The notes below the pieces were generated by a model. It was not told the origin of the DNA, ran no database searches, and saw nothing but the letters and a program-made list of their open reading frames with translations. Positions 1 to 64,000 of a stretch of DNA of 64,000 nt are shown in pieces; position 1 is the stretch's first letter; the number at the start of each line of letters is the position of its first letter. The stretch spans positions 62,001-126,000 of the forward strand of contig CAMDMA010000005.1 in the NCBI GenBank assembly GCA_945902075.1, in the 5' to 3' direction. A program made the position numbers and the translations under genes. The stretch is from Candidatus Kuenenia stuttgartensis (GTDB taxonomy: Bacteria; Planctomycetota; Phycisphaerae; Phycisphaerales; SM1A02).

Positions 1-1704
1 CTCAACGCGCCGAACATCAACCTTGCTTGGACGATGCTTGCCGCTGAAGAGTGTCACCGCCTCGGTGTGCGTCACGCGGTGGTGAGTCCTGGTTCTCGCA
101 GCGCGCCGCTCGCAGTTGCGTTTGCTCGCCACCGCGGAATCACGGTTCATATCGCGCACGATGAGCGCGGAGGTGCGTTTCTCGCGCTCGGTCTAGCCAA
201 GCAATCTGGCGTGCCTGCGGTGGCCATCATGACGAGTGGAACCGCGGTCGCGAACGCGTTGCCTGCGGTTGTCGAGGCGCGAATGACGCGCACGCCGCTC
301 CTTGTGTTTGCAGCGGACCGACCGCCAGAACTCCGCGATTGCGGCGCAAATCAAGCAATCCCACAGTCGTCACTTCTCGACGGCGCGGTGCGTTGGTCGG
401 TCGATCTTCCGTGCCCAACGCAGGATATTCCCGCTGAGTTTGTGCTCTCGACAGTCGATGAGGCGCACGCGCGCGCCTGCGGACTCGCGGGTTCGCAGGG
501 TGGGGGGGTCCATGTGAATTGGCAGTTTCGTGAGCCGCTTGCGCCCGAGGCACGGCCATGGGATGTGGGGTGGTTGTGGAGCGTCGCGCGTTGGTCGAAA
601 GATCGCGCGCGTCGGCCGTGGCGAACTTCAATCGCCGCACCTGCGAGCGAGATCGTGGTCCAGTCCGGAGTCGTCATCGCGGGACGCGCACCCGTGACGA
701 TGCGCGCATCACTCGCTCGATGGAAGGGAACGCTCCTTGCTGATGTAACAAGCGGGCTCGCGCGCGGCGGTACCGCGGGTGCGGATCTCGTCTTGCGCTC
801 CGCGTTTGATGGCGACAATCGCGCACTGCTGAAGGAGCTCGAGCCGTCTGAAATCGTTGTTGCAGGCGACGCTGTGGTCTCGAAGCGTATGCATGCGTGG
901 ATCGCGCAGCACAAGGGTCCGGTGACGGTCGTTGGCCCGGGCGACCCGCGCGTTGATCCATCACATCGCGCGAATACTGTTGTCTCCGGAGCATCGGCCT
1001 TTGTCGGCGCAGCGGGTCTTCGACCGCACCCGGCGTGGCGTCGTGCACTCACCACCGCAACACGCGCAGCGCGAAAGGCACTCGACGGCGAGCGTGTCCT
1101 ATGCGAGCCAAGTGCGCTCGCCGACACGACTGAGGCGTGTTCGGAGCATGCACATGGGACCATTTTTTACGGCAGTTCGATGCCGATTCGCGACGCAGAC
1201 TTTCTGTCGATCCATCCGCCACGCGGTTGGGATGTCGGATCGAATCGCGGTGCAAGTGGCATTGATGGGCTGGTGGCAACCGCGACCGGACACGCCCTCG
1301 CATCCGCACTACCCGTTGTGGCGTTTATTGGCGATGTGAGTGCGCTGCATGACCTCAACAGCTTGCAACTCGCATCGAAGGTGCAGACGCCGCTGGTACT
1401 TGTCGTACTCAACAACGACGGCGGTGGCATCTTCCGGTACCTGCCGATCGCGCGGCATGCGGATGTGTTTGAACAGTGCTTTGTAACGCCGCACGGACGC
1501 GCGATCGCGCCTTTCGCCAAGGCGTTTGGAATCGCGAGCGAATCGCCGACAACGCGCGCGGCAATGTCCAAGTCGGTTGCAAAGGCGTTGCGGCGTGCCG
1601 GTGCGACGCTTCTCGAGGTCACGTGTACTCGCGAGTCGAGCGAGACGATGCGGACGCGCGTCGCGACGGCTGCGATGGCGGCACTCGCGCAGGACTTTCA
1701 CTGA
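1..1704 (+). CDS. menD: 2-succinyl-5-enolpyruvyl-6-hydroxy-3-cyclohexene-1-carboxylate synthase (MenD), 5' end outside window
   Basis: Thiamine-diphosphate enzyme that joins 2-oxoglutarate to isochorismate, the first committed step of menaquinone synthesis. The reading frame is open from base 1 (LNAPNINLAWTM...), upstream of the first ATG at 34, and MenD proteins normally begin with a similar N-x-x-WA stretch, so the true start lies at or just before the window edge. Visible signatures are SPGSRSAPL and HDERGGAFLALGLAK near the N-terminus (the Glu of DER is the expected ThDP-activating residue) and the C-terminal ThDP/Mg motif GDVSALHDLNS followed by NNDGGGIF. About 567 residues are visible, close to full family length. 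It is the first visible gene of a six-gene men operon; its TGA overlaps the ATG of menH (TGATG-type overlap). Confidence 0.93.
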   Translation, partial: LNAPNINLAWTMLAAEECHRLGVRHAVVSPGSRSAPLAVAFARHRGITVHIAHDERGGAFLALGLAKQSGVPAVAIMTSGTAVANALPAVVEARMTRTPLLVFAADRPPELRDCGANQAIPQSSLLDGAVRWSVDLPCPTQDIPAEFVLSTVDEAHARACGLAGSQGGGVHVNWQFREPLAPEARPWDVGWLWSVARWSKDRARRPWRTSIAAPASEIVVQSGVVIAGRAPVTMRASLARWKGTLLADVTSGLARGGTAGADLVLRSAFDGDNRALLKELEPSEIVVAGDAVVSKRMHAWIAQHKGPVTVVGPGDPRVDPSHRANTVVSGASAFVGAAGLRPHPAWRRALTTATRAARKALDGERVLCEPSALADTTEACSEHAHGTIFYGSSMPIRDADFLSIHPPRGWDVGSNRGASGIDGLVATATGHALASALPVVAFIGDVSALHDLNSLQLASKVQTPLVLVVLNNDGGGIFRYLPIARHADVFEQCFVTPHGRAIAPFAKAFGIASESPTTRAAMSKSVAKALRRAGATLLEVTCTRESSETMRTRVATAAMAALAQDFH

Positions 1705-2456
1705 TGGCAGTAGCTCGAGTCACGCTACTCCACGGCTTTCTCGGTTCACCCGCTGACTGGGCCGATGTGCTCGGCCATCTCGCAGCCGAGATTACATGTG
1801 ACTGTGTGGCACTCGCCGAGCTTGGTTGCACCTCGATAGATGAAGCCTCCCGACAGCTTGCGACGCGACTCGAACGCTCGCCATGTGATCTGTTGGTGGG
1901 GTACTCGCTTGGCGGTCGAATCGCACTTGATCTTGCCGCCACGCGCCCTGCGCTCGTTCCGCGACTCGCCTTGTTTGCGGCGGGAATGGGGATCGAGGAC
2001 GCAGCCGAACGAACGGCCCGTGCCGCGGAGGACGATCGTCGGGCGGAAGAACTGCGTGCCAACGGTCTCGAGCAATTTGTCGACGCGTGGTATGCGATGG
2101 CGCTCTTCCGAGAATTTCGCGCATCTCCTGCCTTTGCCGTGACGCGTGCCCGGCGCCTCGCAGGCGACGCAGAATTTTGGGCACGCTGTGTATCCGGGTG
2201 CTCCGCTGGTCGTGCGCGCCCGCGTTGGGACGCACTTCCCGGGCTTGCGTCGCGCACGGTCTTGGTCGTGGGCGAACGCGACGAGCGATATGCTGCCGCA
2301 TCCGAGCGGGCAGCGCGCGTCGCGCCGGGAATTCGCGTCATGACTCTTCTCGCAGCGGGCCACGCGCTCCCGCTTGAATCGCCGGCGCATTGTGCGCGCA
2401 TTATCGAAGAGGCGGTTCTCGCGCCAATTCGACAGTTACCAGGAGATTTCGCATGA
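1704..2456 (+). CDS. menH: alpha/beta hydrolase, probable SHCHC synthase (MenH)
   Basis: Predicted to eliminate pyruvate from the MenD product to give 2-succinyl-6-hydroxy-2,4-cyclohexadiene-1-carboxylate. The 250-residue protein has the alpha/beta-hydrolase features expected: an oxyanion LLHGFLGSP near the N-terminus, the nucleophile elbow GYSLGG (Ser about residue 68), an acidic ERDERY and a catalytic His in AGHALPLE. The start is the ATG at 1704, which overlaps the menD stop; a longer frame extends upstream inside menD but has no support. Position between menD and menB makes the MenH assignment much stronger than the fold alone would. The end overlaps the start of menB by four bases (ATGA). 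Confidence 0.85.
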
Positions 2457-3346
2457 GCCCTTCTTCAAACTCCACCGCATCTCCGTCTCACAAGCCAACA
2501 ACCGAGACCACGGAGAAGATTCGTCCTGCACTGGATTGGCAGCCAGTTGCGATGGCCTCTTCATTCGCCGAGGTGCGCTACCACAAGGCTGAGCGCATCG
2601 CAAAAATCTCGATCAACCGACCGGAAGTGCGCAACTCGTTCACGCCGCGGACGGTCGAGGAAATGCGGGCTGCACTCCTCGACGCAAAGCAGGATCGAGA
2701 AACTGGCGTGGTCATTCTCACAGGCGAGGGAGAGCGAGCGTTTTGTGCGGGCGGTGACCAGCGCGTGCGAGGGCATGCGGGATACCGCTCGGAGGCTGGC
2801 GACGAGATGCTCAACGTGCTCGATTTTCAGCGGGAGATCCGCACCTGTCCGAAGCCAGTGGTGGCCATGGTCGCCGGTTGGTCGATCGGCGGCGGTCATG
2901 TCTTACACATGATGTGCGACCTCACGATTGCAGCGGAAAACGCCCGCTTTGGCCAAGTCGGCCCGAGGATGGGTAGCTTTGATGGAGGCTACGGCGCGAG
3001 CTATATGGCGCGCATCATTGGCCAGAAGCGTGCGAGAGAGATGTGGTTCCTCTGCCGCAGTTACTCCGCGCAAGAAGCCCTCGACATGGGGTTGGTCAAT
3101 ACCGTTGTTCCGGTATCAAGACTCGAGGAAGAGACCGTTGCGTGGTGCCGCGAAATGCTCGCAAACTCGCCGACTGCGATTCGTGCACTCAAGGCTGCGC
3201 TCAACGCCGACTGTGATGGACAGGCGGGTCTACAGGAACTCTCCGGTATCGCGACGATGCTCTACTACATGTCCGACGAAGCAAAGGAAGGTCGGAATGC
3301 GCAACTTGAGAAGCGCGCTGCCGACTTCAGGAAACACGCGCCGTGA
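2453..3346 (+). CDS. menB: 1,4-dihydroxy-2-naphthoyl-CoA synthase (MenB)
   Basis: Crotonase-fold enzyme that closes o-succinylbenzoyl-CoA into the naphthoate ring. The start is fixed by an AGGAG ribosome site at 2441-2445 and an ATGA overlap with the menH stop. The 297-residue protein carries the MenB hallmarks: FCAGGDQ, the oxyanion loop [24 protein letters not shown] with the Asp that is catalytic in many MenB enzymes, and the C-terminal [13 protein letters not shown]. It has a hydrophilic N-terminal extension of about 40 residues before the crotonase core, which is somewhat longer than usual. The gene ends in a GTGA overlap with menA. Confidence 0.95.
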
Positions 3347-4224
3347 ATGTATGGCTCGCCGCGATGCGGCCGAAGACCCTCGGTGCGTCACTGTGTCCAG
3401 TGCTGATGGGGGGTGCGCTCGCCGCGCATGACGGTGTATTTTCGCTGATGCCGGTGGTGGCCGCGTTCGTGGGTGCGTGTCTGCTCCAGATCGCGAGCAA
3501 CTTTGCCAACGACCTCTTCGACGGGCTGCGTGGGACCGACTCCGTTGCGCGGCTCGGTCCACAGCGTGCTGTCGGGAGCGGGTTGGTTTCGGCGCGTGCG
3601 ATGGCGATCGCACTTGGACTCGCGCTCGCGCTCGCTGCGATCCCCGCGGGCTACCTCGCCTTGCACTCCGGTGCAGCGTTCGCGTGGATCGGTTTGGTCG
3701 GGGCGATTGCCGCAGTCGGATACACGGCACCACCGCTGTCGCTTGCCTATCGCGGTCTCGGAGACATCTTTGTCTTTCTGTTTTTCGGTCCACTCGCTGT
3801 CGCAGGGACGCGTGCGGCCTGTGACGGACAGTGGACCAGTGTGGCGCTTGTGTGCGGGCTCGCGCCCGGGGCGATCGGCGTCTGTCTTCTCGCGACCAAC
3901 AATCTCCGCGATCGCGTCGGTGATGCCGCAAGCGGTAAGCGGACGCTTGCAGTGCGCTTCGGCGAGCAATTTGCGCGGTGGCAAATCAGCGCGTGCTACT
4001 GGCTTGCATTCGTGCTACCCATTTTGGCGCCGTTTGTGTTCGGGCTTCCGCGTGGCGTGATGCTTGCAACATTGGTTGCGATTCCGCTCGATGCCGCTAG
4101 GCCGATCTTCAGAGGACGCGACGGCGCGGAACTCAACCGAAGTCTCGCCATGTTTGGTGCGTTGCTCTACGTGTACGGAGTCGCGTTTGCGATTGGAATG
4201 CAGTTCAACTGGGGGAACACATGA
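3343..4224 (+). CDS. menA: 1,4-dihydroxy-2-naphthoate prenyltransferase (MenA)
   Basis: Membrane UbiA-family prenyltransferase that attaches the polyprenyl tail to DHNA, giving demethylmenaquinone. The 293-residue protein is strongly hydrophobic with about eight or nine predicted membrane segments. The first Asp-rich motif is [14 protein letters not shown] and the second is [22 protein letters not shown], both as in MenA. The start is a GTG at 3343 that overlaps the menB stop (GTGA); the protein then begins [13 protein letters not shown], which matches the usual N-terminus of the family. Its end overlaps menC by ATGA, implying translational coupling. Confidence 0.93.
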
Positions 4225-5201
4225 GCGCAGAAATCTTGCGGGTTTCGCTTGGAATTCGGCCCGAATCACAACGGATCGTTGGTGTTTCTACGCGCGAGGC
4301 GATCTTCTTGCGTGTGGCCGATGGCGCGCGGGTTGGTTTCGGAGAGTGCGCGCCGCTTCCCGGGTTGCACACAGAAAGTGTTGACGACTGCATGGAGGCG
4401 ATCGAGGAATGGAGCGACGGATTACGAGAGCTCCACGAACTTCCGCCATCCGCAGCATTCGCCGCTTCGTGCGCATTGGCGATGGTGGACGGCTTTGGAA
4501 TGCATGTGTGTGCACCAGTGCAAGTGGCTTCTTTCTTTGCGGGTACTGCGTCGGAACTTGACGATGGCGCAGTTGCGTCGCTCTTCGACGCACCGGTGGT
4601 GAAACTCAAGATCGGTCGCGCCTCTGAATCAGACGATCGTGCGTTGCTTCTTCGCGCACTCGCCGCGCTTCCGAATGCGAGATTCCGTATCGACGGAAAT
4701 CGCAGGCTTACGCTTCGCGAGTGTGTTGCGCGTATGCGCGGCCTCGACGCTGCGCGGTTTGAATACCTTGAGGAACCGCTTCGCGATCCGCTCCAACTTC
4801 CCGAACTTTCCCGCGTGACGGGTATCGATATCGCGCTTGACGAATCGGTTGCCGACGACAGCGATCATGGCGCCGAAATTCGCGAGTCGCTCGCGCGCGA
4901 GGAATGCGTGGTTGCGTGGGTACTGCGCATGTCGGCGCTCGGAGCGCTCGATGCGATTTCTGCGCACGCGGCTGACGCAGCGCACCATGGCGTCGAGATT
5001 GTTTTATCGACGGCGTACGAGAGTTCGTTCACGCTGCGCATTGCGCAGCATCTTGCGGGCACACTCCCGAATGCGCGCCGAGCGCACGGGATCGGGACGG
5101 CTTCGCTGCTACAGGAGGATTCGTGCGCACCAGCTATTCCCATGCGCGGCATCCTCGAGGGCGCTCCACTCCCGGTTCCGTTTGCAGAGGCGTGGGACTG
5201 A
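4221..5201 (+). CDS. menC: o-succinylbenzoate synthase (MenC)
   Basis: Enolase-superfamily dehydratase that converts SHCHC to o-succinylbenzoate. In 326 residues the catalytic array is recognisable: VKLKIG (KxK, the second Lys being the general base), RIDGNR (metal Asp), FEYLEEP (metal Glu) and IALDES (metal Asp). The C-terminal catalytic lysine, normally in a (V/I)-(L/I)-K-P motif, is replaced: this protein has WVLRMSALGAL, so Lys becomes Arg and the Pro becomes Met. This is visible directly by ungapped alignment with remembered E. coli MenC. The rest of the enzyme looks intact and it sits in the right operon, so I keep the name. ATG at 4221 overlaps the menA stop; the end overlaps menE. Confidence 0.85.
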   Translation: MSAEILRVSLGIRPESQRIVGVSTREAIFLRVADGARVGFGECAPLPGLHTESVDDCMEAIEEWSDGLRELHELPPSAAFAASCALAMVDGFGMHVCAPVQVASFFAGTASELDDGAVASLFDAPVVKLKIGRASESDDRALLLRALAALPNARFRIDGNRRLTLRECVARMRGLDAARFEYLEEPLRDPLQLPELSRVTGIDIALDESVADDSDHGAEIRESLAREECVVAWVLRMSALGALDAISAHAADAAHHGVEIVLSTAYESSFTLRIAQHLAGTLPNARRAHGIGTASLLQEDSCAPAIPMRGILEGAPLPVPFAEAWD

Positions 5202-6355
5202 TGCGCGCCGAAGTCGTCGTCGTCGACGTGGAGCCGGGCGAGGACTCGACTGCTGCGTTCGTGGCGGCGTGGTCGCGCGACGCCCGCGTACTACCGATCG
5301 CGCGTTCGATGCCGTGCGTTACGAAGGCGGCGATTCTCGCGCGCATACAACAACTTCGCGTAGAGCCTTCCGCTGGTCTCATTCTTGCGACAAGCGGCTC
5401 GTCCGGAGTTCCACGACTCATCGATCTCTCGCTCGAGGCGATGCGTGCGAGTGCCGAACTCGGTGCGCGCGTGATTCCATTTGGGCAAGGCGATGTATGG
5501 CATGCATCGCTTGCGCCGACGCATATTGGTGGCGTGATGATTCTGATGCGCGCGCATTTCCTCGGGGGATCCGTGCGGTTTTCCTCACAGCCGCGCGTCT
5601 GGAGCGACCTTGAAGGTTCGACACATGTCTCGCTCGTCGCAGCACAACTTGCGCGACTCCTCGACGACCCTTCCCCGATTCCACGCTCTCTCAAGGCGAT
5701 CATGCTTGGCGGCGGTCCGAGCGCGCAAGTGCTCCACGATGCCGCGGTGTCGCGCGGGTTGCCGCTCTATTCGTCCTACGGAATGACGGAAACATCGTCG
5801 CAAGTCGCCACTGGTCGCCGCATGGTTGGCGACCCGGCGACGCTTGCAGGTCCGGCGCTTGCGGGTATCGAAATCTCAATCAACGAGAGAAACAGAGAGA
5901 TTCTTATCGACGGCCCAACGCTCGCCCGCGGCGAGTTTGTCGATGGCGAACTCGTTTCACTCTCTCGACCGTTTGCAACGCGCGATGCGGGATTCATCGA
6001 TGAATTGGGTCGGCTGCATGTCATCGGCCGCCTCGATGCGATGTTCATTTCGGGAGGGCGAAACATTCATCCCGAGTCCATCGAGCGCGCACTCGGCGAA
6101 CTCGCGTGCATTCGCGCAGCATGCGTCGTTGGCGTGCCACATGCGAAGTGGGGGATGCGACCTGTGGCGTTCATCGATTTTGCGTCGACGCCCACCGAGA
6201 CACTGACGGCGCTCCTTCGGGATCGGCTTGATTCGTACCTGATTCCTGACGCGTTCTTCGTCATGCCGCCTGATGAGGCAGCGCGGATGAAGGCTTCTCG
6301 CGCGGCCTTGTCGGAGCGCCTGGCGGCAGGGGAGAAGTTCGAGGTCGTCACCTGA
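5201..6355 (+). CDS. menE: o-succinylbenzoate-CoA ligase (MenE)
   Basis: Acyl-adenylate-forming (ANL) ligase that activates o-succinylbenzoate with ATP and CoA. The ATG at 5201 overlaps the menC TGA; a longer frame from 5123 lies inside menC. At 384 residues it is compact, as bacterial MenE proteins can be. Visible motifs are the P-loop ATSGSSGVPR, YGMTET, RDAGFID and the hinge GRLDAMFISGGRNIHP, with a likely catalytic C-terminal Lys in RMKASR. It closes the operon, which therefore encodes every step from isochorismate to demethylmenaquinone except DHNA-CoA hydrolysis; no menG methyltransferase or menF is in view. Confidence 0.92.
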   Translation: MRAEVVVVDVEPGEDSTAAFVAAWSRDARVLPIARSMPCVTKAAILARIQQLRVEPSAGLILATSGSSGVPRLIDLSLEAMRASAELGARVIPFGQGDVWHASLAPTHIGGVMILMRAHFLGGSVRFSSQPRVWSDLEGSTHVSLVAAQLARLLDDPSPIPRSLKAIMLGGGPSAQVLHDAAVSRGLPLYSSYGMTETSSQVATGRRMVGDPATLAGPALAGIEISINERNREILIDGPTLARGEFVDGELVSLSRPFATRDAGFIDELGRLHVIGRLDAMFISGGRNIHPESIERALGELACIRAACVVGVPHAKWGMRPVAFIDFASTPTETLTALLRDRLDSYLIPDAFFVMPPDEAARMKASRAALSERLAAGEKFEVVT

Positions 6356-6381
6356 CTTTCGCCGGATCGAATTTTTGATTC

Positions 6382-6813
6382 TTAGCGGAGTGAAGTGAGA
6401 TCCTGCTGCGTGCGTTCAATCCAGGTGCGCAGTGTGACCGGGATTTCAATCGAGGTGCCAGCCTTTGGGTCGATCGCAACGCGCTTGACGCGAACGGCAA
6501 CAGCCTCAGCTTCACCGAGCGAAAATCGCCAAGAAAGCGTGTATCCGCTCCGACCGACCTCAATCCCGAGAATGCGCACGGTGAGTCGGTCACCGACGCG
6601 CACCGGAAGTCGATAGTCGCCCTCGCAGTGGACGATCGGGGTCGGCGCGAGGGTGCCATCGAGCATCTGCCGAACACTCATCCCACCGAGTTCGAGCCAA
6701 CGCTCGAAAAGCTCCTCTTCGATCTCGAATGCCTTTGGATAAAACATCACTCCAGCGGCGTCGGTGTGCGAGAGACGAACGACGAAATGCTCGGTGAATT
6801 CATGCGCTTTCAT
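6382..6813 (-). CDS. 4-HBT-type hotdog thioesterase, possible DHNA-CoA thioesterase
   Basis: A 143-residue single-hotdog protein of the 4-hydroxybenzoyl-CoA thioesterase family. The signature SHTDAAGVMFYPKAFE contains the catalytic Asp in the HxDAAG context, and the rest (EGDYRLPVRVGDRL) fits the fold. The start chosen is the ATG at 6813 (MKAHEFTEHF); the longer frame to 6975 overlaps the neighbouring divergent gene. It lies 26 bases past menE on the opposite strand. The men operon lacks a DHNA-CoA thioesterase, and cyanobacterial and plant DHNA-CoA thioesterases belong to this family, so I infer that this may be that enzyme. The family placement is solid; the substrate is inference. Confidence 0.7.
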   Translation of the reverse strand: MKAHEFTEHFVVRLSHTDAAGVMFYPKAFEIEEELFERWLELGGMSVRQMLDGTLAPTPIVHCEGDYRLPVRVGDRLTVRILGIEVGRSGYTLSWRFSLGEAEAVAVRVKRVAIDPKAGTSIEIPVTLRTWIERTQQDLTSLR

Positions 6814-6893
6814 GCGCGCAGGATACGACGCGTTGCTTTGGCGTACCGCGCATCGCTGATCTCGGGTACAAATCCGGCTTGGAGACCAACCCC

Positions 6894-7676
6894 ATGCGAA
6901 ACTGCACACTCTGCCCGGTTCTTTCTGTCCTCGCCCTCGTCGCCGTCCCAACAGTTCTTCTCGTTGCAGCAGCACCCGTTGCGCAACAGGCGAAGCCCGA
7001 GTCGACGAAGGAATGGGCCGTGCATGATGTCAACCGACCGCAGCCAGCGATGGTTGCGACGCCCGCGGGTAAGGCTCCGAGCGATGCGATCGTGCTCTTC
7101 GACGGCACCGACATGTCGAAGTGGACCGGCAACAGAGGCGAGGCCAAGTGGACGGTGAAGGACGGCGCATTCCATGTGGCCGCTGGAACGGGCAACATTC
7201 GAACCAAGGAGGGCTTTGGCTCTTGTCAGATCCACATTGAGTGGATGATTCCTGCGACCTGCACCTGCGAGGGCCAGAAGGGCTGCAACAGCGGAATCTT
7301 CTTTATGGATCGCTACGAGCTTCAGATCATCGGTTCGAACCCAAACAAGACGTATGTTGACGGTATGGCGGGCGCGATGTACGGCCAGTATCCGCCGCTC
7401 GTGAATGCGTGCCGTCCGAACGGCGAGTGGAACACCTATGACGTGATCTTCCACGCGCCAGTCTTCAAGAAGGACGGCGCGTTGGAGAAGGCCGGTTCGA
7501 TGACGGTGTTCTTTAACGGCGTCCTTGTGCAGGACAACTCTGAAATTTGGGGCGCGACTGCGCACGCCGCGAAGGGGACGTATTCCGCCCATGAGGCAAA
7601 GTTGCCGATTGGCCTGCAGGATCACGGCGATCCGCTGATGTTCCGAAACGTCTGGGTGCGTCCGCTCGCGCAGTGA
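6894..7676 (+). CDS. secreted DUF1080 (3-keto-disaccharide hydrolase-like) protein
   Basis: A 260-residue protein with an N-terminal signal peptide (LALVAVPTVLLVAAAP) and a single DUF1080 / 3-keto-disaccharide hydrolase domain, a concanavalin-like beta-sandwich abundant in planctomycetes. Typical strings are IVLFDGTDMSKWTG, GNIRTKEGFGSCQIHIEW, NSGIFFMDRYELQI and the closing MFRNVWVRPL. A GGAG at 6881-6884 supports the ATG at 6894 rather than the TTG at 6879. A TACAAA box at 6867 may be its promoter. Some relatives act on 3-keto-glycosides; activity here is not shown by the sequence. Confidence 0.82.
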   Translation: MRNCTLCPVLSVLALVAVPTVLLVAAAPVAQQAKPESTKEWAVHDVNRPQPAMVATPAGKAPSDAIVLFDGTDMSKWTGNRGEAKWTVKDGAFHVAAGTGNIRTKEGFGSCQIHIEWMIPATCTCEGQKGCNSGIFFMDRYELQIIGSNPNKTYVDGMAGAMYGQYPPLVNACRPNGEWNTYDVIFHAPVFKKDGALEKAGSMTVFFNGVLVQDNSEIWGATAHAAKGTYSAHEAKLPIGLQDHGDPLMFRNVWVRPLAQ

Positions 7677-7703
7677 GCGCAGTGGCAATTGCTCGGAAAC
7701 AGA

Positions 7704-7955
7704 ATGGGCTTCACTTTTCGCAAATCAGTGGGCGTTGGTCCGTTTCGCGTCAACCTGTCGAAGTCTGGCGTTGGCTGGTCGGTCGGCGGGCGCGGCTTTC
7801 GCACCGGGACGAGCGCACGTGGTCGTCGATACAGCACATTCTCGCTTCCCGGAACGGGTGTGGGATACCGTTCATCACGCGGCTGCCTTGTTGCGGTTGC
7901 GATTCCGGTCGTAGTGGGAATGGTTCTCACTGCGGTTGCTGAAGTATTGGTCTGA
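7704..7955 (+). CDS. DUF4236 small membrane protein
   Basis: An 83-residue protein whose first 55 residues match DUF4236: MGFTFRKSV, RVNLSKSGVGWSVGGRGF, then SLPGTGVGYR. A hydrophobic C-terminal segment (CLVAVAIPVVVGMVLTAV) probably anchors it in the membrane. The ATG at 7704 begins exactly where the domain does; an upstream TTG at 7689 is less likely. No function is established for the family. It lies 27 bases after the DUF1080 gene and could be cotranscribed. Confidence 0.75.
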   Translation: MGFTFRKSVGVGPFRVNLSKSGVGWSVGGRGFRTGTSARGRRYSTFSLPGTGVGYRSSRGCLVAVAIPVVVGMVLTAVAEVLV

Positions 7956-8019
7956 AGGCATCGACCAAACACCACCGATGGGGTGTTGCGCACACGGCTC
8001 GAGAGAACCGAGGACTCCT

Positions 8020-8337
8020 ATGACGGTCGTCGAAACCATTCGATGGAAACGGACGCTGAGGACGGCTTCAAGCGAGCGCCTACTCGGGCTGATTGGCGAG
8101 CGTGATGCGGTCGCGGTCGACCTGCACTTTTTGAGCGATGGAACAGCGGCAGGCACGGTCACGGTGCTCGACGGTGGGGGAATCGCGGAACGCGAGATTC
8201 CCGCGCTCCTCGAGCGGATCGATGAGGATTTTCTTCCGGGAATTGATCTCGACGAGCGCCACGGTCGAGGCGGAGTCCACTTCACGGTGGTGTTCGCGCG
8301 CAGTGCAGAAAACTTTGAAAGTGCGCAGCGAACGTAA
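8020..8337 (+). CDS. hypothetical protein, 105 residues
   Basis: I do not recognise this protein. It starts at the ATG at 8020, preceded by GAGGA at 8010-8014 at a good distance, which supports it as a real gene. The sequence MTVVETIRWKRTLRTA... is charged, has no membrane segment or signal peptide, and alternates hydrophobic and polar residues in a way that suggests a small alpha/beta cytosolic domain (AVAVDLHFLSDGTAAGTVTVL). It follows the DUF4236 gene by 64 bases on the same strand. Confidence 0.5.
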   Translation: MTVVETIRWKRTLRTASSERLLGLIGERDAVAVDLHFLSDGTAAGTVTVLDGGGIAEREIPALLERIDEDFLPGIDLDERHGRGGVHFTVVFARSAENFESAQRT

Positions 8338-8402
8338 GCACTTCGTTTGCGGACGCGGAAAGGTTTTTCTCCTCGTGACCCCTCGTTTCTGACGATTTCG
8401 AA

Positions 8403-8431
8403 TTGGCCTCGGTCGGATGCCGCTGTAGACT
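8403..8431 (+). promoter_or_regulatory. putative sigma70-type promoter of the GH13 gene
   Basis: TTGGCC at 8403-8408 and TAGACT at 8426-8431 are separated by 17 bases, a good -35/-10 pair, 64 bases before the GH13 start codon. Confidence 0.5.
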
Positions 8432-8495
8432 CGAGACGCTGTTCCGGGAACCGCGTTGGTCTTGGAGCAGCCGTGGTCAATCCCCGGACGAACAC

Positions 8496-10553
8496 ATGCT
8501 TCGATGCCCCCTGCGCGCCTTCTCCTCGTCGCTTGCGTTGGTGGGGTTGCTTGTTTCGACAACGGCAGCATTCGCCCAGTCGGCGCGGCCCGGCGTTGGA
8601 GCAAACCCGTACTTCTCGCCGCTTCCAGCGGGCACGACGTTTCGAGTGTGGGCGCCCAACGCGACTGCCGTTCGCGTTGCTGGCACCTTCAACTCGTGGA
8701 ACGCGACCAGCCATCCGCTCACCAGCGAGGGCAACGGCTATTGGTCGTCGGATGTGAACTACGTCTACGCCGGCACGCAGTACAAGTTTGTCATCACAGG
8801 CGCCGCCGGAACGGTGTGGCGCAACGACGCGCGCGCACGCCAAGTGACCAATTCGACGGGCAATTCCATCGTGGTCAATCCTGCTGCGTACCAGTGGCAG
8901 ACGAACGATTTCGAGATTCCATCTTGGAATGAACTTGTCATCTACGAGCTCCACCTCGGCACATTCGGGCAAACTCCGAAAGGGACCGTACCCGCCAACC
9001 TCGACCAAGCGAAGGCGAAGCTCGATCACCTCAAGGACCTCGGCATCAATGCGGTGGAACTCATGCCGTTTTGCGAGTTCCCGCAGAGTGTTTCTTGGGG
9101 CTACAACCCGTCACATCCGTACGCGATCGAGTCGGCGTACGGAACTTCGACCGATCTCAAGGAGTTCGTCGATGCGGCGCATGCGCGTGGTATCGCAGTG
9201 CTCTCCGACATTGTGTTTAACCACCTCGGCCCCAACGACCTCGATCTCTGGCGTTACGACGGTTGGAGCCAGAACAACGGCGGTGGAATCTATTTCTTCC
9301 AGGATGCGCGCGCGGTCACGCCGTGGGGGAACACCCGACCCGACTACGGCCGCAGCGAGGTTCGTTCGTATATCCGCGACAATGTGATGTTCTGGCTCGA
9401 AGAATTCCGCCTCGATGGCCACCGTATGGATGGAACCAAGTACATCCGCAAGGTTGACCAAGCTGGGCCCGAGATCCCCGAGGGGTGGTCGTTGTTGCAA
9501 TGGATCAACGACTCAGTCGATGCGACACAAGGTGGCAAGATCTCGATTTGCGAAGACCTCGACAACAACGCGTGGCTCACCAAGTCGACCGGCGCGGGTG
9601 GCGCGGGGTTCGACGCGCAGTGGGATGCGCAGTTCTATTGGCCCGTTCGAGGTAATCTCATCACCCCCAACGATGCCGATCGCGACATGTATGCGATCAA
9701 GAACGCGATCCTCGCGAACTACAACGCCGATGCATTTGAGCGCGTCGTGTACACCGAGAGTCACGATGAAGTCGCGAACGGCCAATCGCGCATGCCTGAG
9801 GAGATTTGGCCAGGAAACGCGGCGAGTTGGTACTCGAAAAAGCGTTCGACGCTCGGTGCAGCCGTCGTCATGACATCGCCGGGCATTCCGATGCTGTTCA
9901 TGGGGCAGGAGTTTCTCGAGGATGGTTGGTTCGCAGATACGGACCCGCTTGATTGGTCGAAAAACACGACCTACGCGGGCATCAAAAACCTTTACAAGGA
10001 TCTCATCGCGCTTCGCAAGAACACGGTGGGCCTCACCCGTGGTCTCACCGGGCAGAACACGAACGTATTCCATGTCAACAACACCTGGAAACTGCTTGGT
10101 ATTCATCGCTGGATGAATGGTGGCGAGAAGGACGACACGATCATCGTGATGAATTTCTCCTCTACACCGCGTGCGGGCTATCGCGTTGGATTCCCGCGCG
10201 ATGGACGCTGGAAAGTTCGCTTCAACAGCGATTGGAACGGCTACGACACTTCGTTCGCGAATCAGGGTACCTACGACCTCGATGCGACCTATGCGACACC
10301 GTGGGATGGGCTTCCAGCCAGCGGGACCTTTGATATCGGCGGGTATAGCTGCGTGATCTTCTCGCAGGGTGATCTTCCGCCGGCGACAAATCCTGCGGAT
10401 ATCAACAGTGACGGAGTCGTCGATGCCACCGATCTCGCGGCGATGCTCGGCGCGTGGGGGCAATCGGGCGGCCCAAGTGATGTCAACAACGATGGAACCG
10501 TCAACGCAGCCGACCTCGCAGCGCTCCTCGCGCAGTGGGGTTGGACCGCGTGA
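8496..10553 (+). CDS. secreted GH13 alpha-glucan enzyme (branching-enzyme-like) with CBM48 and dockerin-like tail
   Basis: A 685-residue exported protein. Order: signal peptide (about 1-27, ALVGLLVSTTAAFAQ), CBM48/E-set domain (about 35-130, FRVWAPNATAVRVAGTFNSW), GH13 barrel (about 145-520) and a C-terminal two-repeat dockerin-like tail (about 630-685, ADINSDGVVDATDLAAMLGAWG). GH13 conserved regions are DIVFNHLG (I), LDGHRMDGTKY (II, nucleophile Asp), ISICEDLD (III, acid Glu) and YTESHDEV (IV). The domain plan resembles branching enzymes and trehalohydrolases, but those are usually cytoplasmic; secretion suggests action on external alpha-glucans. Unlike the dockerins in the next gene, this tail lacks the flanking Cys pair. 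Exact activity is uncertain. Confidence 0.85.
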   Translation: MLRCPLRAFSSSLALVGLLVSTTAAFAQSARPGVGANPYFSPLPAGTTFRVWAPNATAVRVAGTFNSWNATSHPLTSEGNGYWSSDVNYVYAGTQYKFVITGAAGTVWRNDARARQVTNSTGNSIVVNPAAYQWQTNDFEIPSWNELVIYELHLGTFGQTPKGTVPANLDQAKAKLDHLKDLGINAVELMPFCEFPQSVSWGYNPSHPYAIESAYGTSTDLKEFVDAAHARGIAVLSDIVFNHLGPNDLDLWRYDGWSQNNGGGIYFFQDARAVTPWGNTRPDYGRSEVRSYIRDNVMFWLEEFRLDGHRMDGTKYIRKVDQAGPEIPEGWSLLQWINDSVDATQGGKISICEDLDNNAWLTKSTGAGGAGFDAQWDAQFYWPVRGNLITPNDADRDMYAIKNAILANYNADAFERVVYTESHDEVANGQSRMPEEIWPGNAASWYSKKRSTLGAAVVMTSPGIPMLFMGQEFLEDGWFADTDPLDWSKNTTYAGIKNLYKDLIALRKNTVGLTRGLTGQNTNVFHVNNTWKLLGIHRWMNGGEKDDTIIVMNFSSTPRAGYRVGFPRDGRWKVRFNSDWNGYDTSFANQGTYDLDATYATPWDGLPASGTFDIGGYSCVIFSQGDLPPATNPADINSDGVVDATDLAAMLGAWGQSGGPSDVNNDGTVNAADLAALLAQWGWTA

Positions 10554-10731
10554 GGTAGGGGCCTGTAACTTTGTCGAAATCTTTGTTTCAGTCGACACAA
10601 TCCGAACATTTCTTTCGATCGTGCGTGATTCCGGGCTAGTTTTGCTTTCATCCTCTATCCCTCATCGCCTTTGCGCGCCGCGGGGCAGTTGCCAACAGTC
10701 GTGTCATCACCAAACTCTGGAGTCTCAAAAG

Positions 10732-11751
10732 ATGCGTAATAAATTGATGTATGTAGCTGCTCTTGCTGTCGCAACCGCCGCGCAGGCGCAGGTCGTCCTC
10801 GATGGCGTCGCGGACAAGACCTACGGCGCCGCGATCATCATCCAGAACACGCAGACGCAGTTCGGTGACTCCACCCTCGGCGTCGTGGACTTTGCCAACG
10901 GGAGCGAACTCGACGCTGGTTTCGCCAAGATCGATGGTGGCTACCTCTACCTCATGCTCGCTGGCAACTTAGAGTCCAATTTCAACAAGCTCGAGATCTT
11001 TATCGACGCCGTAGATGGTGGGCAGAACAAGCTGCTTCCGAATAATCCAACGGTCGATTTCGAAGGCTTGCTTCGAATGGCCGACGATGTCAACACTCCA
11101 AAGGTTGTCGAGGGTCTGACCTTCGACGCGGATTTTTCAGCTGACCTCTGGGTTGGCACGACTTGCGGCGGAAATCCCTTCGCCGTCTACATGAACTACG
11201 CCGAGCTCCTCACCGAGGGCGGCGGCAACGGCAACTACCTTGGAAGCGGCGGCGCTGGCGCTGGTGGAGCGGCGTCGTTCAAGAGCGGCTTCGGCTTTGG
11301 TCTCGACAACTCGAACATTCTCGGCGTTGTCGGTGGAACCAAGCTCGGCGACGGAACCGGCTGCACGACCGGCGTCGAGGTGCGCATCCCCCTCACCGCG
11401 ATCGCGGGCTACACCGCGGGTGACATCAAGGTCTGCGCCTTTATCAATGGTGGCGGCCACGATTTCCTGTCGAACCAGGTGCTGGCACCGCTCGGTGGTG
11501 GCGCAAATCTCGGCGAGCCCCGGCTCGTCAACTTCGAGAATATCCCGGGCGCGCAGTACTTCGTTGTTTCGAACTCGGGCGGTTCGTCCTGCCCGGCCGA
11601 CCTCGACGCGAGCGGCACAGTTGATGCGGCCGACCTCTCCGGTCTTCTCGGAAACTGGGGAGCTTCGGGTATCGGCGACATTGACCAGAGCGGCGCGGTT
11701 GACGCGGCCGATCTGTCGGCCCTTCTCGGGTCGTGGGGCGCTTGCATCTGA
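10732..11751 (+). CDS. secreted dockerin-anchored protein of unknown function
   Basis: A 339-residue exported protein: signal peptide ending in AAQAQ (about residue 20), a Gly-rich beta-sandwich-like body beginning DGVADKTYGAA, and a two-repeat calcium-binding dockerin-like tail (about 282-339) of the form CPADLDASGTVDAADLSGLL ... LLGSWGAC. The tail is flanked by one Cys on each side, the arrangement seen in planctomycete GC-type dockerin anchors. The start is the ATG at 10732 with GGAG a little upstream; a longer frame from 10369 runs through the end of the GH13 gene. The body resembles DOMON/CBM9-like sheets, but I cannot assign a ligand. A strong terminator follows. Confidence 0.8.
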   Translation: MRNKLMYVAALAVATAAQAQVVLDGVADKTYGAAIIIQNTQTQFGDSTLGVVDFANGSELDAGFAKIDGGYLYLMLAGNLESNFNKLEIFIDAVDGGQNKLLPNNPTVDFEGLLRMADDVNTPKVVEGLTFDADFSADLWVGTTCGGNPFAVYMNYAELLTEGGGNGNYLGSGGAGAGGAASFKSGFGFGLDNSNILGVVGGTKLGDGTGCTTGVEVRIPLTAIAGYTAGDIKVCAFINGGGHDFLSNQVLAPLGGGANLGEPRLVNFENIPGAQYFVVSNSGGSSCPADLDASGTVDAADLSGLLGNWGASGIGDIDQSGAVDAADLSALLGSWGACI

Positions 11752-11788
11752 TCAGACGGAGTCTCGTTCGAACGCAGACGCAGATTTC

Positions 11789-11834
11789 GGCGGCCGCACC
11801 CATATCGGTGCGGCCGCCTTCCTTTTGTCTTTTT
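11789..11834 (+). terminator. intrinsic terminator
   Basis: Perfect 12-bp stem GGCGGCCGCACC (11789-11800) / GGTGCGGCCGCC (11807-11818), six-base loop, then a T-rich run. It lies 38 bases after the stop of the dockerin-tailed gene. Confidence 0.9.
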
Positions 11835-11916
11835 GCCCAAAAGCGCAGCAGCATGGGCGAACCCGCGAAACCAAACGCGGTACCAACGCCTCGCGCCGAA
11901 AATTGCGCGGCTCCCG

Positions 11917-11922
11917 TACAGT
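11917..11922 (+). promoter_or_regulatory. putative -10 box of the metalloprotease gene
   Basis: TACAGT 54 bases before the start codon at 11977, just downstream of the preceding terminator. No convincing -35 box is seen. Confidence 0.35.
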
Positions 11923-11976
11923 GCTCGCTCGTACCCGCATTCGCGGGTCTCAACTTCCAACGGAGTCCGACCACAG

Positions 11977-14727
11977 ATGGCTTCTCTTTTCCGAATCGCT
12001 CTTGTGCTTCTTCCCTCGGCGGCCGCCGCGGTCGCCTACGCGGGTCCAGATCTTCCTCCCTTTCCTGAAGTCTCGAAGGAGTACGAGAAGGTCAACAGCA
12101 CGCCGGATGGCGCGTCGCTCTTCGGCCTCTTTGTGCACAAGAAGGATGACCAGTTGCTCGCGGAGTTTCCGCGAGGTTGGGAGAAGATGAAGTTCCTCAT
12201 CGCGGCAACGCCAGCGGGTGGAGTCATCTTCAGCGGACTGCAGGGACCGGAGCGTTATGTTTTCTGGCGCCAATACGGCAACCGTCTCGCACTTGTTGAG
12301 CCGCAAGTTGAGATCCGCTCAAGCGGCGAGCAAACCTCAAAGGATTCGGTCAAGCGCATCTTCACCGACAACGTCCTGCTCGAGGTTCCAATCGTGGCGA
12401 TGGGCCCGAATGGTCAGCCCGTGATTGACCTCGATGCGATGCTCGTTGGTCAGTCGCAGCAACTCGCAGGCGTCGGACTGAATCCGCGACTTGCGAAGAT
12501 TGCGAAGGCGAAGAGTTTCCCGCAGAACCTCGAAGTCGCGATTGAGGCGCCGGATCAGTCGGGCAACTTCAAGATGGTGCACTACTCCGTCTCGATGCTG
12601 CCGGAGAACTCTGGCTACAAGCCGCGCACTGCCGACGACCGTATCGGCTACTTCCTGACGGGTTACCGCGATCTCGGGCTCTACGGCACGGAGACGAACG
12701 CGACGCGCTACATCAACCGTTGGAATCTTGAGAAGCGCGATCCGAAGCTCTCGCTCTCACCGCCGAAGGAACCGATCATCTACTACGTCGAGCACACGGT
12801 TCCCGTGCGCTATCGTCGGTACGTGAAGGAAGGCATTCTCCAGTGGAATGTCGCCTTCGAGAAGATCGGTATCGACAGCGCGATTGAGGTCTACCAACAG
12901 GATGAAGTGACCGGCGCACACATGGACAAGGATCCGGAGGATGTGCGCTACAACTTCGTGCGTTGGCTCAACAATGACGTCGCGACGGCCATCGGGCCGA
13001 GCCGCGCACATCCGCTCACTGGGCAGATTCTCGATGCAGACATCGTGCTCACAGACGGTTGGATTCGAGCGTTCTACTCGTGGTACGACGATCGCCCGAG
13101 CGAGATGACGCAAAGCCTCACGCCGGAGTCGCTGGTGTGGCTCGAAGCGCATCCGCAATGGGATCCGCGCGTGCAATTGCTCCCGGCGGCTGAGCGGCAA
13201 GCGGTGCTTGACGATCGGGCGAAGCGCGCTGCAGCGGGTGATGTCGATCCAGCGGACAGCCGAAAGGATCCGATTGTCGCTGCGAGCCCGGAGCTTCGCG
13301 AGATCACAGCGTGGTACGAGGCTGCGGGCATGCACGACCACTCGAAGTGCGGCGCGATGTGTTTCGCTGCGCAGGGAATGGCCAGTGATATGGCGATCGC
13401 AAACATGGCGTTTGAGGCTCTCGGTCTTCTCGAGCAGGCCGCAGATCCGAAGAATCCAGATGCGCCAAAGACGCCGCTCGAAACTCTCGACGGTGTGCCG
13501 GAGTCGTTCGCAGGACCGCAGCTCGCACACCTCGTGGCACACGAGGTTGGGCACACGCTCGGCCTTCGTCACAATTTCAAGGCATCGAGCCTCTACACCC
13601 TTGATGAGATCAACTCTGACGTGGTCAAGGGAAAGCCGCTTGCGGCTTCGGTCATGGATTACATGGGTACGAACTTCAACCTGGACAAGGACAACGTCCA
13701 GGGTGATTACACGATGGTCGGTATCGGGTCATACGACATGTGGGCGATTGAGTATGGCTACACCTTTGACGATCCGGCCAAGGTTGCCGCGCGCGTCGGT
13801 GAGCCCGGCCACATGTACTTGAGCGATGAAGATACCAACGGGCCCGATCCACTCGCTCGACGCTACGACTTCTCGAAGAATCCACTCGACTTCGCAAAGG
13901 CCGAGATCGAACTCGTCAAGCAACTTCGCGCGACGCTGCTCGACAAGTATGTGAAGAATGGCGACAGCTGGGAGCGCGCGCGGAAGGGGTACTCCAAGAC
14001 CCTCAACAAGCAGCGCAAGGCCATCGACATGATGGCTCCTTGGGTCGGTGGAACGTATGTGAGCCGCGTCAAGAAGGGCGACGCCAACACGGGCGACCCA
14101 CTCGTTCCGGTTGAGGCGGAGAAGCAGCGCGCGGCGCTTGCGTTCATCATGGAAAACGCATTCCGTGACGAGGCGTATGGCCTTACACCAGAACTCGTCA
14201 ACAAGATGACCGTCGAGAAGTGGATGGATGATCCACGCTCCATGATGGCGTCGAGCGCATTTGCGATCAACGATCAGATCGCAGGAACGCAATCGATGGC
14301 GCTCACGATGATTCTGAATCCGGCGACGCTCGGCCGAATCTATGACAATGAGAAGCGCATCGCTGCAGAGCAAGATGCCGTGACGCTTCCTGAAGTCATG
14401 GGCATGCTTAGCACTGAGATTTATGGCGAGATCTCGCCGTCCAAACTCGGTTCGTCTGATGCGCGGAAGCCAATGATTTCGGCCTATCGCCGCAACCTTC
14501 AGGCTGATTACACCGATCGCCTCATCGCGGTCGCGACTGGCAAGGCCGGGCTGCCACGCGTAGCGCGTCAGCTTTCGGCCCAGGAGTTGCGTGAACTCAA
14601 GTCGAAGCTCGACGCAACGCTGTCGAAGGCGACGGCGAGCAACATCGATCCGTACTCGCGCGCGCATGTCGCCGACCTCAAGGACCGCGTAGATGCGGCA
14701 CTTGATGCGGTTGTCGTGATCGAATGA
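11977..14727 (+). CDS. secreted zinc-dependent metalloprotease (DUF5117/DUF4953-type metzincin)
   Basis: A 916-residue exported protein. The signal peptide (SLFRIALVLLPSAAAAVAYA) fixes the start at the ATG at 11977; the 48-residue upstream extension crosses the promoter region. The zinc site is HEVGHTLGLRH (His522, Glu523, His526, His532), an HExxHxxGxxH metzincin motif, followed by a Met-turn candidate VMDYMGTNFN and YDMWAIEYGY. The long N-terminal part (PPFPEVSKEYEKV, DGASLFGLFVHKKDDQLL) resembles the DUF5118/DUF5117 region that precedes the catalytic domain in this family of large secreted peptidases from Bacteroidetes and planctomycetes. Substrate unknown. It is monocistronic between two terminators. 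Confidence 0.85.
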   Translation: MASLFRIALVLLPSAAAAVAYAGPDLPPFPEVSKEYEKVNSTPDGASLFGLFVHKKDDQLLAEFPRGWEKMKFLIAATPAGGVIFSGLQGPERYVFWRQYGNRLALVEPQVEIRSSGEQTSKDSVKRIFTDNVLLEVPIVAMGPNGQPVIDLDAMLVGQSQQLAGVGLNPRLAKIAKAKSFPQNLEVAIEAPDQSGNFKMVHYSVSMLPENSGYKPRTADDRIGYFLTGYRDLGLYGTETNATRYINRWNLEKRDPKLSLSPPKEPIIYYVEHTVPVRYRRYVKEGILQWNVAFEKIGIDSAIEVYQQDEVTGAHMDKDPEDVRYNFVRWLNNDVATAIGPSRAHPLTGQILDADIVLTDGWIRAFYSWYDDRPSEMTQSLTPESLVWLEAHPQWDPRVQLLPAAERQAVLDDRAKRAAAGDVDPADSRKDPIVAASPELREITAWYEAAGMHDHSKCGAMCFAAQGMASDMAIANMAFEALGLLEQAADPKNPDAPKTPLETLDGVPESFAGPQLAHLVAHEVGHTLGLRHNFKASSLYTLDEINSDVVKGKPLAASVMDYMGTNFNLDKDNVQGDYTMVGIGSYDMWAIEYGYTFDDPAKVAARVGEPGHMYLSDEDTNGPDPLARRYDFSKNPLDFAKAEIELVKQLRATLLDKYVKNGDSWERARKGYSKTLNKQRKAIDMMAPWVGGTYVSRVKKGDANTGDPLVPVEAEKQRAALAFIMENAFRDEAYGLTPELVNKMTVEKWMDDPRSMMASSAFAINDQIAGTQSMALTMILNPATLGRIYDNEKRIAAEQDAVTLPEVMGMLSTEIYGEISPSKLGSSDARKPMISAYRRNLQADYTDRLIAVATGKAGLPRVARQLSAQELRELKSKLDATLSKATASNIDPYSRAHVADLKDRVDAALDAVVVIE

Positions 14728-14766
14728 GTGAAGGTGGTGAAGCGCAACGTCTCGCCAAACTCTTCT

Positions 14767-14803
14767 GCCGCCCCGCGCATCTGCGCGGGGCGGCTTTCTT
14801 TTT
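14767..14803 (+). terminator. intrinsic terminator after the metalloprotease gene
   Basis: Perfect 12-bp stem GCCGCCCCGCGC (14767-14778) / GCGCGGGGCGGC (14783-14794), loop ATCT, then TTTCTTTTT. Confidence 0.92.
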
Positions 14804-14839
14804 GTGCCATTCCTGTGCAAGACCTTCGAACGTGCGCGG

Positions 14840-14912
14840 TTGCGATCATGTCGCGATCACCTTGCGATCATGTCGCGATCACCTTGCGATCATGTCGCGA
14901 TCATGTCGCGAG
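14840..14912. repeat. tandem 22-bp repeat, about three copies
   Basis: Two identical 22-base units at 14840-14861 and 14862-14883 are followed by a third copy matching for 20 bases (14884-14903) and a further fragment to about 14912. Each unit contains GATCATGTCGCGATCA with the palindrome TCGCGA. It lies between converging genes and overlaps the last codon of the Na/Pi cotransporter gene on the minus strand. Confidence 0.9.
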
Positions 14913-16538
14913 ACGGTGCATGAGATACACGACGCGTTCAAACAGACTCGCGGCATAGAGCATCGTGGCTTGTTCGTGCGGAGATCCAAAGTCTGCGTCC
15001 GCCGCTGTTTTTCGGATCGATTCCATCTGATCGCCTCGGTCGGCGGTCATCGACTGCAGGATCTCAACATCGACACTATCGCCCGATTGAAACGACTCAT
15101 GAAGTGTTCGGAGCATCACGTCGCATGCTTCGATGAGTGCGCCACCAAGTATGCTCGCCGAGGAGTCGCGCGAAAGTGTCGCGACCTCTTTCGAGAGATG
15201 GTCGACCGACGAGAGCAGCTCAGCAATCGATTGCTGGCGCGTACTTGCACGGAGGAGGGTCGCCAGCGACTCTCGAGTTTGCGGGCGCGCGATGGCGTCA
15301 GAGAGGAATCCACGGATTTCCGAGTCGAGGGAGTCAAGTGCGCGTCGGACTTGTGTGGTGTCGAGACCACTTTTTGTGCCGTGGTCGAATCGTGCGCGAT
15401 CAAGTAACAAAGGGAGTGCCTCAAGGACCCGCAGTTGTTCTTGAGTGACAAGTTCAAGCGCCACATCTGGCTCATCGAGTGCACGCTCGTCGAGAAAGTG
15501 CGGCGTGGCGAGCCGATCTTCGGCCACATCAGGCGCAATCGACGTGAGGATCGCGTTTGCGCGGGAGACAAGCATGGCGCCGATGACCGGACACAGCAGC
15601 ATTTGCAGTAGGAATCCAAATGCGAGGTCACTTTCGACTGAGAGCGTCAATTGGTCGAAGAGTGCCACCAGTGATGGGATCGCGCCGAACTTCGCGACGA
15701 GGAGCCACATCGCAAGCACTCCGCCTGACACAGCGTTGATCAGTGCCTGCCAGTAGGAGATCCGCAGCGCCTCGCCGCGGAGACCCTTCGCGAGAAAGAT
15801 CACGGAGAGCCCGATTCCGAAGCCCGTCCCATGGATGATCATGAGCGCCTGCTCTGCACCCAGAAACCCATCTCCGCATAGAGCGATCAGAATCACGACG
15901 ATTCCGCTTGAACTCTGGATGACAAGACGCAGCAGCGCGCCTGCGACAAATCCGAGGAGGAGCGATGCGTTGAGCGCGGTGCTGATGCTGGTAAACCACG
16001 AGACGTGCTGCATCGGAATCGCAGCAGCCTTTAACTGCGTGAGTCCGAAGAGTAAGAGTCCGAGGCCAAGCATCGCGCCGAGCAGCGCCGCGAGCAGGGG
16101 CGTCGCGCGCGCAATATGCCGTTGTCGCATCGCGAGGCCGATGGTTCCGATCAGCCAGAGTGTCGCGAGGTTCATGTCTATCGCGGCAAGAAACGCGAGT
16201 AGTGCCGTCCCTGGATTTGCCCACGCCACGACCGTCAGTGCGCGCTGCACGGTCATGAGTCGCGCGGAGACGAGGCTCGCGACGACGAAGGAAACGGCGG
16301 TTGCACTCTGTCCAACAGCGCCGAACACGATGCCAAGAATGACCGCGCGTGGTGCACTCGCGACAGCCGCAAGTGCGCGGCGGCGGATCGACCGCGAGGC
16401 AAGCGCTTTCAGGCTTGATTTGATCGCATCGAGTCCGATGAGAAAAAAAACGAGACCCGCGAGGAAGGCGGGGAGCACTTCCCATGCGCTCATCGGGCCA
16501 CCATCAGCGGCGGCCAGGGCATGGGTGGTTGAGCGCAT
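14901..16538 (-). CDS. Na/Pi cotransporter family protein with PhoU-like tail
   Basis: A 545-residue membrane protein of the sodium/phosphate cotransporter (NptA/PNaS) family. Both inverted-repeat QS motifs are present: GQSATAVSFVVA in the first half and IQSSSGIVVILIAL in the second, embedded in about eight or nine membrane segments (first 330 residues). The C-terminal 200 residues are helical and charged (RRALDSLDSEIRGFL, AELLSSVDHLSKEV), like the PhoU-related regulatory tail of many bacterial members. It is predicted to import phosphate or another anion with sodium. The start may be 16538 or the ATG at 16493 (MSAWEVLPAFLAG), where family similarity begins; neither has a clear ribosome site. 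It lies 37 bases after a STAS gene, probably in one operon. Confidence 0.85.
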   Translation of the reverse strand: MRSTTHALAAADGGPMSAWEVLPAFLAGLVFFLIGLDAIKSSLKALASRSIRRRALAAVASAPRAVILGIVFGAVGQSATAVSFVVASLVSARLMTVQRALTVVAWANPGTALLAFLAAIDMNLATLWLIGTIGLAMRQRHIARATPLLAALLGAMLGLGLLLFGLTQLKAAAIPMQHVSWFTSISTALNASLLLGFVAGALLRLVIQSSSGIVVILIALCGDGFLGAEQALMIIHGTGFGIGLSVIFLAKGLRGEALRISYWQALINAVSGGVLAMWLLVAKFGAIPSLVALFDQLTLSVESDLAFGFLLQMLLCPVIGAMLVSRANAILTSIAPDVAEDRLATPHFLDERALDEPDVALELVTQEQLRVLEALPLLLDRARFDHGTKSGLDTTQVRRALDSLDSEIRGFLSDAIARPQTRESLATLLRASTRQQSIAELLSSVDHLSKEVATLSRDSSASILGGALIEACDVMLRTLHESFQSGDSVDVEILQSMTADRGDQMESIRKTAADADFGSPHEQATMLYAASLFERVVYLMHRLAT

Positions 16539-16575
16539 CGAGGTGGCGCGTGTGGCGAGTTCGCGGGTTGCGTGA

Positions 16576-16980
16576 TCATGGCGTCAGTCGAGAGCCACTG
16601 CGAGAGAGCGTCGCACGCCCCTCGTCAATCGAACTGGAGATTGAGAGAAGGGACTTGAGCCCAGAAAACTCGAGGGCCTGGCGCACGTGCGGCTGCGGCG
16701 CGCAGACAGCGGCCCTGCCATCGAGTGGCTTCAACAACTTGATGAGCACGATGAATGCGCGGATTCCTGCGCTTGAGATGAACTCGAGCTTGGCACAATC
16801 GAGGATCACGAAGCGACCGCCGGCCGCGACGGCCTCCCGAAACGCCTTCTCGGCGTCAACCTGTGTCGCCTGCTCCAGCCTGCCGACGAGCCGGATCAAC
16901 CGTTCGCGTGAACCATCGGATGGCTCGGCAGGATCAAAGTGGAGTTCGAGGTCGAGGCTGGTGCCTGAAAGACGGGCCAT
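16576..16980 (-). CDS. STAS-domain protein (anti-sigma-factor antagonist-like)
   Basis: A 134-residue soluble protein with one STAS domain. The core is FVILDCAKLEFISSAGIRAF, where the Ser pair of ISSAG is the position phosphorylated in SpoIIAA/RsbV-type antagonists. The N-terminal 40 residues are less conserved. Such proteins switch partner anti-sigma kinases or transporters by phosphorylation. No anti-sigma kinase is next to it; the only neighbour on this strand is the Na/Pi cotransporter downstream, so a role in regulating that transporter is possible but unproven. Confidence 0.8.
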   Translation of the reverse strand: MARLSGTSLDLELHFDPAEPSDGSRERLIRLVGRLEQATQVDAEKAFREAVAAGGRFVILDCAKLEFISSAGIRAFIVLIKLLKPLDGRAAVCAPQPHVRQALEFSGLKSLLSISSSIDEGRATLSRSGSRLTP

Positions 16981-17079
16981 TCGTCGAGCATAACGCGTCG
17001 ATCAACCTGACCGAGGGTCCGCGCGGTCTCTTCTCAGGTTGAATGAGATCTTTGCAAAGACTCGTCCTTGAAGCCGGGG

Positions 17080-17085
17080 TATCTT
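17080..17085 (+). promoter_or_regulatory. putative -10 box, leaderless arrangement
   Basis: TATCTT ends six bases before the ATG at 17092, and there is no Shine-Dalgarno sequence; transcription would begin at or next to the start codon. Confidence 0.45.
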
Positions 17086-17091
17086 CAGCCT

Positions 17092-19344
17092 ATGCGGAAG
17101 GCCACCTTCGCTCTCGGACTTGCAATAACCGGACTTCTCGCATTTGGTGCGGAGTGGGTCGCGACCAACGTGAACCCTCGTGAGGGACGTGGGTGGCCAC
17201 GGTCAAGTCCGCGCGTCGATTTCGCAAGCGACGTACTTCCCACGCTCGCATCACGCTGCTTCCGTTGCCATGGTGGCGTGCGCGAAATGGCGGGACTGAA
17301 CCTGTCAGACGAAGTGCGTGTAACCACTCCGCTCAAGAGTGGGAACGTAGCGATTCAGCCATCGAATCCCGCGCAAAGTGAGCTCTTGGCACGCATCGTG
17401 AGCAACGATCCGGACCGACGCATGCCACCCGATGGCGCGCCGCTCGAACCCGCCGACGTCCGCATGATCGAGCGGTGGATCGCTGAGGGTGCGGAGTGGG
17501 GGACGCACTGGGCATTTCGCCCACGCACCGATCCAGCGGTACCGGAGAACGCGGCACCTGTGCGCGCGGAATCGCTCGAGAGTTGGCCGCGGACAGAGAC
17601 GGATCGATTCATCCTCGCGCGGCTGTCTCAGGCAAAGCTCATTCCGGCGCCGGAAGCCGACCGCGAAACCCTCGCGCGGCGTGTGGCGCTTGACCTTACC
17701 GGCGTGCCGCCCGACGAAGCGCTGCGTGCGGCGTTTCTCGCGGACACCCGGCCCGACGCCTACGAACACTTTGTGGAAGCGCTCCTCGCGAATCCGGCCT
17801 ATGGCGAGCGCTTTGCGCGCATTTGGCTCGATCTCGCACGCTACGCCGACACCCAGGGGTACGAGAAAGACGATCAGCGCGACATTTGGGCGTGGCGCGA
17901 TTGGGTGATCGACGCGTTCAATGCGGACATGCCGTACGACATGTTCGCGGTTCGGTTACTCGCGGGCGACCAGTTGCCAGACGCAACCGACGAAGACCGG
18001 CTCGCGACCGCGTTCCATCGCAACACCCTCACCAACACCGAAGGCGGCACCGACGACGAGGAGTTTCGCATGGCGGCCGTCTTTGACCGCGTGTCAACGA
18101 CCTGGCAGTCGTTTCTCGGCGTGACGTTTCAGTGCGTGCAGTGCCACGGTCATCCGTACGACCCAATCGCGCATCGCGAGTACTACGGGTTTCTTGCCTA
18201 TCTCAATCAAACGGAGGATGCCGATCGAGGTGACGACGCGCCACGAATGGAAGTTCATCGTCGCGGGATGAAGTCGAGCGTGCCCGTCCTGCGGGAACTG
18301 GTAGGCGATGCGCGACGGAAGACGAACCTGCTTGTTCGTGGATCACTTAAGAGTCCAGCGGAGGAAGTCGCGCCGACCTTGCCTGCGATGCTCGTTGGTC
18401 GTGATGTTGCCGCGCCAGCTGATCGCCTCGGAATGGCGCGGTGGCTCGCGTCGCGCGACAACCCGCTCTTCGCGCGCGTGGCGGCAAATCGCGCGTGGGA
18501 GACGCTCTTTGGGCGCGGCATCGTTGAGACCAGCGAGGACTTCGGCGTGATGGGCTCCGGCGCGAGTGATCAGGCACTTCTTGATCATCTGGCGGGAGTG
18601 CTGATTGCGCGCGACTTTTCGATGAAGGCGTTGCTCCGCGAAATCGTCACCAGCGCGACCTATCGACAGTCGTCGGTTCCGTCCGCTGAAGCGCTCGCGC
18701 GCGATCCCGACAATCGGCTCTGGTCGCGTGCGCCGCGGCTGCGGCTTGAGGCGGAGTCGATCCGCGACACGGCGCTTGCGGTCAGTGGGTTGCTCTCGCG
18801 CAAACTTGGCGGGCCGCCGGTCATGCCGCCGCAGCCCGAAGGCGTGTGGCAGGTCGTTTACTCCGGCTCCGCGTGGACGACGAGTGTGGGTGAGGATCGC
18901 TATCGCCGAGCGATCTATACGTTTCTACGCCGAAGTTCGCCGTACCCGTCGTTTCTTGCGTTCGATGCGACGAGCCGTGAGACCTGCACAGTTCGTCGGA
19001 TTCGGACCAACACGCCGCTTGCGGCGCTCGTGATGCTCAACGATCCGGTCTATCTCGAGGCCGCACAGGCGCTCGCGGTCTTGGCGCGCGGGGAAGCCGA
19101 CGACGCTGTGGCCGTGCGCAGCATGCTCGAGCGCGCGCTTGGGCGTACGGCGCTCCGTGAAGAGGTTGCGCGACTCGCTACGCTCGTCGGAGCCGAACGC
19201 GCGCGGTATGCCGGTCGTGATGACCTCGCGCGAACGCTCGCGGGGCGCGCGGCGGAAGGCTCGACCGATCTCGCGCGTGACGCGGCGCTCGTTGCGGCTG
19301 CAAACGTGATCTTGAACCTCGATGATTTCCTCACGCGATCGTGA
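17092..19344 (+). CDS. DUF1549/DUF1553 protein with planctomycete cytochrome-like domain
   Basis: A 750-residue exported protein typical of planctomycetes. Order: hydrophobic signal or anchor (ATFALGLAITGLLAFGA), a PSCyt1 cytochrome-c-like domain with the haem motif CFRCHGG (about residues 62-67) and the RRMPPDG stretch, DUF1549 (WPRTETDRFILARLSQAKL), a second CxxCH in VQCVQCHGHPYDP-like context (CVQCHGHPYDP), and DUF1553 (GMARWLASRDNPLFARV to TPLAALVMLND). The ATG at 17092 is preferred over the TTG at 17068. Two possible haem sites suggest redox activity in the periplasm, but the function of the family is unknown. It is followed after seven bases by the DUF1501 gene, its usual partner. Confidence 0.9.
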   Translation: MRKATFALGLAITGLLAFGAEWVATNVNPREGRGWPRSSPRVDFASDVLPTLASRCFRCHGGVREMAGLNLSDEVRVTTPLKSGNVAIQPSNPAQSELLARIVSNDPDRRMPPDGAPLEPADVRMIERWIAEGAEWGTHWAFRPRTDPAVPENAAPVRAESLESWPRTETDRFILARLSQAKLIPAPEADRETLARRVALDLTGVPPDEALRAAFLADTRPDAYEHFVEALLANPAYGERFARIWLDLARYADTQGYEKDDQRDIWAWRDWVIDAFNADMPYDMFAVRLLAGDQLPDATDEDRLATAFHRNTLTNTEGGTDDEEFRMAAVFDRVSTTWQSFLGVTFQCVQCHGHPYDPIAHREYYGFLAYLNQTEDADRGDDAPRMEVHRRGMKSSVPVLRELVGDARRKTNLLVRGSLKSPAEEVAPTLPAMLVGRDVAAPADRLGMARWLASRDNPLFARVAANRAWETLFGRGIVETSEDFGVMGSGASDQALLDHLAGVLIARDFSMKALLREIVTSATYRQSSVPSAEALARDPDNRLWSRAPRLRLEAESIRDTALAVSGLLSRKLGGPPVMPPQPEGVWQVVYSGSAWTTSVGEDRYRRAIYTFLRRSSPYPSFLAFDATSRETCTVRRIRTNTPLAALVMLNDPVYLEAAQALAVLARGEADDAVAVRSMLERALGRTALREEVARLATLVGAERARYAGRDDLARTLAGRAAEGSTDLARDAALVAAANVILNLDDFLTRS

Positions 19345-19351
19345 ACCAAGC

Positions 19352-20878
19352 ATGAACGCACCTCAGTCGACATATTCCGCGCAGGCAGAGACCCGTGACC
19401 CTCACGCGGCGCAGGCCGCAGCCATCGCCCAGGCGACACGGCGCACATTTCTCGGTTCGCTCGCGGGAGGCGCGGCAGCATTTTCGCTTGGTGGCATCGC
19501 GCTCACGGAGCTTCTCGGTCGCGATGCCGCGGCGTCGAACACGCCTGTCGCTCCCGATCCACTCGCGCCGCACGCGCCGCATTTCGCCGCGCGCGCCAAG
19601 AATGTCATCTACATCCATCTCGCTGGTTCTCCAAGCCAACTCGAACTCTTCGACTACAAACCCGAGCTCACGAGGTTCAACGGTCAGTCGTGTCCAGACG
19701 AGTACATCAAGGGCGAGAAGTTCGCGTTCATCAAAGGGCATCCGACGCTGCTCGGCCCGGTGCACCAATTCGCGCGCGCCGGCCGCGCGGGACTGTGGAC
19801 GAGCGACTTGCTCCCGCATTTCCGCACGATTGAAGACGAGGTATGCGTTATCAACTCGATGACAACCGATCAATTCAATCATGCGCCAGCGCAACTGTTG
19901 CTGCACACTGGTGAGGCGCGATTTGGAAGCGCAAGCTTCGGCTCATGGGTCGGCTACGGGCTCGGTAGCGAGTCGCGCGACCTGCCCGCGTTCATCGTGC
20001 TTGTCTCTGGCGACAAGACTCCCGATGCAGGAAAGAGCGTATGGGGAAGCGGTTTTCTTCCGAGCGTGTACCAAGGCGTCCAGTGTCGAGCGAGTGGCGA
20101 TCCGGTGCTATACGTCAAGGACCCGGAGGGCATGCTGCGCGAGACACGTCGCGCCACCATCGATGCGATCGCTGCGCTTGGTCGCGCGGGTGTCGCGCGC
20201 CATGGCGATCGGGAAACTGAGGCGCGTATCGCGCAATATGAGCTCGCCTATCGCATGCAGATGGCGGTGCCTGAGGCGATGGACATCACGCGCGAGACTC
20301 CGGCGACGATTCAAGAGTATGGCGCCTCTCCGGGGACACCAAGTCTTGCGAACTCGTGCCTCCTCGCACGGCGGCTCGTCGAGCGTGGCGTGCGGTTCGT
20401 GCAGTTGTATGACTGGGGCTGGGATGGCCACGGCACGAATCCGAGCGACGATCTTCTCACCCAATTGCCGAAAAAGTGTGGCGAGATGGATCGCCCTGTC
20501 GCTGCGCTGATTCGCGATCTGCGTCGGCGCGGACTGCTTGATGAAACGCTCGTGATTTGGGGTGGCGAGTTTGGTCGCACGCCAGTCGCAGAGTATCGCG
20601 ATGGAAACAAGGCTTTTTTAGGCCGCGATCATCATCCGCACGCGTTCACCATGTGGATGGCTGGTGGCGGAGTGAAGGGTGGATCAGTGCACGGCGCAAC
20701 TGACGAGCTCGGCTACCGCATCGCTCGTGATCCTGTTCGCGTAAAGGATTTTCAAGCAACGGTGCTTCATCTCCTCGGGCTTGATCACCTCAAACTCGGC
20801 TACATGCATGCGGGACTCAACCACCGTCTGACAGGTGTGCAAGGCGACGCGAAGGTCGTTCAAGGTTTACTCGCGTAG
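19352..20878 (+). CDS. DUF1501 protein, Tat-exported
   Basis: A 508-residue protein with a twin-arginine signal (ATRRTFLGSLAGGAAAF, about residues 29-45) and a DUF1501 body related to the alkaline phosphatase/sulfatase fold. Recognisable family strings are NVIYIHLAGSPSQLELFDYKP, DWGWDGHGTN, VIWGGEFGRTP and GRDHHPHAFTMWMAGGG; the Asp/His clusters could bind metal. The start is the ATG at 19352 just past the upstream stop. The pair DUF1549/1553-DUF1501 recurs many times in planctomycete genomes and is thought to work on exported polysaccharides or sulfated compounds, without firm proof. Confidence 0.9.
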   Translation: MNAPQSTYSAQAETRDPHAAQAAAIAQATRRTFLGSLAGGAAAFSLGGIALTELLGRDAAASNTPVAPDPLAPHAPHFAARAKNVIYIHLAGSPSQLELFDYKPELTRFNGQSCPDEYIKGEKFAFIKGHPTLLGPVHQFARAGRAGLWTSDLLPHFRTIEDEVCVINSMTTDQFNHAPAQLLLHTGEARFGSASFGSWVGYGLGSESRDLPAFIVLVSGDKTPDAGKSVWGSGFLPSVYQGVQCRASGDPVLYVKDPEGMLRETRRATIDAIAALGRAGVARHGDRETEARIAQYELAYRMQMAVPEAMDITRETPATIQEYGASPGTPSLANSCLLARRLVERGVRFVQLYDWGWDGHGTNPSDDLLTQLPKKCGEMDRPVAALIRDLRRRGLLDETLVIWGGEFGRTPVAEYRDGNKAFLGRDHHPHAFTMWMAGGGVKGGSVHGATDELGYRIARDPVRVKDFQATVLHLLGLDHLKLGYMHAGLNHRLTGVQGDAKVVQGLLA

Positions 20879-20928
20879 CGTGTGGCTTCATGGCGCTCGC
20901 GCAGCACCAATCATCTCGTTCAGCACAT

Positions 20929-21954
20929 TCAGCGCGCGCGGGCGGTCTCGATATCAATTGCATACACGCCGCTGGTTGCCGTCACGTAGAGCGTTTTGCC
21001 GTCCTTCCCACCGAGACAGCAATTGGAAACACGCTCTGGGAAGCGAATCTGACCGAGCGGCTTTCCTTCCGGTGACAGGACAAAGATGGCTGCGCGCGGC
21101 GGGACGGCGATGAAGACATTGCCTTGCGTGTCAACAGTTATGCCGTCGCCGCCAAGCGTCTCGCGTGTACCCGGTGGGATCTTGTAAAAGACGCGACCTT
21201 CGCCGAGCTTTCCTGGTCCCTCGATCGGATAGGCCATCACGTCAAGCGTGAGGTACGGCACGACGAACAGCGTTTTTCCGTCGGCCGAGATGTTGATGCC
21301 GTTCGGCGCACGCACTTTGTCGTCGCGGACAACTTCGATCGCCTCGCCGCCCTTCGCCGAAACGTAGTACACAGCATCGGGTGCCATGCCAGCACGCTTT
21401 CGCCCGATGACGGGCGCGGTAAACCAAATCCCGCCCGCATCATCAACGACGAGATCGTTGAGCCGACCAAGCGATTTGCCGGTTTCCTCCGCCTCGACTG
21501 CGCGCGTGTCGCAGAGGATCTGAATCGCACCCGACTTTGGATCGATCCGAGTGATCGCGCCGGGGTTCGCTTGCGCTCCGTAGAGCGTGCCATCTTTCGC
21601 AGTCATGAACAGACCGAATGTTGCGTTCGCCTTTTTGGTCACAATCGCCGCGCCCATCGGGTCGATGCGCAAGATTTCGTTGGCTGGAATATCGACGAAA
21701 TACACCGTGCCGTCCGTCGCACACGCCGGGCCTTCGGTGAAGTTGTGGCCTTCGGACCACTTGTAAATTGGCGTGCCCTTCTTGACGACGCCGGCGATGT
21801 CCTCGCCAGCCTCCCCGTCGCGCCGAGGCCACTTCGCCTGAAGCGTTGTGGGCGCGCTCCCCGCGGCGGGCGTGGTTTGTATCGGTGGCGGTTGGACGGC
21901 GGGGGCGGTGGCGTTCTGCATGGCGAACGCTAGAAGCACGACGGTGAGTTGCAT
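20929..21954 (-). CDS. SMP-30/gluconolactonase-family secreted protein
   Basis: A 341-residue exported beta-propeller. The start is taken as the ATG at 21954, which has AGAAAGG upstream and opens a signal peptide (MQLTVVLLAFAMQNA); an in-frame GTG at 22014 overlaps the stop of the HlyD gene (GTGA) and is an alternative. Family features are NFTEGPACATDGTVYFVD with the metal Glu, GRLNDLVVDDAGGIWFTAP, APNGINISADGKTLFV and GGDGITVDTQGNVFIAVP. Such proteins are lactonases or esterases; the substrate is unknown. It is the last gene of a six-gene minus-strand cluster behind an ABC exporter. Confidence 0.85.
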   Translation of the reverse strand: MQLTVVLLAFAMQNATAPAVQPPPIQTTPAAGSAPTTLQAKWPRRDGEAGEDIAGVVKKGTPIYKWSEGHNFTEGPACATDGTVYFVDIPANEILRIDPMGAAIVTKKANATFGLFMTAKDGTLYGAQANPGAITRIDPKSGAIQILCDTRAVEAEETGKSLGRLNDLVVDDAGGIWFTAPVIGRKRAGMAPDAVYYVSAKGGEAIEVVRDDKVRAPNGINISADGKTLFVVPYLTLDVMAYPIEGPGKLGEGRVFYKIPPGTRETLGGDGITVDTQGNVFIAVPPRAAIFVLSPEGKPLGQIRFPERVSNCCLGGKDGKTLYVTATSGVYAIDIETARAR

Positions 21955-22010
21955 GGGGGCAACCTTTCTTGAAGCGCGCACACGAGACTGCGCAGGGACT
22001 GTGGAGCGGA

Positions 22011-23216
22011 TCACTTGGTCGCTGAAGGGTCTTTCGTGCTCGCTGAGGTCACGTCACCTGCGTTGGATACACGCGCCCTCGCGGCGACAGCGACGTCGAC
22101 CAGCATGCCCGACTGGAGAAATGCGGGAGGATTTTCAAGCGCGTAGATGACTTGCACAACGCGGGTATCGATGCGCTCTGCGTTTTCGCCTGTCAGTGTG
22201 CGCTTGGGCTGCACATCTGGAATCACGCGCACGAAGCGAAGCGGAATCTGCAGCCGACTCCCACCGCGCACGGTCGCAACCGCTTCACCGTTCGTGTCGA
22301 GGCGCCAACTGTCGAGCTCATCGATATCGGTGCGGACGTGGAGGAGCGACACGTCGCCGAGTCGCATGAGCGTGCCTTGCGCCGAGCCACCGGAACCGGG
22401 GCCTGAGGCCTTGTATTCACCCACGTGGGTATCGAGCCGAAGTACGGTGCCCGCGATCGGCGCACGAATCACGAGCAAATCACGCGTGACTTCTGCTTGG
22501 CGAAGCTGATCCATCGCCGTCTGCACTTGCGACTCTGCAGTGCGCGTGTCGCTCTCGGCTGCGCGCGCGTCGCCCTCTGCGACGGCGAGATCTTCGGGGT
22601 AGGTTCCGATCTTCGCTCGTAACAGCTTCGCCTCCGCTTCTGCGAGCAGCGCGGTCGCGAGCGCGACGCCGAACTCAAGCGTCGGCTGTTCGTTTGCGGT
22701 GGTGCCGCGGTCGCTCACCTTGAGCAAGCGTTCGAGCCGGCCGCGTGCGTCGTCAAGTGTCGCTTTGCGCGCGGCAACGAGTGCAGCGGCTTCAGTGATG
22801 TCTTCTGGTCGCGGCTTTGCCTTAAGTTGCGCGATGCGTGCGCGTGCTGCATCGGCGCGCGCCGCCGCAGCAGCAACCTGTGCACGCGCGGTCTCGACCT
22901 GCGAGCGTGCGGTCGCGATGCGCGCATCAGCGTCGCGGGTGTCGAGTTCGATGAGCGTCTGGCCCGCCGTCACGCGGTCACCTTCCTCGACGAGTACCTT
23001 CGCCACAATGCCGCCAACCTGCGTGCCAACGAGAATCGTCTCGCTTGAGGGCTCCACAATACCAACGCCAGCGACGCGATCTGGAAACGGAATCGCAGGC
23101 GGCGCAATCGGCTCGGGGCCAGCCTTAGGCGGAGTGTTGAAGCGCGCGACCGCGAGGCCAGTGAGCGCGAATCCGCCGAGGGCAAGGATGGGGAGTGCGA
23201 TGAGGCGAAGCTTCAT
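22011..23216 (-). CDS. HlyD-family membrane fusion protein (DevB-like)
   Basis: A 401-residue periplasmic adaptor anchored by one N-terminal membrane segment (LIALPILALGGFALTGLAV). It has the split biotinyl-lipoyl half-motifs (GGIVAKVLVEEGDRVTAGQTL and APIAGTVLRLDTHVGEY) around a long Ala/Arg/Glu-rich coiled-coil hairpin (about residues 95-240) and a beta-barrel with RFVRVIPDVQPKR. It would link the inner-membrane ABC pair encoded immediately upstream to an outer-membrane exit. The gap from the ATPase gene is 15 bases. No TolC-like gene is nearby. Confidence 0.88.
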   Translation of the reverse strand: MKLRLIALPILALGGFALTGLAVARFNTPPKAGPEPIAPPAIPFPDRVAGVGIVEPSSETILVGTQVGGIVAKVLVEEGDRVTAGQTLIELDTRDADARIATARSQVETARAQVAAAAARADAARARIAQLKAKPRPEDITEAAALVAARKATLDDARGRLERLLKVSDRGTTANEQPTLEFGVALATALLAEAEAKLLRAKIGTYPEDLAVAEGDARAAESDTRTAESQVQTAMDQLRQAEVTRDLLVIRAPIAGTVLRLDTHVGEYKASGPGSGGSAQGTLMRLGDVSLLHVRTDIDELDSWRLDTNGEAVATVRGGSRLQIPLRFVRVIPDVQPKRTLTGENAERIDTRVVQVIYALENPPAFLQSGMLVDVAVAARARVSNAGDVTSASTKDPSATK

Positions 23217-23231
23217 GAGGAGATTCTCGTG

Positions 23232-23990
23232 TCAAGGCGTCGCAGGTGCAGATGCCTCGCGTGCGACGCGGGTCAGTTGGTCGATCTTGCCGTCGTTCAC
23301 ATGCGCGATCGAATCGGCGAGGTTGTAGATTCGGTCGTCGTGCGTGACCACCACGACCGCGCGATCCGGACTGGTCGATCGGCCGCGAATAAGCTCCATG
23401 ACCCGTCGCCCTAACTCGGCGTCGAGCGCGCTCGTGGGCTCATCGCAGACGAGGAGCCGTGGGTCGTGGATCAGTGCGCGTGCAATCGCGACGCGTTGCT
23501 GCTGCCCACCGGAGAGTTTCAGCGGTGCGCTCTGGTCGCGGCCTTCAAGCCCGAGTGTCGCGAGAAGTTCCGCCGATTTGCGCACGGCGGCCGCGACCGA
23601 CTCACCCTTGAGAACGAGCGGAACAGAAACGTTCTCTGCGACCGTGAGCTGCGGAACGAGATTGAACTGCTGAAAGATGAAGCCAACATTGTCGCGGCGC
23701 CACGCTGCCAAGCGATCGCGGCGTAGCGTGGCCAAGTCGGTTCCAAACACCGTCATGTCCCCAGCATCACGCGACAACAGCCCAGCCAGGATCGAGATCA
23801 GAGTCGTCTTGCCGCAGCCCGAGGGCCCGACCAGCATGGTGAGTTCGCCCGCAGGAATATCGAGGTCGATCCCGCGCAGCGCGCGCACCGCGCTTTCGCC
23901 CTTGCCGAAGGTCTTCTCGACTTTGCGGAGTCGAATGGCAATCGCACGATCCGTCGAGCGCGTATCGGTGTTGTCGCGGGCGGTGTTCAT
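23232..23990 (-). CDS. ABC exporter ATP-binding protein (LolD/DevA-like)
   Basis: A 252-residue ABC ATPase of the LolD/MacB/DevA group. Visible are Walker A GPSGCGKTT, Q-loop FQQFNLVPQLT, signature LSGGQQQRVAIARAL and Walker B LLVCDEPTSALD with the D-loop, then the switch His in VVVTHDDRI. The ATG at 23990 gives the normal length; the stop of the permease gene lies seven bases before it. It would power the FtsX-type permease encoded upstream. Confidence 0.92.
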   Translation of the reverse strand: MNTARDNTDTRSTDRAIAIRLRKVEKTFGKGESAVRALRGIDLDIPAGELTMLVGPSGCGKTTLISILAGLLSRDAGDMTVFGTDLATLRRDRLAAWRRDNVGFIFQQFNLVPQLTVAENVSVPLVLKGESVAAAVRKSAELLATLGLEGRDQSAPLKLSGGQQQRVAIARALIHDPRLLVCDEPTSALDAELGRRVMELIRGRSTSPDRAVVVVTHDDRIYNLADSIAHVNDGKIDQLTRVAREASAPATP

Positions 23991-23997
23991 CGTCAAC

Positions 23998-25200
23998 TCA
24001 CGCACCCTTGAAGACATCGGCGGGATCAAGCCGCACGACCTTCCACATCGAAATCACGCTTGCAAGAATGCAGATGACGAGGACCGCGACTGCGGCGATC
24101 AGTGGAATCTGCCACAGCATCTTGAACGCCAATTTTCCGCCAGCTGCATTGAGGCCGAACGCGCTCACCGCGCCGAGCCCGAGGCCAAGTCCAAGTACGC
24201 CCGCGACGAGTGCCTGCAGCGCGACCATGCTGAGCAGCCGCCAGGTTGAAGCGCCCATCGCTTTGAACGCACCGAAGTAGCGCAGGTTGTCGAGGGTAAA
24301 GTTGTAAAACATCTGCCCTGCGATCGCGACGCCGACGAAAAATCCGAGCGCGATGGCAATCCCAAAGTTGATCGGAATGCCCGTTTCCTTCATCCAATAG
24401 CTGAGCGTGCGCATGGCGTAGTCGTGCGGCGGCATGGCCTCGAGCCCAGTTTCATCACGGATGCGCTGGGCAAGCGTCGTGATGTCGGTGCCGGGCACCG
24501 CGGTGACAAGCACCGCACTCATCACGCGACGCGTCGGAGGCGCAAAGGTGATCGCGCGCGAGTAGACGGTGTAAAGCGTCGGCGCGGCGACGAATGTCTC
24601 TGAGCATTTCACGAGACCAACGACGCGTGCGCGGTGTTCGTTGAGTTCGATGATGTCGCCAATCTCGACGGATCGCTTCGGATCTCCGCGTCGAAACACC
24701 TGTCCCGGCGCGGGCACCGTACCCGGCGCGAGTTCTGCTGGAAATCGAAGCTGCTGTTGACTCGATCCCACTTCGACCATCACTGCGTCTGGCTGACGTA
24801 GGTCGGCAAGCGATCCGGCAACAACCTCTACGGGGCCGCCCGCCAGCGTGTCATCATCAATTCCGATGACATCACAAACCTGCCGCGATCCATCTGGAAG
24901 CGTCGCGACAAGGAGTCCTTTATAGAGCGGCGCCGCCCATTCGACGCCCGTCACGCCGCGCACGCGTTCAAGCGCGGTGGTGCGGAGAGGTTTCGGTTCA
25001 TCCACATACGACTGCGTCGGATCGAAGACCCAAAGGTCCACATGCCCGACTTCGCCAATGAAGGCAAAGGTTCGGCTCATGAGCCCAACAAAGATCGACG
25101 CCTGCTGCGCGATAAGGAGTGATGCGAACCCGAGTCCGAGCAGGATGCCGTAAAACTTCGCGCTGTCACCGAAGAGCATCTTGATCGCGTAACGATTCAT
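23998..25200 (-). CDS. FtsX/DevC-type ABC permease
   Basis: A 400-residue inner-membrane protein with an N-terminal segment ([19 protein letters not shown]), a large periplasmic domain (about residues 45-270) and three C-terminal segments ([50 protein letters not shown]), as in MacB/FtsX exporters. The N-terminus [16 protein letters not shown] closely resembles cyanobacterial DevC, so with its neighbours it forms a DevBCA-like exporter; DevBCA exports glycolipids, but the substrate here is unknown. The start at 25200 overlaps the dedA stop (ATGA). The longer frame upstream lies in dedA. Confidence 0.88.
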
Positions 25201-25877
25201 ACGCCTGGATCTCGTGAGACGGACGGAGCCGACACGCGACGGCTCGCGCGCCACGCGCGCAGCCACTCCAGTGCAATCGGTAGCACGCTGAGGAAAATGA
25301 TCGCAAGGATCACTTTCGAGAAATTCGCCTTCACCCAGGGCATGTTTCCAAACAACGCACCTGCGCCGACAAAACCAACAACCCACAGGAAAGCACCCAC
25401 GATGTTGTAGGCGAGGAAGCGCGGGTAACTCATGGTCCCGACCCCTGCGACAAACGGCGCGAATGTGCGCACGATCGGAACAAAGCGCGCGTAGATGATC
25501 GCCTTGCCGCCGTGCTTCTCAAAGAAAGCCTGCGTCTTGAGAAGGTGACTCTGCTTGAGAAACCGGAAGCGCCCGCTGAAGGCTGGCGGTCCGATGGCCT
25601 TTCCGATGTGGTAGTTCACCGCATCGCCAATCACGGCAGCGATGAAGAGGAGCACCATCATCAGCGGCACGCTGAGTCCGCCTTGCGCCGCGAGAGCGCC
25701 CGCGGCGAAAAGCAACGAATCGCCCGGCAGGAACGGCGTTACGACAAGGCCGGTTTCCGCAAATACGATCGCAAACAAAATGGCGTAGGTCCACACGCCG
25801 TGCTTCGCGATGATTTCGGCAAGTGCAACGTCAAGCTCAGTGAAGAGCCGCAGAAACTCGTTCCAGAGCTCAGCCAT
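25197..25877 (-). CDS. DedA-family membrane protein
   Basis: A 226-residue inner-membrane protein of the DedA/VTT family, now linked to lipid-carrier flipping. Signature pieces are [35 protein letters not shown] and [25 protein letters not shown], broken here only for citation: the key residues are the Glu/Pro/Asp of E-(15)-PFLPGD and the Arg residues of ARFVPIVRT. The ATG at 25877 has GGAGC six bases upstream; it overlaps the terC 3' end. It sits between terC and the ABC exporter in one overlapping transcription unit. Confidence 0.9.
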
Positions 25878-27024
25878 TGCTTGCTCCATCGCCTGCAGTG
25901 TTGTTGACTGCCTCCACCTTTGGTGGCATGACGAGCGACAGCAGCATCGTGCCGCCAATCAGCGCGATGATGACGCCCAGCGAGAGCGGAATCGGCACGT
26001 GACCCTCTGGATTCGATAGCGGATCCTTGAAGAAATACGGAAGCGCCGTCATCTTGAGGCCAACCCACACGAGCACAAATCCAAGGCCGTACTTCAGAAG
26101 GTGGAACTTCTGCATCGCCTCAGCGACCACGAAGAACATTGCTCGAAGCCCAAGGATCGCACAAATGTTGGAGCCAAACGCGATGAAGGGCTCCTGCGAA
26201 ATCGCAAGCACCGCTGGCACCGAGTCGACCGCAAATGCGAGGTCGGTCGTCTCGACCACGATCAGTGCAACGAAGAGCGGCGTGACTGCACGCTTCCCGT
26301 CGATGCGGGTGAAGAAGTGCGTTCCATCGAAGCGAGGTGAGACGCGAACGACGCTTGAGAGCATCTTGATGAGCGGGTTCTTCTCGGGCTCGAGCTTCTT
26401 GTCTTCGCCGGTGACGAGTTTGATTCCGGTCACGATCAAGAAGATGCCCATCACGATGAGCACCCACGTGAACTGCACAAGCAAACTTCCGATTCCAATG
26501 AAAATCGCGCGGAAGACGACGGCGCCCAAAATGCCCCAGAACAGCACGCGATGCTGCTTGGCGTGGTCGAGGGCGAAGTATCGGAAGATCACGAGGAAGA
26601 CAAACAGGTTGTCGACCGAGAGCGACATCTCCACGAGGTATCCGGTGAGGAACTCGAGAAGGAAGGTTCCGGGCACATCCTCTATCGCGAGTTTCGCGTA
26701 ACGCGTCCCTTCAACGAGCACAGGATTGGCCGCGATTTCATGCTTTACGAAGGCTGACAGCGCGAATGCCGCAGCAATCGCCAATGCGACGCAGATCACC
26801 GTCCACGCCATCGACACCTGGAGGCGCCGCCGTGCCGCCTTCGCAGATTCGCGGCCATCCGGCCCAAGGACTTCATGTCCAGCGAGTCGTTCGATGACAA
26901 ACAAATCGAATGCGAGCAACACACCAACCGCCCCGAGGAAACCTGCGAGGACGTGCCAGTATTCGAGTGGAGAGAGAACTGCGTGGGGAATCAAGAAGGA
27001 CCTCGGCGGTTTCGGAAGGGACAC
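25870..27024 (-). CDS. TerC-family membrane protein
   Basis: A 384-residue membrane protein with the two TerC signatures: [16 protein letters not shown] and [18 protein letters not shown], each with the acidic pairs implicated in metal (Mn or Ca) export in the TerC/Alx family. It has eight or more membrane segments and a cytosolic loop with [12 protein letters not shown]. The start is tentatively the GTG at 27024; no good ribosome site is visible and there is no ATG before residue 70. The C-terminal end overlaps dedA by eight bases. It would be the first gene of the minus-strand cluster. Confidence 0.88.
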
Positions 27025-27136
27025 AGTGTAGGGCGGGAAGGTTCCCCGTTCGCCTCCCGTTGTTCAAGTCGGGGGATTCCTCCGTCGATCGCTGCGCGGC
27101 AGGCGCGATGCGTCGGCTCAGCAATCGGAGGTGACT

Positions 27137-28615
27137 GTGAAGGGTTCGTGTCGAATGCATGCCTGTCCCGGTTTATCGTGTCCTTTCACTTCGTTCCCGC
27201 GCTTTTTGTATCCCCGTGCAACCTTGATCGCAGCGATCCTCGCAGCTTCTGCTGCGCGTGAAGCCGTTGCCCAGTCTGAGGAAGCGGTGGCTGGAGTCGG
27301 TGATGCCTTCGACGCCGCAGAACTGATTCCTGCAGCTGCGTCGGGTCTCCCACCGATTCTCTCGGGGCAGGAGCCTGGCGCCCGCGAGCGTGGCGCGGTC
27401 GTTCCGACTCCGCCGCCTGTGGACGGTGCGCGTGAATGGTTCGGCGTGTCCAACTGGTGGACATGGACTCGCGCAACTGGCGATTGGGGCGGCGCCCGCG
27501 CTGCGCTCGATGACACGGGCATGAGCTTCAACGGCTCCGCGATCACGGAGTGGTCCGATGTGTTCAGCGGTGCGAGCGGGCCGTCCGGCGCGTTCCGATT
27601 TCTTGTCGATCTAAACTTGACGTTTGATCTTGAGAAACTCTTGAAACTTGAGGGAGGGTCCGTCTTCGCAGACTTCCAAACAGCCGACACCACCTCGGGC
27701 GGCATGTTTCACGGCGGATTCCAGCCCTACTCCAATATTGCCATCGATGGGAGCATCACCCAACTCTCACAGCTTTGGTACGAGCAATGGTTGTTTGACC
27801 GAATGCTGCGGCTGAAGCTCGGCAAAGTGGACGCGAATACTGAGTTTGCCTACATCCCCGCCGCGGGCGGCTTCATCAACGCGAGCGCAGGTTTTTCGCC
27901 AGCGATCTTTGCGCTTCCGACCTATCCGAATCCATCGACAAGCGTCAACGTCTTCGTCTATCCAACGGAGTCGTGGTACATCGGCGCGGGTGCCTACGAC
28001 GGGGCTGCGACGATCGACGGTGTACAGACCGGTTCGCGCGGGCCATCAACATTCTTCACCGACGATCTGTCCGACGACTGGTTTTTCATCGCCGAGACTG
28101 GCCTCGCGCTTTCCGAGGTTGGCCCGTTGAAGGGCATGCGAGTTGGTCTCGGCGGATGGTGGCTTTCGGGCGAAATGCCGCGGTTTGACGGAGGCACCGA
28201 TGATGGAACTGGAGGCGTGTATGCACTCGCTGAGGCCCGGGTCTGGGCGCCGGAAGGCACCGACCTCGCGGACGATGAGTGTGCGCAGGGGCTCTGGGCG
28301 TTTGGGCAGTACGGCTGGGCAAACGACGAGGTGAGCTTGGTTTCGCAGCAGATTGGCGGCGGCCTCTCACTCAGCGGTACGTTCGCTGGACGCGATGAGG
28401 ACTCGATGGGCGTGTACCTTTCATATGTCGATTTCAGCGACGATCCCGCGGCGGGCCTTGGTGCGAGCGAGTTTTCGATCGAAGTGTTTTACGACTTCGC
28501 GGTCACGCCCTTTCTTCACATCAAGCCAGATCTGCAGTGGTTTCTGAATCCGTCCGGTGATGCGTCATCCGACGACGCACTCGTTGGCACGTTGCGCTGC
28601 ACCATCAACTTCTAA
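27137..28615 (+). CDS. OprB-like carbohydrate-selective porin
   Basis: A 492-residue outer-membrane beta-barrel protein. A GGAGG at 27126-27130 is seven bases before the GTG at 27137, which is preferred over the GTG at 27131 directly abutting it. A signal peptide follows (ATLIAAILAASAAREAVAQ), then a linker, then the OprB domain beginning TGDWGGARAALDDTGM, with alternating aromatic/polar strands (LWYEQWLFDRMLRLKLGK) and a closing HIKPDLQWFLNP plus terminal Phe, as in outer-membrane barrels. Presence of such a porin indicates a diderm outer membrane. Probable role: uptake of sugars. Confidence 0.85.
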   Translation: MKGSCRMHACPGLSCPFTSFPRFLYPRATLIAAILAASAAREAVAQSEEAVAGVGDAFDAAELIPAAASGLPPILSGQEPGARERGAVVPTPPPVDGAREWFGVSNWWTWTRATGDWGGARAALDDTGMSFNGSAITEWSDVFSGASGPSGAFRFLVDLNLTFDLEKLLKLEGGSVFADFQTADTTSGGMFHGGFQPYSNIAIDGSITQLSQLWYEQWLFDRMLRLKLGKVDANTEFAYIPAAGGFINASAGFSPAIFALPTYPNPSTSVNVFVYPTESWYIGAGAYDGAATIDGVQTGSRGPSTFFTDDLSDDWFFIAETGLALSEVGPLKGMRVGLGGWWLSGEMPRFDGGTDDGTGGVYALAEARVWAPEGTDLADDECAQGLWAFGQYGWANDEVSLVSQQIGGGLSLSGTFAGRDEDSMGVYLSYVDFSDDPAAGLGASEFSIEVFYDFAVTPFLHIKPDLQWFLNPSGDASSDDALVGTLRCTINF

Positions 28616-28677
28616 CCCGCCTCGCTGCTATGCGAGAAGCTAGCCGCGATTGCCTTGACAACATCACAGGGAAAATT

Positions 28678-30621
28678 ATGCGTATCTCGACTCGTCTCAC
28701 TCTCGGATTTGCCTCAACCGGAGTTCTCGTTCTTGCCTGCGCGGCCGCAGGATGGTGGGGCGTGCGCGGAGTCGAGTCATCACTTGCCACTGTGAGCGGG
28801 CCTGCGTGGCAAACCGCAAACGGCGCAATGGAAGGCGCGATTGGTATCGGTCATGAAATGCGACTTGTGTCAGACATGATGGCACGCGGAAGCGCGGATA
28901 CACGAGCGGTTGATGCCGCAAAGGTTGAAACCGACGCGGCACTCAAGACATCGACCTCGACAGGTTTAATCGATGCAGGCTTGGTGAAGTCCATTCTCGA
29001 GAATCGAAAGGCGCATCTCGCGAGTACAAGGGAGATGCTTGAAACCCAAGTTGAATGGGTCGCAGCGCGCGCCACATTCGACGCCACGACGCGCGAGTTT
29101 GTCGCGTTCGGTCGCGTAGTTGAAGAGATTGGTGACGGACAGGTCGAGGCGATCGAGAAAAATCCCGATCAGGCATTCACTTGGAATGGCGGACTTTCGC
29201 GGGCATGGGAAGCCGCTGATGGCGGAATGGAATCGAACATCGGACTACTCACATCGCTGTACCACCTTCAACGCGCAGTGACAGGCGATCCACTTGACTC
29301 GTGCCGTGCGGGAATCGATGAAGGACTTGCGTTCCAAACGGGCGCGTCCGAAGGCATGCTCGGTACTGGTGCGTTTGATGTGCCGTGCGCCGATGAGCCG
29401 GGAACGCAGTTGAGCGATCGATATCGCGCGATCTTCGCACGATTCAAGGCGGAGATAGAGGCTTTTTACAGCATCACCGTCGAGCGCCGGGCGGTGGAGG
29501 CGCGATACCACGAGACAGGCATCGCGCTCCTGGCCGCGGTCGACGCGTTTGAGATCGCCGGCGACAAGGCAATGAAAGAAGAAGCGGCGACCGCAGCAGT
29601 GCGCTCCGCGACGACCGCACGCGGGCTGGTGATTCTTGGCGCCGCTGCACTGGCGATGTGCGGATTGGCTGCGTGGCTCATCAGTCGTTCGATCGTGCGT
29701 CCACTGGCGGTTGTGGACGGAGCGATGGCGGAGATCGCATCTGGAGATGGTGATCTCAGTCGTCGGCTCGATGCATCGCGCGCCGACGAACTCGGTACGG
29801 TTGCGCGAAGTTTCAACGCGTTCGTCGAGAAGATCGCACGGAGCATCGCAGACGTTCGTGCACAGGCGACGGAACTTGCATCGGGTGCAGAGAAGATTGA
29901 CTCCACCAGTCGCACGCTCGCGAGCGATGCAAGCGAGCAGGCAGCGACACTTGAGCAAGTGACTGCGAGTATCGAAGAGCTCAGTGCGATGGTCGCGAAG
30001 ACCGCGACAAACTCCTCGGGAGCTGTCGGTATCGCAGAGCGCGCGCGCTCCGACGCCGATACCGGCACTGCGCAAATGAAGAAGCTCGTTACGGCAATGG
30101 ATGGCATCCGAACTTCAAGTGGAAAGATCGCAAGCATCATTCGTGTCATCGATGAAATCGCGTTTCAAACAAATCTTCTTGCGCTGAATGCCGCAGTCGA
30201 AGCTGCGCGCGCGGGCGACGCGGGTCGTGGATTTGCAGTTGTCGCGCAGGAAGTTCGGAGTCTTGCCATGCGCTCCGCCGAAGCGGCTCGGGATACCGCA
30301 GCGCTCATCGAAGAATCGGGTTCTCGCGCAGAGACTGGGGTGAAACTCGTGACAGAAGTGGAAGATGTCTTCGGCCGAATTCTCGGCGGATCCCGCGAAG
30401 TTGCCGAGCTACTCGCAGAGATCTCGCGAGCGAGTAAAGATCAGTCCGAGGCGATTCGCCATGTTTCCGGCAGTATGCAAGAGATCGATCAAACAACCCA
30501 AGGAAATGCTGCAGCGAGCGAAGAACTTGCATCGGCGGCGAGCGAGACGAGTGTTCAGGTCGCGTCGATCACAGAAACGCTCGCGACATTTCGAACGACG
30601 GCGTTACGGTCGTCGTTTTGA
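28678..30621 (+). CDS. methyl-accepting chemotaxis protein
   Basis: A 647-residue transmembrane chemoreceptor. Order: membrane segment 1 (FASTGVLVLACAAAGWWGV, about 10-30), a periplasmic sensor domain of about 300 residues, membrane segment 2 (GLVILGAAALAMCGLAAWLI), HAMP domain (SRSIVRPLAVVDGAMAEI), and the cytoplasmic coiled coil with the conserved hairpin tip (IDEIAFQTNLLALNAAVEAA then GFAVVAQEVRSLA) that contacts CheA/CheW. There is no C-terminal CheR/CheB docking pentapeptide. The ATG at 28678 is preceded by AGGGAA. No che genes are nearby, so it is an orphan receptor. Ligand unknown. Confidence 0.93.
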   Translation: MRISTRLTLGFASTGVLVLACAAAGWWGVRGVESSLATVSGPAWQTANGAMEGAIGIGHEMRLVSDMMARGSADTRAVDAAKVETDAALKTSTSTGLIDAGLVKSILENRKAHLASTREMLETQVEWVAARATFDATTREFVAFGRVVEEIGDGQVEAIEKNPDQAFTWNGGLSRAWEAADGGMESNIGLLTSLYHLQRAVTGDPLDSCRAGIDEGLAFQTGASEGMLGTGAFDVPCADEPGTQLSDRYRAIFARFKAEIEAFYSITVERRAVEARYHETGIALLAAVDAFEIAGDKAMKEEAATAAVRSATTARGLVILGAAALAMCGLAAWLISRSIVRPLAVVDGAMAEIASGDGDLSRRLDASRADELGTVARSFNAFVEKIARSIADVRAQATELASGAEKIDSTSRTLASDASEQAATLEQVTASIEELSAMVAKTATNSSGAVGIAERARSDADTGTAQMKKLVTAMDGIRTSSGKIASIIRVIDEIAFQTNLLALNAAVEAARAGDAGRGFAVVAQEVRSLAMRSAEAARDTAALIEESGSRAETGVKLVTEVEDVFGRILGGSREVAELLAEISRASKDQSEAIRHVSGSMQEIDQTTQGNAAASEELASAASETSVQVASITETLATFRTTALRSSF

Positions 30622-30624
30622 AAG

Positions 30625-31410
30625 TCAGGCGGAACGCATCCACCGCGCAAGGAGAAGTCTGCCCGCGACGCTCACGGTGCCAAAGAGCGCGAAGCCGACA
30701 CACGCCGCGAGTACCACGCTCGAGAAGATGCGTGCAGTCTGAAAATTGCGGAGGTCCGTGGTCACGAGTACACCGAGTGGCGCGCCCTCGCCGCCGATAC
30801 CAGCGAAGAATTCGCCGGAGATCGTGCCGATTGTCGCGAGTCCCGCGGCGATTCGGAGTCCGGTCACGATAGAGGGAACCGACGCGGGCAAGGCAAGTTT
30901 CCACCACATGGAGACAGGGCTGGCACCGAGGATGCGAAAAAGTTCTGCGAGTGCCGGGTCGCGCGAACGCAGTCCGGACAGTGTGTTCGCGATCACGGGA
31001 AACACTGAGACGATCGCAGCGCTCGCAATGATCGCCGGGCGGCCGTTGCCGAACCAGACGGCGAGAAGCGGTGCGATCGCGATCAAAGGCACCATCTGAA
31101 AGAGAAGGGTGAGTGGATAGACCGCGCGTTCGACGACTGGCAGAAGTGAAAGCACACTTGCAGCAAGCACTCCGACACCAGCGGCGATTGCGAAGCCCGC
31201 CCCCGCGCACAACGCCGTTTCGCCACATGCGCTGAGAAAGCGAGTTCGATCGTCGGCGAAGGCTTCGACGACGGCGAGCGGAGAGGGAAGTAAGTAATCG
31301 GGGATGTTGCCGACGCGCTTGATGAGGGCCCACAGCCCGATCGAAGCGGCCACGGTGACGCAGGGGGCGAGCACCGTCACGACACGCGATGTCGTTCTCG
31401 CAGCGGTCAT
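30625..31410 (-). CDS. NitT/TauT-type ABC importer permease
   Basis: A 261-residue inner-membrane permease with six predicted segments and a cytoplasmic EAA-like coupling helix (LAELFRILGASPVSMWWKLALP). It belongs to the SsuC/TauC/ThiX group. The ATG at 31410 overlaps the ATPase stop (ATGA) and has GGAGA upstream. With the ATPase gene before it and the divergent lipoprotein gene it forms a complete importer. It converges on the chemoreceptor gene with three bases between stops. Confidence 0.88.
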   Translation of the reverse strand: MTAARTTSRVVTVLAPCVTVAASIGLWALIKRVGNIPDYLLPSPLAVVEAFADDRTRFLSACGETALCAGAGFAIAAGVGVLAASVLSLLPVVERAVYPLTLLFQMVPLIAIAPLLAVWFGNGRPAIIASAAIVSVFPVIANTLSGLRSRDPALAELFRILGASPVSMWWKLALPASVPSIVTGLRIAAGLATIGTISGEFFAGIGGEGAPLGVLVTTDLRNFQTARIFSSVVLAACVGFALFGTVSVAGRLLLARWMRSA

Positions 31411-32204
31411 CGTGGCGGTTCTCCGCTTGTTCCACGCGCTTCGGCGACTCCCTGTGTAGACGCGATCGCCGCGAGCAACGCACCACTCGCCGTACGCACA
31501 CAGGCACCAAGCGTCTCGCTTGTCCAGAAGTCATTTCGGCGCGGATCGGTCGGAGTTTGAAGATCAAGCACCACGCGGGCTGGTCGCGGCGAGAAGACGA
31601 CCACGCGCTCAGCGAGATACGCCGCCTCGGGTATCGAGTGGGTGACGAGCACTGCAGTAAAGCGCTCACGTTCCCAGAGTTGGCGCAGTTCAGCGTCAAG
31701 GTCATGACGCGTGACTTCGTCGAGTGCGCCGAAAGGTTCGTCGAGAAGCAGCAGGTCCGGTTTGGAGACAAGCGCCCGCGCGAGTGACGCTCGCATCTTC
31801 ATTCCGCCAGAGACTGCGTCGGGAAACCGCTCGGCCGCCTCGCCAAGCCGCACCATTTCAAGCGCCGCGGCCGCGCGCATCCTGCGATCGCGTCGCGCGA
31901 TGCCTTGAAGTTCGAGCGGGAGCGCAACGTTGTCGAGCAGGGAGCGCCAGGGAAGGAGCCGCGGTTCCTGAAAGCAAAAACTCCGCATGGCTGCAGTGCC
32001 GCTTATCTGTCCCGACGACGCGTCCTCAAGCCCACCAAGCATGCGAAGAATCGTGGTTTTTCCGCAGCCAGATGGACCAACGAGCGCGACAAATGAACCG
32101 CGATCAAAAGCAATCGATACCCGTTCGACCGCGACGACCGATCCAAACGACTTGGACGCATCTTGGAGCGCGAGCGATGTTGCTGTTAGGGACCCTGAGT
32201 TCAT
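31407..32204 (-). CDS. NitT/TauT-type ABC importer ATPase
   Basis: A 265-residue ABC ATPase. Walker A is GPSGCGKTT, the Q-loop is FQEPRLLPW, the signature is the variant VSGGMKMRASLARAL and Walker B is LLLLDEPFGALDE, with the switch His in VTHSIPEAAYLAE. These variants are usual for the SsuB/TauB/ThiZ group. The start is taken as the ATG at 32204 (MNSGSLTATSLAL); in-frame codons further upstream run into the divergent promoter region. The C-terminal 40 residues beyond the ATPase core are unremarkable. Confidence 0.88.
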   Translation of the reverse strand: MNSGSLTATSLALQDASKSFGSVVAVERVSIAFDRGSFVALVGPSGCGKTTILRMLGGLEDASSGQISGTAAMRSFCFQEPRLLPWRSLLDNVALPLELQGIARRDRRMRAAAALEMVRLGEAAERFPDAVSGGMKMRASLARALVSKPDLLLLDEPFGALDEVTRHDLDAELRQLWERERFTAVLVTHSIPEAAYLAERVVVFSPRPARVVLDLQTPTDPRRNDFWTSETLGACVRTASGALLAAIASTQGVAEARGTSGEPPR

Positions 32205-32273
32205 GCGTCCAAAGTTCTTATGTCCTGAATAGATGCCGCGGCAATTGGCATGCATTGGTTCGGCAACGCACAT

Positions 32274-32279
32274 TACACT
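32274..32279 (+). promoter_or_regulatory. putative -10 box, leaderless arrangement
   Basis: TACACT ends seven bases before the ATG at 32287; no Shine-Dalgarno sequence is present. The divergent importer genes start at 32204, so this 82-base interval must hold both promoters. Confidence 0.45.
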
Positions 32280-32286
32280 CCAAACC

Positions 32287-33303
32287 ATGTCACTTCATCG
32301 ACTCACGATCCTTCGTGCTATTTCCCTCAGTGCCTGCGTCGTGACGCTCGGTTGCGACGGGACAGCCCCGACCACCGAACAGTCGACCTCAAATATGGCG
32401 CCTGCCGCCGCGGTTGCGGTGAAACTCCAATTGAACTGGGTCGCCGAGCCAGAATTCGGCGGCTTCTATGAGGCAGCACGAGCGGGATACTTCGCAAAAA
32501 ATGGCCTTGCAGTCGAGCTCGTTCAAGGCGGACCCGGTGTTCCCGCGCCTCAGTTGGTTGCGAGCGGGAAAGTTGAGTTTGCGATCGTTTCTGCACCACA
32601 GGTGATCGAACTTCGCGAGCAGGGAGGTGACTTGGTTGCGCTCTTCGCGGTGTACCAAGGTAATCCCATGGGAATCATGGTGCACGAATCTGCACCCTTT
32701 GCATCGATTGAGGACCTCTGGAAATCGGACGCGACGGTGGCCATAGAGCAAGGGCTCGCAGAGTTCTTGTGGCTCTCGAAGACCTTTCCAACTGGGAAGC
32801 TGAAGCTCCTCCCGTGGTCTGGCAATCTGGGACTCTTTGCTGCCGATCCATCGATGGCCGCGCAGTGCTTTATCACTGCGGAACCAGTGGCGCTTGCGTT
32901 GCAAGGCATCAAGACGCGTGTCTTTCGGATTGGTGAAACGGGCTTCGATCCGTACAACGCGGTGGTGGTCACGAATCGCGCGTTCTTCACGCAGAACCGC
33001 GAGACTTGCGCAAAGATGGTCGAAGCGTGCAGAGCCGGTTGGCGCGCATACCTCAACGATCCCAAACCGGTGAACATTGAGATGGCCGCGTTGAACTCGG
33101 GGATGTCAGTTGAGGCGATGAATCGTGGCGCGGAGATTCAGCGCTCTTTGATTGAAAATGCGGAAACCGATCGGCTTGGTCTTGGTGGCATGCGTGCGCA
33201 GCGGTGGGAATTGACGCTCGACCAACTCGAATCAATGGGGCGTGTGAAGCAGAGACCGGCTGTGGAATCACTATTCTTTTGGGAACCTTCACCTTCGAAG
33301 TAG
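32287..33303 (+). CDS. NMT1/THI5-like substrate-binding lipoprotein
   Basis: A 338-residue lipoprotein. The lipobox LSAC puts the lipidated Cys at about residue 16. The body is an NMT1/THI5-type solute-binding fold: KLQLNWVAEPEFGGFYEAAR, GYFAKNGLAVELVQGGPGV, ASGKVEFAIVSAPQ. Proteins of this group bind pyrimidine precursors of thiamine (formylaminopyrimidine or HMP), or sulfonates and nitriles; the NWVAEPEFGGFY motif is closest to the THI5/ThiY side. It is divergent from the matching permease and ATPase genes. No TPP riboswitch was recognised upstream, so thiamine linkage is unproven. Confidence 0.82.
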   Translation: MSLHRLTILRAISLSACVVTLGCDGTAPTTEQSTSNMAPAAAVAVKLQLNWVAEPEFGGFYEAARAGYFAKNGLAVELVQGGPGVPAPQLVASGKVEFAIVSAPQVIELREQGGDLVALFAVYQGNPMGIMVHESAPFASIEDLWKSDATVAIEQGLAEFLWLSKTFPTGKLKLLPWSGNLGLFAADPSMAAQCFITAEPVALALQGIKTRVFRIGETGFDPYNAVVVTNRAFFTQNRETCAKMVEACRAGWRAYLNDPKPVNIEMAALNSGMSVEAMNRGAEIQRSLIENAETDRLGLGGMRAQRWELTLDQLESMGRVKQRPAVESLFFWEPSPSK

Positions 33304-33327
33304 CGTGCCTGGTGCTGGAGCAGCAAG

Positions 33328-34473
33328 GTGAGTAACGCCGCGATACACCGCGTCATACTTCATATTGACATGGACGCGTTTTACGCCTCCGTCGAGCAGA
33401 GGGACGACCCAATGCTCCGCGGCCGACCGGTACTGGTCGGCGGTCGTGAAGGACGCGGGGTGGTTTGTGCCGCGAGCTATGAGGCGCGTGTGTTTGGTTG
33501 TCGGAGTGCAATGCCGATGTCGCAGGCGATGCGCCTTTGCCCGCACGCTGCAGTGGTGAAGCCATGCTTTGAAAAGTACACGACGGTGTCTCGCGCGATC
33601 CGCGAGATTTTCTCGCGCTATTCGCCGGAGATCGAGCCGCTCGCGCTAGATGAGGCATTCGTTGATGTGACGGCGTCACTTGCGATTTTTGGATCGGGTC
33701 GGCGTATCGGTGAGGAGATTCGTGCAGCCGTCCGCAACGAACTCTCTCTGACATGCTCTGTCGGAATTGCGCCGAACAAGTTTGCCGCCAAGATCGCCAG
33801 CGATCTTGAGAAGCCAGATGCAATCGTCGAGTTTGACGAGGCGACGCTTTCTGCGCGGCTCGCGCCGTTACCCGTGGGGCGTATGTGGGGTGTTGGTCCG
33901 GTGACGGCCCAAGAGTTGCGTGCGCGTGGGTACGAAACATTCGGAGATCTCCAACGCGCCGGGGACAAGCAGCTTGCGCTTCACTTCGGTGATGTAGGAC
34001 GCCAGTGGTATCGACTGAGCCACGGTCTTGATGATCGCGAAGTTGAGGTAGATCGAGCAGCGAAGTCGGTCGGCGAAGAAGAGACGTTTGTCGAAGACAT
34101 TGTTTCGATCGCAGAGATTGAGGCCAAACTTGTCCTACAGGCAGATGAGGTTGCGCGTCGACTGCGTGCGAAAGGTCTCTTCGCACAGACTGTCACGATC
34201 AAGATTCGCTTTAGCGATTTTGAGACCCACACACACGCACGCACGCTTTCCGTTGCGACAGATCACACCCACGAACTCCGCGATGCCGCGCGAGGTTTGC
34301 TCGCAAGTTTTGCTGCGAAACGGTGGAGAGCGGTGCGGCTTTGCGGCTTCAGCGCAAGTCGCGTCGGTGACGCACCAGGTCAACTTGCACTCTTTGCCGA
34401 TGAAAAACGGGAGAAACTCGCGAAGCTTGACGACCTCCGTGATCGGATTCGTAACAAGTTTGGTGGCGCATGA
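33328..34473 (+). CDS. dinB: DNA polymerase IV (Y-family)
   Basis: A 381-residue translesion polymerase. Catalytic acidic residues are in HIDMDAFYASVEQ and LALDEAFVDVT; CSVGIAPNKFAAKIASDLEKP is the family signature, followed by the helix-hairpin-helix region (LPVGRMWGVGPVTAQEL) and the little-finger domain. Near the C-terminus QLALF fits the beta-clamp-binding motif. The start is a GTG at 33328 with GGAG at 33317-33320; the protein then begins MSNAAIHRVILHIDMD. No LexA box was identified in the 24-base gap upstream. Confidence 0.95.
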   Translation: MSNAAIHRVILHIDMDAFYASVEQRDDPMLRGRPVLVGGREGRGVVCAASYEARVFGCRSAMPMSQAMRLCPHAAVVKPCFEKYTTVSRAIREIFSRYSPEIEPLALDEAFVDVTASLAIFGSGRRIGEEIRAAVRNELSLTCSVGIAPNKFAAKIASDLEKPDAIVEFDEATLSARLAPLPVGRMWGVGPVTAQELRARGYETFGDLQRAGDKQLALHFGDVGRQWYRLSHGLDDREVEVDRAAKSVGEEETFVEDIVSIAEIEAKLVLQADEVARRLRAKGLFAQTVTIKIRFSDFETHTHARTLSVATDHTHELRDAARGLLASFAAKRWRAVRLCGFSASRVGDAPGQLALFADEKREKLAKLDDLRDRIRNKFGGA

Positions 34474-34488
34474 ACGTGACAGGAGTTC

Positions 34489-35331
34489 TTACGCGCGGGC
34501 ATCAAGAAGTTTGATCAGATCGGTCGCTGTTGCGATTCCGACGGGAACCTCGGTCGCTTTTCCATGCTCAGTAAGAATGACCGCTTCAAGACGCGGATTT
34601 CGTGTCCAAAGTGAAAGCGCGTCATCGGCACTTGCGTCGCGACTGAGCACTGCAAACTCGTCGCGACGGTGATCGCGCGCGAGTGCCTCGCCGACGGTAA
34701 CCGATGCGATAGCGCAGACGATGCGCTCGCCATGTTCGGAATCAAGCTGCGCATCAAGTCGACCAGGAGTCTCTGGGGTCGCTTTTGCATCGAGCGGAAG
34801 CGCGCACGTGTCGAGGTCGTGCGAAGCGATCCAGCGAACGATGCCGCTCGCGGTCAGAAGAGCAATGATCCGCCCGTCGCGTCGAACTGGAAAGCGCACA
34901 AAACCCTTGTCATGTACGAGGCTCAGGACGCGACCGATTCGATCAGTGGATTCAACGGTTACGACCTCGCGCGCGGCGAGCGCACGCAGCAGCGTCGGCT
35001 TCCGCAATTCTTCGTCGACCGACTCGAGTTTTCGAACCGTCGCTTCGGTAGGCACTGCGATGTATTCGACTTCACCAAATCGGTTGTGGATGAGCGCGTT
35101 TCGCAGCTCGCCGACCTCAAGAAGAAAATCAAGATGGCGGCCAAAGTGGCGCCGCACGTTGGCGATCTGCCGCACACTCGACGCGTAGCCGCGCCGCCGG
35201 CCCTCGCGAGGTTCGTCGAGAATACGCTGCATTTCCCGATCAATACGGTTGTAGGCCGATTCGAAACGATCCACCCGAGCTCGGTCACCGTCGTCGACCA
35301 TCGGTTTGTCGTCGGATGCTTCACCGTTCAT
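34489..35331 (-). CDS. CBS-domain protein
   Basis: A 280-residue soluble protein. The N-terminal 110 residues are charged and helical (RVDRFESAYNRIDREMQRI, then LEVGELRNALIHNRFGE, resembling a HEPN-like or DUF4145-like helical segment). The C-terminal part is a CBS pair: VTVESTDRIGRVLSLVHDKG with RFPVRRDGRIIALLT, and FAVLSRDASADDALSLW with AVILTEHGKATEVPVGIAT. CBS pairs bind adenosine nucleotides and regulate partner domains. The start has AGGA nine bases upstream. It converges on dinB with 15 bases between stops. Specific role unknown. Confidence 0.72.
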   Translation of the reverse strand: MNGEASDDKPMVDDGDRARVDRFESAYNRIDREMQRILDEPREGRRRGYASSVRQIANVRRHFGRHLDFLLEVGELRNALIHNRFGEVEYIAVPTEATVRKLESVDEELRKPTLLRALAAREVVTVESTDRIGRVLSLVHDKGFVRFPVRRDGRIIALLTASGIVRWIASHDLDTCALPLDAKATPETPGRLDAQLDSEHGERIVCAIASVTVGEALARDHRRDEFAVLSRDASADDALSLWTRNPRLEAVILTEHGKATEVPVGIATATDLIKLLDARA

Positions 35332-35377
35332 CGGTCAAAGTTCCTCTCGGAGATCGTTCGGTGTTTCGGTCGATCGT

Positions 35378-38020
35378 TCATTCTGCGCGTACGGACTTTC
35401 GAATCAAGGCGAATCGCTGCGCGATACCAATATTGATTGACTTGGTCTCGCCAAAGGTCGCGTCAATTGCAGCAAGGCGATTCAGTCGACCGATCACATC
35501 CGTCGCGCGTTTGGGATCGATAGAGAGAATCTCGAGTTGCGCGAGCTGCGCACGCCACCAATACGCGTCGCGCGGATTTTCAGCAAGTGGAGCGAGTGCG
35601 CGGAAAATCGCAAACGCTTCAGCGCGTGCGTTCTCGGATGAGTCGCTTCGAAGGGCTGTGGCGAGCAGCCATCGCGAGCGTCGATCGTTTTTCGCTTCCG
35701 CTACGATTCGGCGAGCGCGGGCAATGGCATTTGCCGAATCGCCTGTGATGGATTCGGCGAGGATTGCCCCGTGTTCAATCAATAAATCACTCTCTTGCAT
35801 GCCTCCATGTTGCAAGGTCATCGGCGCACGAAGGGCGAGAGCAGTCATCGGAAGCAGCGCTCTACGGGTAGATTTCGTGAGTTCATCGGCTGACTGCACA
35901 AATAGCTTTGCCTCGATACGCGCCACTTCCTCTGCAATCGGCCCGCGTAGCTGGTCACGCACCGCGGTTGATTGAGTTGCGAGATCGATGAGTTCGGTCG
36001 GCGGTTCGAACCCATCATCGCGCGTGATCGCAGCTGCAATCCAGACGCCAGCCGCGCGGGCTGCTGCCGCGTCATCTGCGATTGGAGTTCGGAAGGCACG
36101 CATCGCTGTAGTCATGGCTTCGGTTGGTCGAGCCGCGCGAAGTGCGATTGCTCCGCGAAGTGCGGCGTTGCGTGTGAGCGCCGCGGGTGTGTCCGGAGTG
36201 GTCGGAGCGGGCGGTCGTAGTGCGATATCCGCGAGTTCAGTACGTCGCGCGAGATCAAGCGTGAGTCGCATGTCTTCATCACGATCGCGCGGATCCTTTG
36301 GCAGCCGTGCGAAGGAAATTTCGAGTGAGCGTAGATCGCGGAATGGTGCAATTGGTGCGGCGGTCGAAACGCTCAGCAGAAGCTCTGCGGCGCGCGAGGG
36401 ATCCGCGGTGCGATAGCGTGGAAAAAGTGCGAGATCGACGCGTTCGAGGTGCCAGGCATCTGTCGACGTATCGCGTGGAAATTTCTTTGTCGCGAGCGCG
36501 AGTATGTCGTCGAGTCGATCTTCCGCATCAGCGCCGGAGTCTTCGCTCGTGGCAGCAAGCGCACCCGCGCGCCGATCCTCGAGCACAATGTCGAGCGCAC
36601 GGCGTGTGGTATCCGTGGCTGGCGTATTTGTGACGAGCCAGGCGAGCATTTCAGCGGCGTCATGCGCGGCTGTTGGATTTTCGCGTACAAGCGCGCTTGC
36701 GTAGGGCACGGTAAACCAAGGCGCGATGAGCGCATCGATCGTTGCAGCGCGCGCGACAGAGGCGCGATCCGTTGGGATCACGGGGAGACCGTCGCGCATA
36801 GACGCGAGGGCGACAAGAAGCGGAGGCGCATCAGCGCGCAGGCTCGCTGCGCGAACAGCGTCGTCGAGGCGCGGAATCAGCAGCCGAGCGGCGCGCTCGA
36901 GGTTACTCGTCTCGCCAAACTGAAGGTCGCGCGCTGCGGCATCGCGAAGGTACTGCTCAAGCGCCACAGTGATGTGTGGCGCACTCTCGCCGTTTCGCGC
37001 GCGGGCGCGTGCCTCCGCAGTGGCCGCGAGGAGAGCAAGCGTTGGGTCGTTTGCACTGCCGGGCGTTGGAAACGGTGGAGTGGATGTTGTTCGGTTTGTT
37101 GTGCGCCGCGCGCTGTCCTTCCAAGCTTCGACGCGCGCCACGAACGCCGTCGGTGCGTCGGACGATCGCGCTGCGTCGGCGAGAAGTCGTGCGCGGAGCG
37201 CGGGGTCGGTCGTCGCGCGTGCGCGCGAGAGCATGAGTGCATCAGCGAGTGCGCGCGGGAGCGGAAGTTCGGTCTGCGCGGCACGTTCAAGAAATGCGCT
37301 CGCTTTAGCTCGCTGCGTACTGGCAGCTTTCTCACTTGCGAGATCAGCCTCGACCAGCGCGGCCATTCCACTAAGCATCTGCGTGCGAAAGGCCGTGGGG
37401 TCGGTTGCGATCGGTGCAGTTTCCGCGCGCGCCGTGGCAAGAAGCGGCGATGCAAGCGCGGCACTCGCAGATGTCACCGTGCCTGCGGTCGACGCGCGCT
37501 CCGCAGGTGTCGGAACGCCGATCGCGAGAATCGCGTCGCTCGCATCGGCAGCAAGCATTCGGAGGAGCAAATCTTCCGCAGATTCGAGCAGCAATTCGCG
37601 CGCACACGCTGGTTGAGTCGATTCGAGTGTGCGCGCAAGTTCGACACGTGATGCAGCGAGCGCGGTCTCAGCAGCGCAGAGAACGCTTGCTTTTTCCGCA
37701 CCTGTCCGCTGCGCGATTGCGTCACGAGCGAAAGCGATGCGAGCAGAAACCGCGGTTGAAGCAGGACCTCTGGTTCCGCACAATCGAAGAATCGTGTCGA
37801 GCGACTCCGGATTCGCGGCAATTTCCGCCGCGCGAATCTCGACAAACACGCGTTCTGGAGTTGCGCCCGCAATGCGAAGGGCGAGGTCGTCTGTCGACGA
37901 GTCGACCCAAACGCCAAGCGCGTGAGTTTCGATTCCTTTGATGAGTGGAACGCCACTCATGAACGCGATCCCAAGGACGAGAGCATGAGGCCGTCGTGTT
38001 CGCGGAGTCGCCAGTCGCAT
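35378..38020 (-). CDS. large Ala-rich repeat protein linked to ExbBD genes
   Basis: I do not recognise this 880-residue protein. It has an N-terminal signal or anchor (HALVLGIAFMSGVPLI) and then a long, Ala/Arg/Leu-rich helical body without obvious catalytic motifs, which looks like an alpha-solenoid of TPR type (for example RWLLATALRSDSSENARAEA near the C-terminus). The ATG at 38020 overlaps the stop of the upstream ExbD gene (TGATG-type); 26 upstream codons in the open frame lie inside that gene. Being last in a VWA-ExbB-ExbD-ExbD operon, it may be the periplasmic effector of a proton-driven machine, but that is inference. Confidence 0.7.
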   Translation of the reverse strand: MRLATPRTRRPHALVLGIAFMSGVPLIKGIETHALGVWVDSSTDDLALRIAGATPERVFVEIRAAEIAANPESLDTILRLCGTRGPASTAVSARIAFARDAIAQRTGAEKASVLCAAETALAASRVELARTLESTQPACARELLLESAEDLLLRMLAADASDAILAIGVPTPAERASTAGTVTSASAALASPLLATARAETAPIATDPTAFRTQMLSGMAALVEADLASEKAASTQRAKASAFLERAAQTELPLPRALADALMLSRARATTDPALRARLLADAARSSDAPTAFVARVEAWKDSARRTTNRTTSTPPFPTPGSANDPTLALLAATAEARARARNGESAPHITVALEQYLRDAAARDLQFGETSNLERAARLLIPRLDDAVRAASLRADAPPLLVALASMRDGLPVIPTDRASVARAATIDALIAPWFTVPYASALVRENPTAAHDAAEMLAWLVTNTPATDTTRRALDIVLEDRRAGALAATSEDSGADAEDRLDDILALATKKFPRDTSTDAWHLERVDLALFPRYRTADPSRAAELLLSVSTAAPIAPFRDLRSLEISFARLPKDPRDRDEDMRLTLDLARRTELADIALRPPAPTTPDTPAALTRNAALRGAIALRAARPTEAMTTAMRAFRTPIADDAAAARAAGVWIAAAITRDDGFEPPTELIDLATQSTAVRDQLRGPIAEEVARIEAKLFVQSADELTKSTRRALLPMTALALRAPMTLQHGGMQESDLLIEHGAILAESITGDSANAIARARRIVAEAKNDRRSRWLLATALRSDSSENARAEAFAIFRALAPLAENPRDAYWWRAQLAQLEILSIDPKRATDVIGRLNRLAAIDATFGETKSINIGIAQRFALIRKSVRAE

Positions 38021-38508
38021 CACGCGCCGCCTCCAAACGCGACGGTGCGGTATCCCGCAGCAATCACAGCATTGAAAGCGGCGACCACATCGTTCCAAGG
38101 CACATCTGGCGCGGGCGCGAGTCTGATCGGATGGTCCACGGGAAAGAGACCCTGCGGACGATTCGTGTCTAACAACGCGCCTCGGAGGATCACCTCAAGT
38201 TCGACCGCATCACGCGGAGAACGAAGCCCGGAAGAGAGGGAAATCGTCGAGCGATCGTTTGTTCGCGTAAGTCGAATGACAAGCGGTTCGCGCTCGAGCG
38301 CGAAGGGATCCTCCGCCGCCGCGCGCGCCGATGCGTCGTCGCTTGGTGGCAATTCTGCGCGAAGATGCCGCTCGTTTGCGATGAGTCCAGCAGTCAAGAG
38401 AAAGTAGATCAACAACTGAAACACCACATCGATCATCGGCGTGATTGTGAGCCCAAGTCGCGCGCGAGCGTGAGTTCCTCGAAGGAGTGCGCGATGTTCA
38501 CGGGACAT
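38020..38508 (-). CDS. ExbD/TolR-family protein (second copy)
   Basis: A 162-residue membrane protein: cytosolic N-terminus, one membrane helix with the proton-path Asp in LTITPMIDVVFQLLIYFLL, then a periplasmic domain. The start is the ATG at 38508, which overlaps the 3' end of the first ExbD gene by 11 bases; the open frame continues upstream inside that gene without support. With the ExbB homologue it should form a proton-motive-force-driven motor. Its periplasmic domain differs from the first copy (LRAELPPSDDASA), so the two may form a heteromer. Confidence 0.88.
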   Translation of the reverse strand: MSREHRALLRGTHARARLGLTITPMIDVVFQLLIYFLLTAGLIANERHLRAELPPSDDASARAAAEDPFALEREPLVIRLTRTNDRSTISLSSGLRSPRDAVELEVILRGALLDTNRPQGLFPVDHPIRLAPAPDVPWNDVVAAFNAVIAAGYRTVAFGGGA

Positions 38509-38977
38509 TCGTTCGCTCCTCTTCGACGACGAGGTTGAGTCGGGGGAGCGCACCGCCGCCTGCAACTTTCGCTGCCGTGGTGGTGGCGCGCATTGCGGGT
38601 TCGACCCACTCATACCGCGTCGCGCGGTCGGCGCGGAGATTGACCGCAAGCCGCGGATTACGGCGATATCCCTCAGCGATCGCCTCGGCCATTCGAGCAA
38701 CTCCATCAGGTGACGCGTCGTAGATCACTCCGTTCAGCGCGTAGCCGCCAATCGCGCCGCCCTGCGCGGGGATCGCGTTGAGCACAAACCGCGCCTCTTC
38801 TTCTGGTTCGGCAGCGGCGCCTGAGGACACGCGCGGGAGCGACAACTCCACACGTTCGCTGTCACTGATCTGCGAAACAAGCGCAAAGAAGATAATCAAC
38901 AGAAAGCTCACGTCGATCATCGGCGTGAGATTCGCTTCAATTTCAGCGGCAGGAAAGCGTCGGCGGTCGCGCGGCAT
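38498..38977 (-). CDS. ExbD/TolR-family protein (first copy)
   Basis: A 159-residue ExbD/TolR protein. The membrane helix NLTPMIDVSFLLIIFFALV carries the conserved Asp that couples proton flow, followed by a periplasmic domain (VELSLPRVSSGAAAE) that ends with hydrophobic LPRLNLVVEEE. The ATG at 38977 is 11 bases after the ExbB stop; the frame upstream overlaps exbB and is not used. Two adjacent exbD genes after one exbB are common in planctomycetes. Confidence 0.88.
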   Translation of the reverse strand: MPRDRRRFPAAEIEANLTPMIDVSFLLIIFFALVSQISDSERVELSLPRVSSGAAAEPEEEARFVLNAIPAQGGAIGGYALNGVIYDASPDGVARMAEAIAEGYRRNPRLAVNLRADRATRYEWVEPAMRATTTAAKVAGGGALPRLNLVVEEERTNVP

Positions 38978-38988
38978 CGTCGTTCTGT

Positions 38989-39657
38989 TCAGGGCTTCGT
39001 GCTGATGGATGCGTCTGTTTTTGGCTGAAATGGCGCGATCATCTCTTCGACGCCCGCGAGCATTTCGTCTGAAAGTGCGATGGATCGGTTGCGCACAGTT
39101 GCGTACGCGCTCGTTGCGGGGATGGCGATCAGCAGACCCCAAAATGTCGTGACCAGCGCGGTGCCGATGCCGCCGGCGAGCATGACTGGGTCGGCAGCGC
39201 CTCCCGTCGACGCGATCGTTTGAAACGCGACGATCATGCCGTACACCGTGCCGAACAGCCCAATCATCGGTGCGACTTGTCCAAGAATGTTCAGTGTTTC
39301 GAGCGAGCGCAATCGTGCCGAAAGAAGTTCATCCGCAGTCTGCTCAGCGGCGCGCGTCATCGCCTCGACTCCGCGCGGCGCGTGATCGAGCGTGCGCGCA
39401 ACAACGATTGAGAGATCGCTTGTGCCGCGCGTTGCGCGCTCAATCGCCTCGCGGTACCGACCGGCGGTGAGGAGCGCGCGCAGCTCATCGGACTCTGCCG
39501 ACGACACCACAGCAGCGCGTTTGTTTGCGGTCGCGGCGATCACGATAAGGACCACATTCACGGCCGATAGAACAAGCAACAGCCAGATCATCGAACTGCC
39601 GATCCATTCGAGGCTGCCGTCTGGGTTCATCGAGGAAAAGAAGATGCTTCCATTCAT
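38989..39657 (-). CDS. MotA/TolQ/ExbB-family proton channel protein
   Basis: A 222-residue membrane protein with three predicted segments: MIWLLLVLSAVNVVLIVIAA near the N-terminus, and the pair GQVAPMIGLFGTVYGMIVAF and LVTTFWGLLIAIPATSAY typical of ExbB/TolQ. The sequence APMIGLFGTVYGMI is the family signature. It forms the stator with the ExbD proteins. The start is taken as the ATG at 39657 (MNGSIFFSS); a TTG at 39672 is an alternative. It begins 27 bases after the VWA gene. Confidence 0.9.
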   Translation of the reverse strand: MNGSIFFSSMNPDGSLEWIGSSMIWLLLVLSAVNVVLIVIAATANKRAAVVSSAESDELRALLTAGRYREAIERATRGTSDLSIVVARTLDHAPRGVEAMTRAAEQTADELLSARLRSLETLNILGQVAPMIGLFGTVYGMIVAFQTIASTGGAADPVMLAGGIGTALVTTFWGLLIAIPATSAYATVRNRSIALSDEMLAGVEEMIAPFQPKTDASISTKP

Positions 39658-39684
39658 GCGGTCCGTGTCCAATCGAAAGAAGAG

Positions 39685-40692
39685 TTAGCGCGCAGATGCG
39701 CCCGAAGAATTGTCTATCGCTTCGAAACCTGCCGCGCTTCGCGACACGAATCGATACCCGCCGTCACCGAAGTGCGCGGCGGCGACGGCTTCGAGCGCTG
39801 CTCCCGGATCAGGCTCTAGAAATTGAATGCACTGGATGGTCACACGCCGTCTGCCGCTGGTTGGATCCGTCGGATTCAAACGATCGAGGAGCGCAAGCAA
39901 CGAATCGCGGTCGAGTTCGTGCCGACCTGGCCCCGTGACGGTTGTTGAAAGGAGAAACACGCAGTCGGCGCCCGAACGCAGGGCTGCGGCAAGCGCATCG
40001 ACCGGGCTTGAACGGCCAGACGGCAGCACCTTCGTACGCAGCCAGTTCATCGCTTGGGTACGCGCTGCGCGACTTGCGGGCCGAAGCGTGGGATCCCCAT
40101 CAATCGCTTCAGCACCATCGCGACGAAAGCAGAACACGGTGAATTGTTGCGTGGGCTCAAGCCGAGCGAGGGAACGCTCGACTTCATCGATGATCGCGGG
40201 AAAGCTGCCGATCATCGAGCCAGATGCGTCGACGACGTAGGCGACTTTGGTGGCGTTTCCAGCGACAAGGCCAGCGAAACTCGCGCCAGCACGCGCAGAA
40301 GCAGAAGTTGTGCTTCCCTCCGCATCGGACGCGCCGAATCTTCGCGCGAGTCCGTCGAGTTCGGCGCTCGAGGTGCTTGCGCGCTCGAGTTCCTTCAACT
40401 TTGAATTCAGGTCGGGGGCCTTGGTAGCGCGCGCTGCGCTCGCGTCGGCTGCCGTCGGCGGCGATTCTTGGCGCGAGATATCGCGCGGTGTTGGTGCGGG
40501 GTTCAAAAAGTCTGCAGTCAGAACGACAGGCGGTTGTTGCTCGGTGCGTGCCCGAGTAACACCCCACGCTGTGCCAAGGATCGCGAAGGCGATTACGCCA
40601 TGAATCGCGATCGACATGGCGATCGCCGCCGCGGGGTTGCCGCGTCCGGTGCCTCTTCGCCGTTCATCCGAAGGTTCTCGCATAAAGCTCAT
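39685..40692 (-). CDS. membrane-anchored von Willebrand factor A domain protein
   Basis: A 335-residue protein with one N-terminal membrane segment (AIAMSIAIHGVIAFAILGTAW), a low-complexity Pro/Ala/Ser linker (about 55-130) and a VWA domain with the MIDAS motif VVDASGSMIG. The rest keeps VWA features (FTVFCFRRDGAE, LPSGRSSPVDALAAAL, DCVFLLST). Two starts are possible, ATG 40692 or ATG 40683; the latter has AGGA at an ideal distance. It is the first gene of the ExbBD operon and, with a TonB-like topology (short cytosol, one helix, linker, periplasmic domain), could take the place of TonB or TolA. That placement is inference. Confidence 0.8.
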   Translation of the reverse strand: MSFMREPSDERRRGTGRGNPAAAIAMSIAIHGVIAFAILGTAWGVTRARTEQQPPVVLTADFLNPAPTPRDISRQESPPTAADASAARATKAPDLNSKLKELERASTSSAELDGLARRFGASDAEGSTTSASARAGASFAGLVAGNATKVAYVVDASGSMIGSFPAIIDEVERSLARLEPTQQFTVFCFRRDGAEAIDGDPTLRPASRAARTQAMNWLRTKVLPSGRSSPVDALAAALRSGADCVFLLSTTVTGPGRHELDRDSLLALLDRLNPTDPTSGRRRVTIQCIQFLEPDPGAALEAVAAAHFGDGGYRFVSRSAAGFEAIDNSSGASAR

Positions 40693-40744
40693 CCTACGGC
40701 GGTTGCGGCGTCATTCCGCGCGAAGAACGCGCGCGCGGCGCATT

Positions 40745-40780
40745 GTCTGAGAAAGGGTCTGCGAAAGGGTCTGCGAAACG
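40745..40780. repeat. tandem 12-bp repeat, three copies
   Basis: GTCTGAGAAAGG, GTCTGCGAAAGG and GTCTGCGAAACG follow each other without gaps between the doxX stop and the VWA gene start. Confidence 0.85.
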
Positions 40781-40790
40781 GTCCGGTTCA

Positions 40791-41435
40791 TTACGCGTCG
40801 CCGTCGCCGCCGCCCGAGCCTCGGAAGATCAGGCCATCAAGGCTCAGTTTGCCCGGCCCCGTCAGCAAAAGCCCCGACGCGAGAACGATCAGGCTCAATT
40901 GGCTGAGCGCGAGACTTCGCGGAAGCACGGCATTCGGATCAGTGGTCGTCCAAAGCGCAAACCACGAGTCGGCGAGCGATGGCGTGGACAGGAGAAGGAG
41001 CGCTAGCGACCACACAGCGAGCCCGCCGGCCCATACGCGGCTGAATAGCCCAATCAGGAGGAGTGCGCCGCCGATGAGTTCGAACACGGTGACGGTCCAC
41101 GCCCAAATCTGTGGGCGGGGAAGGTGAAAGCGATCGAAGACAAGGGTCAGCTCGTGCAGCGAACGCGATTGGTAGCCCATCGCATCGAGTGCCGTCGTCG
41201 GAATCGGTGGCACGTCCTGCCTCGAGGCGACGCGCGAAACAACAAGCGTGCATCCGCTGTCCGACTTCTCGACGGAGACAATGCCTAGTTCACGCAGTCG
41301 AGCGCCCGCATCGCCCTGGAAATCGCCCATATCCATCGCGTGATGCCACCCAGCGGGCACAAATGCGAGAAACAGGATGATCCGTGCGAGGAGCGGCACG
41401 AAGTTGGCGGCGGCCTGCTGGCTGAATTTCTTCAT
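40791..41435 (-). CDS. DoxX-family membrane protein
   Basis: A 214-residue inner-membrane protein with four or five predicted segments. The N-terminal NFVPLLARIILFLAFVPAGW and the later TVTVFELIGGALLLIGLFSR fit the DoxX/DoxD-like family, with a hydrophilic insertion of about 60 residues after the first helix (GIVSVEKSDSGCTLVVSRV), longer than usual. The start is the ATG at 41435; the open frame upstream continues through the tRNA region and is not coding. Family members take part in redox or quinone-linked reactions, but roles vary. Confidence 0.75.
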   Translation of the reverse strand: MKKFSQQAAANFVPLLARIILFLAFVPAGWHHAMDMGDFQGDAGARLRELGIVSVEKSDSGCTLVVSRVASRQDVPPIPTTALDAMGYQSRSLHELTLVFDRFHLPRPQIWAWTVTVFELIGGALLLIGLFSRVWAGGLAVWSLALLLLSTPSLADSWFALWTTTDPNAVLPRSLALSQLSLIVLASGLLLTGPGKLSLDGLIFRGSGGGDGDA

Positions 41436-41536
41436 GGCGTGCGTCGGTTGCGGGCGACGGAGTCCGGCTCGATCCGAAATCCTTCCGCTGCGTTGGATCG
41501 GCTCGAACCAAGGATTTCGTACAATCTGTGCTCGCT

Positions 41537-41620
41537 GCGGGCGTGGCGAAATTGGCAGACGCGCGGGATTTAGGTTCCCGTGGGGTAAAACTCGTGCAGG
41601 TTCAAGTCCTGTCGCCCGCA
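41537..41620 (+). tRNA. tRNA-Leu (anticodon UAG)
   Basis: Acceptor arms GCGGGCG (41537-41543) and CGCCCGC (41613-41619) pair perfectly. The anticodon stem CGGGA/TCCCG holds the loop TTTAGGT, giving anticodon TAG, which reads CUA leucine codons. A long variable arm (TGGGGTAAAACTCGT region) is as expected for tRNA-Leu, and the T arm is GCAGG-TTCAAGT-CCTGT. The discriminator is A and CCA is not encoded. Confidence 0.96.
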
Positions 41621-41691
41621 TTTGCAGAGTCGCGCCGCGCGGGAGTCGTGCCTCGGCGCAAGCGCAGGAGTGAAGGGGGTCGGCGCGCCGA

Positions 41692-41697
41692 TACCCT
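41692..41697 (+). promoter_or_regulatory. putative -10 box, leaderless arrangement
   Basis: TACCCT ends seven bases before the ATG at 41705; no Shine-Dalgarno sequence lies between. Confidence 0.45.
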
Positions 41698-41704
41698 CTG
41701 CGCC

Positions 41705-43075
41705 ATGCCCTCCCGCCTCGATTGGCACCCAACTTCCTGGCAGACCTTTCCGTGCACGCAGCAGCCGGTGTACCCCGATGCGGCGGCGCTTGGGCGGACT
41801 CTCGACGAGATCGCGTCGCTTCCGCCGCTCGTCACCAGCTACGAGATCGAGGCGCTCAAGTCGCAGCTCGCCGAAGCCGCGCGCGGTGAGCGCTTCATTC
41901 TCTGGGGCGGCGATTGTGCGGAAAGTTTCGCGGACTGTAGTTCCTCAGCCATCGCGTCCAAACTGAAGATTCTCCTCCAGATGAGTCTGGTGCTCGTCCA
42001 CGGCACGCGCAAGCGCATCACGCGTATTGGCCGATTTGCAGGGCAGTACGCCAAGCCGCGTAGCGCGGCGACCGAGATTCGCGATGGCGTTGAACTGCCG
42101 AGTTTCCGCGGTGACAATGTGAATCGACCGGACTTCACACGCGCCTCGCGTACTCCCGATCCGACGCTGCTCCTGCGCGGCTACGAGCGCAGCGCACTCA
42201 CGCTGAACTTCGTGCGTGCGCTTGTGGATGGTGGATTTGCAGACTTGCACCATCCCGAAAATTGGGACCTCGATTTCGTCAGGCACTCGCCACTTGCGGT
42301 TGAGTACCAGCGCATGGTTGACTCGATCGGTGAGAGCCTGCGCTTTATGGAGACGCTGGCCGGCGGAACCATCGGCGCGATGCAGCGCGTTGATTTCTTC
42401 ACAAGCCACGAGATGCTGGTGCTCGCGTATGAGGCGGCGCTCACTCGGCAGGTGCCACGCCGCGAGGGCTGGTTCAACCTCTCGACGCATCTACCGTGGA
42501 TTGGCATGCGGACGAGCGACCCAAACGCGGCACACCTTGAGTTTTGCCGCGGAATCAGCAATCCCGTTGGCGTCAAGGTCGGTCCGGACACAAGTGCCGA
42601 TGCGCTCCTCGCAACTGTCCGCGCACTCGCGCCGACGGGGGAGCCGGGACGCGTCGTGCTGATCACCCGCTTTGGTGCGCACCGGATCGGGCGCGCGCTG
42701 CCGCCACTGATCCGGGCCGTGCGCGATGCGGGCGTTCCGGTGGTGTGGATCGCCGATCCAATGCACGGGAACACAGAGAGCGTGGTACCGAGTGCTGGCG
42801 CATGGGCAGGAAAATCGGTGAAGACTCGTAAGTTCGCCCACATCCTCGCAGAGGTTGAGCAGACATTTGAGATCCATCGCATGGAGGGGACGGTGCTCGC
42901 TGGCGTTCATGTCGAACTCACCGGCGAGAATGTGACCGAATGCACGGGAGGCGCACGCGGCCTTTCTGATGACGACCTCTCTCGCGCGTACCGCTCGCAG
43001 GTCGACCCCCGGCTCAACTACGAGCAGGCGCTCGAACTTGCAATGTTGATCGCGCGGCGGGCAGCACCGCGCTGA
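41705..43075 (+). CDS. class II 3-deoxy-7-phosphoheptulonate synthase (plant-type DAHP synthase)
   Basis: A 456-residue type II DAHP synthase, which condenses phosphoenolpyruvate and erythrose-4-phosphate in the first step of the shikimate pathway. Family strings run through the whole length: LDWHPTSWQTFPCTQQPVYPD split around the N-terminus, LWGGDCAESFADC (metal Cys), GRFAGQYAKPRS, RVDFFTSHEMLVLAYE, WIGMRTSDPNAAHLEF, WIADPMHGNTES (metal/PEP-binding) and TECTGGARGLSDDDL. The start is the ATG at 41705; the open frame extends upstream through the tRNA and cannot be coding there. A TANNNT box sits just before the start. Confidence 0.95.
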   Translation: MPSRLDWHPTSWQTFPCTQQPVYPDAAALGRTLDEIASLPPLVTSYEIEALKSQLAEAARGERFILWGGDCAESFADCSSSAIASKLKILLQMSLVLVHGTRKRITRIGRFAGQYAKPRSAATEIRDGVELPSFRGDNVNRPDFTRASRTPDPTLLLRGYERSALTLNFVRALVDGGFADLHHPENWDLDFVRHSPLAVEYQRMVDSIGESLRFMETLAGGTIGAMQRVDFFTSHEMLVLAYEAALTRQVPRREGWFNLSTHLPWIGMRTSDPNAAHLEFCRGISNPVGVKVGPDTSADALLATVRALAPTGEPGRVVLITRFGAHRIGRALPPLIRAVRDAGVPVVWIADPMHGNTESVVPSAGAWAGKSVKTRKFAHILAEVEQTFEIHRMEGTVLAGVHVELTGENVTECTGGARGLSDDDLSRAYRSQVDPRLNYEQALELAMLIARRAAPR

Positions 43076-43131
43076 CGAGGTCATGCCGGCAGGTGGCGGA
43101 AGCGGTTCATTCGGTGTGTGCCGGGCACCGA

Positions 43132-43137
43132 TATACT
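43132..43137 (+). promoter_or_regulatory. putative -10 box, leaderless arrangement
   Basis: TATACT, a good sigma70-type -10 element, ends nine bases before the ATG at 43147; no Shine-Dalgarno sequence is present. Confidence 0.5.
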
Positions 43138-43146
43138 GCGCCCCCT

Positions 43147-44472
43147 ATGTCTCGCCGCAGCGTCGTCATCACCGGTCTCGGTCCCGTCACGGCTCATGGC
43201 CTCGGCATGGAGCCACTCTGGCAGGCGCTCTGCGACGGACGCTCGGCCCTTGCGCCGATCCGCGCGTTTGACGCGAGCGGATTCCTTGCCGCTTGTGGCG
43301 CGGAGCTCCCTGACGGCTACGACGTCAAGGACCTCGTTCCGAAGAGCTATCGCAAGGCCACCAAGGTCATGGCGCGCGATATCGAGATCGCTGTCGGTGC
43401 TGCATTGACTGCGGTTCGGGACGCAGGTCTCGCCACCCGTGGAACCGACCCCGATGCTCCGCCGACGATCGCGCCCGACCGCTTCGGCTGCCACATCGGT
43501 GCAGGACTGATCGCCGCAGAGCTCGACGAACTTACCGCCGCCCTCGACACGGCAAAGGGCGAGGATGGACGTTTCGATGCCGCGCATTGGGGGCAGCAGG
43601 GGATGCAGGAACTCACGCCGCTTTGGCTGCTCAAGTACCTGCCAAACATGCTCGCGTGTCACGTGACGATCATCCACGACTGCCAGGGACCATCGAACAC
43701 GATTACGTGCAACGAGGCCTCCGCCGGACTCTCCATCGCCGAGAGCCAGCGTGTCATCGAGCGCGGCGCGGCCGACGCATGCCTTTCGGGCGGCGCGGAC
43801 AGCAAGATGAACCCAATGGCGTACTTGCGTCAGGAACTTGCGGGGCGCTTTGCCGCATGCCCCGTCACCGCGGACGCGACGAAGACGGTAAAGCCGTTTG
43901 ACGCCACTGCCGCGGGAACGCTTGTCGGCGAAGGTGGCGGCATTCTGGTGCTTGAGGCTGAGGACACGGCCATCGCTCGCGGAGCGCGGATCCATGCACG
44001 GCTCTCAGGAACCGGCGCGTCGCAAAGTTGGTGCGATGACACCGTCGGACTCGTCCCCGATGCGACCGGCGAGTCGCTCGCTGACGCGATCCATGCGGCA
44101 CTTCGCGACGCTTCGATTTCGCCGTCCGACATCGATGCCATCATTCCCTACGGTTCTGGTGTGCGCGCCCTCGACGCGCTTGAACGCAACGCACTGGAGC
44201 GGGTGTTCGGCGCGCAACTCGCGACCAAGCCGATTGTCACGCTTGCACCATGCATCGGCGCAACATGCGCTGGTTTTGGCGCAATTGCCGTCGCTGTCGC
44301 CGCGAAAGCCATCGCTGAACAGCGCCTCCCTGCACGCATCAACTCCACCGCGACGGGCACCCTCGCTGCTGCCGCCGCTCCAACAGAATCCCGCGCGCTG
44401 CGCCACATCCTTGTCTGCACACCAAGCCTCGGCGGACAAAACAGCGCTGCGGTTGTGTCCAAGCACGCCTGA
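43147..44472 (+). CDS. catalytically degenerate ketosynthase homologue (chain-length-factor-like)
   Basis: A 441-residue beta-ketoacyl-ACP synthase fold protein (MSRRSVVITGLGPVTAHGLG). Every catalytic position seems replaced when aligned with FabF. Aligned without gaps from GPS onward, the TACTS nucleophile segment becomes CNEAS, so the active Cys is Glu. The first active His (NAHGTST) becomes Tyr (IPYGSGV). The Lys and second His (KSMTGHLLGAAGA) become Ala (APCIGATCAGFGA). It precedes an intact ketosynthase by 17 bases, the classic arrangement of a KS/chain-length-factor heterodimer. The longer frame to 43093 is not used because a -10 box lies within it. Expected role: partner subunit setting chain length or stabilising the dimer. 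Confidence 0.8.
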   Translation: MSRRSVVITGLGPVTAHGLGMEPLWQALCDGRSALAPIRAFDASGFLAACGAELPDGYDVKDLVPKSYRKATKVMARDIEIAVGAALTAVRDAGLATRGTDPDAPPTIAPDRFGCHIGAGLIAAELDELTAALDTAKGEDGRFDAAHWGQQGMQELTPLWLLKYLPNMLACHVTIIHDCQGPSNTITCNEASAGLSIAESQRVIERGAADACLSGGADSKMNPMAYLRQELAGRFAACPVTADATKTVKPFDATAAGTLVGEGGGILVLEAEDTAIARGARIHARLSGTGASQSWCDDTVGLVPDATGESLADAIHAALRDASISPSDIDAIIPYGSGVRALDALERNALERVFGAQLATKPIVTLAPCIGATCAGFGAIAVAVAAKAIAEQRLPARINSTATGTLAAAAAPTESRALRHILVCTPSLGGQNSAAVVSKHA

Positions 44473-44489
44473 ACGAGACGAGCACCACG

Positions 44490-45821
44490 ATGAACACCAC
44501 ACCGAATACTCGTCGCGTCGTTGTCACCGGCATGGGCTGGGTCACTCCGCTCGGACACGATGTTGACAGCGTCTGGAAGCGCTTGCTTCACAGCGAGTCG
44601 GGCATGGGCCCGATCACGCGATTCGATGCCCGGACGTTTCCTACAACCTTCGCCGCGGAGGTCAAAAACTACGACATCGCTGGTTTCGTCAAGGATCCCT
44701 CGGTGCACGCGACGGCGGGTCTCAACTCGCAGTTCGCGCTCGGTGCTGCGTGTCAGGCGTGGAAGCAGTCAGGTCTTGGTGAGTACGCAGCGCTCGACCG
44801 AAAGCGCGTGGGTCTTTACCTCGGCGCCGGCGAGGGCGTGATTGATTTCGCGAACTACGCTGCCTCGAACCTCGCGGGCTGGGACGCTGATGCGAAGCGG
44901 ATCGACGGCGTGAAGTGGGCCAACTTCGCACACAAGGCGATGGACCGCATGCGCGAGGTTGAGCAAGAGCCCAACATGCCGCTGGCACATCTCGCGCGCG
45001 AGTTTGGTGTGCGTGGCCCAGCGCTCAACTGTCTCACAGCGTGCGCGGCCAGTACGCAGGCAATTGGCGAAGCATTCTCGCTCATCCAGCGCGGTGACAC
45101 CGATGTCATGATCTCGGGCGGTACTCACACGATGATTCATGTGCTCGGAGTGACGGGGTTTAATCGTCTGACCGCGCTCTCCACTTCGAAGGGCGATCCG
45201 ACCAAGGCCTCACGGCCATTTGATGCGACCCGCGACGGTTTCGTTATGGGTGAAGGCTCGGGCATGATCGTGCTTGAAAGCCTTGACCATGCGCTAGCTC
45301 GCGGCGCCACGCCGCTTGCGGAGGTGGGTGGCTACGGGTCGAGTGCTGATGCGTTCCGCATCACAGACATCCAACCTGAGGGTCGCGGTGGCGCGGCGTC
45401 GATGGGTGTTGCGTTGCGCCAAGCGGGTATCGATCCCACCGTGCGTCGCGCCGACGGACGCGCGGCGATCGACTACATCAGTGCGCACGGTACTGGCACG
45501 AAAGAGAATGATTCGATCGAGACGCGCGGGGTGAAGCGGGTTTTCGGCGCAAACGCCAAGGACATCCCAATGAGCTCCATCAAGAGCATGATGGGTCACC
45601 TCATCGCGGCTGCGGGTGCGGTGGAGTTCATCACCTGCGTACTCGCAATTCGCGACGGGATGCTGCCGCCCACCATCAACTACGGTACGCCGGACCCGGA
45701 TCTTGATCTTGACTACGTGCCGAACAAGGCGCGTAGCGCGAAGGTCGACATCTGCCTCTCGAACTCGTTTGGATTCGGCGGACAGAACGACACGCTCGTG
45801 GTGAAGCGCTTCCGGGCGTGA
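44490..45821 (+). CDS. beta-ketoacyl-ACP synthase II-like (FabF family), catalytic partner
   Basis: A 443-residue condensing enzyme with the full catalytic set: Cys in CLTACAASTQAIGEA, His in DYISAHGTGTKENDS, and Lys/His in SSIKSMMGHLIAAAGAVEF. It elongates acyl or polyketide chains on an acyl carrier protein. The gene follows the degenerate ketosynthase by 17 bases, so the two are likely cotranslated and dimerise. No acyl carrier protein, ketoreductase or dehydratase gene is adjacent. This could be the housekeeping FabF, but its pairing with an inactive homologue points to a specialised lipid or polyketide role. Confidence 0.88.
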   Translation: MNTTPNTRRVVVTGMGWVTPLGHDVDSVWKRLLHSESGMGPITRFDARTFPTTFAAEVKNYDIAGFVKDPSVHATAGLNSQFALGAACQAWKQSGLGEYAALDRKRVGLYLGAGEGVIDFANYAASNLAGWDADAKRIDGVKWANFAHKAMDRMREVEQEPNMPLAHLAREFGVRGPALNCLTACAASTQAIGEAFSLIQRGDTDVMISGGTHTMIHVLGVTGFNRLTALSTSKGDPTKASRPFDATRDGFVMGEGSGMIVLESLDHALARGATPLAEVGGYGSSADAFRITDIQPEGRGGAASMGVALRQAGIDPTVRRADGRAAIDYISAHGTGTKENDSIETRGVKRVFGANAKDIPMSSIKSMMGHLIAAAGAVEFITCVLAIRDGMLPPTINYGTPDPDLDLDYVPNKARSAKVDICLSNSFGFGGQNDTLVVKRFRA

Positions 45822-46093
45822 AAGCGGATTTCTCCCGAGCGAACCTGCGTTTGTGAGAGGTTCGGGAAGGCTGGATTCAAGCGCGCCTGTTCGTCGAGTC
45901 CTTTGCCAATCGCCGCAAGATTTCCTCACGCAGAACGATTGTGTGCCGCGGAAGATTTTAGTGGCTCAAATGATGTGCACGACATGCGTGCGTCCCGCAT
46001 GCCTCACGGTATCGTGATGAAACACGCCAGATTGCAATGAACGCGGAGTGTTCTGCGCAGCAGTCGAGCGGAACTCCGTGAGGGAGAATCGCG

Positions 46094-46585
46094 ATGCGGC
46101 TCGTCACCATCGTCATCAGCGGCGGTCTCGTTTCTGCGGCCTACGCAGTCGATGCGCCTCCGCGTGCGACATCCGGTACGCTCGCCTCGTTTGGCTTCGT
46201 GGGATTCGGGAACATCCGCAATCTCGATCGTGTGCTTGCTGTTGCCGCGGGCGACAGTCATTCGATGGCACTTCGCGCGGATGGCGCTGTTTGTTGCTGG
46301 GGTCTGAATGATTTCGGGCAATCGACCGTGCCCGCCGGTCTTGGCACCCTCGGCGAAGTGTCCGCAGGCGGCGCTGCGGATGTCGATCGTGACGGGCACT
46401 TCGACGCGTGCGAGCGCGCTGTTGGCGATGGAAATCTCGATGGCATCGTCGGGCCTGAAGACCTGACCATGTTGCTCGGCGCGTGGGGAACAAACGGCGT
46501 GCCGTTTGGCGATCTTGACCTCAGCGGCATCGTGGCTGCAAGCGATCTCGCGGTCATCCTCACGAACTGGGGTTCGCGGCCGTAA
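46094..46585 (+). CDS. short secreted protein with one RCC1-like repeat and dockerin-like tail
   Basis: A 163-residue exported protein. AGGGA at 46081-46085 supports the ATG at 46094. Order: signal peptide (TIVISGGLVSAAYA), a single RCC1-type repeat (VAAGDSHSMALRADGAVCCW then GLNDFGQSTVPAGLG), an acidic calcium-type stretch (DVDRDGHFDACERA) and a two-repeat dockerin-like tail (GDGNLDGIVGPEDLTMLLGA and following). RCC1 propellers need about seven repeats, so one alone cannot form a blade ring; this looks like the remnant of a longer protein or a part that works in a complex. Confidence 0.68.
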   Translation: MRLVTIVISGGLVSAAYAVDAPPRATSGTLASFGFVGFGNIRNLDRVLAVAAGDSHSMALRADGAVCCWGLNDFGQSTVPAGLGTLGEVSAGGAADVDRDGHFDACERAVGDGNLDGIVGPEDLTMLLGAWGTNGVPFGDLDLSGIVAASDLAVILTNWGSRP

Positions 46586-46758
46586 ATGGTGCCCGGAAAC
46601 CTCGCGCGCAAAGGGCGGAATCGAAGCCCCGCATAGAACCCCTTACAAATCCTCATTCAAATCCCAATTCATATCCCCGAATCAAACTTCTGCTTCGCGC
46701 GCATGGCTACCCCAACGACGGTCACAGAGCCAAGCGCCGATCGTGCGTGTTGCTCCGT

Positions 46759-46764
46759 TACGCT
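46759..46764 (+). promoter_or_regulatory. putative -10 box, leaderless arrangement
   Basis: TACGCT ends six bases before the GTG at 46771; this is part of the reason for choosing that start. Confidence 0.35.
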
Positions 46765-46770
46765 ACCGCC

Positions 46771-47499
46771 GTGACCTCCGTCCTCGATGTCTCCAATCCA
46801 ACCGCCGCGCGCTCGCCGCGCGTCGGATGCGCGCTCGCACTCGTCGCGTTCGGCGCACTCGCTGCGCTCGCGACGCTCGCGCTTCTCCCGCCTCCTGGGC
46901 GACCGACACTGCCAACTGACGCCGTCGCACGCGGTGAAGCGTTCGAGCAAGCGCTTGTGGCAGCGGTCACAAAGGTGCGCGATCCAGCAGGGGAGACATG
47001 GGCGATCGCGATCGACCCGGCCGATGTCACCGCATGGCTCACGACGCGCTTGCCGAAGTGGATCGAACACGACCCGACGCTCGTTTCCTTTGAGGCCGCG
47101 ACCGCTGTGCGGATCGGTGCCGATGACGGCGCGCTCGTCGCCGAGACACCGATCGGCCCCGCCGCTCTCGGTCTCGTCGGAACGGTTCGCGTCCCGATCG
47201 CGCTTGAGGATGCACCTGGTGCGAGGCTCATGGTCGACATCGGCGTCGCACGAATCGGTCTCCTCCCGGTGCCGATTTCTCGCGCAGGTTGGGACGCTGC
47301 CGGCGCTCTTGCCGACGAGCTCGCTCGTTTTGAGGAGCGCTACCCCGAACGGCGTGTGCGGCTCGCGGACGGCCGACTTGTCGAAGTCCGCGCCATCGCC
47401 TGCGAGGACGACTGCATCAAGATCCGCTTCGCGACGCTTCCTGCGGGTGCATCCGCCGACTCAACTGCACCGACGACGGGGGCGGCGCTCGACCGGTAG
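46771..47499 (+). CDS. hypothetical single-span membrane protein
   Basis: A 242-residue protein that I do not recognise. It has one N-terminal membrane helix (VGCALALVAFGALAALATLALLPP) and a mixed alpha/beta outer domain with ADVTAWLTTRLPKWIEHDPT and LMVDIGVARIGLLPVPISRA; the C-terminus VRLADGRLVEVRAIACEDDC contains a Cys pair region. The pattern of amphipathic strands resembles lipid-binding YbbR/AsmA-like sheets only vaguely. The GTG at 46771 is chosen over the GTG at 46747 because a -10 box lies just upstream. It precedes the NuoG-like gene by 55 bases but that gene has its own -10 box. Confidence 0.5.
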   Translation: MTSVLDVSNPTAARSPRVGCALALVAFGALAALATLALLPPPGRPTLPTDAVARGEAFEQALVAAVTKVRDPAGETWAIAIDPADVTAWLTTRLPKWIEHDPTLVSFEAATAVRIGADDGALVAETPIGPAALGLVGTVRVPIALEDAPGARLMVDIGVARIGLLPVPISRAGWDAAGALADELARFEERYPERRVRLADGRLVEVRAIACEDDCIKIRFATLPAGASADSTAPTTGAALDR

Positions 47500-47539
47500 T
47501 AGCCCTCATCCACGCGTCCCCACGCGCGGGGCCTTCGGC

Positions 47540-47545
47540 TACATT
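47540..47545 (+). promoter_or_regulatory. putative -10 box, leaderless arrangement
   Basis: TACATT ends nine bases before the ATG at 47555; no Shine-Dalgarno sequence is present. Confidence 0.45.
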
Positions 47546-47554
47546 GCCCGACCT

Positions 47555-49216
47555 ATGGCAGAGCTCACGATCAACGGCAAGAAGTACCCCTTCCAGCCTG
47601 GCCAGACCATCCTCCAGGCCGCCCTCGATGCAGACGTCGAGGTCCCGCACTACTGCTACCACCCCGGGCTCTCGGTGGTGGCGAACTGCCGCATTTGCCT
47701 CGGCGAGGTCTGGCAGCCCAACGCCAAGACCGGCAAGCTCGAGGCGTTCCCAAAGCTCGTGCCGACCTGCCAACAAGCGGCCGCAGAGGGCATGGTGGTC
47801 TATACCGATAGTCCAAAGGCCGTCGCGAACCAAAAGTCGGTGATGGAGTTTCTCCTCATCAACCATCCGGTGGACTGCCCGGTGTGCGATCAGGCTGGTG
47901 AGTGCCACCTACAGGACTACAGCTACCAGTACGGTCGAAGCCAAAGTCGGTTTACCGAGGCGAAAAACAAGCAGCCAAAGAAGGACATCGGACCCAACGT
48001 CCTCCTCTACAGCGACCGCTGCATCATGTGCACCCGCTGCGTGCGATTCACCCGCGAGGTGACGGGCACGAATGAACTCATGGTCGATGGTCGCGGTTCA
48101 ACCGAGCAGATCGACATCTTCCCCGGCATGGCGCTCAACAACGAGCTCTCCGGCAACGTTGTCGACCTCTGCCCGGTCGGCGCGCTGCTCGACAAGGACT
48201 TCCTCTTCCAACAGCGCGTGTGGTTTCTCAAGAAGACCCCGTCGATCGATGGCATCACCGCGTCTGGCGACAACATTTCAGTCGAACACAATGACGGCGT
48301 TGTCTATCGCCTCAAGCCTCGCGCCAACGACGCGGTCAACAAGTGGTGGATCACCGACGAGGTTCGCTACGGATGGAAGTTCGTCCACTCGGACGCGCGC
48401 CTCACGCTGCCCTCGGTGAAGGGTCGCGATGCGTTTGATCCGCTGAAGCCGATGGAAGCTTGGCGCGACGCGATTGCCGCTGTCGATAGCGCAATGACTG
48501 CCTTGCGGGGTGTCGCGAAGAAGAACCTCGCGGTACTCGTGAGCCCGATGCTGACGTGCGAGGATGCCTACAACCTCGCGCGCTACGCGCTCTCCGTCGA
48601 CCCTGAGGCGATGCTCGCTGTTGGTCCGGTGCCGTTCCACGGCGAGGACAAGACATTCCCTGGCGGCTTCACCATCCGCGCGGAGAAGGCGCCCAACGCG
48701 CGCGGTGTCCGCCGCGTGCTCGAGGCGCTTTCAGGCGGCCGACCCGTGGCGAATACGCAGGGCTTTGAGTCGGCGCTCACCGCCGGAAAGTTTGGCGCCG
48801 CGATCGTGACCGGCAACTACCCAAGCGACTGGGCGACCGCGTCATTGGTCGGTGCGCTCAAGAATGTTGCGACACTCGTCGCGATCGACACGCTACCCAA
48901 TGCGATCACTGGAATGGCTTCCGTGGTGCTGCCGGGCGCGGCGTGGGTTGAGAAGGCGGGCACATTCGAGAACGCAACCGGTCGACTGCAGTGCTTCGAG
49001 CAGGCGATTGAGCCGGTCGAGTTTGCTCGCAGCGAATCGCAGATTGCCTTCGATCTCACGGCCGCGCGGGTCGGGAAAGCAGCAATCGGCTTCTCAGCCG
49101 CGGCGACGCGCGTCGAGATGTCGCGGGTCAGTGGTCTCGAATGTATGTCGAGTGCTGTCCATGCTCCGGAACAGTCGGAGACAGTCGAGAGCGACATGGT
49201 CATGGTCGAACTCTAA
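47555..49216 (+). CDS. nuoG: NADH-quinone oxidoreductase subunit G-like iron-sulfur protein
   Basis: A 553-residue iron-sulfur protein of the NuoG family. The N-terminal [2Fe-2S] ferredoxin-like domain has Cys in HYCYHPGLSVVANCRICLGE and VPTC. The His/Cys-ligated cluster site is HPVDCPVCDQAGEC, and a further [4Fe-4S] site is CIMCTRCVRFTRE with a distal Cys in VVDLCPVGAL. The remaining 340 residues are a reduced molybdopterin-oxidoreductase-like domain (WWITDEVRYGWKFVHSD). It is shorter than E. coli NuoG (about 900). No other complex I genes are in the window, so the gene is separated from nuoEF/H neighbours. It could alternatively be the diaphorase or gamma subunit of a related hydrogenase or formate dehydrogenase, though full-length similarity favours NuoG. 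Confidence 0.85.
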   Translation: MAELTINGKKYPFQPGQTILQAALDADVEVPHYCYHPGLSVVANCRICLGEVWQPNAKTGKLEAFPKLVPTCQQAAAEGMVVYTDSPKAVANQKSVMEFLLINHPVDCPVCDQAGECHLQDYSYQYGRSQSRFTEAKNKQPKKDIGPNVLLYSDRCIMCTRCVRFTREVTGTNELMVDGRGSTEQIDIFPGMALNNELSGNVVDLCPVGALLDKDFLFQQRVWFLKKTPSIDGITASGDNISVEHNDGVVYRLKPRANDAVNKWWITDEVRYGWKFVHSDARLTLPSVKGRDAFDPLKPMEAWRDAIAAVDSAMTALRGVAKKNLAVLVSPMLTCEDAYNLARYALSVDPEAMLAVGPVPFHGEDKTFPGGFTIRAEKAPNARGVRRVLEALSGGRPVANTQGFESALTAGKFGAAIVTGNYPSDWATASLVGALKNVATLVAIDTLPNAITGMASVVLPGAAWVEKAGTFENATGRLQCFEQAIEPVEFARSESQIAFDLTAARVGKAAIGFSAAATRVEMSRVSGLECMSSAVHAPEQSETVESDMVMVEL

Positions 49217-49404
49217 ATCGCGCGACGTTCCGCGCGCTCCCGTTGCGTGTTGGTTGCAAAACTGGGCATGCGGCGGAAGTCTTCTGCGTGTGTTCGAACG
49301 CGTGTGTTTGAAGGGGATGTTTCCCGCGCGCGAGCGATCGTGTTCGCGTCAGGATTGCCCGCTCAGGGAGTCATCGTCGCATTTCTTTGTTCTACGACCA
49401 TCGC

Positions 49405-50826
49405 ATGTTGCCGAGCCGAAGCGACATCTCCGAAGTTTGGGCGCAAGCGTGGCCAACGGTCATCGCGATGCTCAGTTACACCGCGATGCAATTCGTCGAT
49501 AGCCTCATGGTTTCGGTGCTCGGGCCGTTGGAAGTCGCTGCGCAGGGAAACGGTGGAATCTGGTCGTGGGCACCGATTTCCGCGGCATTTGGCGGGCTGA
49601 CGTTGGTGAACACGCTTGTTGCCCAACGCGTCGGCGCTGGCCGCACCGACGAGATCGCCCGCTACGGTTGGGCGGGAGTTTGGCTCGCGTTTCTCTATTG
49701 GGCACTCTTTCTGCTGCCGTTTGCGGCCTGCATCGGACTTCTCTTCGAAGGCATGGGCCACGAGCCAGCGCTTGTTGCGATGGAGACGACCTACGCGCGC
49801 ATTCTTCTCGTCGGTGGCGCGATCACGATTGGTGCCAAGGCACTCTCGCACTTCTTCTTCGGACTCCAGCGACCGAAGGTGGTCACGATCGGTGCCATCG
49901 CCGGCAACATCGCCAACGTGTTTGCCGCCTATGCGCTGATTTACGGTGAGGATGGCGTTGCGCAACTTGGGTTGCCGGGGATACCGGGAATACCGCCACT
50001 TGGTGTCGCGGGCGCGGCATGCGCGGCGGTCATTGGCACCGCGGTCGAGGCCATCTTTCCGATCGCCGTCTTCCTCTCGCGCAAACTCGATCGCGAGTTT
50101 GGTGTCCGCCGGGCGTGGCGTCCGGATCTCGGCGCGATGATGGACATCGTGCGACTTGGTTGGCCTGCGGGACTTCAATTCGCAAACGAGATGGTCTGCT
50201 GGGCAATCTTCATGACCGTGCTCGCGGGCGGTTTCGGCAGCGAGCACATGACCGCTGGTTGGTGCGCCATGCGATTTGTGCACATTTCCTTCATGCCCGC
50301 CGTTGGGCTTTCTTCTGCGGCGACAAGCCTCGTCGGCAAACACATTGGTGAGGGGAATCCCGCGCGCGCGGCACGGTCTGCGCACATCGCGGTCGGGATG
50401 GCGGTGCTCTGGATGGGCATTTGCGCGGCGATCTTCGTTGTGTTCCGTAATGAACTCACCGGCGTATTCATCGACACCGACACGCCCGCCGATTCGGCCG
50501 CGCGCATCCGGGCAATTGGCGCCACGATCTTTTTATGCGCTGCGATCTTTCAGATGCTCGACGGTGTCGGCATCGTCTACACCGGTGCACTCCGAGGCGC
50601 GGGCGACACGCTTTTTCCGGGGATCGCCACCGTGCTTTTCTCTTGGGTGATCATCGTCGGCGGCGGTTTCGCGATGACTCGGGTGTTTCCCGAACTTGCG
50701 TCCACCGGACCGTGGATCGCGTCGACGGTCTACATCGCGCTTCTTGGCGTTGTGCTTGCCGTTCGCTTCGAGCGCGGGGGATGGCGGAAACTCGCAATTC
50801 TCAGCGCGCCCACCTCGTCGCGGTGA
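49405..50826 (+). CDS. MATE-family efflux protein
   Basis: A 473-residue inner-membrane transporter with about 12 predicted helices in two homologous halves, each starting with a long hydrophobic stretch (WPTVIAMLSYTAMQFVDSLM in the first, LGWPAGLQFANEMVCWAIFM in the second). Family features include SLMVSVLGPLEVAAQG, NTLVAQRVGAGR and, in the second half, SSAATSLVGKHIGEGNP and GALRGAGDT. It is expected to export drugs or metabolites against Na+ or H+. The ATG at 49405 is preferred to the TTG at 49387. A small Gly-Ile-Pro repeat (LPGIPGIPPLG) sits in one loop. Confidence 0.9.
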   Translation: MLPSRSDISEVWAQAWPTVIAMLSYTAMQFVDSLMVSVLGPLEVAAQGNGGIWSWAPISAAFGGLTLVNTLVAQRVGAGRTDEIARYGWAGVWLAFLYWALFLLPFAACIGLLFEGMGHEPALVAMETTYARILLVGGAITIGAKALSHFFFGLQRPKVVTIGAIAGNIANVFAAYALIYGEDGVAQLGLPGIPGIPPLGVAGAACAAVIGTAVEAIFPIAVFLSRKLDREFGVRRAWRPDLGAMMDIVRLGWPAGLQFANEMVCWAIFMTVLAGGFGSEHMTAGWCAMRFVHISFMPAVGLSSAATSLVGKHIGEGNPARAARSAHIAVGMAVLWMGICAAIFVVFRNELTGVFIDTDTPADSAARIRAIGATIFLCAAIFQMLDGVGIVYTGALRGAGDTLFPGIATVLFSWVIIVGGGFAMTRVFPELASTGPWIASTVYIALLGVVLAVRFERGGWRKLAILSAPTSSR

Positions 50827-50881
50827 GAACGGGTTATCGGCAGGCACTTGGCGCCGTGGTGTCAGCAAACGCGGAAGCGGC

Positions 50882-50887
50882 TACACT
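50882..50887 (+). promoter_or_regulatory. putative -10 box of the TPR/alpha-CTD gene
   Basis: TACACT 61 bases before the start codon at 50949, in the gap after the MATE gene. Confidence 0.35.
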
Positions 50888-50948
50888 CGCACCCTTCGCG
50901 ATATGGCGCCGATGGGTGCCACGCGATCAGCGCACAGCTTTACGCGGG

Positions 50949-51878
50949 ATGAACACGACGATGAGCGGACTCGACACGGTGATTGGTGGCAAGACGGTCA
51001 ATCCGGAAGCCGTAAAGAAGCACGTTGCCGAAGCCGCGCGGCTTGAGAAAGCGCGCGACCGCGATGGTGCGGTTCAGGAACTTCGCGCTGCGCGCGAACT
51101 CACGGACGATCGCTCCGTGACGTTCAAGCTCGCGTACTTGCTTGATCTCGGTGGCGAAGAAAATGAGGCGGTCGCGCTCTACACCGAGCTCACCAGCGGC
51201 AAGAAGCCTCACATCAACGCGCTGGTCAATCTTGCGGTGATTTGCGAAGACCGTGGCGAATTCCTCCGCGCGGAACGTTTGCTCGCGCAGGTCGTCGAGA
51301 CCGATCCGAATCATCCGCGCGCACGTCTCTTCATGAAGGACGTGCAAGCAAGCAAAGACATGCAGGTCGAGAGCGAAGGCAGCCCGGTTGCGCTCGGAAA
51401 TGCTGTGCTTGATACGCCGGTCACCGACTTTGAACTCTCGGTCCGCGCGCGCAACTGCCTCAAGAAGATGCAGATTCGCACGCTCGGCGATCTTCTCAAG
51501 ATCACCGAAGCGGAGTTGCTCAGCTACAAGAACTTTGGCGAGCAGTCGCTCGTTGAGATCAAGGCGATGCTCTCGTCGAAGGGTCTTCGGCTTGGGCAGG
51601 GGCTCGAAGGCCAAGGTCGTCCGGGTGTTCGCAAGGACATCCTCGACGAACTCAAGGCCATCGTGCCGGAGACGGTGCTCAACAAGCCGATCTCGTCGCT
51701 TGAACTTTCGGTTCGCGCACGCAAGGCGCTGCAACTGCTCAACATCGCGAGCATTGGCGAGCTTGCCTCGCGCACGGAAGCGGAGTTGATGGGCGTCAAG
51801 AATTTCGGTGCGACGAGCTTGCACGAAATCCGCGACCGACTTCTGCAGCATGGGCTGACCCTCCGTCAGCTCGCCTGA
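50949..51878 (+). CDS. TPR protein with two RNA polymerase alpha-CTD-like domains
   Basis: A 309-residue soluble protein. Residues about 20-130 form a TPR-like helical region (DGAVQELRAARELT, HINALVNLAVICEDRGEFLR, AERLLAQVVETDPNHPRA). Two copies of the RNA polymerase alpha C-terminal domain follow. Copy 1 (about 155-215) has FELSVRARNCLKKM ... YKNFGEQSLVEIK and keeps the counterparts of E. coli Arg265, Asn268, Cys269, Gly296, Ser299 and Glu302 that contact DNA; Lys298 is Gln. Copy 2 (about 245-305) has LELSVRARKALQLL ... VKNFGATSLHEIR and keeps Arg265, Gly296, Ser299 and Glu302, with Asn268 and Cys269 changed. It lacks the alpha N-terminal domain, so it is not RpoA. It may bind UP-like DNA or RNA polymerase partners; role unproven. 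Starts at 50949 or 50961. Confidence 0.82.
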   Translation: MNTTMSGLDTVIGGKTVNPEAVKKHVAEAARLEKARDRDGAVQELRAARELTDDRSVTFKLAYLLDLGGEENEAVALYTELTSGKKPHINALVNLAVICEDRGEFLRAERLLAQVVETDPNHPRARLFMKDVQASKDMQVESEGSPVALGNAVLDTPVTDFELSVRARNCLKKMQIRTLGDLLKITEAELLSYKNFGEQSLVEIKAMLSSKGLRLGQGLEGQGRPGVRKDILDELKAIVPETVLNKPISSLELSVRARKALQLLNIASIGELASRTEAELMGVKNFGATSLHEIRDRLLQHGLTLRQLA

Positions 51879-52004
51879 GGCACGACGGTGTCAGAGTGAA
51901 GCGACAGAGGAAAGCGGCGGATGTTTCCGCTTCCGGCCGATCGCTCCAACGAGCTCGTTTCGCCATTGCGTCCAGCCAATTCGTTTCTATGAGGAGGTGC
52001 TTGC

Positions 52005-53531
52005 ATGGAACCGCAGGCCTTCGATCGAAAACGGCGCATCTTCCTCCTCGCCTCCGCAATCGCGGCAGCAGGAGCTGTTGTTGCCTGCGAACAGCCGCAG
52101 GGACTGAAGCGCCCGCGCACGAATCGCGCTGGAAGCGAACCCGGACCCGGCCCCGCGGCCACGCCGTCTTCCACGGCGTCTTCCACGGCATCGACAGCCA
52201 CCTCGGCCTCCGCGAGCACCCCGACTGGCGCACGCGACACTGCGTCGAAGTCAGGAAGCCCCACCGACCCGCCAGCGACACCCACCGCCAAGCCCGCGCC
52301 ACCGACCGAACGCCCGCAGCCTCCGTCGAGTGAGCCTGCGATCCGCATCAAGAGTGGCTCGCTCCCGAAGTCAGATCCAAAGGTGCGAATTGATGGGCCA
52401 GGTGCAAGCCTCTGGATCATTGAGCCCGGAAGTGGAAAGGGCGGAACCGTCGGTGCCTGTCCGATTGAGTTTGCGTGGACGGACAATGGCTGGCGCGTGA
52501 CCGAAGCAGCTGGCACCGCGCAAGCGCAGCCGCTTGGTGTTCCCGCGCGCGCGACATTGGAAATCACCGCGCTTCGCGGCGAGACGCAGCAGCTTCGCCT
52601 TTTCGGGAGCACCTGGCCGGGCAAGGTGCGTCTCGTCCCTCAGCCAAACGATCCGTTTGAACCAGTTGATGTCGTGCACGAGGTCGCGATGGAGACTTAT
52701 CTCCCCGGCGTGATCACCCGCGAACTGTTCAACAAATGGACTCCGAATACCCATCGCGCACAAGCGGTGGCCGCGCGGAGTTGGGCACTCTGCGAGATGG
52801 AAAACTGGCGTACCCGTCGCCACTTTGATGTTGTCGCCGGCGAGCAGGGACAAGCGTGGGTCGGTGAGACAAAGCATCAGCGCAGTCTCGACGCGGTTCA
52901 CGCGACGCGCGGCGAAGTGCTTCTCTTTGACGGCCGTGTGGTTCCGGCGTACTACTCCAGCTGTTGCGGTGGCCAACGCGCGAGCGCGCGCGACGCTATC
53001 TCGAGCTCGATCATGCACGATATCGCGCCACTTCAGGTCGCCGGTATCGATCGCAAGGACTGCTGCTCGACCTCGCCGACCTACCGATGGCAATCGAAGT
53101 TTGATATCAACACTTTCGCGCGCACGCTCCCGCAGTGGGCGCGCGCGGAGGGATATGCGTCGCTCTTCAAGGTCGATGGATTGCGTCGAGTCGATATCGT
53201 CGCGCGGAACGCTGCGGGTCGCCCGATACGCTTTCAAATCACGGACGCGAAGGGCCAAGTCTACGAGGTGTTTGCGGAGCGCCTGCGGTACGCACTCAAC
53301 GCCGATCCGGCGCGGCCAGCAGAACTCCGGCCATCAAAGGAACGTGTCAAGAGTGCATTCTTTGAGCCACTGATTGTCGGGCGCGAACTGGTCGTTTCTG
53401 GCCGCGGTCACGGTCACGGCGTCGGAATGTGCCAGTACGGTGCTGAGGCGATGGCGAAGAAGGGCTCAAAGCCGGCGGCGATCCTCGCGCGCTATTACCC
53501 CGGTGCGACTGTGCTGAAGTCCTACGCGTGA
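52005..53531 (+). CDS. SpoIID/LytB-domain lipoprotein
   Basis: A 508-residue lipoprotein. A perfect AGGAGG at 51992-51997 fixes the ATG at 52005. The signal ends in the lipobox VVAC, so Cys28 is probably lipidated. A Pro/Ser/Thr/Ala-rich linker (about 40-110) follows, then the SpoIID domain: EVAMETYLPGVITREL (catalytic-type Glu), AQAVAARSWALCEME, FDVVAGEQGQAWVG, YYSSCCGGQRAS and the hallmark GRGHGHGVGMCQYGAEAMA. SpoIID-type enzymes are lytic transglycosylases that act on denuded peptidoglycan glycan strands. This supports a peptidoglycan-containing wall, as now accepted for planctomycetes. Confidence 0.9.
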   Translation: MEPQAFDRKRRIFLLASAIAAAGAVVACEQPQGLKRPRTNRAGSEPGPGPAATPSSTASSTASTATSASASTPTGARDTASKSGSPTDPPATPTAKPAPPTERPQPPSSEPAIRIKSGSLPKSDPKVRIDGPGASLWIIEPGSGKGGTVGACPIEFAWTDNGWRVTEAAGTAQAQPLGVPARATLEITALRGETQQLRLFGSTWPGKVRLVPQPNDPFEPVDVVHEVAMETYLPGVITRELFNKWTPNTHRAQAVAARSWALCEMENWRTRRHFDVVAGEQGQAWVGETKHQRSLDAVHATRGEVLLFDGRVVPAYYSSCCGGQRASARDAISSSIMHDIAPLQVAGIDRKDCCSTSPTYRWQSKFDINTFARTLPQWARAEGYASLFKVDGLRRVDIVARNAAGRPIRFQITDAKGQVYEVFAERLRYALNADPARPAELRPSKERVKSAFFEPLIVGRELVVSGRGHGHGVGMCQYGAEAMAKKGSKPAAILARYYPGATVLKSYA

Positions 53532-53573
53532 TGAGCCGCGGGTCTGCGGGCTCGTTCCTCTCATGGCTCCCGG

Positions 53574-53579
53574 TACATT
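53574..53579 (+). promoter_or_regulatory. putative -10 box, leaderless arrangement
   Basis: TACATT ends six bases before the ATG at 53586; no Shine-Dalgarno sequence is present. Confidence 0.45.
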
Positions 53580-53585
53580 CCAACC

Positions 53586-54470
53586 ATGCCCCACACCAAT
53601 CCCGGTTCCCGTTTACGAGAGTTGATGTCGAGCGGAACTGTGCTTGTTCCTGGCGCGTTCAACGCACTTGTCGCGCGGGCAGTCGCGCGCGCTGGCTTCG
53701 AGGCGACGTACATCTCAGGTGGTGCGACGGCGAATGTTGCAGGCTACCCCGATATCGGGTTGGTCACGCTGACGGAAATGTGTCGCACCATTCGCGAGAT
53801 TTCTGATGCCGCAGAAGTTCCGGTCATCGCTGATGCTGACACGGGGTTCGGCGAGATTGAGTGCTGTGTCCGCACGGTCGTCGAGTATGGGCGCGCCGGG
53901 GCGGCAGCGCTGCATCTCGAGGATCAAGTTTTTCCAAAGCGTTGCGGTCACCTCGATGGGAAGGATCTCGTTGCGGCGCAGGTGATGGCGGAAAAAGTTG
54001 CCGCGATGGCGAAGCACCGTGTTTCCCCAGACTTTGTCCTCATCGCGCGCACCGATGCGCGCCATGTGACGAGTTTCGAGGACATGGTCGCGCGGGCAAA
54101 CTTGTATCGCGAGGCTGGCGCAGACGTGATTTTTCCAGAGGGGCTTCATAACGCCGATGAATTTGCGCGCTTCATGCGCGCGTCGCCCGGCGCAACACTC
54201 GCAAACATGACTGAGTTCGGGAAGACGCAACACATCACCGCGGATGAGTACCGCGCTCTCGGCGTTGCGATTGTGATCTATCCGCTCTCACTCATGAGGC
54301 TGGCGATGAAGGCCGTCGAAGACGGACTTGCCACACTCAAGGCGGACGGAGGATTCGGGCACGCGCTCGACCGCATGCAGTCGCGCAAGGATCTCTATGC
54401 ATTGCTTGCGTACCGGCCCGGCGAAGAGTGGGACTTTCCGGCGAATCGACCGCCGCGCTCAGCACGGTAA
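53586..54470 (+). CDS. prpB: methylisocitrate lyase-like PEP mutase/isocitrate lyase-family enzyme
   Basis: A 294-residue TIM-barrel enzyme of the PEP mutase/isocitrate lyase superfamily. Visible are LVPGAFNALVARAVARAGF, the substrate-binding SGGATANVAGYPD, the metal-binding VIADADTGFGE, HLEDQVFPKRCGH (KRCGH corresponds to the K(K/R)CGH active-site loop of PrpB) and IARTDAR. It should split 2-methylisocitrate to pyruvate and succinate in propionate breakdown; oxaloacetate decarboxylase activity is an alternative in this family. A citrate/methylcitrate synthase lies 4.7 kb downstream, but no prpD is in view. Confidence 0.85.
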   Translation: MPHTNPGSRLRELMSSGTVLVPGAFNALVARAVARAGFEATYISGGATANVAGYPDIGLVTLTEMCRTIREISDAAEVPVIADADTGFGEIECCVRTVVEYGRAGAAALHLEDQVFPKRCGHLDGKDLVAAQVMAEKVAAMAKHRVSPDFVLIARTDARHVTSFEDMVARANLYREAGADVIFPEGLHNADEFARFMRASPGATLANMTEFGKTQHITADEYRALGVAIVIYPLSLMRLAMKAVEDGLATLKADGGFGHALDRMQSRKDLYALLAYRPGEEWDFPANRPPRSAR

Positions 54471-54481
54471 GAGTCCTTCGC

Positions 54482-56143
54482 TCAGCGAGCGGCAATCCAT
54501 GTCAGCAGACCAACCGACGCGGCGAACGCCAACAGTGCGACAAGAAGTACCGCAGCTGCGGCGCCGATACCGCGTTGCTCAGCCGCTGGTGGCAGAGCGG
54601 GAAGCGGTCGAAGCGAACCTGTGGCGTAGGCGCCAGTCCACCAGTTCATCACGCGAATGGATGGGCGCTCGCGCAATCGAGCGTCCGGCGGTGCTGGAGG
54701 AGCGGGCGGCGCGAGCGAAAGCGTGACGCGGCGGTCGGAGCGAGCCTGCTCATGGGCTTGCGTGGCTTCCGATCCACGTGGGCCGGAGCCATCGTCGCGC
54801 ACAGTTGCGGCGTCGATCATGTCCGCATTGGTTACGTGAGAATCGGTCTCTTTGCCGCGCATCGAAGGAAGATCGGCCGGACGCACCGCCGATGCATCGC
54901 CGCCAAGAATCGCGTGATCGAGGTCGCGCAGCATTTCCTCCGCAGTGACGTAGCGTTGATCAAACTCCGCCATCGCTCGTCGCGCAATCCATCTCAGCGA
55001 CTCTGGGCTTTGCTTTCGAAAGCGACTCAGCACTCCGTGCGGCGGAAATGTGCCCTCGAGGACGAAGTAGAGCACCGCGCCAGCACCGTAGAGATCAAAG
55101 CGCGCGGCATCGACGTCAGAGACGCGGGTTCCCCGTATCGCTTGTCGCACCATCTCCGGGTCTCGAAAATACTCGGTTCCATGTGTCGTGAGTGTCATCT
55201 GCGATGCGAGCGGAGTGACGAGTCCTAGGTCGACGAGCGTTGCGCGACCTTCGTGCACAATTGTGTTTTCTGGCTTGATGTCCTTATGGAGTAAGCCCGC
55301 CGCGTGCCAATCACGGAGAGTCGCGACCATGTCTCGTACGAACGCGGCCGCGAGCGCGATCTGTGTGCGGTCGAGCGGCGCGTCACCTGCAGCCTCGTGC
55401 AGCCGTCGGGTGAACTTGCCAAGGTCGATACCCTCGATGTAGCGCATGACGTAGTAGAAGCGTCGCTCCGTTGCGGCGTGATCAAGTACAAGCCCGAGTT
55501 TGCGCGCTGCCTCAAGCGATCGGGACTCGCGCAGCACTTCTGCGAGATGCGTGCCTTCATCAAAGTCAAAGCACTTGATGACGACGAAACCGTCGGCCAG
55601 TTCGATGCGCCGTCGTGTGCGGTCATCGGGTTCAGCAACAAAGAGGCGCGCCCCTGAGCCGCCGCGCTGCAATTCGCGAAGTACGCGAAATCCGTCGAAG
55701 TTCACACGCGCAACCGCAGTGTGAGGTCGCTGCACGCGAGACTCTCCGAGCGCCGCGGGTAGTCGTGAACCAACATGCTGCACAACGCTCCCGAGGCCGA
55801 GAAACTCGAGCGGTCGCACGATGACCGCGGAGAAGATCGCGCGAAATGCTGCACGAAACTCGCCTCCAGCGGTCGCGAGCGCCTCGCGCGCCGATCTGCC
55901 ACGAAGGAGGCACACGCGCGCGAGCGCAACGGGTAGGAGGAGTACGGCAACCGTCATCCCTCCGACGGCGCGCACGAGGTCGCTGCCGAGGCCGCGCAGG
56001 CAGCGGGAGAGATGCGCGAGGAGTTGCCCAGTTGCGACACCAAGGCGGCTGAGCACGAGTCCCACAGCGACGACGGTTCCGACCATAGCAGCGCACGCCG
56101 CGATGACCGCGATCGAGACAAGCAGCCACTCGAGACCGATCAC
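54482..56143 (-). CDS. membrane Ser/Thr protein kinase
   Basis: A 553-residue Hanks-type kinase with unusual topology: two hydrophobic stretches at the N-terminus (LLVSIAVIAACAAMVGTVVA and VGGMTVAVLLLPVALARV), kinase domain about residues 150-400, Pro-rich linker, and a C-terminal helix (IGAAAAVLLVALLAFAASVGL). Kinase motifs are a Gly-rich loop RELQRGGSGARLFV, Lys in FVVIKCFDF, catalytic loop LHKDIKPENT (Asp288; HKD instead of HRD), metal loop VDLGLV (DLG instead of DFG) and GTEYFRDPEM. The GTG at 56143 has AGGAGG seven bases upstream and a GTGA overlap with the sigma-factor stop. It is thus translationally coupled to the sigma factor and is probably its signalling partner. Confidence 0.88.
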   Translation of the reverse strand: MIGLEWLLVSIAVIAACAAMVGTVVAVGLVLSRLGVATGQLLAHLSRCLRGLGSDLVRAVGGMTVAVLLLPVALARVCLLRGRSAREALATAGGEFRAAFRAIFSAVIVRPLEFLGLGSVVQHVGSRLPAALGESRVQRPHTAVARVNFDGFRVLRELQRGGSGARLFVAEPDDRTRRRIELADGFVVIKCFDFDEGTHLAEVLRESRSLEAARKLGLVLDHAATERRFYYVMRYIEGIDLGKFTRRLHEAAGDAPLDRTQIALAAAFVRDMVATLRDWHAAGLLHKDIKPENTIVHEGRATLVDLGLVTPLASQMTLTTHGTEYFRDPEMVRQAIRGTRVSDVDAARFDLYGAGAVLYFVLEGTFPPHGVLSRFRKQSPESLRWIARRAMAEFDQRYVTAEEMLRDLDHAILGGDASAVRPADLPSMRGKETDSHVTNADMIDAATVRDDGSGPRGSEATQAHEQARSDRRVTLSLAPPAPPAPPDARLRERPSIRVMNWWTGAYATGSLRPLPALPPAAEQRGIGAAAAVLLVALLAFAASVGLLTWIAAR

Positions 56144-56883
56144 GCGTGGCCCTCCTGCCACCGCGCGTGATCCCTCATCATCAACTCCTCTTGTTCGCGC
56201 CAGATTTCGCCGACAGCTTCGTCGAAAAGTGTGTCATCTCCAGCGAGACCTGCATCGCGCGGCTCGACCCGCTCATCGTCGGTGAAACTCCACTGTTCGA
56301 TTGCGATCGCGAGTTCATCGCGCAGCAGTTCGCGTACGCGTTGGCAATGTCGCGTCACCGTTGGCTCGCTTACCCCAACGAGAAGACCGATCTCTCGGCC
56401 ACTCTTCGAATCGAGTACACGCATCCGATAGGCCTCAAAATGCACGAACTCTGCGCGTTTTTGAGTTGCACGGATGGCGGAGTGCACCTTCGCCGCCAAA
56501 ACGCGCCGTTCATATTCTTCGTCGGGTTGTGGCTCGCGTGACGCACCCATCCAAGTCTCATCGAGACTCGTATTCCGCTTCCCAGAGCCGCGCTTTTGCG
56601 CGTTCCGCCGATCAAACTCATCGCCAAGCACATGTTTGGCAATCGAGAGCAGCCATGTCGAAAAGCGCACGCCACGCGTTGGATCGAATCGATCAATAGA
56701 CCCAGAGAGTGCCGCGAGCGTGTCTTGCGTGAGGTCACGTAGCGTCTCCTCGCCAATGCGGCCGTTTCCCCAACGGTGCAGCGTTCCGCGAACCACCGGC
56801 CCAAACGCCTCCCAAAGATCGAACCACGCCTGTTCATCCCGGGCGCGGAGTCGTCGAAGAAAGCTCGTATCTACGTGATGCAT
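56140..56883 (-). CDS. ECF-type RNA polymerase sigma factor
   Basis: A 247-residue sigma-70-family protein. Region 2 is visible as AWFDLWEAFGPVVRGTLHRW, LRDLTQDTLAALSGSIDRFD and FSTWLLSIAKHVLGDEFDRR; region 4 is the helix-turn-helix SGREIGLLVGVSEPTVTRHC and following. A C-terminal extension of about 50 acidic residues (DDERVEPRDAGLAGDDTLFD) is longer than in simple ECF factors and may be regulatory. The ATG at 56883 is preferred over extension to 56979, which would overlap the upstream gene. Coupling to a Ser/Thr kinase instead of an anti-sigma factor is the planctomycete STK-linked ECF pattern. Confidence 0.85.
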   Translation of the reverse strand: MHHVDTSFLRRLRARDEQAWFDLWEAFGPVVRGTLHRWGNGRIGEETLRDLTQDTLAALSGSIDRFDPTRGVRFSTWLLSIAKHVLGDEFDRRNAQKRGSGKRNTSLDETWMGASREPQPDEEYERRVLAAKVHSAIRATQKRAEFVHFEAYRMRVLDSKSGREIGLLVGVSEPTVTRHCQRVRELLRDELAIAIEQWSFTDDERVEPRDAGLAGDDTLFDEAVGEIWREQEELMMRDHARWQEGHA

Positions 56884-56935
56884 GTCGGCGATCGCGGTCA
56901 AGGTCCGCGCGTTTGGGATTCGAAGTGGGAGCGTT

Positions 56936-58378
56936 TCACGGGCAAACCAGTTGGTGGTGCACGTCGGATCTTGAAGCACTCGGTTTCAGTGTCGGAGAAT
57001 CGGCTGTGTCCGTGTCGTTCTCTTCCTTCTGCTTGTCTGCCTTGCGACGGGCCTTCGGAGCCGCCGGCGCTTCCTTCGGCGAGAGCAGTTCAAACTCAAA
57101 GTCATCACCTGCTTTGCTTCGGGTCCATTTGAGTACAAGTTCCCTTGGCGCAAGTCCTCGGGTCACAATGATCGGCGGTGTGGGATGAGCCTCTTCATTG
57201 TTCCGATCCCGCGCGGTCTGCATGGAAAGTTTGGCAGGAAGGAGCTCAAAAACTGGCTTCGACTTTGCCAACTCATCCTTTGGAATCTCAAGCACGAGTT
57301 CGTCGGCGGTCATGCTTTCCGTTCGGCCGTGAACAGTGATCGCGATGGTGAATTGTCGCTCACGAAGTTTTGCAACGAGATCATCAAGGCTTTCGACGGC
57401 AATTCCGGCGACGGAGAGCGAGCGCAGGCCCTCTGCGAGATAGCCGATACGGAGCACTGCAGTGGCAAATGCGGTGGGCTGCGTCTTTCTCGCCCATTCC
57501 TTCCAACGTTGCTCAAACCCCGCAACGTCGGCGCTCCCGAATGCCTGCACGAAGGCGCGGTCGCTCGGCACACCGGCATGCAGGAGTTGGAGGTATCCCT
57601 CGAATGACTTCTGATACCGACCGCCCTCAGCCCATCCGAGAAACTGCACCATGGACCATGCCTGCGTGTACTGAATTCCCGCGCTACCTGCGCGAACATT
57701 GCCATTCCAGTCGTCGCTTGACATCGTCAACATGCGGAGGAAGTCGATCGTCGTACCTTGATGAATCGCGCGTTGAATTGCGACGACTGGCGCCGGGCTC
57801 GCTTGCCCAATGATGACCCGACCGTCGACCACGACTGCTTCGCCGAAACACTCAGCGAGTCCCTCGTTCACCCACGGCGGCAGCGTGGTCGCGAATCGGC
57901 TGAAGGCGTATTGGTGAAAGCCTTCGTGTTGGATGACGTGAAACACGCGCGTTCGCGGCAAACTCTCGACGAAGAACGCGAGCGCGGCGCCCTTCGGCGA
58001 CATGAAAAACATTCCGCCACTTCCCGTTGCATTGATGCCGTAGGTGTTGCGAAGGGTGTCGAGATAGTCGCGCTCTCGCGCAAACATCAAAACGAACGGC
58101 ACTTCAGGTGCCTGAATCGGAAGATGTGCGAGTCGCCGCGCGAACTCCGCGTAGAAAATGTCGAGGTGGCGCGCGTAAATCCTCGTGTCATCTGGGCCGA
58201 GATCACTGAGAATTCGGTAGTGCTTCGAGCGCGCTTCGTCACCCGCGCGCGTAAAGAAACTGGGCTCAGCGGTGCGCTGTCCACTCTGCGCGAGACCATC
58301 ATCGACGATGCCAACAACCGCAAAAACGGTTGAGAGAATTGTGGCGAGCGGTCGTCCGCGTCGGACGTCAAGAGGCAT
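56936..58378 (-). CDS. DUF1570-like exported peptidase (gluzincin type)
   Basis: A 480-residue protein with a signal peptide (ATILSTVFAVVGIVDDGLA). The zinc site is HEGFH (His151, Glu152, His155) followed by the Glu of WVNEGLAECFGE, a gluzincin pattern shared with DUF1570 / peptidase MA families. The N-terminal half has SKHYRILSDLGPDDTRIYAR and PFVLMFARERDYLDTL, as in DUF1570. The C-terminal 90 residues (APAAPKARRKADKQKEENDT) are charged and disordered. It precedes the sigma-factor gene by 52 bases on the same strand and may form an operon with it and the kinase. Substrate unknown. Confidence 0.78.
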   Translation of the reverse strand: MPLDVRRGRPLATILSTVFAVVGIVDDGLAQSGQRTAEPSFFTRAGDEARSKHYRILSDLGPDDTRIYARHLDIFYAEFARRLAHLPIQAPEVPFVLMFARERDYLDTLRNTYGINATGSGGMFFMSPKGAALAFFVESLPRTRVFHVIQHEGFHQYAFSRFATTLPPWVNEGLAECFGEAVVVDGRVIIGQASPAPVVAIQRAIHQGTTIDFLRMLTMSSDDWNGNVRAGSAGIQYTQAWSMVQFLGWAEGGRYQKSFEGYLQLLHAGVPSDRAFVQAFGSADVAGFEQRWKEWARKTQPTAFATAVLRIGYLAEGLRSLSVAGIAVESLDDLVAKLRERQFTIAITVHGRTESMTADELVLEIPKDELAKSKPVFELLPAKLSMQTARDRNNEEAHPTPPIIVTRGLAPRELVLKWTRSKAGDDFEFELLSPKEAPAAPKARRKADKQKEENDTDTADSPTLKPSASRSDVHHQLVCP

Positions 58379-58497
58379 CGACTCAGTCTACTTCGAGCGC
58401 TGTGGAAAGCGTCGGGATCAGAGGGTTCTCGGTCATATCGCGCGACGCCCGGGCTCGATAAGTCGCATGCAGCCCGTACAGAGTGAGAAGTCGCGAG

Positions 58498-58503
58498 TAA
58501 AAT
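58498..58503 (+). promoter_or_regulatory. putative -10 box of the structured RNA
   Basis: TAAAAT about seven to eight bases before the expected RNA start near 58510. No good -35 box was found. The 130 bases between the DUF1570 gene start and this box show nothing else I can identify. Confidence 0.4.
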
Positions 58504-58509
58504 TCAAGA

Positions 58510-58878
58510 AATTGCACGATGCCGGCAACACATTGAGGGCTTTCAATGAACAATGCTTCGAGCCGGAGAAATCCGGCCCGCGAGCGATTTAGGGACCGCT
58601 CGCGTACGCAAGTCTTCGGGTTGAGGGACCTGAAGACGGGCGGAGGTAAAAAGGGACGGCAACACGGCGCTAGACCGGGTTGCCTGTGAACGGCGGAAAG
58701 GGAACCTGCCGCTCACAAGCTCACGTTTGGGGACGCCTGAACGTGAGATTTCTCGGAGGGCCTTCGGAGGAGTCATCCTCTGAAGGATCGGGATAGAACT
58801 TCTGCGCCGGGAAGCGCTGAAGTTTGAACAAGGGAACAAGCCGCACGCCATAAGGGACGTGCGGCTTGTTGTTTTTGG
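58510..58878 (+). ncRNA. structured RNA with repeated GGGA loops, candidate CsrA-sequestering (CsrB/RsmZ-like) sRNA
   Basis: There is no credible reading frame here, but about eight hairpins follow one another and end in an intrinsic terminator. Stems seen: 58531-36/58543-48; 58562-67/58572-77 (GAAA loop); 58579-86/58597-604 (8 bp, loop with AGGGA); 58612-20/58629-37 (loop with AGGGA); 58658-63/58679-84; 58691-96/58705-11 (imperfect, loop AAAGGGAA); 58720-27/58740-47 (8 bp, loop with GGGGA); 58761-71/58776-86 (11 bp); 58797-802/58819-24 with inner GCGC pairs (loop CGGGAA); terminator 58837-47/58858-68 (loop with AGGGA). Single-stranded linkers at 58652-56 and 58831-35 are also AGGGA. Nine GGGA, six of them AGGGA, fit the CsrA consensus A(N)GGA. 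Not RNase P, tmRNA or 6S by signature. Direction + is set by the terminator. The CsrA link is inference. Confidence 0.72.
58837..58877 (+). terminator. intrinsic terminator of the structured RNA
   Basis: Perfect 11-bp stem CAAGCCGCACG (58837-58847) / CGTGCGGCTTG (58858-58868), loop CCATAAGGGA, then TTGTTTTT. Confidence 0.92.
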
Positions 58879-59074
58879 AGTTCTTTTTGGACGTTCCTCG
58901 ACGTGAGTCTCTCGCTTGAGGAGCCGCCGCGATCGATGCATCGCGTCTTGAGAGCGTGTGCGCTCGACTCGCGTCATCCATGCGTCGATCACGATTGCCT
59001 TCGGATCCACAGACCTACTCCTCTCCGCGGTGCGCGCGTGCTGGTCGTCATCCCACGGCAATCAGTGCATTGTG

Positions 59075-59080
59075 TAGACT
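59075..59080 (+). promoter_or_regulatory. putative -10 box of the citrate synthase gene
   Basis: TAGACT 66 bases before the start at 59147, the same hexamer as before the GH13 gene. It lies after the RNA terminator, so the enzyme gene probably has its own promoter. Confidence 0.4.
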
Positions 59081-59146
59081 CCAAATCCGTTCGCGGCTGC
59101 GTTTTTGCCGCGCACTTTCGGCCTCGACCTCTGTCGGAGAACCACG

Positions 59147-60307
59147 ATGAGCACCGCACCAGCGCCCACTCCCAAGCCCGTCGATACCCGCGGCCTCGCC
59201 GGGCAAACTGTCGGCGATACCGCCATCTGCGCGGTGACCCAGTCTGAGCTGATCTACCGCGGCTACGAGATTGCCGATCTTGCCGAACACGCCTCGTTTG
59301 AGGAGGTCGCGTTTCTTCTCCTTGTCGGTCACAAGCCGTCGGCCGTTGAACTGACCGCGTTCACAACCGAGGTCGCGTCCATGCGCGCGATTCCGACGAG
59401 TGTGCGCGACGCGATCATTCGTATCGCGAAGGAAAGTCCAAATGCGCACCCGATGTCGATCCTTCGCTCCGGTGTCTCGCTCCTGTCGCACCTCGATCCC
59501 GACTGCGAAGACAATTCCGCGGCAGCAGGGCTTCGCAAGTCCAAGCGGCTTCTTGCCCAAATTCCAACCATCGTCGGCGCTTGCCAGCGCACGCTCGATG
59601 GCCACGCGCCGGTCGACCCCGATTCCTCGCTCGGCCACGCTGCCAACCTGCTCTGGTCGATCACCGGTAGGAAGCCTGATCCGCTCGCGGCACGCATCAT
59701 GGATGTGTCGCTTGTGCTGTACGCAGAACACGATTTCAACGCGAGTACTTTCTCGTGCCGCACCATCGCCTCGACTGAGACCGACATGCACAGCGCGGTG
59801 TGTGGCGGTATCGGTGCGCTCAAGGGCCCGCTTCACGGCGGGGCAAACGAGATGGCGATGGAAATGCTGAAGGATGTCGATCGCGACTGTGCGGGCGGCA
59901 AGATGACGATCGACGCATGGATGCAGCGCGCCTTCGCGGAGAAGCGCAAACTCATGGGCTTTGGTCACCGCGTCTACAAGAATGGCGATCATCGCGCAGG
60001 CATTCTTCGCCGATGGGGGCTCAAACTCGCTGAGAAGCAAGGGCCTGATTCGAAGAAGTGGTTTGATATGGGTGATGAAGTCCAAGCGATCATGCTGCGC
60101 GACAAAAACATTCATCCGAACGTCGACTTCCCTTGCGGCATGACCTACTTCATCATGGGTATTCCCGTGCCGCAGTACACACCGATTTTTGTCGCGAGCC
60201 GCATCACCGGTTGGTGCGCACACATCATGGAGCAGCACGCGAACAACCGGATCATCCGTCCGCTCGCGAGTTACACCGGGCCGATGCATTTGAAGTGGAA
60301 CAGCTAA
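59147..60307 (+). CDS. citrate synthase / 2-methylcitrate synthase
   Basis: A 386-residue citrate-synthase-family enzyme. CGGAGA at 59135-59140 supports the ATG at 59147. The active-site residues are present: His in PLHGGANEMAMEML, His in GFGHRVYKNGDHRA and Asp in the expected region NVDFPCGMTYF; VASRITGWCAHIMEQHANNR is the CoA/oxaloacetate-binding end. Length and sequence style (GLAGQTVGDTAICAV, YRGYEIADLAEHASFEEVAF) are of the short type shared by gram-positive citrate synthases and PrpC 2-methylcitrate synthases. A PrpB-like gene in the window is compatible with PrpC, but the sequence does not decide. A terminator follows. Confidence 0.9.
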   Translation: MSTAPAPTPKPVDTRGLAGQTVGDTAICAVTQSELIYRGYEIADLAEHASFEEVAFLLLVGHKPSAVELTAFTTEVASMRAIPTSVRDAIIRIAKESPNAHPMSILRSGVSLLSHLDPDCEDNSAAAGLRKSKRLLAQIPTIVGACQRTLDGHAPVDPDSSLGHAANLLWSITGRKPDPLAARIMDVSLVLYAEHDFNASTFSCRTIASTETDMHSAVCGGIGALKGPLHGGANEMAMEMLKDVDRDCAGGKMTIDAWMQRAFAEKRKLMGFGHRVYKNGDHRAGILRRWGLKLAEKQGPDSKKWFDMGDEVQAIMLRDKNIHPNVDFPCGMTYFIMGIPVPQYTPIFVASRITGWCAHIMEQHANNRIIRPLASYTGPMHLKWNS

Positions 60308-60346
60308 CAGGTATCTCCGCGCGCACGCGGTCTCTCACTTCATCCG

Positions 60347-60384
60347 CCGGCCCGAGACCTACGTCTCGGGCCGGTTCTTTTTTT
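60347..60384 (+). terminator. intrinsic terminator after the citrate synthase gene
   Basis: Perfect 12-bp stem CCGGCCCGAGAC (60347-60358) / GTCTCGGGCCGG (60363-60374), loop CTAC, then TTCTTTTTTT. Confidence 0.93.
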
Positions 60385-60396
60385 GCCGTAATGATG

Positions 60397-60435
60397 AAAA
60401 CGGGGCGCGCTTCTCTGTGTTCGAAGCGCGCCCCG
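60397..60435 (-). terminator. intrinsic terminator of the subtilisin gene
   Basis: Perfect 13-bp stem CGGGGCGCGCTTC (60401-60413) / GAAGCGCGCCCCG (60423-60435); read on the minus strand it is followed by TTTTCATCATT, so it ends the protease transcript. Confidence 0.8.
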
Positions 60436-60463
60436 CGTGGTGTTTGAGATGAAGAACGCGAAC

Positions 60464-62872
60464 TTAGGGAAGCAAATGAATGGCGTTGATGTTTGCCGCG
60501 GTCGGGATTCCTCGCGCTGCGGCCTGGAAGTATGCGGCGAACGCGCCCGCAGTATTCGTTCCGGTGGTCGTCGCGGTGAAGCGGAAGGCATCCTCGTCGG
60601 TGCCAATTGCGCCAGTCACGCTGAACGCGCCGATGGTCGAGATGGTCATGACATCGCCGGACGCGACGTACAGCGCATCGATGTCCTCGTTGTTGTTCGT
60701 CGAAAGTCCGACGTCTGATCCATCGAAGTAGTACGCGTAGGTTCCACCGGTCACGGTTCCGAGCGAAGTCGGGGTGAAGGCGATGACATCCTCGTCCGCG
60801 AGGCCGGTGAGCCCGGTCACCGTGGGATCTCCAAGGGTCGAGATCCCGATCGCGCCGCTCGGCAGAATGGTGATGGCGTCGACGTCCTCGTTGTTTGTCG
60901 AGAGGCCGACATCCGATCCGTCGAAGTAGAAACTCCAAGCTCCCGCGGTTGTCGCGCCGAGCGAGGTCGGCGTAAATTTGATGATGTCAGAATCGTCAAC
61001 CGTCGTTCCGCTCGGCCCGCCAGTAAGCCCGGCGACAGTGCCGTCAAGATTGATCGACACTAGGATCTCCCCGTTCGCCAACAACGCGAACGCGTCAATG
61101 GCGTAACTGGTGAGGCCGACATCCGACCCGTCGAAATACAGACTCCATGTGCCGGTCGCGCCGTCGTACTGCGCGATGTCCTCGTCGGCGACCGCGCCCG
61201 CTGCGCCGAGCGTCGGTGTGCCAAGTACGGACACAAGCACCTTTCCGGGGAGCGTACTTCCGCTGCCGCCACCGCCACCCGTCGTCCCCGCGAGGGCGCG
61301 CTGGAGATTCACGCGTCCTGAGCCGAGTTGGCCTGAGTAGGTGGGATTCGCGGCACTGATATCTTCCGAAGTCGTGCGGATGCGATCCCACACCTGCGCC
61401 GCAGTCCACGTCGGAAATTGGCTCCAGAGATTCGCAGCGATGCCCGCGACGAGTGGGGTGGCCATCGAGGTGCCACTCAGCGGCGCGATGTAATCGCTCG
61501 CATCGGTGCCATGCACGTGGTAGGTCGAGTAGATGTCCACGCCGGGGGCGGAGATATCGACCCAGGTTCCATAGCTCGAGAAGGACGCCTTCTTGTCCGA
61601 CTGATCGGTCGCTGCAACGGAGTACACATCCGTGCGCGCACACAGGTAGTCAGCGGTTGCGGTGTTGGCGTTGCCAGCTGCTTTGAAGATGAGCCCGCCC
61701 GCCGCGAGGAAGTAGTCGCACGCGGCAGCGATGCCGCCAGAGTTCGACGAGCCCCACGAGCAACTCGCGATGCGGGCACCGTTGTTCGCCGCGTATTGGA
61801 GCGCACTTGCGGCGTAGTCCATGCGGACGTAGCCAACTTCGCTCGCACCCGATTGCGCGCTGTGCCCGATGCGAAGACACATCACCCGCGCGCCATCGCC
61901 AGTTGCGGTGAGCGTCCCGTCGCCAAAGCCACCCGCTGGACTCGCCACGGCATAGCCATTGTTGTTGAGCGCAGCGACGATGCCTGAGCAGTGCGTACCG
62001 TGGCCGTTGAAGTCGCGGGGATCGTTGTCGGCGCCAACGCAGTCCTCGCCGGACCAGCAGGTCGCGATTGCTGCCGACACGAAGTCGTAACCGACCCAGT
62101 CGTCGACAAATCCGTTTGAGTCGTCGTCGACGCCAATCACCCCGTCTTTCTCTGCAGCATTGATCCAGATATTGCCCGCGGTTCCAGTGGTACTCGAGGT
62201 CGACGTGTTGGCGCCGCCAAGATCCTTGTGGTAATAGCGGACGCCAGTGTCGAGCACGGCCACGATCTTGGATGGCTCGCCATTCTGGATATCCCAGCCC
62301 TCTGGCGCATCAATATCTTTGTCACTCGTTTGATTGAGGTGCCATTGTGAGGCGTAGTTTGCGTCATTCGCAGTCGCATACAACGGGTGCACGCCGATGG
62401 TCTCCACCTTGCGCACCAACGGATCTGCGCCGAAGTCGCTCATTGCGGCCTCGAGCGTGGTCTTCTCAAGATCCACGGTCACCACGGCGAAGCCGCTGAG
62501 GTCCGGAAGAAGTCGGCCATCAAGCGCCTTTGGCGCAGCACTCTGAAAGAGTTTGCGAATACGCGAAACTCCGTGGCGTTCACAGGTGGCGTCGAGGATT
62601 TCAAGCCCAGTCCGGCCGTCGCCGCCGAGGCGGGTCGATTCAAGCGAAAACGCCGCCTCGATCCCAAACTCAACGATGAACTCATCTTCAACGATCCACT
62701 CGGCTTGACCAAGTTCAAAGAGAAGCGGGTTCGCTGGGGCTGCACCAGACGCGAGCAGGTGCGCTTCATTGGGGTTTGCCGCAATCTTGCAGGCGCCGGG
62801 AGGAACGGCGGCAGCACCAGCAAGTGATGTTGTCGAAATGAGCACGATCGATGCCAGACCGGAAAGTTGCAT
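60464..62872 (-). CDS. secreted subtilisin-family (S8) protease with four C-terminal repeats
   Basis: An 802-residue exported protease. The start is the ATG at 62872 (MQLSGLASIVLISTTSLAGA), supported by GGAG upstream; ATG 62887 is an alternative. Order: signal peptide, inhibitory propeptide (about 40-165), S8 catalytic domain with Asp208 in VLDTGV, His291 in GHGTHCSG and Ser469 in GTSMATP, a Gly/Ser linker (GTTGGGGGSGS), then about 270 residues made of four repeats. Each repeat has the pattern DED-x-x-x-(F/Y), ...YFDGSDVGL(S/T)..., D(A/V)DAI and a (L/S)G(E/A/D)I segment; the fourth is degenerate. It has no dockerin tail. Probable role: extracellular protein degradation. It has its own terminator. 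Confidence 0.9.
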   Translation of the reverse strand: MQLSGLASIVLISTTSLAGAAAVPPGACKIAANPNEAHLLASGAAPANPLLFELGQAEWIVEDEFIVEFGIEAAFSLESTRLGGDGRTGLEILDATCERHGVSRIRKLFQSAAPKALDGRLLPDLSGFAVVTVDLEKTTLEAAMSDFGADPLVRKVETIGVHPLYATANDANYASQWHLNQTSDKDIDAPEGWDIQNGEPSKIVAVLDTGVRYYHKDLGGANTSTSSTTGTAGNIWINAAEKDGVIGVDDDSNGFVDDWVGYDFVSAAIATCWSGEDCVGADNDPRDFNGHGTHCSGIVAALNNNGYAVASPAGGFGDGTLTATGDGARVMCLRIGHSAQSGASEVGYVRMDYAASALQYAANNGARIASCSWGSSNSGGIAAACDYFLAAGGLIFKAAGNANTATADYLCARTDVYSVAATDQSDKKASFSSYGTWVDISAPGVDIYSTYHVHGTDASDYIAPLSGTSMATPLVAGIAANLWSQFPTWTAAQVWDRIRTTSEDISAANPTYSGQLGSGRVNLQRALAGTTGGGGGSGSTLPGKVLVSVLGTPTLGAAGAVADEDIAQYDGATGTWSLYFDGSDVGLTSYAIDAFALLANGEILVSINLDGTVAGLTGGPSGTTVDDSDIIKFTPTSLGATTAGAWSFYFDGSDVGLSTNNEDVDAITILPSGAIGISTLGDPTVTGLTGLADEDVIAFTPTSLGTVTGGTYAYYFDGSDVGLSTNNNEDIDALYVASGDVMTISTIGAFSVTGAIGTDEDAFRFTATTTGTNTAGAFAAYFQAAARGIPTAANINAIHLLP

Positions 62873-63307
62873 GCGTGTGAGCTCCATCGAATCTGCGAAC
62901 AAATGGAACAAGAGCGACCGCGCGGGTTCGCGCCGCGTGTCGTGAGAGAGAGCGAGTGAAGAGGATCGGTGCGCCGGGATCAGAGCAAGGGTGTCGAGAG
63001 CAACGCGAGGGATTCTCGCGTGAGAGACCGGATGCAAGTTGTGTCCCGCGGTTTGCAAAAGAGGAGATTCCAGCAACGCCTCGCGCTGCGCAACCCTGAA
63101 TGAGCACCTTACCCGTGGTGCGCAAGGCATCAAGCCGTTGCGGCAGAATCTCTCGCCGATTACGCCGAACCACGACAGCATGTCTCCTTGCTACAGTCGC
63201 CGCCCTGTGATGACCGCGATGATTCAGAAAACAAGCAGTTTCTGACGCAAGACAATCGCACTTCTGTGTGCGAGACCACTCCCAAAGCCCAAAAAAGTCC
63301 GCCCACC
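62873..63307. other. 435-base intergenic region between divergent genes
   Basis: No coding region is supported here; the open frame at 63039-63245 has no ribosome site and no family resemblance. It should hold the promoters of the minus-strand protease and the plus-strand dehydrogenase. A short perfect hairpin (ACGCGAG/CTCGCGT, about 63002-63020) and a TACAGT box at 63192-63197 were seen. Confidence 0.5.
63192..63197 (+). promoter_or_regulatory. putative -10 box upstream of the 3-hydroxyacyl-CoA dehydrogenase gene
   Basis: TACAGT 110 bases before the start codon at 63308; no clear -35 box. Confidence 0.3.
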
Positions 63308-64000
63308 ATGTCAAACATTCACCCAGTCAAGACCATCGCAGTCATCGGTGCCGGAACCATGGGTTCGGGCATCGCGCTTACCGCCGCGCAGGCGGGCATC
63401 TCCGCGATTCAGATTGACGTGCACCAGGGCGCGCTGGACAAGGCAAAGGCTGGTCACGCGAAGAGCCTCGCGCGGCTGGTCGAGAAGGGCAAACTTCAAC
63501 AGGCAGACGCGGATGCAGCACTGAGCCGCATCACTTATGTCACAACCATGATGGATGCAAAGGCCGCCGACTGGGTGGTGGAAGCGGCCACTGAGAATGT
63601 TGAGTTGAAGAAGAAGATCTTCAAATCGATGCAGGAGAGCTTTCGCGAGGATGTGGTCCTTGCGACGAACACATCAAGCATCTCGATCACCGATATCGCG
63701 AGCGTCGTTGGCAAGGACGCTCATCGTGTCATCGGCATGCACTTCTTCAATCCGGTGCCGATCATGAAGCTCGTCGAAGTGATCAAGGGCATCGCCACGA
63801 GTGAAGAAACAACCGCGCGCACAATTGAACTTGCGAAGGCGATGGGGAAGACCCCGGTCCCTGCGAATGATCGCGCAGGATTCGTCTCAAACCGCGTGCT
63901 CATGCCGATGATCAACGAGGCTTTTTACGCGTGGATGGAAGGCGTCGCCGAGCCGAAAGATATTGATCAAATCATGCTGCTCGGCTGCAACTTTCCAATG
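63308..64000 (+). CDS. 3-hydroxyacyl-CoA (3-hydroxybutyryl-CoA) dehydrogenase, 3' end outside window
   Basis: The frame from the ATG at 63308 stays open to the window end (231 codons). The N-terminus has the Rossmann NAD-binding motif IAVIGAGTMGSGIALTAAQA, then the catalytic segments NTSSISITDIA and RVIGMHFFNPVPIMKLVEV (His of the HFFNP motif) and AGFVSNRVLMPMINEAFY. These are the signatures of PaaH/Hbd-type 3-hydroxybutyryl-CoA dehydrogenase of about 285 residues; a fused multifunctional protein cannot be excluded because the end is missing. It acts in fatty-acid or butyrate-type acyl-CoA metabolism. Confidence 0.9.
   Translation, partial: MSNIHPVKTIAVIGAGTMGSGIALTAAQAGISAIQIDVHQGALDKAKAGHAKSLARLVEKGKLQQADADAALSRITYVTTMMDAKAADWVVEAATENVELKKKIFKSMQESFREDVVLATNTSSISITDIASVVGKDAHRVIGMHFFNPVPIMKLVEVIKGIATSEETTARTIELAKAMGKTPVPANDRAGFVSNRVLMPMINEAFYAWMEGVAEPKDIDQIMLLGCNFPM

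Follow-up and report, generated by a model that had tools for sequence, protein, structure and literature searches.

A GGGA-rich structured RNA near methylcitrate genes of planctomycetes as a candidate CsrA sponge

RESULTS AND DISCUSSION

The window, as the whole 64,000-nucleotide stretch of DNA analyzed here is called, contains on its plus strand, at positions 58561 to 58875, a structured, GGGA-rich RNA with homologs in all 16 genomes of genus g1, to which the source genome belongs, and with covariation among them; both of its ends are inferred. The structure, the conservation and the GGGA motifs are direct observations, as are the two CsrA genes of the source genome and their distribution. 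The best explanation, with a probability of roughly three in four, is a CsrA sponge in the form of a stand-alone small RNA (sRNA) about 315 nt long, with CsrA2 as its most likely partner; its transcription, its binding to CsrA, the sequestration and the choice of CsrA2 are inferred. According to this explanation, the hairpin loops and linkers of the RNA would display many GGA sites, mostly AGGGA, CsrA dimers would bind to the displayed sites, and the resulting drop in free CsrA would release CsrA-controlled mRNAs. The partner would be CsrA2, the second and nonflagellar paralog, with CsrA1 being left to FliW. Counting against this explanation are the small number of AGGGA in some genera, the loss of GGGA from the terminator loop in four genomes, the paired GGG of g26, the Ile of CsrA2 at position 4 and the absence of a strong match in 34 of the 45 genera of the family.

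Motif content, fold and extent of the RNA

The region from 58510 to 58878 holds nine GGGA and six AGGGA motifs, the very counts given in a preliminary description of this DNA. They lie above the means of 4.4 and 0.85 obtained in 2,000 dinucleotide shuffles, in which the observed counts were reached in 13 and 0 cases, respectively. Positions 58500 to 58885 fold at -187.5 kcal/mol, with a z score of -10.3 and none of 100 shuffles as good. The preliminary description had taken the entire region for an RNA of about 370 nt; the structured RNA is real, but the first ~50 bases are probably promoter, leaving an RNA of about 315 nt.

These first bases contain a promoter-like -35 element, GCAACA (58525 to 58530, plus strand), proposed on the basis of the congeners and of the copies in genus g40, and a promoter-like -10 element, AACAAT (58549 to 58554, plus strand), whose AAT is invariant in all 16 aligned sequences. 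A -10-like AANAAT[GC] is present in 14 of the 16 g1 congeners examined, with CAACA lying 20 to 24 nt 5' of it in eight of these 14, and GCAACA likewise occurs upstream of six of the 16 g40 RNAs. Directly upstream of the RNA of genus g26, TTGC and CATA, with starts 22 nt apart, are invariant in 12 of 12 sequences. A scan with the standard sigma-70 consensus gave no promoter match, and GCAACA is not an E. coli-type consensus.

At its other end, the RNA has a 3' module (58831 to 58876, plus strand) consisting of an AGGGA at 58831, a 13-bp intrinsic terminator and a T tract, which rests on the fold and has similar counterparts in ten other genera. The terminator with AGGGA in its loop that had been described earlier is borne out by the fold, which places the 13-bp stem at 58835 to 58870 and the loop AGGGA at 58853 to 58857. 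A consensus scan reported no terminator, but its limit is an 8-nt loop, whereas the terminator loop here has 10 nt. Four congeners (L006, L008, L013 and L015) carry GGGG instead of GGGA in this loop. With its own terminator and a promoter-like start, the sRNA is inferred to be an independent unit, in the absence of transcript data. A protein-coding reading was rejected, as the overlapping plus-strand open reading frames (ORFs) of at least 30 amino acids are 106 (ending at 58592), 47 and 38 amino acids long and the stems covary; the rejection does not cover antisense ORFs of 172 and 86 amino acids.

Conservation and covariation within genus g1

A 411-nt query matches all 15 other g1 genomes at an E value of 1e-25 or better, and its best match in 85 genomes outside g1 was only 31 bp long (E value of 0.001). 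The 16 g1 sequences were aligned over a 208-nt core corresponding to window positions 58542 to 58749, and with a 59-pair structure on this alignment 95.9% of the cells pair. Compensatory changes among relatives, which the preliminary description had named as a check on its proposal, are present: two-sided changes occur in 31 pairs and 113 cells, compared with 16.2 pairs and 33.3 cells in shuffles, none of 500 being as high, and slid controls reach at most 13 pairs and 27 cells. The structure leans towards this alignment, having been derived from it. For the tests in g1, g26 and g43, the structures were obtained with RNAalifold on the alignments themselves and edited by hand; in the g1 alignment (A1) the stem of hairpin H2 was extended and its three loop pairs were dropped, and alignments A5 and A6 were used without long-range and U-tract helices.

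GGGA is invariant in all 16 sequences at four sites, namely, the loops of hairpins H2, H3 and H5 and the linker after H3, and most stems change. On the plus strand, the series begins with H1 (58562 to 58577), which has no GGGA in its loop and shows two-sided changes in all six pairs (16 sequences). H2 (58580 to 58603) presents the loop UUAGGGA, with AGGGA at 58591 to 58595, on a stem in which five of eight pairs change on both sides. H3 (58612 to 58637), with the loop UUGAGGGA and AGGGA at 58624 to 58628, has two-sided changes in three pairs and precedes the single-stranded linker GGAGGUAAAAAGGGA (58642 to 58656), which is invariant throughout the 16 sequences. Two-sided changes affect seven of the ten pairs of H4 (58658 to 58684). 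The stem of H5 (58686 to 58716; loop AAAGGGAAC, AGGGA at 58699 to 58703) is almost invariant and hence adds no covariation evidence. In H6 (58720 to 58747), ten of 11 pairs change on both sides; its GGGGA (58729 to 58733) extends across the stem top and the loop, and the GGA at this stem-loop border is kept in 15 of the 16 sequences.

The statement that nearly all GGGA motifs lie in loops or linkers holds for most of them, but the GGGA at 58730 overlaps a stem top and is not free in the loop. In the model, 48 of 77 GGGA motifs have an unpaired GGA, compared with 29 to 31% of all triplets, and the number rises to 64 of 77 if the two weak top pairs of H3 are opened. The g1 RNAs hold four to seven AGGGA each (n = 16). 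The 3' half, from 58750 to 58830 (plus strand), contains further hairpins and the GGGA motifs at 58790 and 58809 and is present in long-form members; it varies among the g1 relatives and is absent in several short-form congeners, which end soon after H6.

Sixteen stretches from contigs of named genomes carry the 19-mer GGCGGAGGTAAAAAGGGAC; by label, nine belong to Planctomycetota, Planctomycetaceae or Phycisphaera, four are uncultured, and one each comes from Ca. Kuenenia, Limnohabitans and Deltaproteobacteria. The Limnohabitans sp. contig (L101), equal in length to a contig of the g1 member G010 (G010:C437), is probably a mislabelled metagenome-assembled genome. The Deltaproteobacteria match (L095) lies in an apparent coding frame and was taken by eye as chance.

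Relatives in other genera

A model of the core (R1), run on 181 genomes of the family, matched all 16 g1 genomes, six g40 genomes weakly and a single site in G036 (L082); the last extends over no more than 26 positions of the model, at a hairpin resembling a terminator, and was judged by eye to be a chance match. The g40 RNAs have the same design as those of g1 and share the words AAAGGGAACCT and CTCACAAGCTC with them. Since a prpB-like gene stands beside the g40 RNAs as well as in the window, stretches around prpB or prpC were collected in other genera, 40 in all from 38 genomes. Four of these (in G058 of g44, G057 of g43, G040 of g26 and G016 of g2) contain noncoding-looking, AGGGA-dense stretches; AGGGA windows in L117 and L103(+) look coding and were set aside.

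A second model (R2), covering the 63 positions of the 3' module, was built without g1, because a first alignment of the module that included g1 (A3) was out of register. With members counted at an E value of 3e-5 or better, R2 has matches in 62 of the 181 family genomes, distributed over ten genera as follows: g43, 17 of 19; g40, 16 of 16; g26, 12 of 14; g34, 6 of 8; g29, 3 of 3; g39, 3 of 3; g27, 2 of 2; g3, 1 of 1; g44, 1 of 1; and g2, 1 of 2. Together with g1, this amounts to 78 of 181 genomes and 11 of 45 genera; a strong match is absent in 34 of the 45 genera of the family, although CsrA is present in 44 of the 45. Of 301 genomes of the order, 46 reached an E value of 0.001 with R2, 44 of them family members. 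The remaining two, from two other families, have weak matches (G071:C33:2823-2881, E value of 4e-4; G078:C1:718320-718384, E value of 9e-4). L204 (G028, g14) and L205 (G171, g18), two further weak matches with eight and seven GGGA, some in hairpin loops, may be real members, though they fall below the cutoff of 3e-5.

The 62 R2 RNAs hold two to nine AGGGA each, 51 of them four or more, compared with an average of 0.26 in about 20,000 random stretches of prp regions; the count covers stretches of up to 443 nt that end at the R2 match and includes the AGGGA-bearing module. With one RNA taken per genus (11 genera, 3,811 nt, with the last 69 nt, i.e., the 3' module, omitted and g1 represented by a 245-nt core stretch), the commonest pentamer is AGGGA, with 33 occurrences against 31 for AAGGG and 28 for GGGAA, two overlapping words of which one or the other outnumbers AGGGA in several genera, including g26, g34 and g39. 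The RNAs of g34, g39 and g3 have just two or three AGGGA, and the loops seen in them are often CGGGA, as in GGTGC-GGGA-ACACC.

Conserved AGGGA islands appear in the alignments of g43 (16 of 17 RNAs) and g26 (12 RNAs), and compensatory cells exceed those of shuffled alignments in both, with 47 against 11.8 in g43 and 25 against 7.1 in g26 (0 of 500 shuffles in each). In neither genus did a measure of further pair types stand out clearly from the shuffles (81 and 110 of 500). Some GGG fall within stems of the g26 consensus, and single-sequence folds pair many AGGGA, leaving one to three of four to seven unpaired in g26.

The purine-rich words could instead make the RNA a multisite decoy for a target other than CsrA, such as another RNA-binding protein, or the ribosome, engaged through Shine-Dalgarno-like runs. 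The linker of the g1 RNAs contains an invariant GGAGGU, runs of AAAGG might base-pair with the 16S tail, and there are no binding data that exclude other targets. GGAGG reaches high frequencies in g1, g2 and g29 (7.1, 8.0 and 9.8 per kb) and is even commoner than AGGGA in g2, but it is rare in most other genera, which are enriched in AGGGA and not in AGGAG or GGAGG (13.7 per kb against 0.8 and 0.5 in g43; 8.5 against 1.2 and 0.2 in g40). Also against such a decoy, the GGAGGU linker has, as judged by eye, no start codon close behind it. GGA in a hairpin loop is, moreover, the signature described for CsrA in the part of PMC7652899 that was available, and a target other than CsrA is regarded as unlikely.

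It is quite improbable that the RNA binds CsrA mainly as a partner, for example as a base-pairing sRNA assisted or stabilized by CsrA, rather than as a sponge. Such a role has a precedent in Bacillus subtilis, where SR1 and its target are helped to pair by CsrA (PMC9029176, available in part), and some sequence beyond GGGA, such as GGCGGAGGUAAAAA, is invariant within g1. Between genera, however, most of the sequence beyond the GGGA-containing words and the terminator module differs, which ill suits a conserved base-pairing seed.

Genomic position

The RNA lies in the window between a prpB-like gene (53586 to 54470; 327.8 bits, below the curated cutoff of 354 for its family) and prpC (59147 to 60304; 423.4 bits, cutoff of 421.3), which starts 270 bp downstream of it. 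The neighboring gene, previously described as a citrate synthase gene, is indeed there and codes more exactly for a 2-methylcitrate/citrate synthase II. That this gene might be a Csr-type carbon target, as proposed earlier, is no more than a suggestion: its leader, read by eye, lacks GGGA and has a GGA where the ribosome would bind, and in other genera the RNA does not lie upstream of it.

The same order, with the RNA after prpB and before prpC on the same strand, is found in 15 of 16 g1 genomes, G014 being unreadable; of the 15, nine have both genes on the contig, two only prpC and four only prpB. This order is what a cis-acting leader of prpC, either an attenuator or a riboswitch, would produce. 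Over all 11 genera, the RNA lies within 10 kb of prpB or prpC in nine, but its orientation varies. It follows prpB in g40 (immediately after a prpB-like frame) and g26, is on the opposite strand within 5 kb in g43, g44, g2 and g39, lies on the opposite strand about 6 kb away in g27 and g3, and is found on another contig in g29 and g34; outside g1, these placements rest on one genome per genus (six in g40). The variation of place and strand between genera favours a trans-acting RNA and leaves a simple prpC leader with very little probability.

Kinase, sigma-70 and DUF1570 genes occupy the minus strand between prpB and the RNA (54482 to 58378), and a DUF1570 gene adjoins the RNA in G041 too. In other genera, no shared partner emerged from ten ORFs adjacent to the RNA (two PQQ/BamB-type, one DUF1570, one SpoIID and six without any assignment).

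Comparison with known RNAs

At gathering score, Rfam retrieved only a tRNA (41537 to 41620) in the window and nothing at ten loci of other genera. Searched with E values of up to 10, positions 58380 to 59150 gave six chance-level matches, among them RsmY with 12.5 bits against a cutoff of 57 (E value of 1.8), and the covariance models of CsrB, RsmX, RsmY and RsmZ did not reach their cutoffs in the window or at the ten other loci. A known Rfam RNA was rejected on these grounds, and the match to another family that would have counted against the original proposal is missing.

RNAs of the CsrB, CsrC and Rsm type are stand-alone and one to a few hundred nucleotides long. The planctomycete RNA is like CsrB and CsrC of Enterobacteria and RsmX, RsmY and RsmZ of Pseudomonas in being, by inference, a stand-alone RNA and in having serial hairpins, GGA in loops and linkers, a terminator and csrA in the genome; it differs from them in having no Rfam match, in the dominance of AGGGA as the form of the site and in belonging to a different phylum. 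Among the features of the CsrB/RsmZ class, it meets that of many conserved GGA in loops and linkers, more weakly in g34, g39 and g3 and with some in stems in g26, and that of a conserved secondary structure in g1, g26 and g43. The initial reading as a CsrB-like sponge thus gains support from the two csrA genes, the covariation, the lack of an Rfam match and the GGGA-rich relatives in 11 genera, without expression or binding data. The RNA most likely works like CsrB, an effect that is inferred, while being unrelated in sequence to the CsrB and RsmZ families.

CsrA sponging by RNA has so far been accepted only in gammaproteobacteria. A 2014 paper, in the part that was available, states that CsrA-sponge RNAs had until then been described from Gammaproteobacteria alone and presents TwoAYGGAY (Clostridia) and Bacillaceae-1 (Bacilli) as candidate CsrA-binding RNAs whose binding is unvalidated (PMC4333381). 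Both resemble the RNA described here as predicted CsrA-binding RNAs outside Gammaproteobacteria, but they have, as far as this portion of the paper goes, two strong motif matches each, compared with four to nine AGGGA in 51 of 62 planctomycete RNAs. No report of a CsrA-sponge-like RNA in Planctomycetes was among the matches listed in a search of the open-access literature, preprints excluded. Should binding be demonstrated, CsrA sponging would have either a far greater age than assumed or more than one origin, and what CsrA does in planctomycetes could be tested directly.

CsrA paralogs and FliW

The source genome has two CsrA genes, so the proposal does not fail for want of csrA, an absence that had been named as its possible refutation. 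CsrA1 adjoins fliW and a flagellin gene (the latter recognized by eye), and CsrA2 is located elsewhere in the genome. CsrA is present in 177 of the 181 family genomes. FliW was not found in the 22 genomes of g2, g43 and g44, and it is present in all 12 genomes tested from other genera that have the RNA. In g2, g43 and g44, 21 of the 22 genomes have exactly one CsrA match, which in each case scores like CsrA2 (typing was by score; the sequences of seven of the 21 were read, and all seven are CsrA2), and 19 of the 22 contain the RNA. Because the RNA persists along with CsrA2 in genera without a FliW or CsrA1 match, CsrA2 rather than CsrA1 is the likelier partner of the sponge, an inference made without binding data.

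The orthologs of CsrA2 at 19 loci all have MLVITRR and VHR, and the arginine of VHR is present in 19 of 19; only VHR counts as an independent test, because a permissive pattern in residues 1 to 6 had guided the choice of frames. CsrA2 matches solved chains of the CsrA family, 1y00 being the best and 2jpp among them. According to the available part of PMC7652899, residues L4 and R44 of CsrA are critical and an ANGGAN hairpin loop is a high-affinity site. The arginine of VHR in CsrA2 aligns with a residue that is called critical there, position 4 of CsrA2 is Ile rather than Leu, and AGGGA fits ANGGA. The source genome therefore encodes a CsrA with RNA-binding residues, with Ile in place of Leu4 in CsrA2.

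FliW has been suggested for Planctomycetes (PMC4682653, in the portion available). Like the proposed sponge, FliW antagonism of the Bacillus type controls CsrA, and the source genome has a fliW-csrA1 pair; unlike the sponge, FliW is a protein and tied to flagella, and three genera without a FliW match retain the RNA. In the source genome, FliW and the sponge-like RNA seem to occur side by side, each probably paired with a separate CsrA. On balance, though only slightly, the evidence favours a second, FliW-independent Csr circuit in this family, in which CsrA2 would be checked by a fast-evolving sponge RNA near the methylcitrate genes that evolved independently of CsrB and was kept even without FliW and CsrA1.

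At L032 2312-2722 and 1091-1375, csrA2 is near mraZ-like and NifU-like ORFs, both named by eye. On the minus strand of L031, the fliW and csrA1 leaders form the hairpins CCGGCA-TGGA-TGCCGG and GGGCA-CGGA-TGCCC, whose loops display ANGGA a short distance ahead of the start codons, a placement that, judged from the sequence, suggests that CsrA may control its own flagellar operon.
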